Of a stretch of 36,832 nt of DNA, positions 1 to 36,832 are shown one piece after another. The notes under the pieces are model-generated. The model made no database searches. It had not been told where the DNA came from and was given only the letters and a program-made list of their open reading frames with translations. The stretch lies in the IMG/VR virus record IMGVR_UViG_3300017967_000079, positions 1 to 36,832 of that record; one strand, given 5' to 3'. The stretch's first letter is position 1, and every line of letters begins with the position of its first letter. The stretch is from a virus. Both the position numbers and the translations under genes were made by a program.

Positions 1-1
1 A

Positions 2-469
2 ACGCAAGAGGGAAGCGAACCGGCAATCGAATCCGTTGTTCCGAGTATGCCAAGCGAACCGGCAACCGCAATCAACGCATTCCGAACGAAATGCCCGTTT
101 TGCGAAAAAGATAATTTCGACGGCGGGCAACCGATATCGATTCGGGAGATAACAAAGGCGAAACCCGAACCGGAATATGAACGGAAATCGTTTGCGTTGT
201 TCCCGCATGATTTCTTGACTTGTTTCAGTTGCGGCGGGATTTATGCCGTTGAAGACCGAACCGGCGAAATCAAAAACAAAGCCGAAGTTTTCGCATCGGT
301 CGAATCTTTGCAATTCGCTTTTGTTGATCTGTTTTGGCATTTCTTAACGGAACCGTTTATTGCGTCGAACGTCAAAAAAGATTCATCGACATACGAAGCC
401 AAAGTTCGGAATCTTTGCGAACGCATTCTTGAAGCTTACCGGGGCCGGGCGGAATTGAACTTGAAATGA
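2..469 (+). CDS. Zinc-ribbon-like protein, 5' end outside window
   Basis: The reading frame is open from the first complete codon of the window, so the true start is probably upstream; an internal ATG lies at 47. About 155 residues are visible. A CPFC pair near the start and a CFSC pair roughly 43 residues later have the spacing of a two-knuckle zinc ribbon, so a structural zinc site is likely. The rest (ESLQFAFVDLFWHF and following) is predicted helical with no motif I recognise. It heads a run of small same-strand genes upstream of the terminase genes. Function unknown. Similar zinc-ribbon proteins recur at 5671 and 6025. Confidence 0.6.
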   Translation, partial: TQEGSEPAIESVVPSMPSEPATAINAFRTKCPFCEKDNFDGGQPISIREITKAKPEPEYERKSFALFPHDFLTCFSCGGIYAVEDRTGEIKNKAEVFASVESLQFAFVDLFWHFLTEPFIASNVKKDSSTYEAKVRNLCERILEAYRGRAELNLK

Positions 470-544
470 TGAACGTTGTTCAGATAGATTAGCGGGCAAA
501 CATTTCCCGTTCTGATTCTCTCTTTGGGGGAATGGGGGCGGAAT

Positions 545-712
545 ATGCACTTACGGCGATATTTGATTGAAACGGCTGACGGCAAACAAAGCGAAATCGA
601 AGCGCGCGATTGGATCGAAGCGGAATTGATAATGCAAATCCGCAATCGAAATGAACGCATTGTTCGCTTAGTTTACAGGCCGGAAGAAATGAAAGGCGCG
701 GACAATGAATGA
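545..712 (+). CDS. Hypothetical small protein
   Basis: A 55-residue protein starting MHLRRYLIETADGK. I chose the ATG at 545 because a G-rich stretch (GGGGGCGGAAT) sits directly upstream; an in-frame ATG at 524 lacks a comparable site. The protein is charged, with no cysteine pair or membrane segment. Its last codons contain the GAAAGGCGCGGA ribosome-binding motif of the next gene, which overlaps it by 8 bases, so the two are probably translationally coupled. Function unknown. Confidence 0.6.
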   Translation: MHLRRYLIETADGKQSEIEARDWIEAELIMQIRNRNERIVRLVYRPEEMKGADNE

Positions 713-1013
713 AACGGAAAAACGCGTTCGCCGAACGGCGGAAATTATTGAATCATGTTTGTTGACTGACGGCAAATACTTGCCGGGGCCGTTGCCTTTT
801 CCGGATCCTTTGATTCGGGCCGAATTGTTTCAACAAAATTCGTTTCGGGCAAACCTCGATTTCCGGTATTGTCTTTTTCAGAATGGGGCAACCGCGCGGC
901 ACGCGTGGAACATTGCGTTGCAACGGGGCGTTTATCGCTTTTGCGGCGGCGATGCCTTCAACCGGGCAATCAACTGGCATGAATACATTTTGAGAGTGAA
1001 TCCCTACTTATGA
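705..1013 (+). CDS. Hypothetical protein
   Basis: A 102-residue protein preceded by GAAAGGCGCGGACA, the extended ribosome-binding motif found across this genome. It overlaps the gene before by 8 bases and the gene after by 4 (ATGA), consistent with one transcript. It is rich in aromatic residues and arginine (FRANLDFRYCLF; INWHEYILRV). No family recognised. Confidence 0.65.
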   Translation: MNETEKRVRRTAEIIESCLLTDGKYLPGPLPFPDPLIRAELFQQNSFRANLDFRYCLFQNGATARHAWNIALQRGVYRFCGGDAFNRAINWHEYILRVNPYL

Positions 1014-1213
1014 CGGAAACAACCGAACCGACGAAACCAAAACTTTCGGTTGAACAAGCGAAGCTTTTGCGCGATGCGATGGAACGCTTGCGAGATAAAC
1101 AAACGGAATTGAAAAGAATGAATTCGGGAACGTTGCCGGGTTCGTTGGGTAATATTCTTAATCAAATGAAAGGCGCAGAAAATGGAAACCGTTCATCGGT
1201 TGGCAGAGAATGA
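1010..1213 (+). CDS. Hypothetical small helical protein
   Basis: A 67-residue protein that starts inside the previous stop codon (ATGA overlap). Residues 12-40 (LSVEQAKLLRDAMERLRDKQ and following) are predicted to form a long amphipathic helix, possibly a coiled coil. Its 3' end overlaps the methyltransferase gene at 1182 and contains that gene's GAAAGGCGCAGAA ribosome-binding motif. Function unknown. Confidence 0.6.
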   Translation: MTETTEPTKPKLSVEQAKLLRDAMERLRDKQTELKRMNSGTLPGSLGNILNQMKGAENGNRSSVGRE

Positions 1214-1823
1214 AGCCGTTGATCTTGCCGATTTGTTTTGGCTTTTGGTTGATCAACAATCGGACATTCGCGGGCATATGGAATACCTATCGAACGCGGC
1301 GATGAATTCCGGCGATGTTGTTGAACTTGGCGTTCGCGGCGGCGTTTCAACGATTTGTTTTTTGCATGGCTTGGCTTGCCGTGGCAATGGAAAGTTGCGT
1401 TCTTATGACTTGAACCAATGGCACGCGCAAGAGGCGGTTGAAAAGATGATTCCGCCGGGCGTTGATTTCAAGTTTGAAATCGGGGATTCATCCGAAATCG
1501 AAATTGATCGATGCAATACGTTGTTCATCGATACGCGGCATGATGCGGATCTTGCGATGATCGAATTGCGACGGCATCAACTGAAAGTCAATCAAACGAT
1601 CATCATGCACGATACCGAAACTTTCGGCATCAACGGCGAAACGAAAGGGCCGGGCAACGGCTTGAAACTCGCAATCGGCGATTTCCTGATTGACTATCAT
1701 GCGGAATGGGAGATCTTCAAACACGCAACGAATGACAACGGGTTGACGACGTTCAACCGTTGCGATTTCAATCCGGGCAAACTTTCCGAATCGGAATTGC
1801 GGGCGGCGGCTGGTTTGGATTAA
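1182..1823 (+). CDS. Class I SAM-dependent methyltransferase (Methyltransf_24-like)
   Basis: A 213-residue protein with a Rossmann-type SAM-binding loop, VVELGVRGGVST (about residues 46-57). A later strand, LFIDTRHDADLAMIELRRH, and the strand IIMHDTETFG match the layout of the Methyltransf_24 and cephalosporin-hydroxylase-like families, whose members often act on sugars or small molecules rather than DNA. No DPPY or NPPY motif is present, so DNA adenine methylation is unlikely. The start has a clear GAAAGGCGCAGAA upstream. It may modify a glycan together with the sulfotransferase-like and glycosyltransferase genes elsewhere in the window; that link is inference. Fold confidence is good, substrate unknown. 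Confidence 0.75.
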   Translation: METVHRLAENEAVDLADLFWLLVDQQSDIRGHMEYLSNAAMNSGDVVELGVRGGVSTICFLHGLACRGNGKLRSYDLNQWHAQEAVEKMIPPGVDFKFEIGDSSEIEIDRCNTLFIDTRHDADLAMIELRRHQLKVNQTIIMHDTETFGINGETKGPGNGLKLAIGDFLIDYHAEWEIFKHATNDNGLTTFNRCDFNPGKLSESELRAAAGLD

Positions 1824-1908
1824 GCTTTGAACAGCGGGTTTGATTCCGCCGGGTTTGTTGAATTAGAGCGCTTCGGCCCGGCGGGATCTGTTTCTGAAAG
1901 GCGCAGAA

Positions 1909-2190
1909 ATGATGAAGCCGGTTTTATATTTGTCGTTTGCGGCGTTTGTCGCGATTCTGGTTAATGGCTTGACGGTTGGCTTTTGGTTTCTGGCAACTCG
2001 GATATCAAAGGCGATGTTCGGCGATTTTGGCGGCTTTTGGTTGTTCGCTTCCAACATGATCATTGAAGCCGGGTTGATCGTTGTTGTTGTTGGCGGTGCG
2101 TTGACGTTGTACGTTGGCAAACTTTTCATACGAACTTTTTTAACTGAACTCAAAAAGGCGCAAACAAATGGCGGAAGAAAAGAAACTTAA
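1909..2190 (+). CDS. Small membrane protein, two predicted TM helices
   Basis: A 93-residue protein with two hydrophobic segments, about residues 5-30 and 47-70 (including LIVVVVGGALTLYVG), and a lysine-rich C-terminus (KKAQTNGGRKET) likely to be cytoplasmic. Size and topology would fit a holin, but no endolysin or spanin gene lies nearby, so that label is not justified. GAAAGGCGCAGAA precedes two adjacent ATG codons at 1909 and 1912. Function unknown; membrane location is the only firm inference. Confidence 0.6.
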   Translation: MMKPVLYLSFAAFVAILVNGLTVGFWFLATRISKAMFGDFGGFWLFASNMIIEAGLIVVVVGGALTLYVGKLFIRTFLTELKKAQTNGGRKET

Positions 2191-2461
2191 ACACGTTCAC
2201 GAATGCAAACATCCGGCGTTTCGAGTGAACGCGAATGTGAATGTTACCCGATGTGAAGATGAAGGCCCGGCGGAAGTCATTCATGCGAACGTTTCAATTT
2301 GGTGCGTTGAATGCGGGCATTTCTTTGATTTTGAAAACGGCGTTCCATACTCGCGCGGAATCATGTTGAATATGGTTGTTCCGGAATGTGCGGCATTGGA
2401 TGAAACCGGAACCGACGTTTCGAAAATCTTTCAATCTGGCGAACCGCGAATTGAGCAATGA
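2168..2461 (+). CDS. Putative zinc-binding hypothetical protein
   Basis: A 97-residue protein overlapping the previous gene by 23 bases, with AAAAAGGCGCAAACAA upstream of its ATG. Residues HVHECKH near the N-terminus and WCVECGHFF near the middle provide Cys and His ligands for a possible single zinc site. It overlaps the small terminase candidate by 4 bases (ATGA), so it belongs to the packaging transcript. Function unknown. Confidence 0.6.
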   Translation: MAEEKKLKHVHECKHPAFRVNANVNVTRCEDEGPAEVIHANVSIWCVECGHFFDFENGVPYSRGIMLNMVVPECAALDETGTDVSKIFQSGEPRIEQ

Positions 2462-2925
2462 ACGAAATCATTGATGATTTGGTTGAAGTCGAAGGATCCC
2501 GCGATGCAACGCAATTGTTGCGGGCGGTTTCAGATCCTCGATTTGACTTGCCCGATGAATTCTATAGCGATGCTCCGCGCAAGGTTTGGCAAATCGTTCA
2601 AGATATGCTTTCGGGCAAATGGAAGGGGCCGAACGGCAAACCGGCAAGCGCTTCATCGATACGGCGAATGATGGGCGTTTTGCTCGAAATGGATGCCGTT
2701 AATCGGGGCAAACATCGAAACGGGCGGGCATCGATTGAGCAAGCCGAAGATGATGTTCCGCAAATTCGGGCTGACGTTGATTTGAAAGTTGCGATATCAT
2801 TGGTTTCGGAATTGCCGGAAGATGAACGCAACATTCTTGAACAGGCTGCCGCATTGATGCAAAAGCTTCAAGATCATGCGGCGAATTCTGAAAGGGCGAA
2901 AATCGAATCAAACGCGGAAGGGTAG
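2458..2925 (+). CDS. Candidate small terminase subunit
   Basis: A 155-residue protein directly upstream of the large terminase gene, with 3 bases between stop and start. The middle (ASASSIRRMMGVLLEMDA) could be part of a DNA-binding helical unit. The C-terminal half (ISLVSELPEDERNILEQAAA) is helical with coiled-coil character, as in small terminase oligomerisation regions. Size and position match the small subunit that recognises phage DNA and regulates the packaging ATPase. I see no diagnostic family motif, so the call rests mainly on gene order. Confidence 0.5.
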   Translation: MNEIIDDLVEVEGSRDATQLLRAVSDPRFDLPDEFYSDAPRKVWQIVQDMLSGKWKGPNGKPASASSIRRMMGVLLEMDAVNRGKHRNGRASIEQAEDDVPQIRADVDLKVAISLVSELPEDERNILEQAAALMQKLQDHAANSERAKIESNAEG

Positions 2926-2928
2926 AGA

Positions 2929-4716
2929 ATGGAAACGGATTCAATTGAATCTTTATCGGAACCATTCAGCGCCGATATACTCACCGCGATTCGCCTAGCG
3001 CCTGCAATCAATAAATGCCGGGCCGGGGATCCTTTGCCGTTGATTCGTGAACTTTGGCCCGGCGTTCGCTTGGATGAATTTCAGGTTGATGCGATTCGTT
3101 CGTTGTTCGATCCGAAGATCCGGGAAGTCTTCATCAAAGGAAATACGGGTTGCGGAAAAACCGCGATTGCCGGAATTGCCGTTTGTCTTTACTTTCAAGT
3201 TTTTCACGATGCCCGAATTGTATTGACTCGCGATAAGCATGAAACGGCGAAGCGCGTTTTATACGGCGAAGTCAAAACATGGTGGAAACGAATGCGGTTC
3301 AATCTTTGCGATGCCGTTCTTTTGAATGACGGCGCATACGATCCGAACAACCGCGAAGGGCATTACATAGCAATCGCAAACCCGAAATCGCCGGAAGGTT
3401 TTCAAGGGGTTCACTCTCCGCATGTTTTGCACGTTTACGACGAAGCAACCGCCGATGTTCTGCAACCGCGATACAAGTTGAGTTCAACGCAAGCAACTTC
3501 ATTTTTGGCGATGGGAAACCCGCGCGTTACAAGCGGGGAATTTTACCGGGCATTTCCGAAAGGCCGGGAAAACGAAACGCATACGTTCAACGGGCCGAAC
3601 GGAAGGCGGCGTTGCATTACCGTTGACGGAAAAGATTGTTTGAACGTTCGTAGGAAATGCCTGAAACGTTCAATCGCTCCGATGGGCGGAATCATCATCG
3701 ACGGAACCGAATACAAAGCCGGGGAAGATGTCGAACCGGAAGATTTCAAAAAGGTTTCGCCGATCATACCGGGGCAAACTTGTTTCGATGAATTTCTTGC
3801 GCTTCTCAACAATCCGGATCCCGATTTCGTTGCCTGTTATGCGCATGGAAGGTTTCCGGAATCCGATGCGGAAGTTCAACTTTTTCTTCGCAAATGGATC
3901 GCATACGCGCAACAACAACATTCGCGGTTTCGTCGATTGCTTGAACGGGCCGAAGCGAACGGGCATGAAGCCGTTCGCGATTGGTTGTTGAATAAGCGGT
4001 TGCCGGTCGATGCGTTCGGGCTGGATGTTGCGGCAAGCGAATTGAAAGGCGATTGGAGCGTATTAACGGCGGGCGGGAAGAATGGCATCCGGGAACAACA
4101 TCGAACGCAAAAAGCGAACGTAATGAAAACAACGGCTTGGGTTATCAAAACGATTCGCGAAGAATACGGCGTTGAAATTACCGACGGCGATTACCCGATT
4201 TGCATTGATTACGGCGGGGGATACGGGCGGGGCGTTGGCGATAGGCTGGAAGAATTGGGCGCGTTCGTTGTCAAGTTCGTTCCGAATGCGACAAGCGAAC
4301 TGAATCCCAAGAAATATAAAAATCTTCGCGTTGAAGCATATGCCGAATTTGCGAACCGGTTGGATCCGAACGCGATGATGCAAAGCGAAGCAAGCGAAGA
4401 TTTGCTTGACGAAATCGGGCTTTCCGAATCGATTGATGATGATGTTCCGTTGAAGCGAATGCCGGTTTTCCTCATTCCGGAAACGCAACGTTTGTTTGAA
4501 GATTTGGCGGTTCTCGAAAAGCTTTATGATTCCGATGCGTTCAAGTTCAATTTGACTCCGAAGCGAACCGCGCCGGGGCATGAAGAAAAGATTGAATCAA
4601 TTGAAAAACGGCTTGGCAGATCTCCCGACGATGGGGATTCGGCAAGTTACTTGTTTCACGCGAACCGGTTTGCAAAAGAATCAATCAACGATTGGTTGGA
4701 TGCCGGGGCATTTTAG
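2929..4716 (+). CDS. terL: Terminase large subunit (ATPase and nuclease)
   Basis: A 595-residue DNA-packaging motor protein. The N-terminal ATPase has a Walker A loop GNTGCGKT (residues 71-78) and a Walker B with catalytic acid, HVYDEA (D171, E172). The C-terminal RNase H-like nuclease has acidic residues where expected: FGLDVA (D366), CIDYGGGYG (D427) and SPDDGDS (D567-D570). It powers genome translocation into the prohead and cuts the concatemer. Length is normal for the family and both domains look intact. It follows the small subunit candidate almost without a gap. Whether it belongs to the cos, pac or another terminase class cannot be judged by eye. Confidence 0.93.
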   Translation: METDSIESLSEPFSADILTAIRLAPAINKCRAGDPLPLIRELWPGVRLDEFQVDAIRSLFDPKIREVFIKGNTGCGKTAIAGIAVCLYFQVFHDARIVLTRDKHETAKRVLYGEVKTWWKRMRFNLCDAVLLNDGAYDPNNREGHYIAIANPKSPEGFQGVHSPHVLHVYDEATADVLQPRYKLSSTQATSFLAMGNPRVTSGEFYRAFPKGRENETHTFNGPNGRRRCITVDGKDCLNVRRKCLKRSIAPMGGIIIDGTEYKAGEDVEPEDFKKVSPIIPGQTCFDEFLALLNNPDPDFVACYAHGRFPESDAEVQLFLRKWIAYAQQQHSRFRRLLERAEANGHEAVRDWLLNKRLPVDAFGLDVAASELKGDWSVLTAGGKNGIREQHRTQKANVMKTTAWVIKTIREEYGVEITDGDYPICIDYGGGYGRGVGDRLEELGAFVVKFVPNATSELNPKKYKNLRVEAYAEFANRLDPNAMMQSEASEDLLDEIGLSESIDDDVPLKRMPVFLIPETQRLFEDLAVLEKLYDSDAFKFNLTPKRTAPGHEEKIESIEKRLGRSPDDGDSASYLFHANRFAKESINDWLDAGAF

Positions 4717-4727
4717 GGAAAACGAAA

Positions 4728-5393
4728 ATGATTATATCGGTTCACGTTCCGAAAACGGGCGGTTCAAGTTTTGGCAAGGCGTTGAAAGATCATTTCGGCG
4801 AATCGTTTCTTCGGTATGGCGATGGATTGATTCAGGAACGCGGCAAGCGCTGCAAGAGCGATTTGCAACGGGCAATCGATGCTTTCGATTACCCGGAACG
4901 CTTTGCGTCATACGGGGCGATTCATGGGCATTTCAGGCCGTTCGTATTCTTGCCGTTCTCGAAAAAAGTTGATGTGAACTTTTCGGTTTGGTTGCGGGAT
5001 CCGTTTGAACGCATGGCTTCGCATTATCGGTTTTGGAAGATGATCAAAAACCCGGTTGAACCGCATGTTCGCGAGTTCGCCGAAAGCGATTTGACGTTTG
5101 AAGAATTTTGTTTTCAAGATCGATATCGCAATTTTCTTTCGCAATATCTTTGTTTTTTCCCGATGCACAATTTTGATTTCATCGGATGTTTGGAGCATTA
5201 CGCCGAAGATCTGCAACGCTTTTCCCGGCAATTCATCGGAGCCGAACTGCAATGCCTTCATCGCAATAAATCGGTTGGGGCCGAAGTCGATACCGGGCTG
5301 AAAGAAAAGTTTGCGGAATATCACGCAATTGATTATCAACTTTATGAATACGCAATGAAATTGCGGCAACAACAACTCGAAAAAATGCAATGA
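4728..5393 (+). CDS. Sulfotransferase-like P-loop protein
   Basis: A 221-residue protein. The start at 4728 (MIISVHVPKTGGSS) is preferred because it puts the first motif near the N-terminus, as in the family; an upstream in-frame ATG at 4692 lies inside terL. HVPKTGGSSF (about residues 6-15) is the 5'-phosphosulfate loop of Sulfotransfer_2-type enzymes that bind PAPS. VWLRDPFERMASHYRF (about residues 88-103) is the 3'-phosphate-binding motif. Such enzymes move sulfate from PAPS to a hydroxyl, usually on a carbohydrate. It sits between terL and the portal gene, an unusual place for an enzyme, and may modify host or virion glycans. A second, dissimilar copy lies at 34573. The substrate is unknown. 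Confidence 0.75.
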   Translation: MIISVHVPKTGGSSFGKALKDHFGESFLRYGDGLIQERGKRCKSDLQRAIDAFDYPERFASYGAIHGHFRPFVFLPFSKKVDVNFSVWLRDPFERMASHYRFWKMIKNPVEPHVREFAESDLTFEEFCFQDRYRNFLSQYLCFFPMHNFDFIGCLEHYAEDLQRFSRQFIGAELQCLHRNKSVGAEVDTGLKEKFAEYHAIDYQLYEYAMKLRQQQLEKMQ

Positions 5394-5674
5394 CGATCAA
5401 AGCAAAGCTTTCGGAAGATGCGGTTTCAGATGAACGGGCGGGCGTTTATCAATTTTCATATGGTCAAGACGGCGGCAAGGTTGGATTGATCTTACGTTGT
5501 CCGGGATGCCGGGAAGTTTCATTTCTTCCGTTCCGTTCGGGGATTCATTCGGAAGAATGGAATTTATTGAATGAAGATCCGATTGAATTAACACCGTCGA
5601 TTCATCACGATACGAAACTTGGCGGTTGCGGCTGGCATGGTTGGCTTCGCAACGGCGAATTTCAAAGGTTATGA
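5390..5674 (+). CDS. DUF6527-like zinc-binding protein
   Basis: A 94-residue protein overlapping the sulfotransferase-like gene by 4 bases (ATGA). The pattern ILRCPGC near residues 34-40, then NEDPIELTPSI, then CGWHGWLRNGEFQRL at the C-terminus resembles the DUF6527 family: a CPGC pair, an N..P..L.PSI segment, and a C..H....G end. The Cys and His residues probably hold one metal ion. DUF6527 proteins are common in phages and have no known function. Assignment is by remembered pattern, not search. Confidence 0.6.
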   Translation: MTIKAKLSEDAVSDERAGVYQFSYGQDGGKVGLILRCPGCREVSFLPFRSGIHSEEWNLLNEDPIELTPSIHHDTKLGGCGWHGWLRNGEFQRL

Positions 5675-5997
5675 ATGTGGGAATTGAAATCAAAGGCGCA
5701 TGCGACAAATGCAAGCGAACGCAAACACTTCATTCGGGGCGTTGTTATCAATGCAAGGAAAAAGAAATGGGCAGAAATCCGCAACCTCCAACTCGAAAGA
5801 TCAATTTTCAACCGTTGGGCAAACCGCATAATTGCATCGGTTGCGGCGCTCCGATTGATTCAGGCGATTGCCAGTATTGCGGGCGTTCGCATTTGAGTTC
5901 ATCGCAAATTATCGAAAAGACGAAACAAGAATTTTATCGGCGTTACGGAATCCCGAAACGATTGGTTGACGGTACAACTTCGGGCGGGCCGGGATAG
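5671..5997 (+). CDS. Double zinc-ribbon protein
   Basis: A 108-residue protein starting at the ATG at 5671, which overlaps the previous stop as ATGA; an earlier in-frame start at 5626 would overlap further and is not needed. Two zinc-ribbon units are visible: CDKC with CYQC (about residues 11-30) and CIGCGAP with CQYCGR (about residues 51-68). The short helical C-terminus (IIEKTKQEFYRRYG) is basic. It could bind nucleic acid or protein; nothing distinguishes these. Confidence 0.65.
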   Translation: MNVGIEIKGACDKCKRTQTLHSGRCYQCKEKEMGRNPQPPTRKINFQPLGKPHNCIGCGAPIDSGDCQYCGRSHLSSSQIIEKTKQEFYRRYGIPKRLVDGTTSGGPG

Positions 5998-6024
5998 ACT
6001 CAACAAAACGAAAGGCGCAAAAAG

Positions 6025-6669
6025 ATGAATCAAAAGTTTCCTGAAATCACTTCATCAAATCGCGATTGGCTGAAATTCCAAAAATATCTTCCGAAAGAAA
6101 AACGCGAAAATCATGTTTACATTGCGTTTCGCGAACCAATGCCCGAACAACTTGCCGGGCAATTCTTGCGGGTTCATATGACGAAAGATAGGCTTGAAGA
6201 TTCGGAAAATGATTTTTACAAGCCGGAAATTTATCAACCGTCGCGATTCAAAGAAACGATTCTTTGCCCGGAATGCGGGCAAGCCGAAGAGCGCGTTGAT
6301 CCGAATCTTTCATTCTGCCGAAACTCGAAATGTTCGTTGCAAAATCGCGGGCATGTTTCCGGGCCGGTTCGCGGCGTTATCGAAGTTCTGACGTTCCCGG
6401 ATCATGTTGCGTATGTCGCGAAAAAAGAAATTGATGTTCCGGTTATCGACGATGCAACCGTTTTTTATTCCGACATTCTTGCCGGGCGGAAATCGGTTGA
6501 AGACGTTTCGAGAATCGCAACCGAGTTCAAAAAAGAAACGATTGATGTTCCAATGATGAACGCTTGCGTTTTGCTTTTGGATCGGCGTTATGATGAATTG
6601 GCGTTGATTCAAATCATCCGAACTTGCGGAATGCTTTGCGATGAACTTGGTTTTAAATTAAAGAATTGA
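6025..6669 (+). CDS. Hypothetical protein with one zinc ribbon
   Basis: A 214-residue protein preceded by GAAAGGCGCAAAAAG. The centre carries CPECGQ, followed about 17 residues later by CRNSKC (about residues 82-105), a four-cysteine zinc ribbon. The flanks are mixed alpha/beta without other motifs. It belongs to the accessory block between terL and the portal gene. Function unknown. Confidence 0.65.
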   Translation: MNQKFPEITSSNRDWLKFQKYLPKEKRENHVYIAFREPMPEQLAGQFLRVHMTKDRLEDSENDFYKPEIYQPSRFKETILCPECGQAEERVDPNLSFCRNSKCSLQNRGHVSGPVRGVIEVLTFPDHVAYVAKKEIDVPVIDDATVFYSDILAGRKSVEDVSRIATEFKKETIDVPMMNACVLLLDRRYDELALIQIIRTCGMLCDELGFKLKN

Positions 6670-6680
6670 ACGGGGAACCA

Positions 6681-6977
6681 ATGGCGCGACGACGGAAGAA
6701 AAAGTTTAGTTTCAAAGAATTGTTGCGGGCATGGCTTGAACCGAAAGCGATGTTGCGGCATCGACTCCGAAAGGCCGAAGCAAAGCGGCGGGCGGCTGAA
6801 AACGCGCTTCGGCTGCAACAACAGGAAAACGCGGGTTTGCGGATTCAGATTGAAACTTTTACCGATTTCGTTCAAGCTTTCGGCTGGCAACAACGCGCAA
6901 CCGGGGCCGAACAAAAAATGATTGCCGAAACAATCCGCAAGGCCGGGGAAAAGGAACTTAAACATTCCCGGCAATGA
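6681..6977 (+). CDS. Basic coiled-coil small protein
   Basis: A 98-residue protein. The ATG at 6681 follows CGGGGAACCA and gives MARRRKKKFSF; a TTG at 6666 is a weaker alternative. The N-terminus is strongly basic. Residues about 28-60 (LRKAEAKRRAAENALRLQQQ and following) form a probable coiled coil. It lies 16 bases before the portal gene. A nucleic-acid-binding or assembly role is possible, but nothing diagnostic is visible. Confidence 0.55.
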   Translation: MARRRKKKFSFKELLRAWLEPKAMLRHRLRKAEAKRRAAENALRLQQQENAGLRIQIETFTDFVQAFGWQQRATGAEQKMIAETIRKAGEKELKHSRQ

Positions 6978-6993
6978 AAAAGGGAATGATTGA

Positions 6994-8514
6994 ATGAGTT
7001 GGCTTGAAGAAACCGCCGTTCCGACAATCGACACGCAAGCCGTTTCCGGCAAGTCAATCGGGGCAATCGCTGATTTGATCGTTACCGATTCAATGAAGAT
7101 GGATCGAAGCGGCGACAATCGAACGGCGAAAGAACAAACGCTTTATTTCCGATACTGGAATTATGTTGCGCTTTCGAGAATTGCAAAGTATTGTTCAAAC
7201 TTTTTCCCGAATCTTTCATTTCAACCGAACGCGGCGAAGTCGATTGGGCGCGGCGGGAATCAACGATTTTATCAACGGCAATCGATGAATTGGCTGAAAC
7301 GCAATTACAGTCAACGCGTCATTCAAGGCGCAATCGATGTTCAGGAATTGAAACCGATTCCCGAAGATCATCAAATGATTTCGTTGTTGTCTAACCCGAA
7401 CGAATACGCGAATTATTCGATGTTGGCGCAAGAGTTCACATACAACAAACGAATGACGGGCCGGGCATATATTTGGGTCATTCCGAACCGGTTGCGAACC
7501 GAATTTTCCCCGCAAGGCTTACCGGCGGAACTTCATGTTGTTCCGACGGAATGGGTAACACCGCAATTTTCAAGCAATGGAACGCTGAAATACTACGTTG
7601 TTACTCCGGAAGGCGACACGCGGCGAATGATGAAGATTCCGCCGGAAGATATCATTAAACAAGTCAACGTTCATCCGGTCGATAAGTTGAACGGGCAAAG
7701 CGAAGTTCAGGCCGGGGCGCGTTGGATTGAAAACGCGGAAGATATCGAAAAAAGCCGACGGGCATCATTCATCAACGGGCGAAATCCGGATGTTATCGTT
7801 TCGCTGGATGAAGAAAAGTTCAAAGGCGCGGAAACGCATCTTTCAAAAGATGAATTGATTGAACGCATTAAAGGCCGTTTCAGGCAACGAACGCGCGGCA
7901 TCGAACGGCATGGGGATCCATTGGTGCAACCGCCGGGCGTCACGATTTCGCCGTGGTCTTTGACTCCGCAAGAAATGGATTATCCGAGTTCGGCGAACGC
8001 GATGCGCGATAACATTCTTGCGCTTTATGGCGTTCATCATATCATCGCCGGTTTGTCAACGGATTATAATCGGGCAACATCCGAAGCGGCATGGGCCGTT
8101 TTTTGCGAGATCTCGGCAAACCCTGAATTGAACGAATGGGCAGAAGTTCTGCAAGAATTGGCAAACCGATGGGATCCGCGAATCGTTGTTTGGTTCGATG
8201 ATTGTACGCCGGAAAATGCGGAACAGGCATTTCAGCGAATGCGGGCGGGCGTTGATACCGGGGCCGTTACGTTGGATGAATTCAGAATGTTCTTGAATCT
8301 TGAACCGATGAAATCCGAAGAATACGAAACTGGTTATATGGGAAGCGGGCGAATTCCCGTTTCAATGGCGGGCATCGTTGAACCGTTGGAAGATGAACCG
8401 GAAGATGATGAAGACGACGAACCGGATGAATCGGAAGATGATGAAGACGATGCCGACGATGAACCGGATGACGGCGATGATGCCGAAGATGAAACGGATG
8501 AAGATGATGAATGA
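6994..8514 (+). CDS. Portal protein, HK97-like
   Basis: A 506-residue protein in the portal position, between the terminase and MuF-type head genes. ELHVVPTEWVTPQ, the IPPEDIIKQVNVHPVDKLNG segment, GQSEVQAGARWI, and the later YGVHHIIAGLSTDYNRATSE match the HK97-family portal layout of stem and clip around the DNA channel. Portals form the dodecameric ring through which DNA enters and leaves the head. The last 45 residues or so are almost entirely Asp and Glu, encoded by a degenerate gat/gaa repeat; this is far more acidic than usual and may sit inside the head or contact packaging proteins. The SD is AAGGGAATGATTG. Confidence 0.85.
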   Translation: MSWLEETAVPTIDTQAVSGKSIGAIADLIVTDSMKMDRSGDNRTAKEQTLYFRYWNYVALSRIAKYCSNFFPNLSFQPNAAKSIGRGGNQRFYQRQSMNWLKRNYSQRVIQGAIDVQELKPIPEDHQMISLLSNPNEYANYSMLAQEFTYNKRMTGRAYIWVIPNRLRTEFSPQGLPAELHVVPTEWVTPQFSSNGTLKYYVVTPEGDTRRMMKIPPEDIIKQVNVHPVDKLNGQSEVQAGARWIENAEDIEKSRRASFINGRNPDVIVSLDEEKFKGAETHLSKDELIERIKGRFRQRTRGIERHGDPLVQPPGVTISPWSLTPQEMDYPSSANAMRDNILALYGVHHIIAGLSTDYNRATSEAAWAVFCEISANPELNEWAEVLQELANRWDPRIVVWFDDCTPENAEQAFQRMRAGVDTGAVTLDEFRMFLNLEPMKSEEYETGYMGSGRIPVSMAGIVEPLEDEPEDDEDDEPDESEDDEDDADDEPDDGDDAEDETDEDDE

Positions 8515-10411
8515 TTTGCCGTTTGGTTTGCTTGCGAGAAACCGCCGGGCGGAACAACGGGCAAACCGAACGAAGCAAATGCAACGTTGGCAATTGATTC
8601 ATTCCCGGCAAGAGCGAATAACATTCAACGCAAACGTTCGATTCTTTCGGCAAGTTGAAAAGAATGTTGTTCGCCGGTTTGAAGATTCGCGCGGCAACGC
8701 ATCAATCGAAGATTTGTTTCGTGGTGAATCGTGGCGCGATGAATTCAATTCTTTCATGCTTCCGTTATGGAATCAAACGATTTGGACGGGCGTCAAATTT
8801 GAAGCCGATTACATTGAAGCGGCGTTTGGCGATGGGGAAGATTCGGAACGTCAACGGCTGGATCCGGAAGCCGAACGCATTCTTTTGGAAGGGGATCCAC
8901 CGCCCTCGATTTATGTTGAACCGGATGAAGTTACAAAGGCCCGGATCCGAACTTGGTTGCGGGGCCGGGCGGTTGGCGTTTGGAACCGGATAGGCGAAAC
9001 AACAAAGGCCCGAATTCGGCGTTCGATCAACAAAGGCATTCGCGACGGTTTGAAGTTCAACGAAATGGCGGATTTGTTGCGGGCCGATCTTGCCGGTTAC
9101 ACGCGGGCGCAAGCGCGGCGGGTTGCCAGAACGGAAACAACCGGGGCAATCAATAACGGCCAATATCTTGAACGCAAAGAACTTGGTATTGAAAAAAAGA
9201 TTTGGATCATGCGGCAAGATGTAAAGGTTCGGCAACCGCCAAAATCCGAATTCAACCATTGGAAGGCGCATCGGCAAGTTCAGTTGAATGATGAACCGTT
9301 TATTGTCTCGAATGAACCGTTGATGTTTCCGGGCGATTCACGCGGTTCGGCTGGCAACGTTATCAATTGCCGATGTTCCGGGTTGTCTCATTTCGACGAT
9401 AAGCCGACACGGCGCAAGGCCCGGCCCGTTGCGCCGATCAATGCCGGAACTCCGCAAAGCCGTTTGATTCCGAAAGGCCCGGTTAATCGGAACGTTCCGA
9501 TTGAGGATCGAATTAAAAATGAAGCGGCGTTGCGAGAATTGCGCGAACAGATTACCGCAAACTATAAATCGTTGAACGCCGAAGCGAACAAAGCGAAACG
9601 CAAGGCAATTGACGATTATTACGAAGCGAATAAAAAGGCCATTCGGCTGACAGTCGATAAGGCGGATCCGGAAGATATTCTTGCGGCGCGCAATGAACGG
9701 AATGCGGCGATTGATCGTTATGTTGAAATCAAAAAGCAAGCGGCGGCGGCTGACGAACTTTCATACCAACAATCGCAAAAAATGTTTTCCGAAATTGCCG
9801 TTCCGCAAAACCGGCGCGGTTCGCTGAATATCGATTTGACGAACATCAAAAACAAAACGACGGTTCGCAAGGCAAACGAATCGGTTGATTTTCTGGAAAA
9901 GATCGTTGACCGATCAAACTTGCCCGAAGATCATGTTATGAACTTCAAGCAATTGCGAAAGAATCAACGCGCATATGCGACGGGCCGAAAGCAAAGTTCG
10001 CGAGTTCATTTGACGATCCATGATGATCTTGGAACTTACGCGCATGAAATGGCGCATACGATTGAAATGCGTTCGCCGGGCGTTCTCGATTCATGCGAAG
10101 AATTTATTCGGTATCGAATCAAAAAGGCGGGAACGCAAAGCGAACGATTGAAAAAAGTTTTCCCGGAAAGCGGTTACAGTTATAAGGAAATCGGAAACAA
10201 AGACGGCTTTGAAACGTTGGTTCGCGAAATGGGGCGAAGCGATTCCCACGCGTACTATATTGGCAAAACATACGAAACCGGAATGCGGCTTGAAGCGACC
10301 GAAGTTTTATCAATGGGCGTTGAATTTCTTTATGCCGATCCGGTTACGTTCGCGAAAACAGATCCGGAATTCTTTGATTTCATCGTTGGAGTTTTGAGGG
10401 GCGTTTTATGA
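8504..10411 (+). CDS. MuF-type head protein with C-terminal metallopeptidase-like domain
   Basis: A 635-residue protein whose preferred start (ATG at 8504, or 8507) overlaps the end of the portal gene; the frame is open upstream, but that stretch only mirrors the acidic repeat. The MuF domain spans roughly residues 150-300, with ARTETTGAINNGQ (about 208) and the closing INCRCSG (about 287). A Lys/Glu-rich helical linker follows. The C-terminal domain contains YAHEMAHTIE (H514, E515, H518), a zincin HExxH motif, and EATEVLSMG, whose Glu near residue 600 could be the third zinc ligand. MuF proteins are minor head proteins delivered with or near the DNA. MuF fusions to toxin or enzyme domains are known in temperate phages. 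The protease may process head proteins or act in the host after injection. Confidence 0.8.
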   Translation: MMNDLPFGLLARNRRAEQRANRTKQMQRWQLIHSRQERITFNANVRFFRQVEKNVVRRFEDSRGNASIEDLFRGESWRDEFNSFMLPLWNQTIWTGVKFEADYIEAAFGDGEDSERQRLDPEAERILLEGDPPPSIYVEPDEVTKARIRTWLRGRAVGVWNRIGETTKARIRRSINKGIRDGLKFNEMADLLRADLAGYTRAQARRVARTETTGAINNGQYLERKELGIEKKIWIMRQDVKVRQPPKSEFNHWKAHRQVQLNDEPFIVSNEPLMFPGDSRGSAGNVINCRCSGLSHFDDKPTRRKARPVAPINAGTPQSRLIPKGPVNRNVPIEDRIKNEAALRELREQITANYKSLNAEANKAKRKAIDDYYEANKKAIRLTVDKADPEDILAARNERNAAIDRYVEIKKQAAAADELSYQQSQKMFSEIAVPQNRRGSLNIDLTNIKNKTTVRKANESVDFLEKIVDRSNLPEDHVMNFKQLRKNQRAYATGRKQSSRVHLTIHDDLGTYAHEMAHTIEMRSPGVLDSCEEFIRYRIKKAGTQSERLKKVFPESGYSYKEIGNKDGFETLVREMGRSDSHAYYIGKTYETGMRLEATEVLSMGVEFLYADPVTFAKTDPEFFDFIVGVLRGVL

Positions 10412-10644
10412 TACGGCTGAAACGCGGGAAGGAAACGTTGGCAAGGTTGAACGCCGATTTGGTTTGGCTTTCGACGAATGAAACGCTTGCCGAACTTTTG
10501 AATGAAGCAACCGAACCATTGCTTCCGGTTCATCCGGCGGAAGGGGATCCGGGTTTGTTCATCGCGAATCAATTGGTTTCGCGGCTGGAAATCCCGGCAA
10601 AGGTAGCCGATTCGCGGAAAAAGATTATTTCAAGAATTTTTTGA
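10408..10644 (+). CDS. Hypothetical small protein
   Basis: A 78-residue protein overlapping the MuF gene by 4 bases (ATGA), so probably translated by coupling. It is mostly helical (LARLNADLVWLSTNETLAEL), with no membrane segment or cysteine motif. It is the last gene of the packaging transcript before the regulated promoter at 10653. Function unknown; an immunity or partner role for the MuF C-terminal domain is possible from position only. Confidence 0.55.
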   Translation: MIRLKRGKETLARLNADLVWLSTNETLAELLNEATEPLLPVHPAEGDPGLFIANQLVSRLEIPAKVADSRKKIISRIF

Positions 10645-10652
10645 TTTTCTTG

Positions 10653-10690
10653 TGATATCACATTGACCGAACGCCGATAAGTGCTATCAT
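10653..10690 (+). promoter_or_regulatory. Regulated promoter P1 with paired palindromes
   Basis: The -35 is TTGACC (10663-10668) and the -10 is TATCAT (10685-10690), with a 16-base spacer. A TGATATCA palindrome lies at 10653-10660, just upstream of the -35. A near copy, TGCTATCA (10682-10689), overlaps the -10; centres are 29 bases apart. Four more promoters of this design occur at 28773, 30504, 36045 and 36386. Two sites about three helical turns apart suggest repression by a dimeric regulator, perhaps phage-encoded, that covers both promoter boxes. Confidence 0.75.
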
Positions 10691-10694
10691 ACAA

Positions 10695-10715
10695 TTGTTG
10701 AAGGCAAGGCAACAA
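10695..10715 (+). promoter_or_regulatory. 5' leader hairpin of P1 transcript
   Basis: TTGTTG (10695-10700) pairs with CAACAA (10710-10715) around the loop AAGGCAAGG. The stem starts about where P1 transcription should begin. The same loop with different but complementary stems appears in the leaders at 28821 and 30552, which indicates selection on structure. Confidence 0.6.
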
Positions 10716-10746
10716 CAAATCAAACTTTTTTGAAAGGCGCGGAACT

Positions 10747-11202
10747 ATGATGACTCTCGAAACAAACGAAGCTTTGGAAATCTTGAATCCCTGTTGTGTT
10801 CTTACCGTTGATGCGGAAGTGAAACGGCTTCGCGGCGAAATGGAACTTGACGAACTTTTCGCCGATTGGTCGGATGAAAAGAAAAACAAATTCGCAACCG
10901 ATTACGAAGAAAATTTGCGAATCAATGAAAAGCTTGAAAACGCCGGGGTTGAAATCAAAACCGAACGGCATCTTGCGAAGATGACGAACATCGAAACCGT
11001 TTGGGGCGGGCATCTGAAAAACGCAACATGCCATTACGTTCGCCGGGTTGTTGTTTCGGGCAATACTTTTCCGATCAAAGACGCAATCAAATCGCTTGGC
11101 TTTAAATGGGAACGGCATGAAAAACAATGGGTTCGCGTTGCAAAGCGGGGCGTTGGTCGCGAAGCGAATGAAGTTCGCGAAGCATTGGCAAAGCTGGTTT
11201 GA
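10747..11202 (+). CDS. Hypothetical protein with DUF5710-like C-terminal segment
   Basis: A 151-residue protein, first gene after promoter P1, preceded by GAAAGGCGCGGAACT. Residues about 25-80 are helical and acidic. The C-terminal stretch SGNTFPIKDAIKSLGFKWE followed by HEKQWVRVA resembles the short DUF5710-like module (pattern T(F/Y)..KD.LK.LG..W....K.W) found in phage and plasmid accessory proteins. A stem-loop terminator follows 8 bases after the stop. Function unknown. Confidence 0.65.
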   Translation: MMTLETNEALEILNPCCVLTVDAEVKRLRGEMELDELFADWSDEKKNKFATDYEENLRINEKLENAGVEIKTERHLAKMTNIETVWGGHLKNATCHYVRRVVVSGNTFPIKDAIKSLGFKWERHEKQWVRVAKRGVGREANEVREALAKLV

Positions 11203-11209
11203 TTCAACC

Positions 11210-11240
11210 GGGGCCGTCGAAAGGCGGCCCGTTTTTTTCT
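11210..11240 (+). terminator. Intrinsic terminator after 10747 gene
   Basis: Stem GGGCCGTC (11211-11218) pairs with GGCGGCCC (11223-11230) around a GAAA tetraloop, with one G-U pair. It is followed by G and a run of seven T. The next gene starts only 35 bases past the stem with no promoter visible between, so some read-through is implied. Confidence 0.8.
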
Positions 11241-11264
11241 CTCATTCACTCGAAAGGCAAGGCA

Positions 11265-11615
11265 ATGGAAATTTATGTTTCTCCGGATTATGTTCAAGAG
11301 TTGGGCGAAGATGGGCCGTTTACGGCAACGAAATTTCACGTTGAAGCCGTTTACTATGACGGGCGGCGATATCATCATTTCAAACTGTTTGATCGGCTGG
11401 AAGATGCCGAACGGCTGAAAGAACGAATTGAATTCGCGGGCAAGTTGATCAAACCGGAATCGTCGGATTATTGGATTCGCGGGTTTGATGTTTACGGTTC
11501 AACGGCGTTTGAAGCGAACAACGGCGAAGGGCAACTTGCGAAAGCCGATGTTGAAGCCGAATATGGGCCGGGAACGTATCAACCGAATCATCCGGGTTAT
11601 ATTGGCCCGGCATGA
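11265..11615 (+). CDS. Hypothetical protein
   Basis: A 116-residue protein. The start is placed at 11265 because GAAAGGCAAGGCA lies directly upstream; an earlier in-frame start at 11199 would run through the terminator hairpin. The N-terminal 70 residues suggest a small alpha/beta fold (FHVEAVYYDGRRYHHFKLF, then a helix LEDAERLKERIE). The C-terminus is Gly/Pro-rich. It lies between two terminators and has no promoter of its own that I can see. Function unknown. Confidence 0.65.
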   Translation: MEIYVSPDYVQELGEDGPFTATKFHVEAVYYDGRRYHHFKLFDRLEDAERLKERIEFAGKLIKPESSDYWIRGFDVYGSTAFEANNGEGQLAKADVEAEYGPGTYQPNHPGYIGPA

Positions 11616-11639
11616 TTTGAGGCCGATACGGGCGAAACT

Positions 11640-11666
11640 GGCGCTTCTCACGAAGCGCCTTTTTTT
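11640..11666 (+). terminator. Intrinsic terminator after 11265 gene
   Basis: A perfect 8-base stem, GGCGCTTC (11640-11647) with GAAGCGCC (11652-11659), loop TCAC, followed by seven T. Strong by the usual rules. Confidence 0.88.
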
Positions 11667-11771
11667 ATGCGCGGGCGTTTCGGGTTGCGAAAAATTGCGG
11701 AAGCGGCTTAGATTGTTTTCAGTTCGGCAAAAAAACCGTTTCAACTTTTTCAATTCTGAAAGGCGTTTACG

Positions 11772-12056
11772 ATGTCACGAATCAACAAAGTCGCGTTCAA
11801 AGTGAAAGGCGGCCCGACAAAGATCAAAAACTTTGACGGCATTAGCTCGAAATATGACGGCGAAAAACTTTCGGCTGCAAACAAAAAAGAAATTCGATCA
11901 ATCGCGGCTGACCAATACGGCTGCAAAGAATCCGATATTATCTTTTCAGACGAATACACCGTTCCGGAAAAGCAATCCGAAAAAGAAACCGAAACCAAAA
12001 CCGAAACCGACAAGAGCAAAACGGGCGATAATACCGGCGGCAATTCCGGGAAGTGA
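11772..12056 (+). CDS. Hypothetical protein with charged tail
   Basis: A 94-residue protein preceded by GAAAGGCGTTTACG. The first 60 residues look folded (INKVAFKVKGGPTKI; KEIRSIAADQYGCKESDI). The last 30 are low-complexity Lys/Glu/Thr followed by GDNTGGNSGK. It opens the capsid-region transcript downstream of the terminator at 11640. A weak promoter may lie in 11690-11720, but it does not match the P1-type design. Function unknown. Confidence 0.55.
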   Translation: MSRINKVAFKVKGGPTKIKNFDGISSKYDGEKLSAANKKEIRSIAADQYGCKESDIIFSDEYTVPEKQSEKETETKTETDKSKTGDNTGGNSGK

Positions 12057-12119
12057 TCAATCCCAACTGAAAACATTCAACCGAATCAAAACTTCGCCAA
12101 GCGGCAAAAGGGTTCAAAA

Positions 12120-13379
12120 ATGGTAAAACGAAATTTCGATGAACAGTATGAATCGAATGAACCGTTAATCGGTCAAGCGGCGCTTGCCGATATTGCGGAA
12201 AAACAACCGGGAATCATAACACCGCGCGGCGAAGTTTGTTCGGTCGAACAAAAAGCAACCATTCAGGAAAAAAGCGAAGCGGAAGGATCTGCAACGTTTG
12301 TCGTTGTCACTCGCGGCAAAGAGGAAAACCGACACGGCAACAAAGTTCAAATCAAAGAAAACAAATACGGCGGGGGTTTGCTTGTCGATCAATACGCAAT
12401 GAATCCCGTTGTTCTTTTTGAGCATGGACACGTTACGCCGATCCCGATGGGCATGGCGCAAAAAGATAAGGGTTCGCCGGTTGAACTCCGGATGAATTCG
12501 ACGAAAGCGATTTCAAAAGTTTATTTCAATCAGGGGATTCAAATTGTTGAAGACGTTGCGAACTTGGTATTCGGCAACGCGATTCGCATGGCTTCAATCG
12601 GGTTCAACGTTCGCAAGGTTATGAAGCTTGCACGAAAACCAAATTCGACGGCGGAAGGCGTTGAAGACGTTACGCAATACTTTGGCGGGTATGATTTCGT
12701 TGAAGCGCTTTTGATGGAATGGAGCATTACCGTTTTGGGCGCGGATGCCGGGGCGCTGAAACAATCGGCAAGCCGAAAGGCCGTCAACGGGCATTCGCTT
12801 TCCGAACGAATGGTTCAATACTTGACGGCTGCGGCGGGGCCGTTGGTCAAACAGAATCAAAGCGGCTTCAATGGCTGGAATGCGTTATGGAATCCCGACG
12901 AACCGCAAACGAAACAATCGGCGTTTTGGATGCCGGAAGATGATGAACCGCAAGGCGGAACGCAAACGCAATCAACCGAACCGAACGTTGAAGTTCTCCG
13001 ATTCACTCCCGAAAAATTCCGCGAAATTATCAACAATGAAGTTCAATCGGCAATCGATAAGCTTTCCGAAGCGGGCAAAGCCGGGGCCGAATCCGGGCAA
13101 CAGTACGCGCAAGAAATCGGGGCCGGGGTTGACAATAATTCCGGAAACGTCGAAATTCAGCAAAGTCAATCGGAAGAAATCATTCGGTTTGATCAAATCG
13201 AACAACAGTATTCCGAACAAAAAACGCAAAGCGAACCGCCGTTGACGGCGGAACAAATTGCGGCGGCGGTTACTCAGCAAGTGAACAATGCGTTGGAACC
13301 GCGATTTGAAAAGCTTGAAAAAGACGCGAACAAATTTGAACAACAGTTGCGGCAAGCAACCGGGCAATTGCCGGGATGA
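12120..13379 (+). CDS. HK97-family prohead protease with scaffold-like C-terminus
   Basis: A 419-residue protein upstream of the major capsid gene. The N-terminal half shows prohead protease landmarks: PVVLFEHGHVTPIPMGMA (catalytic His about 102) and LMEWSITVLGADAGAL (nucleophile Ser about 202). The protease cleaves the capsid scaffolding domain and itself during head maturation. The C-terminal 190 residues or so are Gln/Glu-rich with long predicted helices (EKFREIINNEVQSAIDKLSE; LEPRFEKLEKDANKFEQQL), so the protein may be a protease-scaffold fusion. This is longer than the roughly 200-residue classical enzyme. The weak SD is AAAAGGG. Confidence 0.8.
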   Translation: MVKRNFDEQYESNEPLIGQAALADIAEKQPGIITPRGEVCSVEQKATIQEKSEAEGSATFVVVTRGKEENRHGNKVQIKENKYGGGLLVDQYAMNPVVLFEHGHVTPIPMGMAQKDKGSPVELRMNSTKAISKVYFNQGIQIVEDVANLVFGNAIRMASIGFNVRKVMKLARKPNSTAEGVEDVTQYFGGYDFVEALLMEWSITVLGADAGALKQSASRKAVNGHSLSERMVQYLTAAAGPLVKQNQSGFNGWNALWNPDEPQTKQSAFWMPEDDEPQGGTQTQSTEPNVEVLRFTPEKFREIINNEVQSAIDKLSEAGKAGAESGQQYAQEIGAGVDNNSGNVEIQQSQSEEIIRFDQIEQQYSEQKTQSEPPLTAEQIAAAVTQQVNNALEPRFEKLEKDANKFEQQLRQATGQLPG

Positions 13380-13546
13380 ATGAAATGGAAATCGAACGCG
13401 AAGCCGATAAAGCTTTGCGAGAAATAAAAATCAAATTGATCGAACGGTTGAAGGCCGGGCATGGTCAAATTGAAACCAACATCAAAATTCACGAATCGCG
13501 GGTTGCGATGTTGGACATAAAAGACGTTTCGCGATTCAAATTCTAA
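13376..13546 (+). CDS. Small charged helical protein
   Basis: A 56-residue protein starting MNEMEIEREADKALREIKIK. Its ATG overlaps the prohead protease stop as ATGA, the coupling seen throughout this phage. It is Glu/Lys/Arg-rich and predicted to be almost all helix. It ends just before the terminator upstream of the capsid gene. Its location between protease and capsid suggests an assembly role, which is inference. Short length is the main doubt. Confidence 0.55.
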   Translation: MNEMEIEREADKALREIKIKLIERLKAGHGQIETNIKIHESRVAMLDIKDVSRFKF

Positions 13547-13579
13547 TCACGTTTAACCAATGCGGTTATCGGACAAACC

Positions 13580-13628
13580 GAAGCCAACAATGAAGTTCCT
13601 ACGCGGGATCTTTGTTGACGGCTTTTTT
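13580..13628 (+). terminator. Stem-loop with T-run upstream of capsid gene
   Basis: AAGCC and AACAA (13581-13590) can pair with TTGTT (13612-13616) and GGCTT (13620 on), with a short bulge and a weaker inner helix, followed by eight T. It ends about 24 bases before the capsid ATG, leaving no room for a promoter between. It may act as a processing or partial termination element rather than a full terminator. Confidence 0.5.
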
Positions 13629-13651
13629 TTATGTTCTGGAGGATCCTTAGT

Positions 13652-15352
13652 ATGAATTTGCAGAAGAAAACTTTTCCCGGATTTTCCGGGGCAACAATGG
13701 CCGGGTTGAATTGCCGTTTGCCCGGTTTCAGACCTGCGTTGCAGGATGAAGAAAACGGCGACGGCGTTCCGGCGGGATCTTCCGGCGGCGGCGAAGGCGG
13801 CGGCAACGCTCTGAACGGCGGAACCACAGCCGCGCAGCAAACCCAAAACAACGGCGGAACGAATGAAGGCGGCAACGCTCCGAACGTTCCGGCGGGAATC
13901 ACGCAAACGCAACTTCAAGCGCTCGGCGGAATTGTTGCCGGGCAAGTACAACAATCGGTCAACAACCGGTTGGATCAAATTGAACAACGCCAAAACCAGT
14001 TTTCCGAAACGCTGGAAGATTTGCGAAAACCGCAACAACAAAACGGCTTCGGCGGTTTCTTTGTTCGACAAGGCGAAGATCCTTTGACTTCGCGCGGATA
14101 TGAATTTTGGCGGTTGATGTCGATGCGACAAGGCATCATCGCACAAGATCAATGCAAGGTTGAAATGGACATTCACAACACCTTGCACGATGCCTATGTG
14201 AAACATGGCTTTGAAAAGCATGATGCGAATTCGATTTTGATTCCGATTTCTTCGCAAGCTTTGGGCAACGTCGATATCGGTTTCAAAATGGAAATCCGAC
14301 AACGGATGATTCAAGGCGTTGCCGGTTTCGATCCGGATCATGCGGCTTGGAGTTTGCAACGAACCGGAATGACTCGCCAACAAGCGCTTTCGACGGTCGA
14401 TGATACCGGGCTTGGCGTTTTCCTCGGCCCGACTCAAATGGGCGAAATGATTGATTTGCTTCGCGCGAAAGAAGTGTTTTCGCGGGCCGGGGCAACTCAA
14501 ATCACGTTACCGCCGAACGGTCGAATCAAATTCAGCAAGCAAACCGGATCGGTGACGGCTGGATGGATCGGCGAAACGGCGGGCAACGAAACTTCGCCTT
14601 CAATGTCGCATTCGGAACCGTCAACGGGTTCGTTGAACATGCAAGCCAAAAAGCTTTATGTTCTGACGAAACTCCCGAACGAACTTTTGCGTTTCGGAAA
14701 CAGTTCCGTTGAAGCATTCTTGCGAAACGATATGGCGATTTCAGCGGCGCTGAAACTCGATTCAACTTCGCTTGACGGCGTTGGATCTGGCGATGCTCCG
14801 ACGGGACTGCTGAATTATTCCGGCGTTCTTACGCGGGATGCCGGAACGCTTGCGGCAAACGGGAACACGTTGGAACCGGAAGATCTTCAATTGATGATTT
14901 CGGATCTTGAACAACAGAATCATGATCCCGAATCGGAAGGCTTGACGTTCGTTATGCGTCCGGAACTTCACGCGCAAATCATGAATCGGCGCGCGTCGAT
15001 TTACGATGGAAGTTCAACTTCGGAAGTTGGTCAATTCTTGTTCCGCGCAAATCGCGATGATATCGCACGCGGAATGCCTTCAATGATCAACGGTTATCCG
15101 TCGTTGAAGTCAACGCAAGTTTCCAAAACCCGAACAAAGGGAAGCGGAACCGATTTGACTTATTTGCTCGCGGGGATCTTCCGTCATTGGATCATTGCAC
15201 GTTCGGGCGTTGCGGAATTCGCAACAACCGATTCGGGCGATACCGCGTTCACGACCGATCAAACGTGGATGCGAATGATTCAGCATGTTGACGTTGGCCC
15301 GCGCTACGAAGACGCGTTCGTTTACGTCGATGATCTTTTGCGTGAAATCTGA
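13652..15352 (+). CDS. Major capsid protein, HK97 fold
   Basis: A 566-residue protein. The start at 13652 is fixed by TGGAGGATCC, the only near-consensus Shine-Dalgarno noticed in the window, which fits a very highly expressed gene. Residues 1-40 are basic and hydrophobic, 40-85 are Gly/Asn-rich, and 95-150 form Gln-rich helices, together a likely delta (scaffolding) region removed by the upstream protease. From about residue 230 it follows the HK97 capsid pattern: LSTVDDTGLGVFLGPTQ, the E-loop segment GSVTAGWIGETAGNETS, KKLYVLTKLPNELLRFG and the C-terminal DLTYLLAGIFRHWIIARSG. It forms the icosahedral shell. It is followed by its own terminator. Confidence 0.88.
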   Translation: MNLQKKTFPGFSGATMAGLNCRLPGFRPALQDEENGDGVPAGSSGGGEGGGNALNGGTTAAQQTQNNGGTNEGGNAPNVPAGITQTQLQALGGIVAGQVQQSVNNRLDQIEQRQNQFSETLEDLRKPQQQNGFGGFFVRQGEDPLTSRGYEFWRLMSMRQGIIAQDQCKVEMDIHNTLHDAYVKHGFEKHDANSILIPISSQALGNVDIGFKMEIRQRMIQGVAGFDPDHAAWSLQRTGMTRQQALSTVDDTGLGVFLGPTQMGEMIDLLRAKEVFSRAGATQITLPPNGRIKFSKQTGSVTAGWIGETAGNETSPSMSHSEPSTGSLNMQAKKLYVLTKLPNELLRFGNSSVEAFLRNDMAISAALKLDSTSLDGVGSGDAPTGLLNYSGVLTRDAGTLAANGNTLEPEDLQLMISDLEQQNHDPESEGLTFVMRPELHAQIMNRRASIYDGSSTSEVGQFLFRANRDDIARGMPSMINGYPSLKSTQVSKTRTKGSGTDLTYLLAGIFRHWIIARSGVAEFATTDSGDTAFTTDQTWMRMIQHVDVGPRYEDAFVYVDDLLREI

Positions 15353-15363
15353 TTTTTGAAAAC

Positions 15364-15425
15364 ACGCGGGGCGGCGTTTCGTTCCCGGATTGCGCCTGCG
15401 ATTCGTTTCCCCGCGCTGTTTTTTT
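15364..15425 (+). terminator. Terminator after major capsid gene
   Basis: CGCGGGG (15365-15371) pairs with CCCCGCG (15409-15415), enclosing a long loop that could hold inner pairs. CTG and a seven-T run follow. Placement directly after the capsid gene fits boosted capsid expression. Confidence 0.7.
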
Positions 15426-15485
15426 ACTTTCAACTTTTTCGGCGCATTACTTTACAAATCAAATTCCAGTTCGGGAGTTACCAAA

Positions 15486-15890
15486 ATGGATTACAACGAT
15501 TTTAGAACAAACGTAGCAATCAAACATTCGATTGAACCGGGTTTCAACCAAAGCGGCGACGGAACCAAAAACGGCGATACCGTTGACTGTCAAGGAACGT
15601 CAAACGATTCCGTTGTTCAAGCGGCGGTTTCAAACGGGGCGGCAACGGGTTCTCCGTCAAGTTATACGCTCGATTGGAAGATTCAAGAATCAGATGATGA
15701 TTCAACTTGGAGCGATTGCGTTCAAAATCGCGCGACTCAAGTCACCGCCGATGAGTCACCGCAATTGATTCAGGCCCGTCGGTCGGCGCGATACGTTCGC
15801 GTTGTTGCAACCGTTGCGTTCACCGGCGGAACTTCTCCGACGTTGGATCTCGGCGGTCAAATCCTGTTGAAAAAACGTTCGGCGGAATGA
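15486..15890 (+). CDS. Putative virion structural protein
   Basis: A 134-residue protein. The start at 15486 follows TCGGGAGTTACCAAA. The sequence is Ser/Thr/Gly-rich with predicted beta strands (YTLDWKIQESDDDSTWSDC; ARYVRVVATVAFTGG; LDLGGQILLKKR), typical of small beta-sandwich decoration or head-fibre-like proteins placed just after the capsid gene. I cannot tell decoration from another head role. No enzyme motif. Confidence 0.6.
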   Translation: MDYNDFRTNVAIKHSIEPGFNQSGDGTKNGDTVDCQGTSNDSVVQAAVSNGAATGSPSSYTLDWKIQESDDDSTWSDCVQNRATQVTADESPQLIQARRSARYVRVVATVAFTGGTSPTLDLGGQILLKKRSAE

Positions 15891-15932
15891 TCTCCGTTTG
15901 ACTGGTTTTTGATTTAATTCGGAATTGCTTCA

Positions 15933-16547
15933 ATGGCGCTTTTCAATCTTACGGAACTGAAAACCTATTTGGGTATCACCGGAAACGATGAAGATGATCA
16001 ACTTCAATTCATCGTTGACGGCGTTAATAAAGCGGCGGTTGAACAGTTGGAACGTGATATTGAAAGCGCCGAAGCAACCGAATACTACGACGGGCATGAT
16101 GATAAAACGTTAATTCTTCAACGGCGGCCCGTTACGGCGGTTGCGGGCGTTTGGGTTGATCCAACGGGTTACGCCGGGCAAGGAACAAACGCATTCGCAT
16201 CAACAACGGAATGGACGGCGGGGAGTGATTTCTTCATTCGGGATACCGGCGAAGACGAAGACAACGGCGGCATTCTGGAAGCGATTTCGCGAATTTGGCC
16301 CTTCGGTCGAAAAAACATCAAAGTTACTTATACGGCTGGTTATTCAACAGTTCCCGAAGATTTGAAGCTTGCGTTGTTAAAAACGGCGGCAATCGCGCGG
16401 AAAAAAATCGATGTCGTTGGGGATATCACCGGCGAAACAATCGGTTCGTATTCTTATTCGATTGGCCAAAACGCGGCATCGGATCCATTGCTTTCGGATG
16501 TTGCGGCGGTTCTTTCGCATTACTCCGAAAAAACGATTGGATTCTGA
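15933..16547 (+). CDS. Head-tail connector (gp6-like adaptor)
   Basis: A 204-residue protein. The N-terminus FNLTELKTYLGITGNDEDDQ with a following helix, the EYYDGHDDKTLILQRRPV segment, and KVTYTAGYSTVPEDLKLALL match the phage_Gp6-like connector family that forms the ring below the portal. The position, two genes after the capsid, is as expected. It is slightly longer than HK97 gp6, owing to a central loop (GYAGQGTNAFASTTEW). Confidence 0.8.
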   Translation: MALFNLTELKTYLGITGNDEDDQLQFIVDGVNKAAVEQLERDIESAEATEYYDGHDDKTLILQRRPVTAVAGVWVDPTGYAGQGTNAFASTTEWTAGSDFFIRDTGEDEDNGGILEAISRIWPFGRKNIKVTYTAGYSTVPEDLKLALLKTAAIARKKIDVVGDITGETIGSYSYSIGQNAASDPLLSDVAAVLSHYSEKTIGF

Positions 16548-16550
16548 ACA

Positions 16551-16910
16551 ATGGCATTTCAAGCTTTGATGAAGGATAAATGCGATATCTTGCGTCCGAA
16601 CGACACGTTCGATGCGGGCGAAATCATCAAAGGAACTCCGACAACAGTTAAATCAAATCAAAAATGTTTATTGCAAGAAAAACCCGGTTCGATCATTCAT
16701 CATGAATCGGGAAAAGAATTGCGCTTTGATGCAACGCTTTTTCTTCCGTACAACGCGAATATCAAACCGCAAGCCGATGATGATGTGAACGATTCTATTG
16801 AAATGAAAAACCCAAAATCGGGAAGTTACGAAGTTCTTTGGGTTGGAGATATTGCCGGGCAACGGCATCATCTTGAAGCAAAGTTGAAACGCATTTTGAA
16901 AGTTGATTGA
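16551..16910 (+). CDS. Head closure / head-tail joining protein
   Basis: A 119-residue protein starting 3 bases after the adaptor gene. It is predicted to be mostly beta (DKCDILRPNDTFDAG; ELRFDATLFLPYNANI; SYEVLWVGDIAGQRHHLEAK), consistent with SPP1 gp16/gp15-type head closure proteins that seal the DNA exit. The call relies on order (adaptor, closure, neck, terminator) and fold-like pattern rather than exact motifs. Confidence 0.65.
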   Translation: MAFQALMKDKCDILRPNDTFDAGEIIKGTPTTVKSNQKCLLQEKPGSIIHHESGKELRFDATLFLPYNANIKPQADDDVNDSIEMKNPKSGSYEVLWVGDIAGQRHHLEAKLKRILKVD

Positions 16911-17410
16911 TGCGCGCCGAATTCGGAAAACAACTTTTGCGAGATACCGAACAACTCGCGTTGCGCCTGAATCGATGGAATGAGTTTACCCAAAAGAACG
17001 CGAAAAAGGTTTTCCGAATCATCGGCGTTGATTGGCGCGATAGGGCAAAAGAACGCGTTCCCGTTTCCGCAACTGAAAATTCCGGGCGGCTTGAACGTTC
17101 CATTTTTTCCAATGTTTACAAAGACGGCTTTCATGGTTTGGTTTTGGAAGTCGGTACTAATATGGAATACGGCGTTTATGTCGAATTCGGAACTCGCTAC
17201 ATTGCGGGCGGGCAAGTTCTCGCGCTAGGCTTCGGGCCGGAAGTTACCGATGCGCAAGCCGTTGATGAATGGCAAGCGAAATCCGAAAGAACGGAAGGCG
17301 GCGGCTTGTCGAATGATCAACAAATGCCGTGGTTGCGTCCGGCATGGTTTGCAATTGAGAAGCGGGCGATTGCGCAGTTGGATACGATTCATGAACCGCC
17401 GTTAGACTGA
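16910..17410 (+). CDS. HK97 gp10-like neck protein
   Basis: A 166-residue protein whose ATG at 16910 shares one base with the previous stop (TGATG). The motif YGVYVEFGTRYIAGG and the C-terminal PWLRPAWFAIEK are the hallmark of the HK97 gp10-like family (Y.EfGT ... PflrPa). The family sits at the head-tail junction next to head closure and tail terminator proteins, as here. Confidence 0.82.
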   Translation: MRAEFGKQLLRDTEQLALRLNRWNEFTQKNAKKVFRIIGVDWRDRAKERVPVSATENSGRLERSIFSNVYKDGFHGLVLEVGTNMEYGVYVEFGTRYIAGGQVLALGFGPEVTDAQAVDEWQAKSERTEGGGLSNDQQMPWLRPAWFAIEKRAIAQLDTIHEPPLD

Positions 17411-17421
17411 AAGGGTTTGAA

Positions 17422-17868
17422 ATGGCTTCGCATAATCTCAGCGAATTGTTGAAGTCGATTGTTACGGCTTATCTTGCCGATTCAACGCTTGTTTCAATGC
17501 TCGGCGGGGCCGAATCAATTTGGCGCGAACAACCGGAAACGGCGGTTGCGTATCCGATGATTTACATGCGGTTTACAAATATCACTTCGGAAGATGTTAC
17601 CGTTGGCGGGAAGCTTTACCGGGCTGAATTGCGGCATGAAATCTTCGGGCTGAAATCGTCGGCTTTGATGGATATTGCGATTTACCTTGCACAAAATTTC
17701 AAAATACCGGAAGCTTTACCCGCCGGGATTTCATCAGACAATTTCGATCTGACGATTTTCCGCGAACAAAATTCTTTCGCTATGCCGGGCGCAGTCAAAC
17801 CAGTATGGGGAAGCGAAAGTTTGAATATGCACATTTCAAACTTTGATTGCCGAATTGTTGGCAGTTAA
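17422..17868 (+). CDS. Tail terminator / completion protein
   Basis: A 148-residue protein preceded by GAAAGGGTTTGAA. It contains LLKSIVTAYLADSTLVSMLG, IWREQPETAVAYPMIYMRF and RAELRHEIFGLKSSALMDIA, which follow the pattern of DUF3168-like tail terminators: an N-terminal helix, a P.i....rP.-like segment, then HeI....... It would cap the tail tube and join it to the neck. Order supports the call. Confidence 0.68.
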   Translation: MASHNLSELLKSIVTAYLADSTLVSMLGGAESIWREQPETAVAYPMIYMRFTNITSEDVTVGGKLYRAELRHEIFGLKSSALMDIAIYLAQNFKIPEALPAGISSDNFDLTIFREQNSFAMPGAVKPVWGSESLNMHISNFDCRIVGS

Positions 17869-17900
17869 AACACTCCCGGAAAAATGGAAGGAATTAAATT

Positions 17901-18410
17901 ATGTCAACACCAGACGTATCAAACGTTTTGGGCGGCCCGGCAAAAATTCAACTTGCCGATGCCGATATTGGTCACACTCAGGGCGGAATGACTTGCACGA
18001 TTGCGCCACAGACGCGGCCCGTTATCGTCGATCAATATGGATCGTCGGAAATTCAAATTCGTCATACGGGCGACAATGTACGCGTTTCGGCGGCGTTCGC
18101 TGAATGGGCGGCGGATACCTTGAAAAATACTTATCACCTCGGAACCGATTCAACATCGGGTTCGGCTGGCGCTTACCTCGGAATCGGTGCAACCGCCGGG
18201 GCGTTGTATTCAACGCAAGATCTCAAGGTCATTCCGTTCCTTACTGCCGATGCTGCAAAGTTAATTCAAATGTTTGCGGCAACTCCGATTGGCGAACTCG
18301 CGATCAACTTCAATAACGATGATGATCGATTGTTTGAAACCGAATTCGCTTGTTTGCTTGACGAATCGCAAACCGACGGCGAATGGCATGGAAAGATTTT
18401 CCTGAACTGA
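17901..18410 (+). CDS. Candidate major tail tube protein
   Basis: A 169-residue protein in the tail tube position, between tail terminator and chaperones. It has an N-terminal LGGPAKIQLADADIGHTQGG and a beta-rich middle (SSEIQIRHTGDNVRVSAAFAE) followed by an ETEFACLLDE strand near the C-terminus. Predicted beta content and solitary placement with a strong terminator after it fit a tube subunit that polymerises around the tape measure. No exact family motif noticed. Confidence 0.65.
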   Translation: MSTPDVSNVLGGPAKIQLADADIGHTQGGMTCTIAPQTRPVIVDQYGSSEIQIRHTGDNVRVSAAFAEWAADTLKNTYHLGTDSTSGSAGAYLGIGATAGALYSTQDLKVIPFLTADAAKLIQMFAATPIGELAINFNNDDDRLFETEFACLLDESQTDGEWHGKIFLN

Positions 18411-18439
18411 TTATTGTTCGGGGGTGTGTGGAATCTGGG

Positions 18440-18474
18440 GAACGGGCCGTTCGGCATGGCGGCCCGTTCTGTTT
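18440..18474 (+). terminator. Strong terminator after tail tube gene
   Basis: A perfect 10-base stem, GAACGGGCCG (18440-18449) with CGGCCCGTTC (18460-18469), ten-base loop, then TGTTT. The short T-run makes it weaker than the stem suggests. Confidence 0.75.
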
Positions 18475-18495
18475 CATTGAACGAAAGGCGAAATC

Positions 18496-18903
18496 ATGGC
18501 GAAGAAAAAAATAGAATCCGGAATTCGGTCAAACGCACGTTCGCCAAAACCCGCGTTCGCCGATATCAAAAACCCGGCAACGGAATCGGCGGAAAAAAGG
18601 GAACGGGAAGCGGCAATGAAACTTTGCGAAGCTTGCAATGCCATTGAAAAGGATCTTGACGGCGAAACCGTTTCAAAGCTTCAACAGTTGCATCATGCGT
18701 ATTTGAAAACGCAACGCGGCAAACTTGCCGACGAACCGCGCGTTGCATGGCGGGGATTCGTCCGGGCGGTTGCAGCAAAAGAGGCAACGAAGGCAATCAA
18801 TCATTTGCATTCGTTCGCCGGTTTGATTTCAATCAAACATAAGCTTGGAAAAACCGAAGTCACAACGACCGAATCAAAAACGACGGAACCGAAAAAAGAT
18901 TGA
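18496..18903 (+). CDS. Hypothetical protein in tail module
   Basis: A 135-residue protein preceded by GAAAGGCGAAATC. It has a basic, Lys-rich N-terminus, a helical middle (EREAAMKLCEACNAIEKDLD; SKLQQLHHAYLKTQRG) and a Thr/Lys-rich tail. It lies between the tail tube and the chaperone genes, so a tail assembly role is plausible. The single CEAC pair is too little for a zinc site claim. Confidence 0.6.
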   Translation: MAKKKIESGIRSNARSPKPAFADIKNPATESAEKREREAAMKLCEACNAIEKDLDGETVSKLQQLHHAYLKTQRGKLADEPRVAWRGFVRAVAAKEATKAINHLHSFAGLISIKHKLGKTEVTTTESKTTEPKKD

Positions 18904-18915
18904 TTCCGTTTTTTC
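18883..18915 (+). terminator. Weak stem-loop with T-rich tract
   Basis: ACGGAA (18883-18888) pairs with TTCCGT (18904-18909) across the end of the gene at 18496, followed by TTTTTC and more T. Only six pairs, so a weak or partial terminator. Confidence 0.35.
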
Positions 18916-18952
18916 TTTTTCTCTGAAACTCTGAAACTCAAAGGGGCGCATC

Positions 18953-19513
18953 ATGGCGGAAACGCAAACTGAAACCGGGGCGAAAGCCGAAGAATATAAA
19001 CGACCGCGAACCGTTACGGTCAAACTCGAATCGCCTTCAATGGAAGGCCGGGAAGTTGTTATTGGCGTTGTGAAGTTCGGGCGCTGGAATGAATTCAAAA
19101 AGGTTTTGACCGATCCGATGGTTCATGCGATTACCGGCATGATGAAAACTATGATGGGCGATTTTGAAACCGACGAAACCGGCAATGAACTTTCCGATTC
19201 CGAAGTTCAAGAGAAGATCAAAGAAGCGGCAAAGCAAAACAAAGATTCCGGATTCATCGAAATCTTGGATCCTGTTATCGGCAAAACGTTGGATCAATTG
19301 GATCTTGCAACTCCCGACATTATCAAAATGTGTTTGCAATCCGGTTCGCTTCCGCAATCTTTGGATGAACTTGATGCGCTTGACGTTGCGAATCTTCGCG
19401 AAGCCGTTGACGAAACGAACGATCTTCAAAAGTTGATGGATGCGGAAAAAAAGTTTTTGGCTCACACGTTGGGAACTCTGATCAACGTGATGAATTCGAT
19501 GACGGGGATCTAA
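18953..19513 (+). CDS. Tail assembly chaperone (G-like, 0-frame product)
   Basis: A 186-residue protein just upstream of the tape measure region. The acidic helical sequence (SDSEVQEKIKEAAKQN; SLDELDALDVANLREAVDE) fits a lambda gpG-like chaperone that coats the tape measure during tail assembly. About 60 bases before its stop is A AAA AAG (19447-19453) in the correct frame, followed 8 bases later by a stem-loop. A fraction of ribosomes should therefore slip -1 and continue into the next frame to 20031, giving a G-T fusion of about 359 residues. The preceding leader is CAAAGGGGCGCATC. Confidence 0.8.
   Translation: MAETQTETGAKAEEYKRPRTVTVKLESPSMEGREVVIGVVKFGRWNEFKKVLTDPMVHAITGMMKTMMGDFETDETGNELSDSEVQEKIKEAAKQNKDSGFIEILDPVIGKTLDQLDLATPDIIKMCLQSGSLPQSLDELDALDVANLREAVDETNDLQKLMDAEKKFLAHTLGTLINVMNSMTGI
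19447..19493 (+). promoter_or_regulatory. Programmed -1 ribosomal frameshift site
   Basis: The heptamer A AAA AAG (19447-19453) is in register with codons GAA AAA AAG of the 0 frame; it is the most efficient slippery sequence known in bacteria. After an 8-base spacer a stem forms: TCA (19462-19464) with TGA (19491-19493) and CACGTTG (19465-19471) with CAACGTG (19483-19489), with one bulged A at 19490. The -1 frame is open from 19384 to 20031 but has no good start or SD, exactly as expected for a frameshift-only reading frame. Confidence 0.85.
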
Positions 19514-20031
19514 TCGGTCAAGCGCCGGAAACTCTCGGAATTGCGATTATTGCAAACGCTTATCATTGGTCGCATTCCGAGATTTTCAATCTTCCAGCGG
19601 ATCGCGCTTTTGCTTTCATTCATTGGATCAAAGAGAACGAACGCGGCGAACAATTGTTTGCGCTTCAAGCGGCTGATTTTCCGTGGATGAATAAAGCGGA
19701 TCGGCGGCAAATCCGAAATCGCATCGCATCGACGGGCGGCGGGCGCGTTAAAAAATCGGCTTACGATTACGCGAAAACCGATGAAGAAATGTTGATAATG
19801 ATTGGCGATGCGCTGAAGACGGGCGGCGATGAATGGGCGCGGAAGCATCCGAAACGCATGGCATGGATTTACCGAAAAGGCTACACTCCGCAAGATGCCA
19901 TTGATGCGAACGATGCGTTCACTGCGGATCGATTGGAGATCTTGACGCGGGAACGTAGTTACAAAGGCATCGGCAACGCTCCGGGCGGGGCGAAGCGGCA
20001 AGCAAACGATTTCGGGGAATCGCAAGAATGA
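19453..20031 (+). CDS. Tail assembly chaperone T part, expressed by -1 frameshift
   Basis: About 192 residues read in the -1 frame after slippage at 19447-19453. No start codon with an SD exists near the beginning of this frame; the first ATG is at 19654, inside a conserved-looking stretch (ANAYHWSHSEIFNLPADRA upstream and FPWMNKADRRQIRNRIAST downstream). I therefore read it as the extension of the G-T fusion, which in lambda-type systems bridges tape measure and tail tube. The basic C-terminus ends in an ATGA overlap with the next gene. Confidence 0.75.
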   Translation, partial: VFGSHVGNSDQRDEFDDGDLIGQAPETLGIAIIANAYHWSHSEIFNLPADRAFAFIHWIKENERGEQLFALQAADFPWMNKADRRQIRNRIASTGGGRVKKSAYDYAKTDEEMLIMIGDALKTGGDEWARKHPKRMAWIYRKGYTPQDAIDANDAFTADRLEILTRERSYKGIGNAPGGAKRQANDFGESQE

Positions 20032-20414
20032 GTTCAACAGTCAGATTCGACAACGGCGGCGGAACGATCATCAACGTTACCGGCCCGGCGGGGCAAACGA
20101 ACATCAATCATTTGCCGTTGTATGCAACGGGCGTGAACGGCAATGGTGATCGTTGGGGATACAAATACAGTTCGCAAAAAAAATATCGATGGAACATCAC
20201 GTTGCCGAACTTGACGCAAGCGATGAAAGACGATCTTGAAGATTTTTATTACAACACGGCTGACGGGCCGAAGAATACTTTCGGTTACACGCATACCGAC
20301 GGAACCGTTTACAACAACGCGCGATTCGTGAACACCGAATTGCAATTCACGCGAACGAATGACAATTTGTTTTCTGTTTCAATCGTTATCGAACATGAAA
20401 CGCAAATGAGTTAA
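20028..20414 (+). CDS. Putative minor tail protein
   Basis: A 128-residue protein overlapping the chaperone frame by 4 bases (ATGA). The pattern RWNITLPNLTQAMKDDLEDF, FGYTHTDGTVYNNARFVN and LQFTRTNDNLFSVSIVIE resembles beta-rich minor tail proteins with the layout 'W...L..L......L..F......F.....G..y...RF...l.f....n.ysv.i'. It may be a distal tail component even though it is encoded before the tape measure. Moderate confidence in tail role, low in exact identity. Confidence 0.6.
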   Translation: MSSTVRFDNGGGTIINVTGPAGQTNINHLPLYATGVNGNGDRWGYKYSSQKKYRWNITLPNLTQAMKDDLEDFYYNTADGPKNTFGYTHTDGTVYNNARFVNTELQFTRTNDNLFSVSIVIEHETQMS

Positions 20415-20487
20415 AAACAAAAGCCGTTTCGGGAATGGCTTCAAGGCATAGGCGCAAGCGGATTCAACAAATCCGAAAGCTTAAAAT

Positions 20488-23400
20488 ATGTCTCGAAAAA
20501 TTCACGAATTGCGCGGCATTCTTACCCTAAATTCAAAAGGGTTTGTCAACGGCGTTCGCAAAGCGATTGGAGCAACGAAGGAATTCCGGCAAGCTTGGGG
20601 CAAGGCCGGGAAAGACGTTGCGACGGTTGGCAAGCGAATGATCGGCGCAACGGCGGCGTTTGCTGGTTTTGCTGTAAAAGAGTTCGCCGAATTTGAATCG
20701 GTTATGGTTCGCGTTCGGGGCGTTACAAATACGCTTGGCAAAGAAGGCGCGGCGCAGTTTAAGATCTTGGAAGATCGCGCGCGGCAAATGGGCGCAACAA
20801 CTCGATTCACCGCAACGCAAGCGGCGGAAGCGATGGAGAACTTAGGGCTTGCCGGGTTGAACGTCAAAGAAATTTATGACGCGTTACCGGGCGCGTTGCA
20901 ATTGGCTTCGGCTGCGCAAGTTGATATTGCGACGGCTGCCGATGTTGCGGCGAAAACAATGCGTTCGTTCGGTATGGAAGCTTCGCAGCTTTCGGAAATC
21001 AATGATACGTTGGTTGCAACGTTCACTCGCTCGAACACGGATCTTCGGCAATTGGCGGAAGCAATCAAACCGGTTGGGCCGGTTGCGGCTTCTCTCGGCA
21101 TAAAGCTTTCAACCGTTACGGCGGCGCTCGGCAAGCTTTCCGATGCCGGTTTTCAGGGAAGCGAAGCGGGAACGGCGTTGCGGAATATCCTCTCGCGTTT
21201 CGCCGGGGCCGTTCCGGAAGTTTCGGCAAAGCTTCGGAAACTTGGTATCGATATCGCATACACTCGCGATGGATCGATGGATTTCATTCAGACGATGCGC
21301 AACATGCAAGCGGCTGGATTGGAAACCGGCGAAGTTATGGCGTTGTTCGGAATGCGCGGCGGGCCGGGAATGGCGGCATTGCTTCAAGTTGGAATCGATT
21401 CAATCGCGGAATTTGAGGAGGGAACCAAAAAGCTTCGTGGCGTTGCGAAGCGATTGGAACAAGCGCAGTTGAACACGTTTGCCGGGCAATTCGATCTACT
21501 TAAATCGGCGATTTCCGAAGTTGTTATTTCAATCGGTCAAAGGCTTGCGCCGGTATTCCGTCAAATGGTCAACGCGTTCACGGCGTTCACTCAAGAGCAA
21601 GGCCCGGCGATTGCCGATACTTTCGTAAATGCGGCGAAGGCGCTTGGAGAATTCGGCGTTTCGATTATCCAATGGTTTCGAGACAATCGCGAAACGGTTC
21701 AAAAATTCATTTCAACTTTATTCGGAATCGTGAAATGGATTGGCGAATTTATGGCGAATCATCCGCGATTGATGGCGGCGCTGGTTGCCTTCAAAATTAC
21801 CGGTTTGCTCGGCATCAACAAAGCGGCGGGTTCGGTTATTTCGGCTTTGGGAACAACCGTCAAAGTTATTGCTGCCGATTTGATCCCGGCGCTTGCGACG
21901 GCAAAAGGCCGGGCGGTTGCGGCGAAAATCGCAATGATGGGATTGAAGGCGGGTTTGGCTGGTTTGGCGATTGTTGCAATTGGCGTTGCGGCAAAATTCA
22001 TTTACGAATTGAATCCTGCGGTTCGGGAGTTCAGGAAAGAAGCCGAACGCGCGAAAAAACTAAATTCGGAATGGGCGGATCGATACGTTAAGAAAACGCA
22101 AGAAATGATCGATAAGGCGAACGAATTTAAGAACGCCGGGCAACGATCAAATTTCTTGAAGGCGCAGTTGAAAGATGCGCAAGTCGCGCTTGAGTCATAC
22201 AAAAACGCCGTCAAGAGTTCGCAAAAGCGGGCCGAAGAATTGCGCCCAACATGGCGAAGCTTAGGGCAAGCCGGAAAAAAACTTTGGGAAGAACAGGTCG
22301 CGCAAACGCAAGATTTTGAAAACAAAGTTCAACTTACGAAAGATCGCGTGAACGAACTTGAACGGGCATTGTCGCAAGCGAACGCGGCGAATCTTTCCGG
22401 GCTGGAAGCGAAGTTTGAAAAGCTTAATCAAATGGGGCAAGCCGACGGGCTTGAGGGCGGCGGCGGAATGCCCGGCGGCGGCGGCTTTGGAGAAAAAGCC
22501 GAAAATAATCAAAAGCTTGCGGAAGCAATTGCATCGGCAATCGAAGCAAAGCGGAACGCGCGGTTGGATTCCGAAATTGCGGGAACGTCCGAACTTTCCG
22601 GGTTCATTCAACAGTTGATTCAAGCGCAAGCAAGCGGGGCAATCACTCCGGATCAAGCCGTTGCAAACTTGGGGCAATATGCTTCAAACATTCCCGGCGC
22701 AACACCGCAAAACGCTGCAAGGCTTGCGGCTGGTTTGACTATGGCGGGCGAAGCCGGGGAGCTTACGCCGGAACGAATCAACGAATTGGTTCAAACATTT
22801 CTTCGCGGAATTCAGGAAACTGAATCAAAGATGCAAACCGCGAAAGAAGCAACGCGAAGTTTGGGCGAACGCTTCCAAAATCTTCGCGAGCAATTCCCGA
22901 ACATCGAATTGAACGATCTGGCAACGAAGTTTGTAAACATTCGCAAGGCATTTATGGAAGGCAAGGTTTCTTCCGAACAATTCGGCAAGGCGATGGATTC
23001 GTTGAAAAAACAAACGGATGAAGCCGTTAATGCGGCGAAGCGAAAAGAAATGCAAGAGCGGCGCGAAATGATGATTCGCGTTCTTTCGGGCCGGGCAACG
23101 CAAGCGGATCGCGAAGCCGTTGCGAGAATGCGAAACGCGCGTTCGATGGAAATCTTTGATAAGCAACTTGAAAACGCTTTCAACAATTTTATCGGTTTGA
23201 ATCGCCAAGTTGGGAACGTCAACAACAACTTCCAAAACCTTTCGAGTCAGATGCAAAACTTCGGGCGCGGTTTTCAAGGCGGCTTCGGGCCGGGGCCGGG
23301 CGGCGGCGGGTTCGGCGGGTTCGGCGGATTCGACGGATTCGGCGGGCAAGGATACGGGTCCGGGTTCGGCGGCGGCGCTGGCGGCCCGAGACAAGATCGA

Positions 23401-23772
23401 ATCATTGAGGCTATGAATACAACCGCCGGGCAGATCGCGGCGGCATATGCGGAAATTCAAACGCTTCAATCGGCGTTGATGTTCTTAGGGCTAGGGCCGA
23501 ACTCGCAAAAATCCGACGATATCAAACAACAGATTGAAGCGCTCTTGCGTTACATTCAAGATCTTCAAAATCAACCGCAACAATTCATCGGGCGTTCGGG
23601 TGATATTCCGTTTGAAGATCCCGGACTTGCCGAAGATGGAAGATCCGGGAACAATGGCGTTCAAAGCTTGACAATCGAAGCGCCGAATCTTACCCGCATG
23701 GGACAACAAGAAGTTTCCGATTTGGCGGCGGCAATCAAAGAGCATGAACGGCGGGAAGGTTTATCATTATGA
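20488..23772 (+). CDS. Tail tape measure protein
   Basis: A 1,094-residue protein, the longest in the window. Residues about 65-260 form a TP901-type tape measure domain: FAEFESVMVRVRGVTNTLG, DRARQMGATTRFTATQAAEA, MENLGLAG, AAKTMRSFGMEASQLSEIND and LGKLSDAGFQGSEAGTALRN. A hydrophobic stretch near 484-508 (LAGLAIVAIGVAAKFIYEL) is the usual membrane-active segment. Coiled-coil regions and a Gly/Phe-rich stretch near 930-970 follow. It sets tail length and is ejected with the DNA. From the known proportionality, about 1,100 residues would give a tail of very roughly 160 nm. No peptidase or lysozyme motif seen. Confidence 0.9.
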   Translation: MSRKIHELRGILTLNSKGFVNGVRKAIGATKEFRQAWGKAGKDVATVGKRMIGATAAFAGFAVKEFAEFESVMVRVRGVTNTLGKEGAAQFKILEDRARQMGATTRFTATQAAEAMENLGLAGLNVKEIYDALPGALQLASAAQVDIATAADVAAKTMRSFGMEASQLSEINDTLVATFTRSNTDLRQLAEAIKPVGPVAASLGIKLSTVTAALGKLSDAGFQGSEAGTALRNILSRFAGAVPEVSAKLRKLGIDIAYTRDGSMDFIQTMRNMQAAGLETGEVMALFGMRGGPGMAALLQVGIDSIAEFEEGTKKLRGVAKRLEQAQLNTFAGQFDLLKSAISEVVISIGQRLAPVFRQMVNAFTAFTQEQGPAIADTFVNAAKALGEFGVSIIQWFRDNRETVQKFISTLFGIVKWIGEFMANHPRLMAALVAFKITGLLGINKAAGSVISALGTTVKVIAADLIPALATAKGRAVAAKIAMMGLKAGLAGLAIVAIGVAAKFIYELNPAVREFRKEAERAKKLNSEWADRYVKKTQEMIDKANEFKNAGQRSNFLKAQLKDAQVALESYKNAVKSSQKRAEELRPTWRSLGQAGKKLWEEQVAQTQDFENKVQLTKDRVNELERALSQANAANLSGLEAKFEKLNQMGQADGLEGGGGMPGGGGFGEKAENNQKLAEAIASAIEAKRNARLDSEIAGTSELSGFIQQLIQAQASGAITPDQAVANLGQYASNIPGATPQNAARLAAGLTMAGEAGELTPERINELVQTFLRGIQETESKMQTAKEATRSLGERFQNLREQFPNIELNDLATKFVNIRKAFMEGKVSSEQFGKAMDSLKKQTDEAVNAAKRKEMQERREMMIRVLSGRATQADREAVARMRNARSMEIFDKQLENAFNNFIGLNRQVGNVNNNFQNLSSQMQNFGRGFQGGFGPGPGGGGFGGFGGFDGFGGQGYGSGFGGGAGGPRQDRIIEAMNTTAGQIAAAYAEIQTLQSALMFLGLGPNSQKSDDIKQQIEALLRYIQDLQNQPQQFIGRSGDIPFEDPGLAEDGRSGNNGVQSLTIEAPNLTRMGQQEVSDLAAAIKEHERREGLSL

Positions 23773-26501
23773 CGCGCAGCATTTCGGCGGCATCGCAAAC
23801 GGAACTTGCAAAATCAACCGGCGCGTTTCTTCGGTATGTTCTCGAAATTCAATGGGGCGGCGCAACGGGAACAAAGTATTATTCGGATGAAGAAATTTCG
23901 CCAACATCGGGCGGCTTCACAACGGATGATCGGGTTAATCGTTGGGGCAATCTTCGCGTTCAAGGGAAACCGGCGCAAGTCGGTTCAAGCAATTCTTTCA
24001 ATCTGGTTTTGCGTGATAATGATTTTGCGTTGCGCGATTTGTTCTTTGCGAAGCCGGGCGTTCAAGGAAAGATTGCGAAAGTTTATGTTTGGTTTGAAGG
24101 AACAAATTGGAGCGATGCCGTTACGGTTTTCGCTGGCATTCTCACCGCGCCTTTCAAGTTCTCCGAACGTTCCGTTGATTGGCAAGTTACGCTTACCGGA
24201 ATCGAAAAACATTTTGATCGCTCGATTGGCTTGCCGTTGACGCGGCAAGTTTTTCCGGAAGTTGTTTGCGATGATTGCGAAGGAAAAATTATTCCTATCG
24301 TTTACGGCAATCCCGTTAATCGCGTTCCGGCATGTTTGATTGATAGGCCGGGGAAGGGTTACTTGTCGCAAGTTTTCCGGCATACTTCAACCGCGCTTTA
24401 CCTGAATGACACGGCTGCGAATCTTGGCTTCACTTCCGGAACGTCAATCGATTTGATGATTGGTTATCCGAACGATTATGAAATCGTTACGGGAAGCTTT
24501 GCAGCTTCCGACACAAATCAATTCGATTGGACAAGCCGAAGCAAAATTTTACAGGCCGGAACGTCCGACGGCGATGTGAACGTTGACGGCTTTACGCATT
24601 CCGCCGTTCCTTCCAGCGATTTCACGAACGCGCATATTTCGCGTGCCGGGCATTTAATTTCGTGGTATTTAGACAACGACAACGGCGGGCAAGAATGGTT
24701 TACGTTTTTGATCACGAAATGGAAAGCGCCGTTTAACATCAACATCGCTGTTCATCCGGAACCGGATATTCCAAGCGGCGGAACCGGAACCGGGGATGCC
24801 TATCGAATTTGGGCGGATCCCGGCGTTGTTCCATATTGGCCAGCCGGAACTCCGGTTTATGAAGTTGGAGATTGGACTTACGTTATCAACTATTTGCCTT
24901 CCGAAGAAATTCAAAAAGTTGAGGCGCGCGGAAGCGAACAAAGCCAAAACGAAACCGAACAAGTTTACCATGAATACAATACGGATTTTTGGACGGCAAC
25001 GCTTGACGACGATACATACAATGCCGATTTGGGCCGGGCTGGTTCGGATCCCGGAATCACAACGATTGCAGTCAATCAACCGCCGACGAAACTTGGCTTC
25101 GCCGAAGAAACGATTTGGGTTACATTAGTCGGAATCACTGACGACGAAACCGCAACCGGAACGCCGTTAGAAAAAGGCCCGGAAATCATCGAACATATTT
25201 TGACTTCGGAATTTCTCGGCAACATAGATACAAGCTTTATCGATACGGCGGCATTCAGCGCGGCGAATACGGCGGTTGCCGAGAAGTTTCAAATGGCAAT
25301 CGTTGACGAAAAGAACATTCATCAACTTGCCGGGGATCTCGCGTTTCAATGTTTCTGTTTATATTTTTGGGATGCGGGCAAAGCTTCAATCAAAAAAATC
25401 GTTGTTGATCTTTCCGGCGAAACATCGGATGCAACTTATACGCAAGCCGACAAAACGCACGCAAGCGAAGCGCCGTTGATGATTTCGCAACCGTCGATTG
25501 AAAGCCTCTTTACCGAATTGCTGGCAACGATGCGAACGGCTTTAAGTTCTCCGGAATCAAAACTTTTCCGGCGTTCTCCGGATGCAATCGCGGCGTTCGG
25601 GAAGCGGCGAAAAAATATCAATCTTTGGGCGTATCAAAACACCGAATACGTTTCAAACATCGCGGAAGATTGGCTTTCGTATTATCTTGGTTTTCAACAA
25701 ACGGTTGAATTTACCGCGCGGGTTAATGCGCTGGATCGGCAACCGGGCGATATCGTTACGGCAAACTTTTCAAGCGGCGATTCGGTTTCGATTATAAATC
25801 AAAAAACTCGCGTTGTTGGCGTTTCGCATACGTTCGGAAAGGCTGGCGAACAAACGGATCGAATCAAACTAGAATGCGAATATCCGTTGTGGACGTATGC
25901 CATTGAAGCCGCAACATACACGAACGAAGATTGCAACGTTGCGATTCCGGTTGAAACTTCGGATCCATCAACTTCGGTTACAACCGTTTCGACAACTTCA
26001 ACAACGACAACTTCAACAACAACCGAATCAACAACGACGGAAGGCGGAACGACCACAACAACTACTTCAACAACGACGGAAGAGCCGGGAACAACAACGA
26101 CAACGACCGAAACGACAACAACTTCAACGACAACCGGGGAAGGCGAAACGACAACCACAACAACCACAACGACCACAACGACCACAACGACCACAACGAC
26201 CACAACGACAACCACAACGACAACCACAACAACTTCATCGACAACCAACGGCGGCGGAACTCCCGGCCCGACAACAACGCCGGACGGCGGTACAACGACA
26301 ACTTCAACGACAACCGGGGAAGGCGGAACAACAACAACAACAACAACAACAACAACGACAACAACGACAACAACAACGACAACAACGACAACTTCAACAA
26401 CAAGCGGCGGCGGAAGTTCAAGTTCATCATCAACAACGTTTGGATACGGATCAACACCGGGATCAAGTTCAAGTTCATCAACTACGGAGTTTGTATATTA
26501 A
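23769..26501 (+). CDS. Tail hub / tip protein with mucin-like Thr/Ser C-terminus
   Basis: A 910-residue protein overlapping the tape measure gene by 4 bases (ATGA), the position of tail hub or baseplate proteins. The first 735 residues look like a folded tail protein: GAFLRYVLEIQWGGATGTKY, a DDRVNRWGNLRV segment, FNLVLRDNDFALRDLFF, YVWFEGTNWSDAVTVFAG, and a later PGDIVTANFSSGDSVSI near the end of the fold. From about residue 737 it changes to low-complexity threonine: short S(T)n(E/G) blocks, two nearly pure Thr runs of roughly 30 and 23 residues split by a Gly/Pro linker, then Gly/Ser runs ending TTEFVY. This resembles a mucin-type stalk, a natural O-glycosylation substrate. The gene is followed 15 bases later by a glycosyltransferase fusion. 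Confidence 0.75.
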   Translation: MTRSISAASQTELAKSTGAFLRYVLEIQWGGATGTKYYSDEEISPTSGGFTTDDRVNRWGNLRVQGKPAQVGSSNSFNLVLRDNDFALRDLFFAKPGVQGKIAKVYVWFEGTNWSDAVTVFAGILTAPFKFSERSVDWQVTLTGIEKHFDRSIGLPLTRQVFPEVVCDDCEGKIIPIVYGNPVNRVPACLIDRPGKGYLSQVFRHTSTALYLNDTAANLGFTSGTSIDLMIGYPNDYEIVTGSFAASDTNQFDWTSRSKILQAGTSDGDVNVDGFTHSAVPSSDFTNAHISRAGHLISWYLDNDNGGQEWFTFLITKWKAPFNINIAVHPEPDIPSGGTGTGDAYRIWADPGVVPYWPAGTPVYEVGDWTYVINYLPSEEIQKVEARGSEQSQNETEQVYHEYNTDFWTATLDDDTYNADLGRAGSDPGITTIAVNQPPTKLGFAEETIWVTLVGITDDETATGTPLEKGPEIIEHILTSEFLGNIDTSFIDTAAFSAANTAVAEKFQMAIVDEKNIHQLAGDLAFQCFCLYFWDAGKASIKKIVVDLSGETSDATYTQADKTHASEAPLMISQPSIESLFTELLATMRTALSSPESKLFRRSPDAIAAFGKRRKNINLWAYQNTEYVSNIAEDWLSYYLGFQQTVEFTARVNALDRQPGDIVTANFSSGDSVSIINQKTRVVGVSHTFGKAGEQTDRIKLECEYPLWTYAIEAATYTNEDCNVAIPVETSDPSTSVTTVSTTSTTTTSTTTESTTTEGGTTTTTTSTTTEEPGTTTTTTETTTTSTTTGEGETTTTTTTTTTTTTTTTTTTTTTTTTTTTTSSTTNGGGTPGPTTTPDGGTTTTSTTTGEGGTTTTTTTTTTTTTTTTTTTTTTSTTSGGGSSSSSSTTFGYGSTPGSSSSSSTTEFVY
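25978..26410 (+). repeat. Low-complexity ACA/ACG/ACC codon repeats coding poly-Thr
   Basis: Degenerate trinucleotide and 9-base tandem repeats (unit ACAACGACC, clearest at about 26160-26215; ACA-rich units at about 26328-26395) encode the Thr runs of the tail hub. All units are multiples of three, so slippage would change length without breaking the frame. The opposite strand is open as poly-Val, an artefact. Confidence 0.9.
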
Positions 26502-26516
26502 AAAAGGCGCAAAAAA

Positions 26517-28019
26517 ATGGATTTCTTTTTGAGAGTCACCGGGGAACCGGGCGACAAAGATTATTGCGTTGCCAGTCTTCAAAAGCTTCAAGCCGAAACG
26601 GGCGTTGAAGTAATTGAAGATTATGACGCGGCGCTTTCAGCAATTCTTGACGAAGCGGGCGAACCGCGATTGATCATCGCGAACGGCGAACGGGTTGGTT
26701 TCGTCGCAACGAACCGGCGCGAATTTGATGCCGGAAAAAATCGCGGGTTATTTTCTTTGATCTGGATTGAACCGGAACATCGGCGGAACGGTTACGGATT
26801 TACGGCGGTTTTGCATTGCCTGAAAGGTTTGGGTTTCCGCGAATGGCTGGCAAAAACTCCGCGAACCGAAGCCGCGAAAAAGCTTTTTGAAAAACATGGC
26901 TTTCAAGAGTTCGATGAAAATTATTTGATTCGGCGGATTGACGACGGATCCGAAATGCCTTGCATTCATCGCGGCGAAGATATCGCAAACATTTATTGCA
27001 AACCATGCAAATCGAAAACGGGCCGGGGCCGAATGGTTACGGTTTTTGATTGCGAACTTCACAACGCTTGCACGTTGAACAACGAATTCGTTCGTTACAA
27101 CAAAAAACGTTGCGTTGCATGTTCAACTTGCGATGATCGAAAAGCGGTTGATGATCGATTTCGTTTGGATATCGGCATGGCTTGTTTCGATGATTACGCG
27201 GGCGTTTGGTTCACGATTCAGGCGATGCGGCTTGAAATACTTGCGAACAACATACCCGCAAAAGTTCGTTTCATAATTATCGACAACAATCCGGGCGGGG
27301 CGCATGGGAAGCTTTTGGAAGATTTCGCGAGACAAGCCGAAGAAATTGATTACGTTCCTTACGCTGAAAGGCAAGGAACAAGCGGCCCGCGCAACGAAGT
27401 TTTCGTTCGATCCGATGCCGAAGCCGTTGTTTGCGTTGATTCGCATATTTTGCTTTGGCCCGGATGGATTCAACGGTTGGTTGAATTTTATCAGGCGAAT
27501 CCTGAAACGAACGATTTGTTTCAGGGTTTGTTGTTGTGGGATAATTTAATTCCGGAACGCGGCGCTTCGCATATGGATCCCGAAAATTGGTGCGCAAATA
27601 TGTGGGGCAAATGGGCCGGGGATGAACGCGCAAACAAGCTTGACGGCGAACCGTTTGAAATCCCGATGCAAGGGCTTTGGCTTTTCACTTGTCGGCGCGA
27701 AGCTTGGCTTGGCTTCAACGAACATCAACGCGGGTTCGGAAGTGAAGAAGGTTACATTCATGAAAAGTTTCGGCAAGCCGGAAGAAAAACTTTATGCTTG
27801 CCGTTCATTCGCGGCGTTCATAAATTTGGGAAGCCGAACGGCGTTGTTTACCCGAACAACTTGCCCGACATTTGCCGGAATTATGTTATCAGTCATTACG
27901 AACTTGGCTTGCCGATGGAACCGATTCGCAAACATTTCGTTGACGAATTAAATCTTGCGGCGGATATGTTTGAACTCTTTATTGCCGAAGCGCGAAGGAT
28001 CTACGATGACAAAAGTTAG
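26517..28019 (+). CDS. GNAT acetyltransferase / Cys-cluster / glycosyltransferase fusion
   Basis: A 500-residue, three-part protein preceded by AAAAAGGCGCAAAAAA. Residues 1-140 resemble a GNAT N-acetyltransferase: SLIWIEPEHRRNGYGFTAVL carries the acetyl-CoA loop RRNGYG (about 89-94), followed by AAKKLFEKHGFQEF. Residues about 148-205 hold eight or more Cys in a CIHRG, CKPC, CELHNACT, CVACSTC pattern, a probable metal site. From about 210 on is a GT-A glycosyltransferase: a nucleotide-binding N-terminal strand, VVCVDSHILLWPGW (DSH, residues 308-310) and GFGSEEGYIHEKFRQAGRK. DXH rather than DXD is typical of polypeptide GalNAc transferases and the GT60-type family. The neighbouring mucin-like tail protein is the obvious candidate acceptor. 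Confidence 0.75.
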   Translation: MDFFLRVTGEPGDKDYCVASLQKLQAETGVEVIEDYDAALSAILDEAGEPRLIIANGERVGFVATNRREFDAGKNRGLFSLIWIEPEHRRNGYGFTAVLHCLKGLGFREWLAKTPRTEAAKKLFEKHGFQEFDENYLIRRIDDGSEMPCIHRGEDIANIYCKPCKSKTGRGRMVTVFDCELHNACTLNNEFVRYNKKRCVACSTCDDRKAVDDRFRLDIGMACFDDYAGVWFTIQAMRLEILANNIPAKVRFIIIDNNPGGAHGKLLEDFARQAEEIDYVPYAERQGTSGPRNEVFVRSDAEAVVCVDSHILLWPGWIQRLVEFYQANPETNDLFQGLLLWDNLIPERGASHMDPENWCANMWGKWAGDERANKLDGEPFEIPMQGLWLFTCRREAWLGFNEHQRGFGSEEGYIHEKFRQAGRKTLCLPFIRGVHKFGKPNGVVYPNNLPDICRNYVISHYELGLPMEPIRKHFVDELNLAADMFELFIAEARRIYDDKS

Positions 28020-28788
28020 TTGTTTATGCCCGACGTTCAGACGACCGAAAGCCGTTGCGAATGCGGTTGCCTGTTTTTTGATGCAAGATTTTGAAGATTC
28101 GGAATTGATCGTTTTGGATGATGAAGGCGATTACATTCCGGGAACGATTGCCGAACGCGTCAAAGTTGTTTCGATTCCGTTTCGCTTCCGAACGCTTCCG
28201 GAAAAGTTCAACGCTTGCGCCGGGCTGGCATCAATCGATTCGGAATACTTAATTGTTTGGGAAGATGACGACGTTTATTTTCCGAACCATATTTCAAACC
28301 ATGTTGTCGTTCTTTCCGAAACGGCTGACATTTGCGTTACCTCAAAACTTTACGATGAAAAAGGCGACGGCGGAAACATCCGGGTTCGCGACAACTCAAT
28401 TTCATTTCATTCGGGATGGGCATACCGGCGCGATTTCTTTGATTTGATTGACGGTTACAAAATCACTCCGAATTTGAATTTCGATCAACGAACGTTTCAA
28501 AAGTTTATCGACAACGGGGCCGAACTCGATTCAACGCCGGAAGCTTCGCATGTTTACACTTGGCTTTCATCCGGTTACACAAACGGATCCGCATTGCATG
28601 GCGATAAGGTTGAATCGGGCGATTGGTATGCGGCGGCGGCGGATTTGCCTTATCGGGACAAACCGCCGGAACCGATCAAGCTTGAACCGCGATTGTCGGA
28701 ACAATCTGAAAAGGCATATGCCGAACTTTACCCGGAAGCATTGGAAAAATTTTTGAATAAACTTAAAAAAAGTGAATTCAGTTATTGA
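28006..28788 (+). CDS. Family 2-like glycosyltransferase
   Basis: A 260-residue protein. The ATG at 28006 overlaps the previous gene by 14 bases; the in-frame start at 27955 is less likely. MTKVSCLCPTFRRPKAVANA is a classical GT2 N-terminus, LIVLDDEGD follows, and IVWEDDDVYFPNHI (D87-D89) is the metal-binding DXD. FHSGWAYRRDFFDLIDGYKI resembles the acceptor side of GT-A enzymes. It probably adds a sugar in the same pathway as the preceding fusion, since the two genes are co-transcribed. Its stop codon lies in the -35 of promoter P2. Confidence 0.82.
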   Translation: MTKVSCLCPTFRRPKAVANAVACFLMQDFEDSELIVLDDEGDYIPGTIAERVKVVSIPFRFRTLPEKFNACAGLASIDSEYLIVWEDDDVYFPNHISNHVVVLSETADICVTSKLYDEKGDGGNIRVRDNSISFHSGWAYRRDFFDLIDGYKITPNLNFDQRTFQKFIDNGAELDSTPEASHVYTWLSSGYTNGSALHGDKVESGDWYAAAADLPYRDKPPEPIKLEPRLSEQSEKAYAELYPEALEKFLNKLKKSEFSY

Positions 28789-28812
28789 CGGGGCCGATAA
28801 AAGTGATATCAT
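28773..28812 (+). promoter_or_regulatory. Regulated promoter P2
   Basis: The -35 is TTGACG (28785-28790), the spacer is 16 bases, and the -10 is TATCAT (28807-28812). TGAATTCA (28773-28780) and TGATATCA (28804-28811) form the paired palindromes, centres 31 bases apart. The -35 overlaps the end of the preceding glycosyltransferase gene. Confidence 0.75.
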
Positions 28813-28820
28813 ACAAACAT

Positions 28821-28841
28821 GAACGGAAGGCAAGGCCGTTC
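28821..28841 (+). promoter_or_regulatory. 5' leader hairpin of P2 transcript
   Basis: GAACGG (28821-28826) pairs with CCGTTC (28836-28841) around the loop AAGGCAAGG (28827-28835). Same loop as at 10695 and 30552 with a different stem sequence. The SD for the next gene, GAAAGGCGCGGAACA, follows about 20 bases later. Confidence 0.65.
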
Positions 28842-28876
28842 GATATCACTTACTCAATTTTGAAAGGCGCGGAACA

Positions 28877-29059
28877 ATGAACGATTCAACTCTTAATCAT
28901 ATCGGAAGCCGGGAAATTGAAATCAATCCGGTAACTGTAAACGGGCATCGCGTTACGCGGGCCGATGTTATGGTTGCGGCCCGAAATCATTGTGAAGGGC
29001 AAGTTGGGCCGGGCGTTCGTCTCGGAACGATTCAAGCAATGCTTCGGGCGGGTATGTAA
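28877..29059 (+). CDS. Hypothetical small protein, first gene of P2
   Basis: A 60-residue protein preceded by GAAAGGCGCGGAACA. It contains VTVNGHRVTRADVMVAARNH, which could be a small DNA- or protein-binding fold, but no family is recognised. It is immediately followed by a terminator, so it is the main product of P2. Small size and strong promoter suggest an early regulatory or host-takeover protein; this is inference. Confidence 0.65.
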   Translation: MNDSTLNHIGSREIEINPVTVNGHRVTRADVMVAARNHCEGQVGPGVRLGTIQAMLRAGM

Positions 29060-29064
29060 GCAAC

Positions 29065-29094
29065 GCGGGCCGGGCAACCGGCCCGTTTCTTTTT
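29065..29094 (+). terminator. Terminator after 28877 gene
   Basis: A perfect 8-base stem, CGGGCCGG with CCGGCCCG (29066-29085), loop GCAA, then TTTCTTTTTC. An almost identical 26-base copy occurs at 30141-30166. Confidence 0.85.
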
Positions 29095-29115
29095 CTTCAA
29101 CTGAAAGGCAAGGCA

Positions 29116-30138
29116 ATGAAGATCGTTCAAAATTCAACTGACATTCCGAACAAGATCATTCGGAAGGCTTGCGCGTTTGTCGCGAAGCAAATGGAAAACT
29201 TCACATTGAAAGACGTTCGCGAACTGCGCGTTAAGAATACGAAGTATTCCCGAAGCGGTTACGCGTATTACTCCGGTTGCGAAGTTGTATTGCGAATCGG
29301 AAGCGCGGGAAAGTTCCCGGTAAAGTCGAAACGGCTTGGCGTTGAATTCATGATCAACAATCGGATTGAAGGATTGATTGCAATCATCGCGCATGAATTC
29401 GGGCATGTTTGGCAAGGCAAGAAACACGGTTCGCATTGGCGGCCCGACGGCAAAACATCGCAAGACGTTGAACGGCAATGCGAGCGATTCGAGAAACAAG
29501 CCGTTGAAGCTTTCCGCGAACAAGCCGATGAACTGTTGAAAGCTTGGGGCATCGATGAACGTTGCGTTTCAATGAAATCGAAAAAGAGCAAGCCGAAAGA
29601 TTTGGTTGAACAACGCGCCGAAAACGTTGATGCGAACGTTGCGAAATGGGAAGCCGAAATTGAGAAACGCGAAAAGGCCGTCAAGCGGGCGAAGAAAACG
29701 TTGGCGAAATGGAAATCAAAGCAACGATATTATGAAAAGAAACTTTCGGATCCGAATCGGCAACTTGCGGCGAAGGGAAGCAAACCGCGAAAGCTGAAAC
29801 CCGAAACCGTATTGAAAAACAAAATCGCAAAGTTCATTCGGCTTTACATTCGCGACCGTTACGGTTTGCAATCGGGAACGCATGAAATTGAGTTTTCCGA
29901 GTTCATCAACGAAAAACAGGAACCGGCATTGACGCGCCCAGATCCGAACATCATTGACGATCCGTTTGTTGATTTCTTCATCTGGAAGGATATGAAAAAA
30001 CTTGTTCGGCTTGGCGATGTTCTGGAAGTATGGGCAACGCGGCGCGGCGAATATGGCGAACGGGAAGCATTCGGCGAAGATGTTCCGATTCCTGAAACCG
30101 AAGATGAACTTGAACGGGAAATTGCAAAGCTTGCATGA
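29116..30138 (+). CDS. Zincin-like metallopeptidase with coiled coil
   Basis: A 340-residue protein preceded by GAAAGGCAAGGCA. AIIAHEFGHVWQGKKHG (H93, E94, H97) is an HExxH zinc site, and QDVERQCERFEKQAVEAF lies where a third acidic ligand and helix would fall, as in SprT-like and related zincins. Residues about 165-245 are a Lys/Glu-rich coiled coil (EAEIEKREKAVKRAKKTLAK and following). The C-terminal 80 residues look folded and unrelated to anything I recognise. Phage zincins may cleave host defence or regulatory proteins; the target is unknown. It follows the terminator at 29065 without its own promoter. Confidence 0.65.
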   Translation: MKIVQNSTDIPNKIIRKACAFVAKQMENFTLKDVRELRVKNTKYSRSGYAYYSGCEVVLRIGSAGKFPVKSKRLGVEFMINNRIEGLIAIIAHEFGHVWQGKKHGSHWRPDGKTSQDVERQCERFEKQAVEAFREQADELLKAWGIDERCVSMKSKKSKPKDLVEQRAENVDANVAKWEAEIEKREKAVKRAKKTLAKWKSKQRYYEKKLSDPNRQLAAKGSKPRKLKPETVLKNKIAKFIRLYIRDRYGLQSGTHEIEFSEFINEKQEPALTRPDPNIIDDPFVDFFIWKDMKKLVRLGDVLEVWATRRGEYGEREAFGEDVPIPETEDELEREIAKLA

Positions 30139-30140
30139 AG

Positions 30141-30172
30141 CAACGCGGGCCGGGCAACCGGCCCGTTTTATT
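30141..30172 (+). terminator. Terminator after zincin gene
   Basis: CGGGCCGG (30146-30153) with CCGGCCCG (30158-30165), loop GCAA, then TTTTATT. Duplicates the hairpin at 29065. Confidence 0.83.
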
Positions 30173-30196
30173 CACTCACAACTGAAGGCTGACACA

Positions 30197-30271
30197 ATGA
30201 CGCGCCCACCAAAAAAACGAATCGCGGCGGAACGCATTGAAAAAAACCGGGAAGGGCAAAGCGATGAATGA
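30197..30271 (+). CDS. Possible 24-residue leader peptide
   Basis: A short frame, MTRPPKKRIAAERIEKNREG ending QSDE, with a GAAGGCTGACACA leader like that upstream of the gene at 33734. Its end overlaps the ATG of the next gene at 30264 by 8 bases. It is highly basic. Either a real small protein or a coupling leader that feeds ribosomes into the gene at 30264. Confidence 0.4.
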   Translation: MTRPPKKRIAAERIEKNREGQSDE

Positions 30272-30506
30272 ACAACAATTGTTGAAGGCAACCGGCAACG
30301 CATGGAAAGTTTTGATTTACAAAGGCGGGAACCGGCGGCGATTGCTTCGGGTTCCGTTTGTAAGGGCAAGCGATAGGGAAAAGGCCGAACGGGTTGCGTT
30401 GGAAATTACGCCGGAAGGGAACGCGGCAACGGCGTTCGCATGGGATCCGAGAAATGACGGAAAATTGACTTCAAAAAACTTTTCAGAAATCTTTGAAAAA
30501 AAGTGA
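30264..30506 (+). CDS. Hypothetical protein
   Basis: An 80-residue protein. The start at 30264 follows GGGAAGGGCAAAGCG and overlaps the small frame before it. It is basic, with a possible alpha/beta fold (WKVLIYKGGNRRRLLRVPFV; DREKAERVALEITPEGNAAT). It ends at promoter P3. Function unknown. Confidence 0.6.
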   Translation: MNEQQLLKATGNAWKVLIYKGGNRRRLLRVPFVRASDREKAERVALEITPEGNAATAFAWDPRNDGKLTSKNFSEIFEKK

Positions 30507-30542
30507 TATCAACATTGACCGAACGCCGATAAGTGATATCAT
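30504..30542 (+). promoter_or_regulatory. Regulated promoter P3
   Basis: The -35 is TTGACC (30515-30520), the spacer is 16 bases, and the -10 is TATCAT (30537-30542). Two perfect TGATATCA palindromes lie at 30504-30511 and 30534-30541, 30 bases apart. Its core from TTGACC to the -10 is almost identical to P1 at 10663. Confidence 0.78.
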
Positions 30543-30551
30543 TAAAACATC

Positions 30552-30570
30552 GACGGAAGGCAAGGCCGTC
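30552..30570 (+). promoter_or_regulatory. 5' leader hairpin of P3 transcript
   Basis: GACGG (30552-30556) pairs with CCGTC (30566-30570) around the loop AAGGCAAGG. Compared with P2, the stem is one pair shorter with compensating loss on both sides. Confidence 0.62.
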
Positions 30571-30602
30571 AAACAAAACTTCAAACTGAAAGGCGCGGAA
30601 CA

Positions 30603-30845
30603 ATGGCAGACACAAAAACAAAAATCGTTGATATCAAAAAAGATTTGATTGAAAGCTTGGTTGCACTTCGCGGCAAGCTGGAAGCCGGAAATTCATCGGA
30701 AGCCGGTTACATTCTCAGCGAAGTTTTGGATGCCGTTTCATCATCATCGGTTTCGGTCAAATGCGAACGCGTTGTTCGCGAAGATCGTTCGCCGGGATGT
30801 TTGCCGGAAGGCGAAACGAACCACGCAAAGCATAACATCGATTGA
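30603..30845 (+). CDS. Hypothetical small protein, first gene of P3
   Basis: An 80-residue protein with GAAAGGCGCGGAACA upstream. The N-terminus is helical (VDIKKDLIESLVALRGKLEA), followed by Ser-rich VSSSSVSVKCERVV. No family recognised. A terminator follows directly, the same layout as at P1 and P2. Confidence 0.6.
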   Translation: MADTKTKIVDIKKDLIESLVALRGKLEAGNSSEAGYILSEVLDAVSSSSVSVKCERVVREDRSPGCLPEGETNHAKHNID

Positions 30846-30850
30846 AACAA

Positions 30851-30882
30851 CGCGGGCCGTCAAGCGGCGGCCCGTTCTTTTA
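30851..30882 (+). terminator. Terminator after 30603 gene
   Basis: CGGGCCG (30853-30859) pairs with CGGCCCG (30868-30874), extended inward by a G-U and a C-G pair, then TTCTTTT. Same family as at 11210 and 36778. Confidence 0.78.
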
Positions 30883-30901
30883 CTCTCGCGAAAGGCAAAC
30901 A

Positions 30902-31219
30902 ATGAATTTTGATTCAGATAAATTTGAAGGCGGATTTCGTTCATCAAAAGAAATCGCGAATCTTGCCGGGCAAGTTGCCGAAGCGATGAAGAAACATTTC
31001 GGCGAAGATGTTGAAGTTGATCATGATCATATGGTTGGAATGCTTTCGCTTGTTGCGCTTCAATATCAACTTCACGCGGGGCCGGGCGCGGATACCCTTC
31101 AAGCAATGATTCACAACGTCGGCGTTTGCTGGAACGCAATGTTGGAACATCAAAATCTTTTTCCGGAAAACGCCGATGATGATGAAGACGATGATTTTTA
31201 TCCGTTCTCACAAAACTGA
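30902..31219 (+). CDS. Hypothetical acidic protein
   Basis: A 105-residue protein starting at 30902 after GAAAGGCAAACA; a longer frame from 30842 would run through the terminator. It is helical (SKEIANLAGQVAEAMKKHFG; ADTLQAMIHNVGVCWNAM), with an acidic end (NADDDEDDDFYPF). Function unknown. Confidence 0.62.
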   Translation: MNFDSDKFEGGFRSSKEIANLAGQVAEAMKKHFGEDVEVDHDHMVGMLSLVALQYQLHAGPGADTLQAMIHNVGVCWNAMLEHQNLFPENADDDEDDDFYPFSQN

Positions 31220-31230
31220 AAGGCAACGAA

Positions 31231-31899
31231 ATGAAACGTTTGAAAAACGGCGCTTGCAAATGCGGCGATTCCCGAAGTCAGTATTGCGGCGAATGCGGTA
31301 AGGGTTCGCGCGATGCAATTCCGTTGTTGGTCAAGCTTGACGATTCCGGCAAGCCGGTTGCCGTTCAAGGATACTTGACGCATGAAAAAATCATCGCGTT
31401 TGATTACAAGCAAGGCCCGGCGAACGGCGCAATCTTTTCCGAATGCCGGAAACATCGGTTCGCGCTTTGGCGGATCTGGAATCGTCGCAAAGCGCCGGTT
31501 GCGTTCATCGGCTTGAATCCGTCAACGGCTGACGAAAGCAAAAACGATCCGACGGTTCGGCGTTGCGTTCAGTTCGCGGAAGCGAACGGCGGCGGCGGGT
31601 TGATCATGTTGAACGCATTCAGTTACCGGGCAACCGATCCGAACGAAATGAAATCGCAAGCCGTTCCGAACTTGCAGGAAAATACCGATTGGATCGTTGC
31701 ATTTTCCGGGCTGGCAAAAATGACGGTTGCGGCTTGGGGAACGCATGGAGAATTTGCGGGCCGGGGCGAAACGCTCATTCATCGAATGCGGCAAAGTTTG
31801 CGAACGCTTCATTGTTTGGAAGTCAACAAAGGGGGAACGCCGAAGCATCCGTTGTACGTTCGCGGGGATATTACGCCGAAGATTTACGCCGAACCGTGA
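31231..31899 (+). CDS. DUF1643 family protein with N-terminal Cys cluster
   Basis: A 222-residue protein preceded by GAAAGGCAACGAA. RFALWRIWNRRKAPVAFIGL followed by NPSTADESKNDPTVRRC, then GGGGLIMLNAFSYRATDP, TVAAWGTHG and the closing GTPKHPLYV match DUF1643 closely. The N-terminal CKCGD...CGECGKG is an added four-Cys site. DUF1643 is widespread in phages and bacteria. Its biochemical role is not established to my knowledge. Confidence 0.8.
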   Translation: MKRLKNGACKCGDSRSQYCGECGKGSRDAIPLLVKLDDSGKPVAVQGYLTHEKIIAFDYKQGPANGAIFSECRKHRFALWRIWNRRKAPVAFIGLNPSTADESKNDPTVRRCVQFAEANGGGGLIMLNAFSYRATDPNEMKSQAVPNLQENTDWIVAFSGLAKMTVAAWGTHGEFAGRGETLIHRMRQSLRTLHCLEVNKGGTPKHPLYVRGDITPKIYAEP

Positions 31900-31977
31900 A
31901 CGCGAGAAATCGATTCTGACGGCTTCAAATTTTACGCGGGGTTTCTAACGGGTTGAACCGTCGAAACGCCGTGGCGC

Positions 31978-32009
31978 AACGCTCCGGGATTCATCCGGGG
32001 CGTTTTTCT
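31978..32009 (+). terminator. Terminator after DUF1643 gene
   Basis: AACGCTCCGG (31978-31987) pairs with CCGGGGCGTT (31995-32004) with one G-U pair, loop GATTCAT, then TTTC. Confidence 0.75.
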
Positions 32010-32263
32010 TGCGCGGTTGCGGATACCGGGCCGGGATTCCCTGAAAAGTTTATTTCAAAGTTTTATTTTCCGGGATCTATATTTTGTGCCGAAACCGGGT
32101 TTTGCCGGGTTGTTTCGGGAATTGCCGGGAATTCAGACACAAGATATAGGGGTTGCCGGGCGGCCCGAATGGATCCCGTTGTGGAATTCGATGTTGAAGC
32201 CGAAGAAATGGATCCGATATTCTCGCAATCGCAACGAATCGAACTACCAGACAGAATGCGGAA

Positions 32264-32278
32264 CCGATATCATATCGG
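32264..32278. repeat. Perfect 15-base palindrome
   Basis: CCGATAT and ATATCGG flank a central C. It contains GATATCA, the core of the promoter palindromes, so the same regulator might bind here. No -35 box is found 16-17 bases upstream, so it is not simply a sixth promoter. Confidence 0.6.
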
Positions 32279-32346
32279 AAACCGGCAAACCTGTTTGAAT
32301 AGTCGATTCGTTGCACAATCGCCGATTCGGATCCGTTGCCGGTTTT
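32279..32346 (+). terminator. Possible terminator with large loop
   Basis: AAACCGGCAA (32279-32288) pairs with TTGCCGGTTT (32336-32345), ten perfect pairs closing a 47-base loop, followed by more T. It may end an untranslated RNA. Confidence 0.5.
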
Positions 32347-32566
32347 TTTGTGCGCGGAACTCAATGCGGCGCGGCGTTGGGGCGAATGATTGCGAACGCC
32401 GTTACAAAGGAATTGCGCAATCAACGGCAATCGACCGAACGAAGGGAACACGCAAGTTCGCTTTGGGGGGTAGGGGGGCTACGGCTTCTCTCCCTCACTC
32501 TGGGATCCGCAAGAGGGGTTCAAAACAAATTAAGCTTGAAACTGATTTCATATTTGGATCCAATAC

Positions 32567-32588
32567 GTTCAATGAACGTTCAATGAAC
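32567..32588 (+). promoter_or_regulatory. Tandem GTTCAATGAAC operator-like sites
   Basis: Two abutting copies of the 11-base palindrome GTTCA-A-TGAAC, 20 bases before the next start codon. This looks like a binding site for two dimers, different from the TGATATCA type. Confidence 0.5.
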
Positions 32589-32608
32589 AATTAGAGCAAA
32601 GGCGCGGA

Positions 32609-32968
32609 ATGTCAGTTGAAAAAATCGAATTGCCGTTGACCGAATACGGCAACCATGTTTTGACCGAAAGCATGGTTCGCGAACTCGAAAGAAAACCTTG
32701 CGCATGCGGAAAAAGAAAAACGGCGGAACCGCAAATTCCCGTTGAACCGATCAAAGTTGAAACGGATAAATGCGGGGCGCGGGTTACTGGCGAAATGCCG
32801 GTTGTTTGCTCTTTGCATTTGCGATGCGGCGTTTGCGACAAGATTCATTTCGCGATTCAATTCAAAACGATTCCGACATTTCAGGCGAACGGAAATTTCC
32901 GAATGCTCAAATGCGAACCGAAACCGGATAACAATTGCGGGCCGATTGAAGAAAAGGTTTTGGAATGA
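32609..32968 (+). CDS. Cys-rich hypothetical protein
   Basis: A 119-residue protein preceded by CAAAGGCGCGGA. CACGKRK near residue 31 and CGVCDKIHF near 73, plus other Cys, suggest metal binding. It overlaps the next methyltransferase gene by 4 bases (ATGA). Function unknown. It may be expressed from a promoter regulated at the tandem sites upstream, which I cannot place with confidence. Confidence 0.62.
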   Translation: MSVEKIELPLTEYGNHVLTESMVRELERKPCACGKRKTAEPQIPVEPIKVETDKCGARVTGEMPVVCSLHLRCGVCDKIHFAIQFKTIPTFQANGNFRMLKCEPKPDNNCGPIEEKVLE

Positions 32969-33513
32969 ATCATTTGCCGGGGTTGCGGAAAAAGTTCAAA
33001 ACGATTTATGCCGATCCGCCGTGGCAGTTTCAAAACCGAACCGGAAAAGTTGCGCCGGAACATTCGCGTTTGCATCGTTATCCAACAATGACGTTTAACG
33101 AAATTTGCGAAATGCCGGTTGCGAATCACGCGGAAGAAAACGCGCATTTGTATCTTTGGATTCCGAACGCGTTGTTGCCGGAAGGCTTGACGGTTTTGGA
33201 TGAATGGGGATTTCGTTACGTTTCAAATTTGGTTTGGTTGAAAACCCGAAAAGACGGGCAACCGGACGGGCGCGGCGTTGGTTTTTATTTCAGGAACACA
33301 ACCGAAATTTTGTTGTTCGGCGTTCGCGGAAGTTTGCGAACATTGCAACCGGCGCGTTCTCAAGTGAACGCGATACTTTCCCGGAAGCGCGAGCATTCAC
33401 GAAAGCCGGATGAATTTTATGATTTGATTGAAGCATGTTCGCCGGGGCCGTTTCTTGAATTGTTCGCGAGACACAAGCGGCAAGGCTGGCGGCAATGGGG
33501 GAACGAAATTTGA
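32965..33513 (+). CDS. MT-A70 family adenine-N6 methyltransferase
   Basis: A 182-residue protein. FKTIYADPPWQFQNRTGK contains the DPPW catalytic motif (residues 17-20), and NAHLYLWIPNALLPEGLTVL, SNLVWLKTRK, NTTEILLFGVRG and RKPDEFYDLIEACSPGPFLE follow the family order. In phages, MT-A70 proteins methylate adenine in DNA, usually to block restriction. It starts in an ATGA overlap with the previous gene and is followed by a short HTH-like gene and a second adenine methyltransferase. Confidence 0.88.
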   Translation: MNHLPGLRKKFKTIYADPPWQFQNRTGKVAPEHSRLHRYPTMTFNEICEMPVANHAEENAHLYLWIPNALLPEGLTVLDEWGFRYVSNLVWLKTRKDGQPDGRGVGFYFRNTTEILLFGVRGSLRTLQPARSQVNAILSRKREHSRKPDEFYDLIEACSPGPFLELFARHKRQGWRQWGNEI

Positions 33514-33524
33514 AAGGCGATAAG

Positions 33525-33707
33525 ATGCAACACAATCCCAATGAACCGTATCCGATGGACGTTATCCATAAAACAGTTCGGCTTCGTAACGATAAAGGTT
33601 TTGGCATGAGAAAGATTGCGCGGAAGCTTGGCTTGGATGAAGCAAAGTTGCGGGCCGAATATATGGAACTTTTGATTCGTCAACGGGCGGTTGAAAACAA
33701 ACTTTGA
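33525..33707 (+). CDS. Small HTH-like protein
   Basis: A 60-residue protein from the ATG at 33525 after GAAAGGCGATAAG; the in-frame ATG at 33495 lies in the previous gene. DKGFGMRKIARKLGLDEAKL reads like a helix-turn-helix, so DNA binding is likely. It may be a small regulator, but its targets are unknown. Confidence 0.6.
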   Translation: MQHNPNEPYPMDVIHKTVRLRNDKGFGMRKIARKLGLDEAKLRAEYMELLIRQRAVENKL

Positions 33708-33733
33708 TTCAATTTTTTTTGAAAGGCTGACAA

Positions 33734-34576
33734 ATGGCAAACCCTTTGAAATGGCATGGCGGAAAAACGTATCTGGCAAAAGAAATTATAAAACGCTTTC
33801 CGAGTCATACTCGTTACGTTGAACCGTACTTTGGCGGCGGGGCCGTTCTCTTTGCGAAACCGCATCAAGGCGTTTCAGAATTCGCGAACGATCTCAATCT
33901 TGAGTTAATGAATTTTTGGCGCGTTCTGCAAAATGAATTTTTGGGGCCGTTGTTGATTCGGCGGTTGAATCTTGAACCGTTTTCAAAGCCGGGGTTCACA
34001 GTTGCAAAAGTCAAAACCGAACATGCGGATCCGAATGCTTCGCCGGTTTTGCGGGCGGCGAATTTCTTTGTTCGATACCGGCAAAGCCGTCAAGGTTTGG
34101 GGAAGGATTTTGCAACGCCAACATCGCGAACGCGGCGGAACATGAACGAACAGGTTTCAGCATGGCTTTCGGCGGTTGAAGGATTACCGGAAGCGGCGGA
34201 AAGATTGCGGCAAGTTGAAGTTCGCAACGAACCGGCAACCGATTTAATTGTTGAACTCGATTCGCCGGAAACCCTTTTTTATCTGGATCCGCCGTATCTT
34301 CCACAAACCCGGAACGCGAAAAAGGCATACGGCGATTTTGAAGCAACGGTTGAACATCATGAATTGCTTTTGAAAACGCTTGCGGATATCAAAGGCAAGT
34401 TCATCTTGTCCGGATACGATTCATCGCTTTACGGGAAAGCGGCCCGCGCAAACAAATGGAAAGTTGACACAATCGAAATAGACAACAAAGCAAGTTCGGC
34501 GAAGGAAAAAGAAATCAAACAAGAAAAGTTTTGGTTCAACTTTTCCCGTCGCGAGTTCGGAAAAGGTTTGAAATGA
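33734..34576 (+). CDS. D12-class (Dam-like) adenine-N6 methyltransferase
   Basis: A 280-residue protein preceded by GAAAGGCTGACAA. PLKWHGGKTYLAKEI (SAM side), RYVEPYFGGGAVLF and LFYLDPPYLPQT (DPPY, residues 185-188) define the D12 class, whose best-known member methylates GATC. Target specificity cannot be read here. It overlaps the next gene by 4 bases. With the MT-A70 gene it would give two adenine methylations, a common anti-restriction strategy. Confidence 0.9.
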   Translation: MANPLKWHGGKTYLAKEIIKRFPSHTRYVEPYFGGGAVLFAKPHQGVSEFANDLNLELMNFWRVLQNEFLGPLLIRRLNLEPFSKPGFTVAKVKTEHADPNASPVLRAANFFVRYRQSRQGLGKDFATPTSRTRRNMNEQVSAWLSAVEGLPEAAERLRQVEVRNEPATDLIVELDSPETLFYLDPPYLPQTRNAKKAYGDFEATVEHHELLLKTLADIKGKFILSGYDSSLYGKAARANKWKVDTIEIDNKASSAKEKEIKQEKFWFNFSRREFGKGLK

Positions 34577-35355
34577 AAAACGCGTTGATCATCGGGGCGG
34601 GGAAATCCGGAACTTCCGGTTTATGTTTTGCAATGGCTCGCGCGATGAATATGCGTTACGAGTTTGAACACGATACCGGCGATGATCGTAACGTGATTAG
34701 AAAAAAGCTTTGGGGCGAAAATTGCGTTTTGAATTCCGAACGTTACGAACACATTTTTTTCATCACGCGGGATCCTCGCGACAGGTTCATTTCGGCTTTG
34801 CTTTACGGTTTGACGACTCCCGAAGTTGACGTTTACAAAGAAAAAGAATACGCGGAACATTTCTTTCGTTTGTTAAGACGCAAGGAACAAGAACGCGATT
34901 TTTCGACAATGAAAATTTATCGGGAAGCCGTTCGCCTGAATTGCGTTCAAAGAAACATGGATCCACAATTGGATTGGTTGTCATTAGAGGCGTTCAACAA
35001 ATATCAGGATCTTGAAAACTTTCATTTGGTTTTTTTTGACGATATCGCAAACGGCGATTTCAGCGCGGTCGAAAACGTTATTCGTAAAAAATTGACGTTC
35101 ACGGTTGGCCCGGTTTCGCATTTGGTTTATCGCGCGAATCGCTCCGGGCAATGGCGCGATTGGTTTACCGATTCAGACGTTGAAAATTTTCGCGGCATTG
35201 TGGAATCTTGGGGCGAAACGTATGGAATCGAAATCGATCATAAACTTGAAGACAAAAAAATCGAACCGGGCGTTTGTTCGCATTGGTTCGCAACGCAAAT
35301 CAATCTTCATCGAAGGCGCGGAAATTTAGAGCAAATCGAATTTGAAAATGATTAA
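34573..35355 (+). CDS. Sulfotransferase-like P-loop protein
   Basis: A 260-residue protein starting in an ATGA overlap with the methyltransferase gene; the in-frame ATG at 34531 is inside that gene. LIIGAGKSGTSGLCFAMA (K11-S15) is the 5'-phosphosulfate loop and FFITRDPRDRFISALLYG (R66-F72) the 3'-phosphate motif of PAPS-dependent sulfotransferases. It is not obviously similar to the 4728 protein, so the two probably have different acceptors. It is co-transcribed with the glycosyltransferase at 35348, supporting action on a glycan. No enzyme making PAPS is seen, so host PAPS would be used. Confidence 0.72.
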   Translation: MKNALIIGAGKSGTSGLCFAMARAMNMRYEFEHDTGDDRNVIRKKLWGENCVLNSERYEHIFFITRDPRDRFISALLYGLTTPEVDVYKEKEYAEHFFRLLRRKEQERDFSTMKIYREAVRLNCVQRNMDPQLDWLSLEAFNKYQDLENFHLVFFDDIANGDFSAVENVIRKKLTFTVGPVSHLVYRANRSGQWRDWFTDSDVENFRGIVESWGETYGIEIDHKLEDKKIEPGVCSHWFATQINLHRRRGNLEQIEFEND

Positions 35356-36019
35356 AGCATTCACAACAGTTTTCAACGTTCACGAATGGCCCGCGCAAAT
35401 GATTCCGGATTTGAAGCGGCTTGGGTTGTTCCCTGTTTTGATTGTCAACGGTTGCGATTTTCCAAATTGCAAAGAATGGCTTCAATCGATTGAGGGCGAT
35501 GATTCGGTTGAAGTTCGTTACATGGATCACAACGTTGGTTCTACGGCGGTTTGGGATTTGAACATAGCGCACGAACAAACGGAACGCTTTGTTATTACTG
35601 ACGGAGATCTAGATATTTCTCAAGTTCCCGATGATGCGATTGAAAAATTGAATACCGCATTGAATAGAAACCCGGACGTTGGAAAGGCTGGATTAAGTTT
35701 GCGAATTGATGATGTTCCGGATTCAGTTTTGAAAAACGATATCATCGGTTATGAATCCCGGCATTGGATCGAACGGCGCGAACCGAATTGTTTCTTCGCT
35801 CAAGTCGATACAACGTTTGCGCTTTACTGCCCGCGCCGGTTGCATTTGCTTGAAGCGGATTGGTGGCGCGCGGTTCGGCTTGACGAACCATATACCGCGC
35901 GACATTTGCCGTGGTATGAAGATCCCGAAAACTTGCCCGAATCGTATGCGTTCGCCGTTGATGTTTCGTCGCCTTATCATGTATGGTCGCATACCCTGAA
36001 AATGAGGCGAAAAAAATGA
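35348..36019 (+). CDS. GT-A type glycosyltransferase
   Basis: A 223-residue protein overlapping the previous stop by 8 bases. MIKAFTTVFNVHEWPAQMIP, NVGSTAVWDLNIAHEQTERF and FVITDGDLDISQVPD (D85, D87 as DXD) match small GT2-like enzymes. It is shorter than the 26517 domain and lacks a membrane anchor, so it is probably soluble. Paired with the sulfotransferase-like gene, it may build or finish the same sugar structure. Confidence 0.78.
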   Translation: MIKAFTTVFNVHEWPAQMIPDLKRLGLFPVLIVNGCDFPNCKEWLQSIEGDDSVEVRYMDHNVGSTAVWDLNIAHEQTERFVITDGDLDISQVPDDAIEKLNTALNRNPDVGKAGLSLRIDDVPDSVLKNDIIGYESRHWIERREPNCFFAQVDTTFALYCPRRLHLLEADWWRAVRLDEPYTARHLPWYEDPENLPESYAFAVDVSSPYHVWSHTLKMRRKK

Positions 36020-36044
36020 TTTCAAAAAACTTTCGGATTTTATG

Positions 36045-36082
36045 TGAATTCAGATTGACGGCGGGCCGATAAGTGATATCAT
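36045..36082 (+). promoter_or_regulatory. Regulated promoter P4
   Basis: The -35 is TTGACG (36055-36060), the spacer is 16 bases, and the -10 is TATCAT (36077-36082). TGAATTCA (36045-36052) and TGATATCA (36074-36081) are the paired palindromes, 29 bases apart. The leader has GGCAAGG but a poor hairpin. Confidence 0.75.
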
Positions 36083-36140
36083 ACAAACATCGAAGCAACG
36101 GCAAGGCAAGCAAACGAAACACAACGAAAGGCGCGGAATT

Positions 36141-36371
36141 ATGTTTTTCATGGTTGGCGGAAAAGTCGAACGAATCATTGACGGCATCAAAATCGAAACT
36201 TTCAAAGTTCTGGAAGTTGTAACAAACGAAGCTTCATCGCTGGAAGGAATGAAAGCATACGTTGAACTCGGTTACAAAGGCGTTTGCCGACGAATCGCAA
36301 CCGAAGCCGAATTCGTCGAATTCTCCGAACGCGGCGGCGATGGATTGGTTTTCGATATTCGTTGCAAATAA
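36141..36371 (+). CDS. Hypothetical small protein, first gene of P4
   Basis: A 76-residue protein preceded by GAAAGGCGCGGAATT. It has a mixed alpha/beta pattern (FFMVGGKVERIIDGIKIETF; GMKAYVELGYKGVCRRIATE) and no family recognised. Promoter P5 follows 14 bases after its stop, with no terminator between. Confidence 0.62.
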   Translation: MFFMVGGKVERIIDGIKIETFKVLEVVTNEASSLEGMKAYVELGYKGVCRRIATEAEFVEFSERGGDGLVFDIRCK

Positions 36372-36385
36372 ATTTGAAAAAAGAA

Positions 36386-36424
36386 TGATATCAGTATTGA
36401 CGGCGGGCCGATATCTGATATCAT
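36386..36424 (+). promoter_or_regulatory. Regulated promoter P5
   Basis: The -35 is TTGACG (36397-36402), the spacer is 16 bases, and the -10 is TATCAT (36419-36424). Two perfect TGATATCA palindromes lie at 36386-36393 and 36416-36423, 30 bases apart. AAGGCAAGG follows in the leader without a flanking stem. Confidence 0.75.
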
Positions 36425-36470
36425 TCAAAACATAAGGCAAGGCAAACAACTTTTTGAAAGGCGCGGAAAA

Positions 36471-36767
36471 ATGGAAATCGCAAAAACAATCATCGAACAA
36501 CTCGGCGGAACCGGACGTTTAAACGTGATGATCGGGGCAACTGGATTTGTTGCGGGCGAAGCGAATGTTATGTTTTCGTTCAAGGGAAGCCGAAAGTTCA
36601 ACAAAATCCGAATCACGTTGAACGGCTTGGATTTGTACGATATTGAGTTCATGAAATATTCGCCGTCAAAACTGGCAATCACAAAAACCGAATCGGTCGA
36701 AAATGTTTATGCCGATCAACTGCAAGAGTTGATCGAAGGCCGAACCGGTTTGTTTCTCTCATTCTGA
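36471..36767 (+). CDS. Conserved phage protein of unknown function
   Basis: A 98-residue protein preceded by GAAAGGCGCGGAAAA. MEIAKTIIEQLGGTGRLNVM, IRITLNGLDLYDIEFMK and VYADQLQELIEGRTGLFLSF match a small family I recall from many tailed phages and some bacteria (pattern A..IL.QLGG..f..M.GA ... R.TL...D.Y.vef ... vYad.L...f...TGl...L). Function not known. It is the only gene of P5 in this window and ends at a terminator. Confidence 0.7.
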   Translation: MEIAKTIIEQLGGTGRLNVMIGATGFVAGEANVMFSFKGSRKFNKIRITLNGLDLYDIEFMKYSPSKLAITKTESVENVYADQLQELIEGRTGLFLSF

Positions 36768-36777
36768 AAACTGGCAA

Positions 36778-36809
36778 CGCGGGCCGTCAATCGGCGGCCC
36801 GTTCTTTTC
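36778..36809 (+). terminator. Terminator after 36471 gene
   Basis: CGGGCCG (36780-36786) pairs with CGGCCCG (36795-36801), followed by TTCTTTTC. GAAAGGCGCGGAA at the window edge is the start signal of a further gene outside. Confidence 0.78.
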
Positions 36810-36832
36810 TCTCGAAATCGAAAGGCGCGGAA

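Follow-up and report, generated by a model that had tools for sequence, protein, structure and literature searches.

Is the threonine-rich end of a phage tail protein glycosylated by an enzyme encoded beside it? The question is raised by a viral DNA of 36,832 nucleotides (IMG/VR record IMGVR_UViG_3300017967_000079, analysed at its full length and called the window below), in which a putative tail hub gene is followed by two glycosyltransferase genes, GT1 and GT2b (Table 1). The first-pass annotation had interpreted this arrangement as a glycosylated tail that might bind host surface lectins or shield the tip, a reading that our analysis partly supports. We consider it moderately probable that the Thr tail of the hub undergoes dedicated cytosolic O-glycosylation by the neighbouring enzyme or enzymes.

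Table 1. Features of the window discussed in the text.
Feature	Position	Strand	Basis
Tape measure gene	20488..23772	+	PF10145 E 6.2e-42; phrog_1533 E 3.9e-78
Putative tail hub/tail-tip protein, 910 aa, Thr-rich C-terminus	23769..26501	+	Function by position; relatives L010-L013
Thr/Ser-rich C-terminal tail of hub (residues 737-910), proposed acceptor	25977..26498	+	Composition
Thr run, 29 (hub residues 794-822)	26148..26234	+	Sequence
Thr run, 22 (hub residues 854-875)	26328..26393	+	Sequence
GT1, 500 aa, GNAT + Cys ribbon + ppGalNAcT-like glycosyltransferase	26517..28019	+	Profiles, model, fold search
GNAT acetyltransferase domain of GT1 (residues 41-131)	26637..26909	+	PF00583 E 4.6e-8
Cys/His ribbon of GT1 (residues 149-205), CxHRGE...CxxC...C..H..CT...C..C	26961..27131	+	Sequence comparison
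GT-A catalytic domain of GT1 (residues 216-478)	27162..27950	+	Profile match, model, fold search
DSH metal motif of GT1 (residues 308-310)	27438..27446	+	D and H 152/152
GT1 His 435, likely C-terminal metal-ligand histidine	27819..27821	+	152/152 aligned sequences
GT2b, GT-A, DDD, possible extender	28006..28788	+	PF00535 E 1.2e-8; model pLDDT 89.9; fold search

The threonine-rich tail of the putative hub

The name 'tail hub', taken from the first-pass annotation, agrees with the place of the gene after the tape measure gene, but sequence searches gave no match in Pfam at E 1 or among PDB chains at E 10, and those in PHROG reached no better than E 0.028. Identification of the hub from sequence was therefore dropped, and the name is kept as a putative, positional label. 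The 174 residues of the tail comprise 107 Thr, 24 Ser, 20 Gly, 9 Glu and just 5 Pro, and contain the two pure Thr runs that had been described. The spacers, described earlier as Gly/Pro, consist more of Gly, Glu and Ser. All four Thr codons are used in the tail (ACA 56, ACG 26, ACC 15, ACT 10), and Thr is therefore kept across synonymous codons. The length of the runs is not frozen: one related record (L011) has 26 Thr where the window run has 29, with the hub identical over the 721 residues compared. A second record (L010) shows no difference from the window over 437 bases. On a sister contig (L009), the hub is 83% identical over 735 residues and a Thr/Ser/Gly tail is likewise present. Long Thr tracts are a recurrent feature of phage proteins among the matches listed, and no accepted role for such tracts is known to us. 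Pairing with an enzyme offers a role that can be tested, that of glycan scaffolds.

Domains and predicted folds of GT1 and GT2b

GT1 starts 15 bases past the hub stop codon and carries the DSH motif, both as first annotated. Its description as a glycosyltransferase is borne out by the GT domain and had overlooked the GNAT domain and the Cys ribbon. The ribbon is also found in other phage proteins; tblastn with it in named phages gave chance-level matches only. That the ribbon accounts for the Thr tail was considered and rejected: at other ribbon loci, picked by eye, Ser/Thr made up 12-25% of the last 100 residues of the best upstream ORF, and a 12-codon Ser/Thr run occurred in 0/32 pattern-matched records (chance pattern matches included).

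Against PF00535, GT1 scored 30.7 bits and GT2b 35.5 bits (cut-off 23.3), and all 104 members of set A3 matched this family at E 0.1 or better. The AF2 model of the GT1 domain, built from 104 aligned sequences, had a pLDDT of 95.8. When this model was compared with the PDB by Foldseek, the best 50 matches were all ppGalNAc-T (best E 1.4e-12). VIA-align returned Z scores of 20.2-24.2 for 29 ppGalNAcT entries among the matches listed, the next folds being GlfT2 (Z 18.6) and chondroitin polymerase (18.5). At the sequence level, the GT1 profile matched GALNT10 over positions 33-225 of 257 (E 2.2e-4), with other GT2-type enzymes scoring better. We predict from the model that the catalytic domain of GT1 is a GT-A domain of ppGalNAcT type. 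This is in line with the polypeptide GalNAc transferase-like enzyme postulated earlier; a match to enzymes acting on lipid-linked or nucleotide acceptors had been named as the contrary result of such a fold comparison, and the outcome was the opposite, with polypeptide transferases closest.

Conserved residues were counted in 152 sequences, comprising the window and the 151 of 182 relatives with full domain coverage. In this family alignment (among the matches listed) D308, H310, E410, E411 and H435 are each invariant (152/152). The GGEN motif, with Asn after Glu, is a feature of GT27 polypeptide GalNAc-transferases. In the GT1 family Glu follows GGE in 152/152 sequences, whereas GALNT7 has GGE-N. 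His 435 pairs with a GALNT7 His in a weak match (E 0.23). PMC7185993 describes DxH replacing DxD for GT27 and GT60, and Asp209, His211 and His344 are given in the literature as the metal-binding residues of mouse GALNT1. GT1 shares DxH with GT60, and the Foldseek and VIA-align matches listed included no GT60-labelled structure.

GT27 ppGalNAc-Ts are the solved structures closest in fold to the GT1 model, with 254-276 of its 295 residues aligned, and GT1 resembles them further in DxH, the later conserved His and the GGE motif, and in a Thr/Ser-rich presumed acceptor. In contrast to these enzymes it is phage-encoded, fused to GNAT and Cys ribbon, 11-16% identical to them and has GGE-E; no ricin-type lectin domain was found by Pfam at E 1, and the protein ends 22 residues past the catalytic domain. 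We call GT1 GT27-like and do not file it as a GT27 member. GGE-E and the missing lectin domain were counted against the O-glycosylation reading, as were the Pro-poor window tail and alignment column 433, which is Trp in 148/152 rows and Gly in the window GT1.

For GT2b, the second GT2-like gene mentioned in the first-pass annotation, the ATG at 28006 is the most likely start (rather than the TTG at 27955), giving a 14-base overlap with the end of GT1. WrtF and TarP were among the best fold matches of GT2b. As a control for GT1, ppGalNAcT was absent from the best 50 Foldseek matches of the GT2b model.

Ser/Thr-rich genes upstream of GT1 relatives

Single- and two-sequence scans for GT1 relatives recovered the sister contig alone, and tblastn in named phages returned none for GT1 (E 1e-5), the hub (E 1e-5) or GT2b (E 1e-2). 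The final set of relatives numbered 182 (110 viral, 72 bacterial) after removal of duplicate ORFs, ORFs <100 aa and sister-contig copies. The viral relatives and the Thr-run phages used below are each a sample (among the matches listed), not a tally of the whole collection. Gene calling for the neighbours followed a simple longest-ORF rule; loci with an upstream ORF were retained (viral 101/110, bacterial 60/72). Genes were scored as Ser/Thr-rich at ≥60% Ser/Thr in a 40-aa window; these thresholds were chosen by us (60% in 40 or 30 residues; 50% was also run). The window was excluded from the counts, and the sister contig was scored as a miss.

Among the matches listed, the gene directly upstream was Ser/Thr-rich at 27/98 viral loci, compared to 10/388 genes at five other positions (p 4.6e-13); the bacterial values were 9/59 and 2/240 (p 1.1e-5), these Fisher p-values assuming independence of loci, which are not independent. 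In within-locus shuffles the observed upstream value was reached in 0/20,000, for viral and bacterial sets alike. We also clustered the enzymes, after dropping two bacterial ORFs of uncertain place in the gene order (110 + 70). At 80% identity, 14.0/61 clusters had a Ser/Thr-rich gene upstream vs 1.0/59 downstream; at 60% the values were 4.0/19 and 0/19, the excess coming from few independent groups. The adjacency of enzyme and presumed substrate stressed in the first-pass annotation is thus recurrent in viral and bacterial loci. By masked BLAST, the 56 Ser/Thr-rich carrier proteins (window included) fell into 42 groups, an upper figure, as the fully masked sister forms its own group despite its kinship to the window. 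From these sequences the carrier backbones look largely unrelated, with the Ser/Thr tract as the shared factor. In bacteria, a small Tat-like Ser/Thr-rich protein lies upstream of the GT1 gene in 19/72 cases, compared to 0/110 in viruses (among the matches listed). A GT2b homologue follows GT1 at 10/101 viral loci (sister included; among the matches listed) and 3/60 bacterial loci; six of these viral loci and two of the bacterial ones also have a Ser/Thr-rich gene upstream.

The reverse test gave PF00535 in 5/56 genes downstream of Thr-run genes and 0/51 upstream (among the matches listed), with at least three of the five positives (L087, L102, L128) being GT1 relatives from the family search and hence not independent. 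The upstream control covered 51 of 58 genes, seven long genes being left out and other long ones kept; one of its genes matches another glycosyltransferase family. PF00535 occurred above cut-off anywhere in 18/80 Thr-run phage records listed (L009 and L010 excluded), a count silent on adjacency.

Other loci have a different arrangement, which was weighed against the O-glycosylation reading. Among the matches listed, 28/101 viral relatives sit behind proteins with an APG-type C-terminus, one of which was scanned and is a PD-(D/E)XK nuclease, and 32/101 have other neighbours. In records of these classes chosen by eye, a 12-codon Ser/Thr run was present anywhere in 3/28 APG-type records, mostly fragments (one no commoner than its reversed control), and in 6/30 with other neighbours (some with equal matches in the reversed control).

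A candidate acceptor-enzyme cassette and its alternatives

We propose that hub, GT1 and GT2b form an acceptor-enzyme cassette, based on the observed gene order, tail composition, conserved metal-ligand residues and recurrent coupling to Ser/Thr-rich genes, and on the predicted fold. GT1 would be a cytosolic, metal-dependent GT-A enzyme of ppGalNAc-T build that draws directly on a nucleotide sugar and O-glycosylates Thr/Ser of the neighbouring hub tail during phage assembly. GT2b would subsequently extend or diversify the sugar. A possible role of the GNAT part of GT1 is acetylation of an amino sugar, and that of the Cys ribbon is docking of the enzyme to the tail protein. The virion would thereby acquire a stiff and hydrated bristle resembling a mucin.

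Alternatively, GT1 could glycosylate another site or another virion protein, leaving the Thr tail an unmodified flexible spacer. Many phage proteins carry Thr runs without an adjoining glycosyltransferase (51/56 genes downstream of Thr-run genes, among the matches listed, had no PF00535 match), and phage-encoded glycosylation of capsid and tail tube is reported in papers citing Freeman 2023. However, the GT1 family trails Ser/Thr-rich genes of mostly non-homologous backbone, and we regard this alternative as unlikely. We find it very unlikely that GT1 and GT2b are cargo behind the tail genes that alters host surface glycans, in superinfection exclusion or serotype change. Both enzymes match PF00535, and the GT2b fold neighbours TarP, TarS, RmlT and WrtF act on surface polymers; the folds closest to GT1, however, are polypeptide transferases, and bacterial relatives occur behind the small Tat-like proteins. 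Glycosylation of phage DNA by GT1 is highly improbable, since tail genes directly precede GT1 and the window genes scanned (part of the gene set) include no base-hypermodification enzyme, despite the MT-A70 and D12-class methyltransferase genes of the window, the APG-type class with its nuclease, and the DNA-modifying virus glycosyltransferases reported in a work cited by PMC12619734.

Among known systems, a close one is the virion glycosylation encoded by mycobacteriophages, where, according to papers citing Freeman 2023, phage glycosyltransferases modify structural proteins and the capsid and tail tube subunits carry glycans at their C-termini. The two systems share phage glycosyltransferases with structural proteins as targets, here proposed ones. 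As described, they differ in that the target here is the Thr tail of a putative hub adjoining a ppGalNAcT-like enzyme. In the open-access literature, searched by listings and abstracts, we found no description of such an enzyme coupled to a Ser/Thr-rich gene, and the pairing suggests a little-known sugar-coating system. If the tail is glycosylated, phage virion glycosylation would broaden from isolated cases to a recurrent cassette. Glycoengineering would also gain ppGalNAcT-like enzymes that are compact and soluble, and a corresponding surface-protein system would be indicated in bacteria.

More tentatively, phages and bacteria might share a dedicated cytosolic mucin-type O-glycosylation, in which a ppGalNAcT-like enzyme is encoded next to the Ser/Thr-tract protein that it modifies, in some cases along with a second glycosyltransferase and, in bacteria, an HprK-like domain. 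The phage acceptors would be tail or other structural proteins and the bacterial ones small Tat-exported 'mini-mucins'; in that case, the Thr-tract 'bristles' that many unrelated phage proteins carry would be glycoproteins. Bacterial HprK-related kinase A-like/glycosyltransferase fusions have the GT domain and the Ser/Thr-rich upstream protein (19/72) in common with the phage locus, and differ in the HprK-like domain and in an acceptor that looks exported, not part of a virion. The HprK-like domain was seen, below the NCBIfam cut-off, in 5/7 bacterial proteins scanned.

Hub, Thr tail and adjoining glycosyltransferase genes

The 910-residue protein encoded after the tape measure gene had no match among known families and solved chains; hub is a label from its gene position. 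Of its 174 C-terminal residues (737-910), 107 are Thr and 24 are Ser, and two uninterrupted Thr stretches measure 29 and 22 residues. These counts bear out the first-pass annotation, which had described a Thr/Ser-rich tail with two long Thr runs and a glycosyltransferase gene (GT1) 15 bases on. The tail spacers, described there as Gly/Pro, are instead more Gly/Glu/Ser in composition. The earlier description of GT1 is corrected to a three-part make-up, and the second glycosyltransferase gene (GT2b) is present with a revised start, most likely the ATG at 28006.

Features of the hub region, with the parts of GT1
Feature	Window position	GT1 residues	Remark
Tape measure gene	20488-23772		phrog_1533, E 3.9e-78
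Hub	23769-26501		910 residues
GT1	26517-28019		500 aa
GNAT		41-131	
Cys/His ribbon	26961-27131	149-205	
Glycosyltransferase		216-478	
GT2b	28006-28788		260 aa; overlaps GT1 end by 14 bases

The window, a virus record of 36,832 bases, also holds genes for MT-A70 and D12-class adenine methyltransferases and for a Methyltransf_24 protein (32965-33513, 33734-34576, 1182-1823).

One other contig, the sister (L009, IMG/VR, 59,321 bases), has the same gene order. Its hub is 83% identical to that of the window across 735 residues and has its own Thr/Ser/Gly tail; identity is 67% for GT1 (79% for ribbon plus enzyme alone) and 82% for GT2b. Both sister contig ends lie in the Thr tract (L009 1-300 among the positions), as if the assembly had broken there. 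The first Thr run varies in length, 29 against 26, between records whose hubs are identical. Judging from the sister tail and this difference, the Thr tail is therefore retained, with a drifting length. Three contigs with identical hub stop in or just before the tail (positions for these and the sister ends: L009 1-300, L013 10300-10541, ends of L010-L012). Because sister and identical-hub contigs end in or near the Thr tract, tails of this kind may be under-represented in assembled metagenomes.

Predicted fold and active site of GT1

Relatives were collected with a motif taken from GT1, GFGxEExYIHEK. Bacterial genomes yielded 71 loci with 72 motif-bearing ORFs, from which an alignment filter kept 68 as covering most of the domain, and a slightly looser motif matched at least 119 stretches in viral contigs. 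The sister apart (79.5%), the 151 full-coverage viral and bacterial domains are 35-51% identical to window GT1. A domain model from an alignment of 104 sequences (A3) reached a mean pLDDT of 95.8. The best 50 Foldseek rows against the PDB were all polypeptide GalNAc-transferases (ppGalNAcTs; top E 1.4e-12). VIA-align placed 29 ppGalNAcT entries at Z 20.2-24.2, with GlfT2 (18.6) and chondroitin polymerase (18.5) next. GT2b served as control: for its model from 20 sequences (pLDDT 89.9), the best 50 rows were WrtF, TarP, RmlT and similar proteins, none of them a ppGalNAcT. Compared by sequence only, the A3 profile best matched TarP and chondroitin synthase over about its first half, and matched GALNT10 over positions 33-225 (E 2.2e-4).

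Asp308, His310, Glu410, Glu411 and His435 were each present in 152/152 aligned GT1-family sequences. According to passages of PMC7185993, GT27 and GT60 are characterized by DxH instead of DxD, and in GT27 a late 'C-His' binds metal; an excerpt of PMC4202792 names Asp209, His211 and His344 in mouse GALNT1. In a weak HMMER match (E 0.23), the GGE and late His of the GT1 family aligned with those of GALNT7, whereas the residue after GGE is Glu in the GT1 family and Asn in GALNT7. The xED Asp, the catalytic base of inverting enzymes, varies among retaining ones (same passages of PMC7185993), so GT1 chemistry is compatible with either. On its predicted fold, GT1 may work like a GT27 enzyme, yet we keep it out of GT27 because of the Glu after GGE and because, unlike GT27, it has no lectin domain.

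Ser/Thr-rich neighbours of GT1 relatives

Genes were called Ser/Thr-rich at ≥60% Ser/Thr within a 40-residue window, with genes at the other five positions, up to three genes away, as controls. Among the matches listed, 98 of 110 viral GT1 relatives had a callable upstream gene; it was Ser/Thr-rich in 27, compared with 10/388 control genes (Fisher p 4.6e-13). The bacterial values were 9/59 and 2/240 (p 1.1e-5), and in 20,000 within-locus position shuffles neither observed count was ever reached. These counts exclude the window, and the sister scores as a miss since its truncated tail was read in a wrong frame. Kinship of loci inflates such statistics, and enzymes were therefore clustered by identity. 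Upstream versus downstream, viral clusters (among the matches listed) then gave 14.0/61 against 1.0/59 at 80% and 4.0/19 against 0/19 at 60%; bacterial clusters gave 5.0/49 against 1.0/45 and 3.8/16 against 0/14.

With low complexity masked, BLAST sorted 56 Ser/Thr-rich carriers into 42 groups, an upper figure since some proteins were short or empty once masked. The recurring element looks to be the Ser/Thr tract, not the protein backbone. A reverse test, starting from at least 120 Thr-run stretches, agreed: PF00535 was the commonest family downstream (5/56 genes, against 0/51 upstream), although three downstream genes (L087, L102, L128) are GT1 relatives already in the viral motif set. A GT2b homologue follows GT1 in 10/101 viral loci, sister included, and the upstream gene was Ser/Thr-rich in 6/10 loci with it versus 32/91 without (both among the matches listed). 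At bacterial loci the homologue was found in 3/60, with Ser/Thr-rich genes in 2/3 versus 15/57. One Thr-run phage contig carries two adjoining GT2b homologues (L115 4858-6516).

Separately, 22/101 proteins upstream of viral GT1 relatives among the matches listed end in C-x(3-9)-C-xx-L-x-[FYWL] (e.g. L246, L256, L287, L298, L313, L347), 19 of them Ser/Thr-rich; this ending could be a recognition or attachment tag.

The GT1 family is not everywhere tied to Thr tracts, because among the matches listed 28/101 viral relatives follow a protein with an APG-type end (including L241, L245, L301) and 32/101 have some other upstream neighbour. The one APG-type member scanned, at L301, is a PD-(D/E)XK nuclease, and a 12-codon Ser/Thr run was absent from 25 of the 28 APG-type records, mostly fragments. 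Many phage proteins also bear Thr runs with no such enzyme adjacent.

Within 2.5 kb upstream of 19/72 bacterial GT1 genes lies a small protein with a Tat-like start (matched with a custom regular expression instead of a signal-peptide predictor), a PAHA-like end and then a Ser/Thr-rich stretch, e.g. repeated AAPTTT; none was found at the 110 viral loci among the matches listed. Such loci include L175, L235, L200 and L232, and also L211, L227 and L229, which have two. Some bacterial GT1 relatives are fused to an HprK-related domain (kinase A-like, under the NCBIfam cut-off in 5/7 bacterial proteins scanned), and a Pfam scan of eight revealed GT25, GT9-like, FucT-N-like or sulfotransferase-like parts in some. 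We infer from these sequences that bacterial GT1 relatives may be linked to exported peptides rather than lipid carriers; the loci would resemble a surface 'mini-mucin' system.

Proposed glycosylation of the hub tail

The cytosol is where the structural proteins of a phage are synthesized and also where nucleotide sugars occur. Because acceptor and sugars share this compartment, a soluble ppGalNAcT-like enzyme would need no lipid carrier. We consider it reasonably probable that GT1 performs dedicated cytosolic O-glycosylation of the hub Thr tail. It would act ahead of or during tail assembly, and GT2b would put on a second sugar; as a guess, the GNAT part might N-acetylate an amino sugar. Phage-encoded glycosylation at capsid and tail tube C-termini is already known (Freeman 2023, as reported in citing papers). 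As far as we searched, the enzyme type, the Thr-tract acceptor, its recurrence in carriers that are mostly unrelated and the counterpart in bacteria are new; no such coupling was described in the literature listings and abstract beginnings.

At E 0.01 the ribbon matched 16 phage loci besides those of window and sister. By eye, the genes upstream are structural-looking, and the CxHRGE ribbon is joined to varied enzyme parts, some glycosyltransferase-like (L136-L168). On these grounds we guess that the ribbon may dock GT1 onto the tail.

In the sister, an ORF at L009 9020-9778 opens, by eye, with a sulfotransferase-like stretch and is possibly a further glycan-tailoring gene of that phage.
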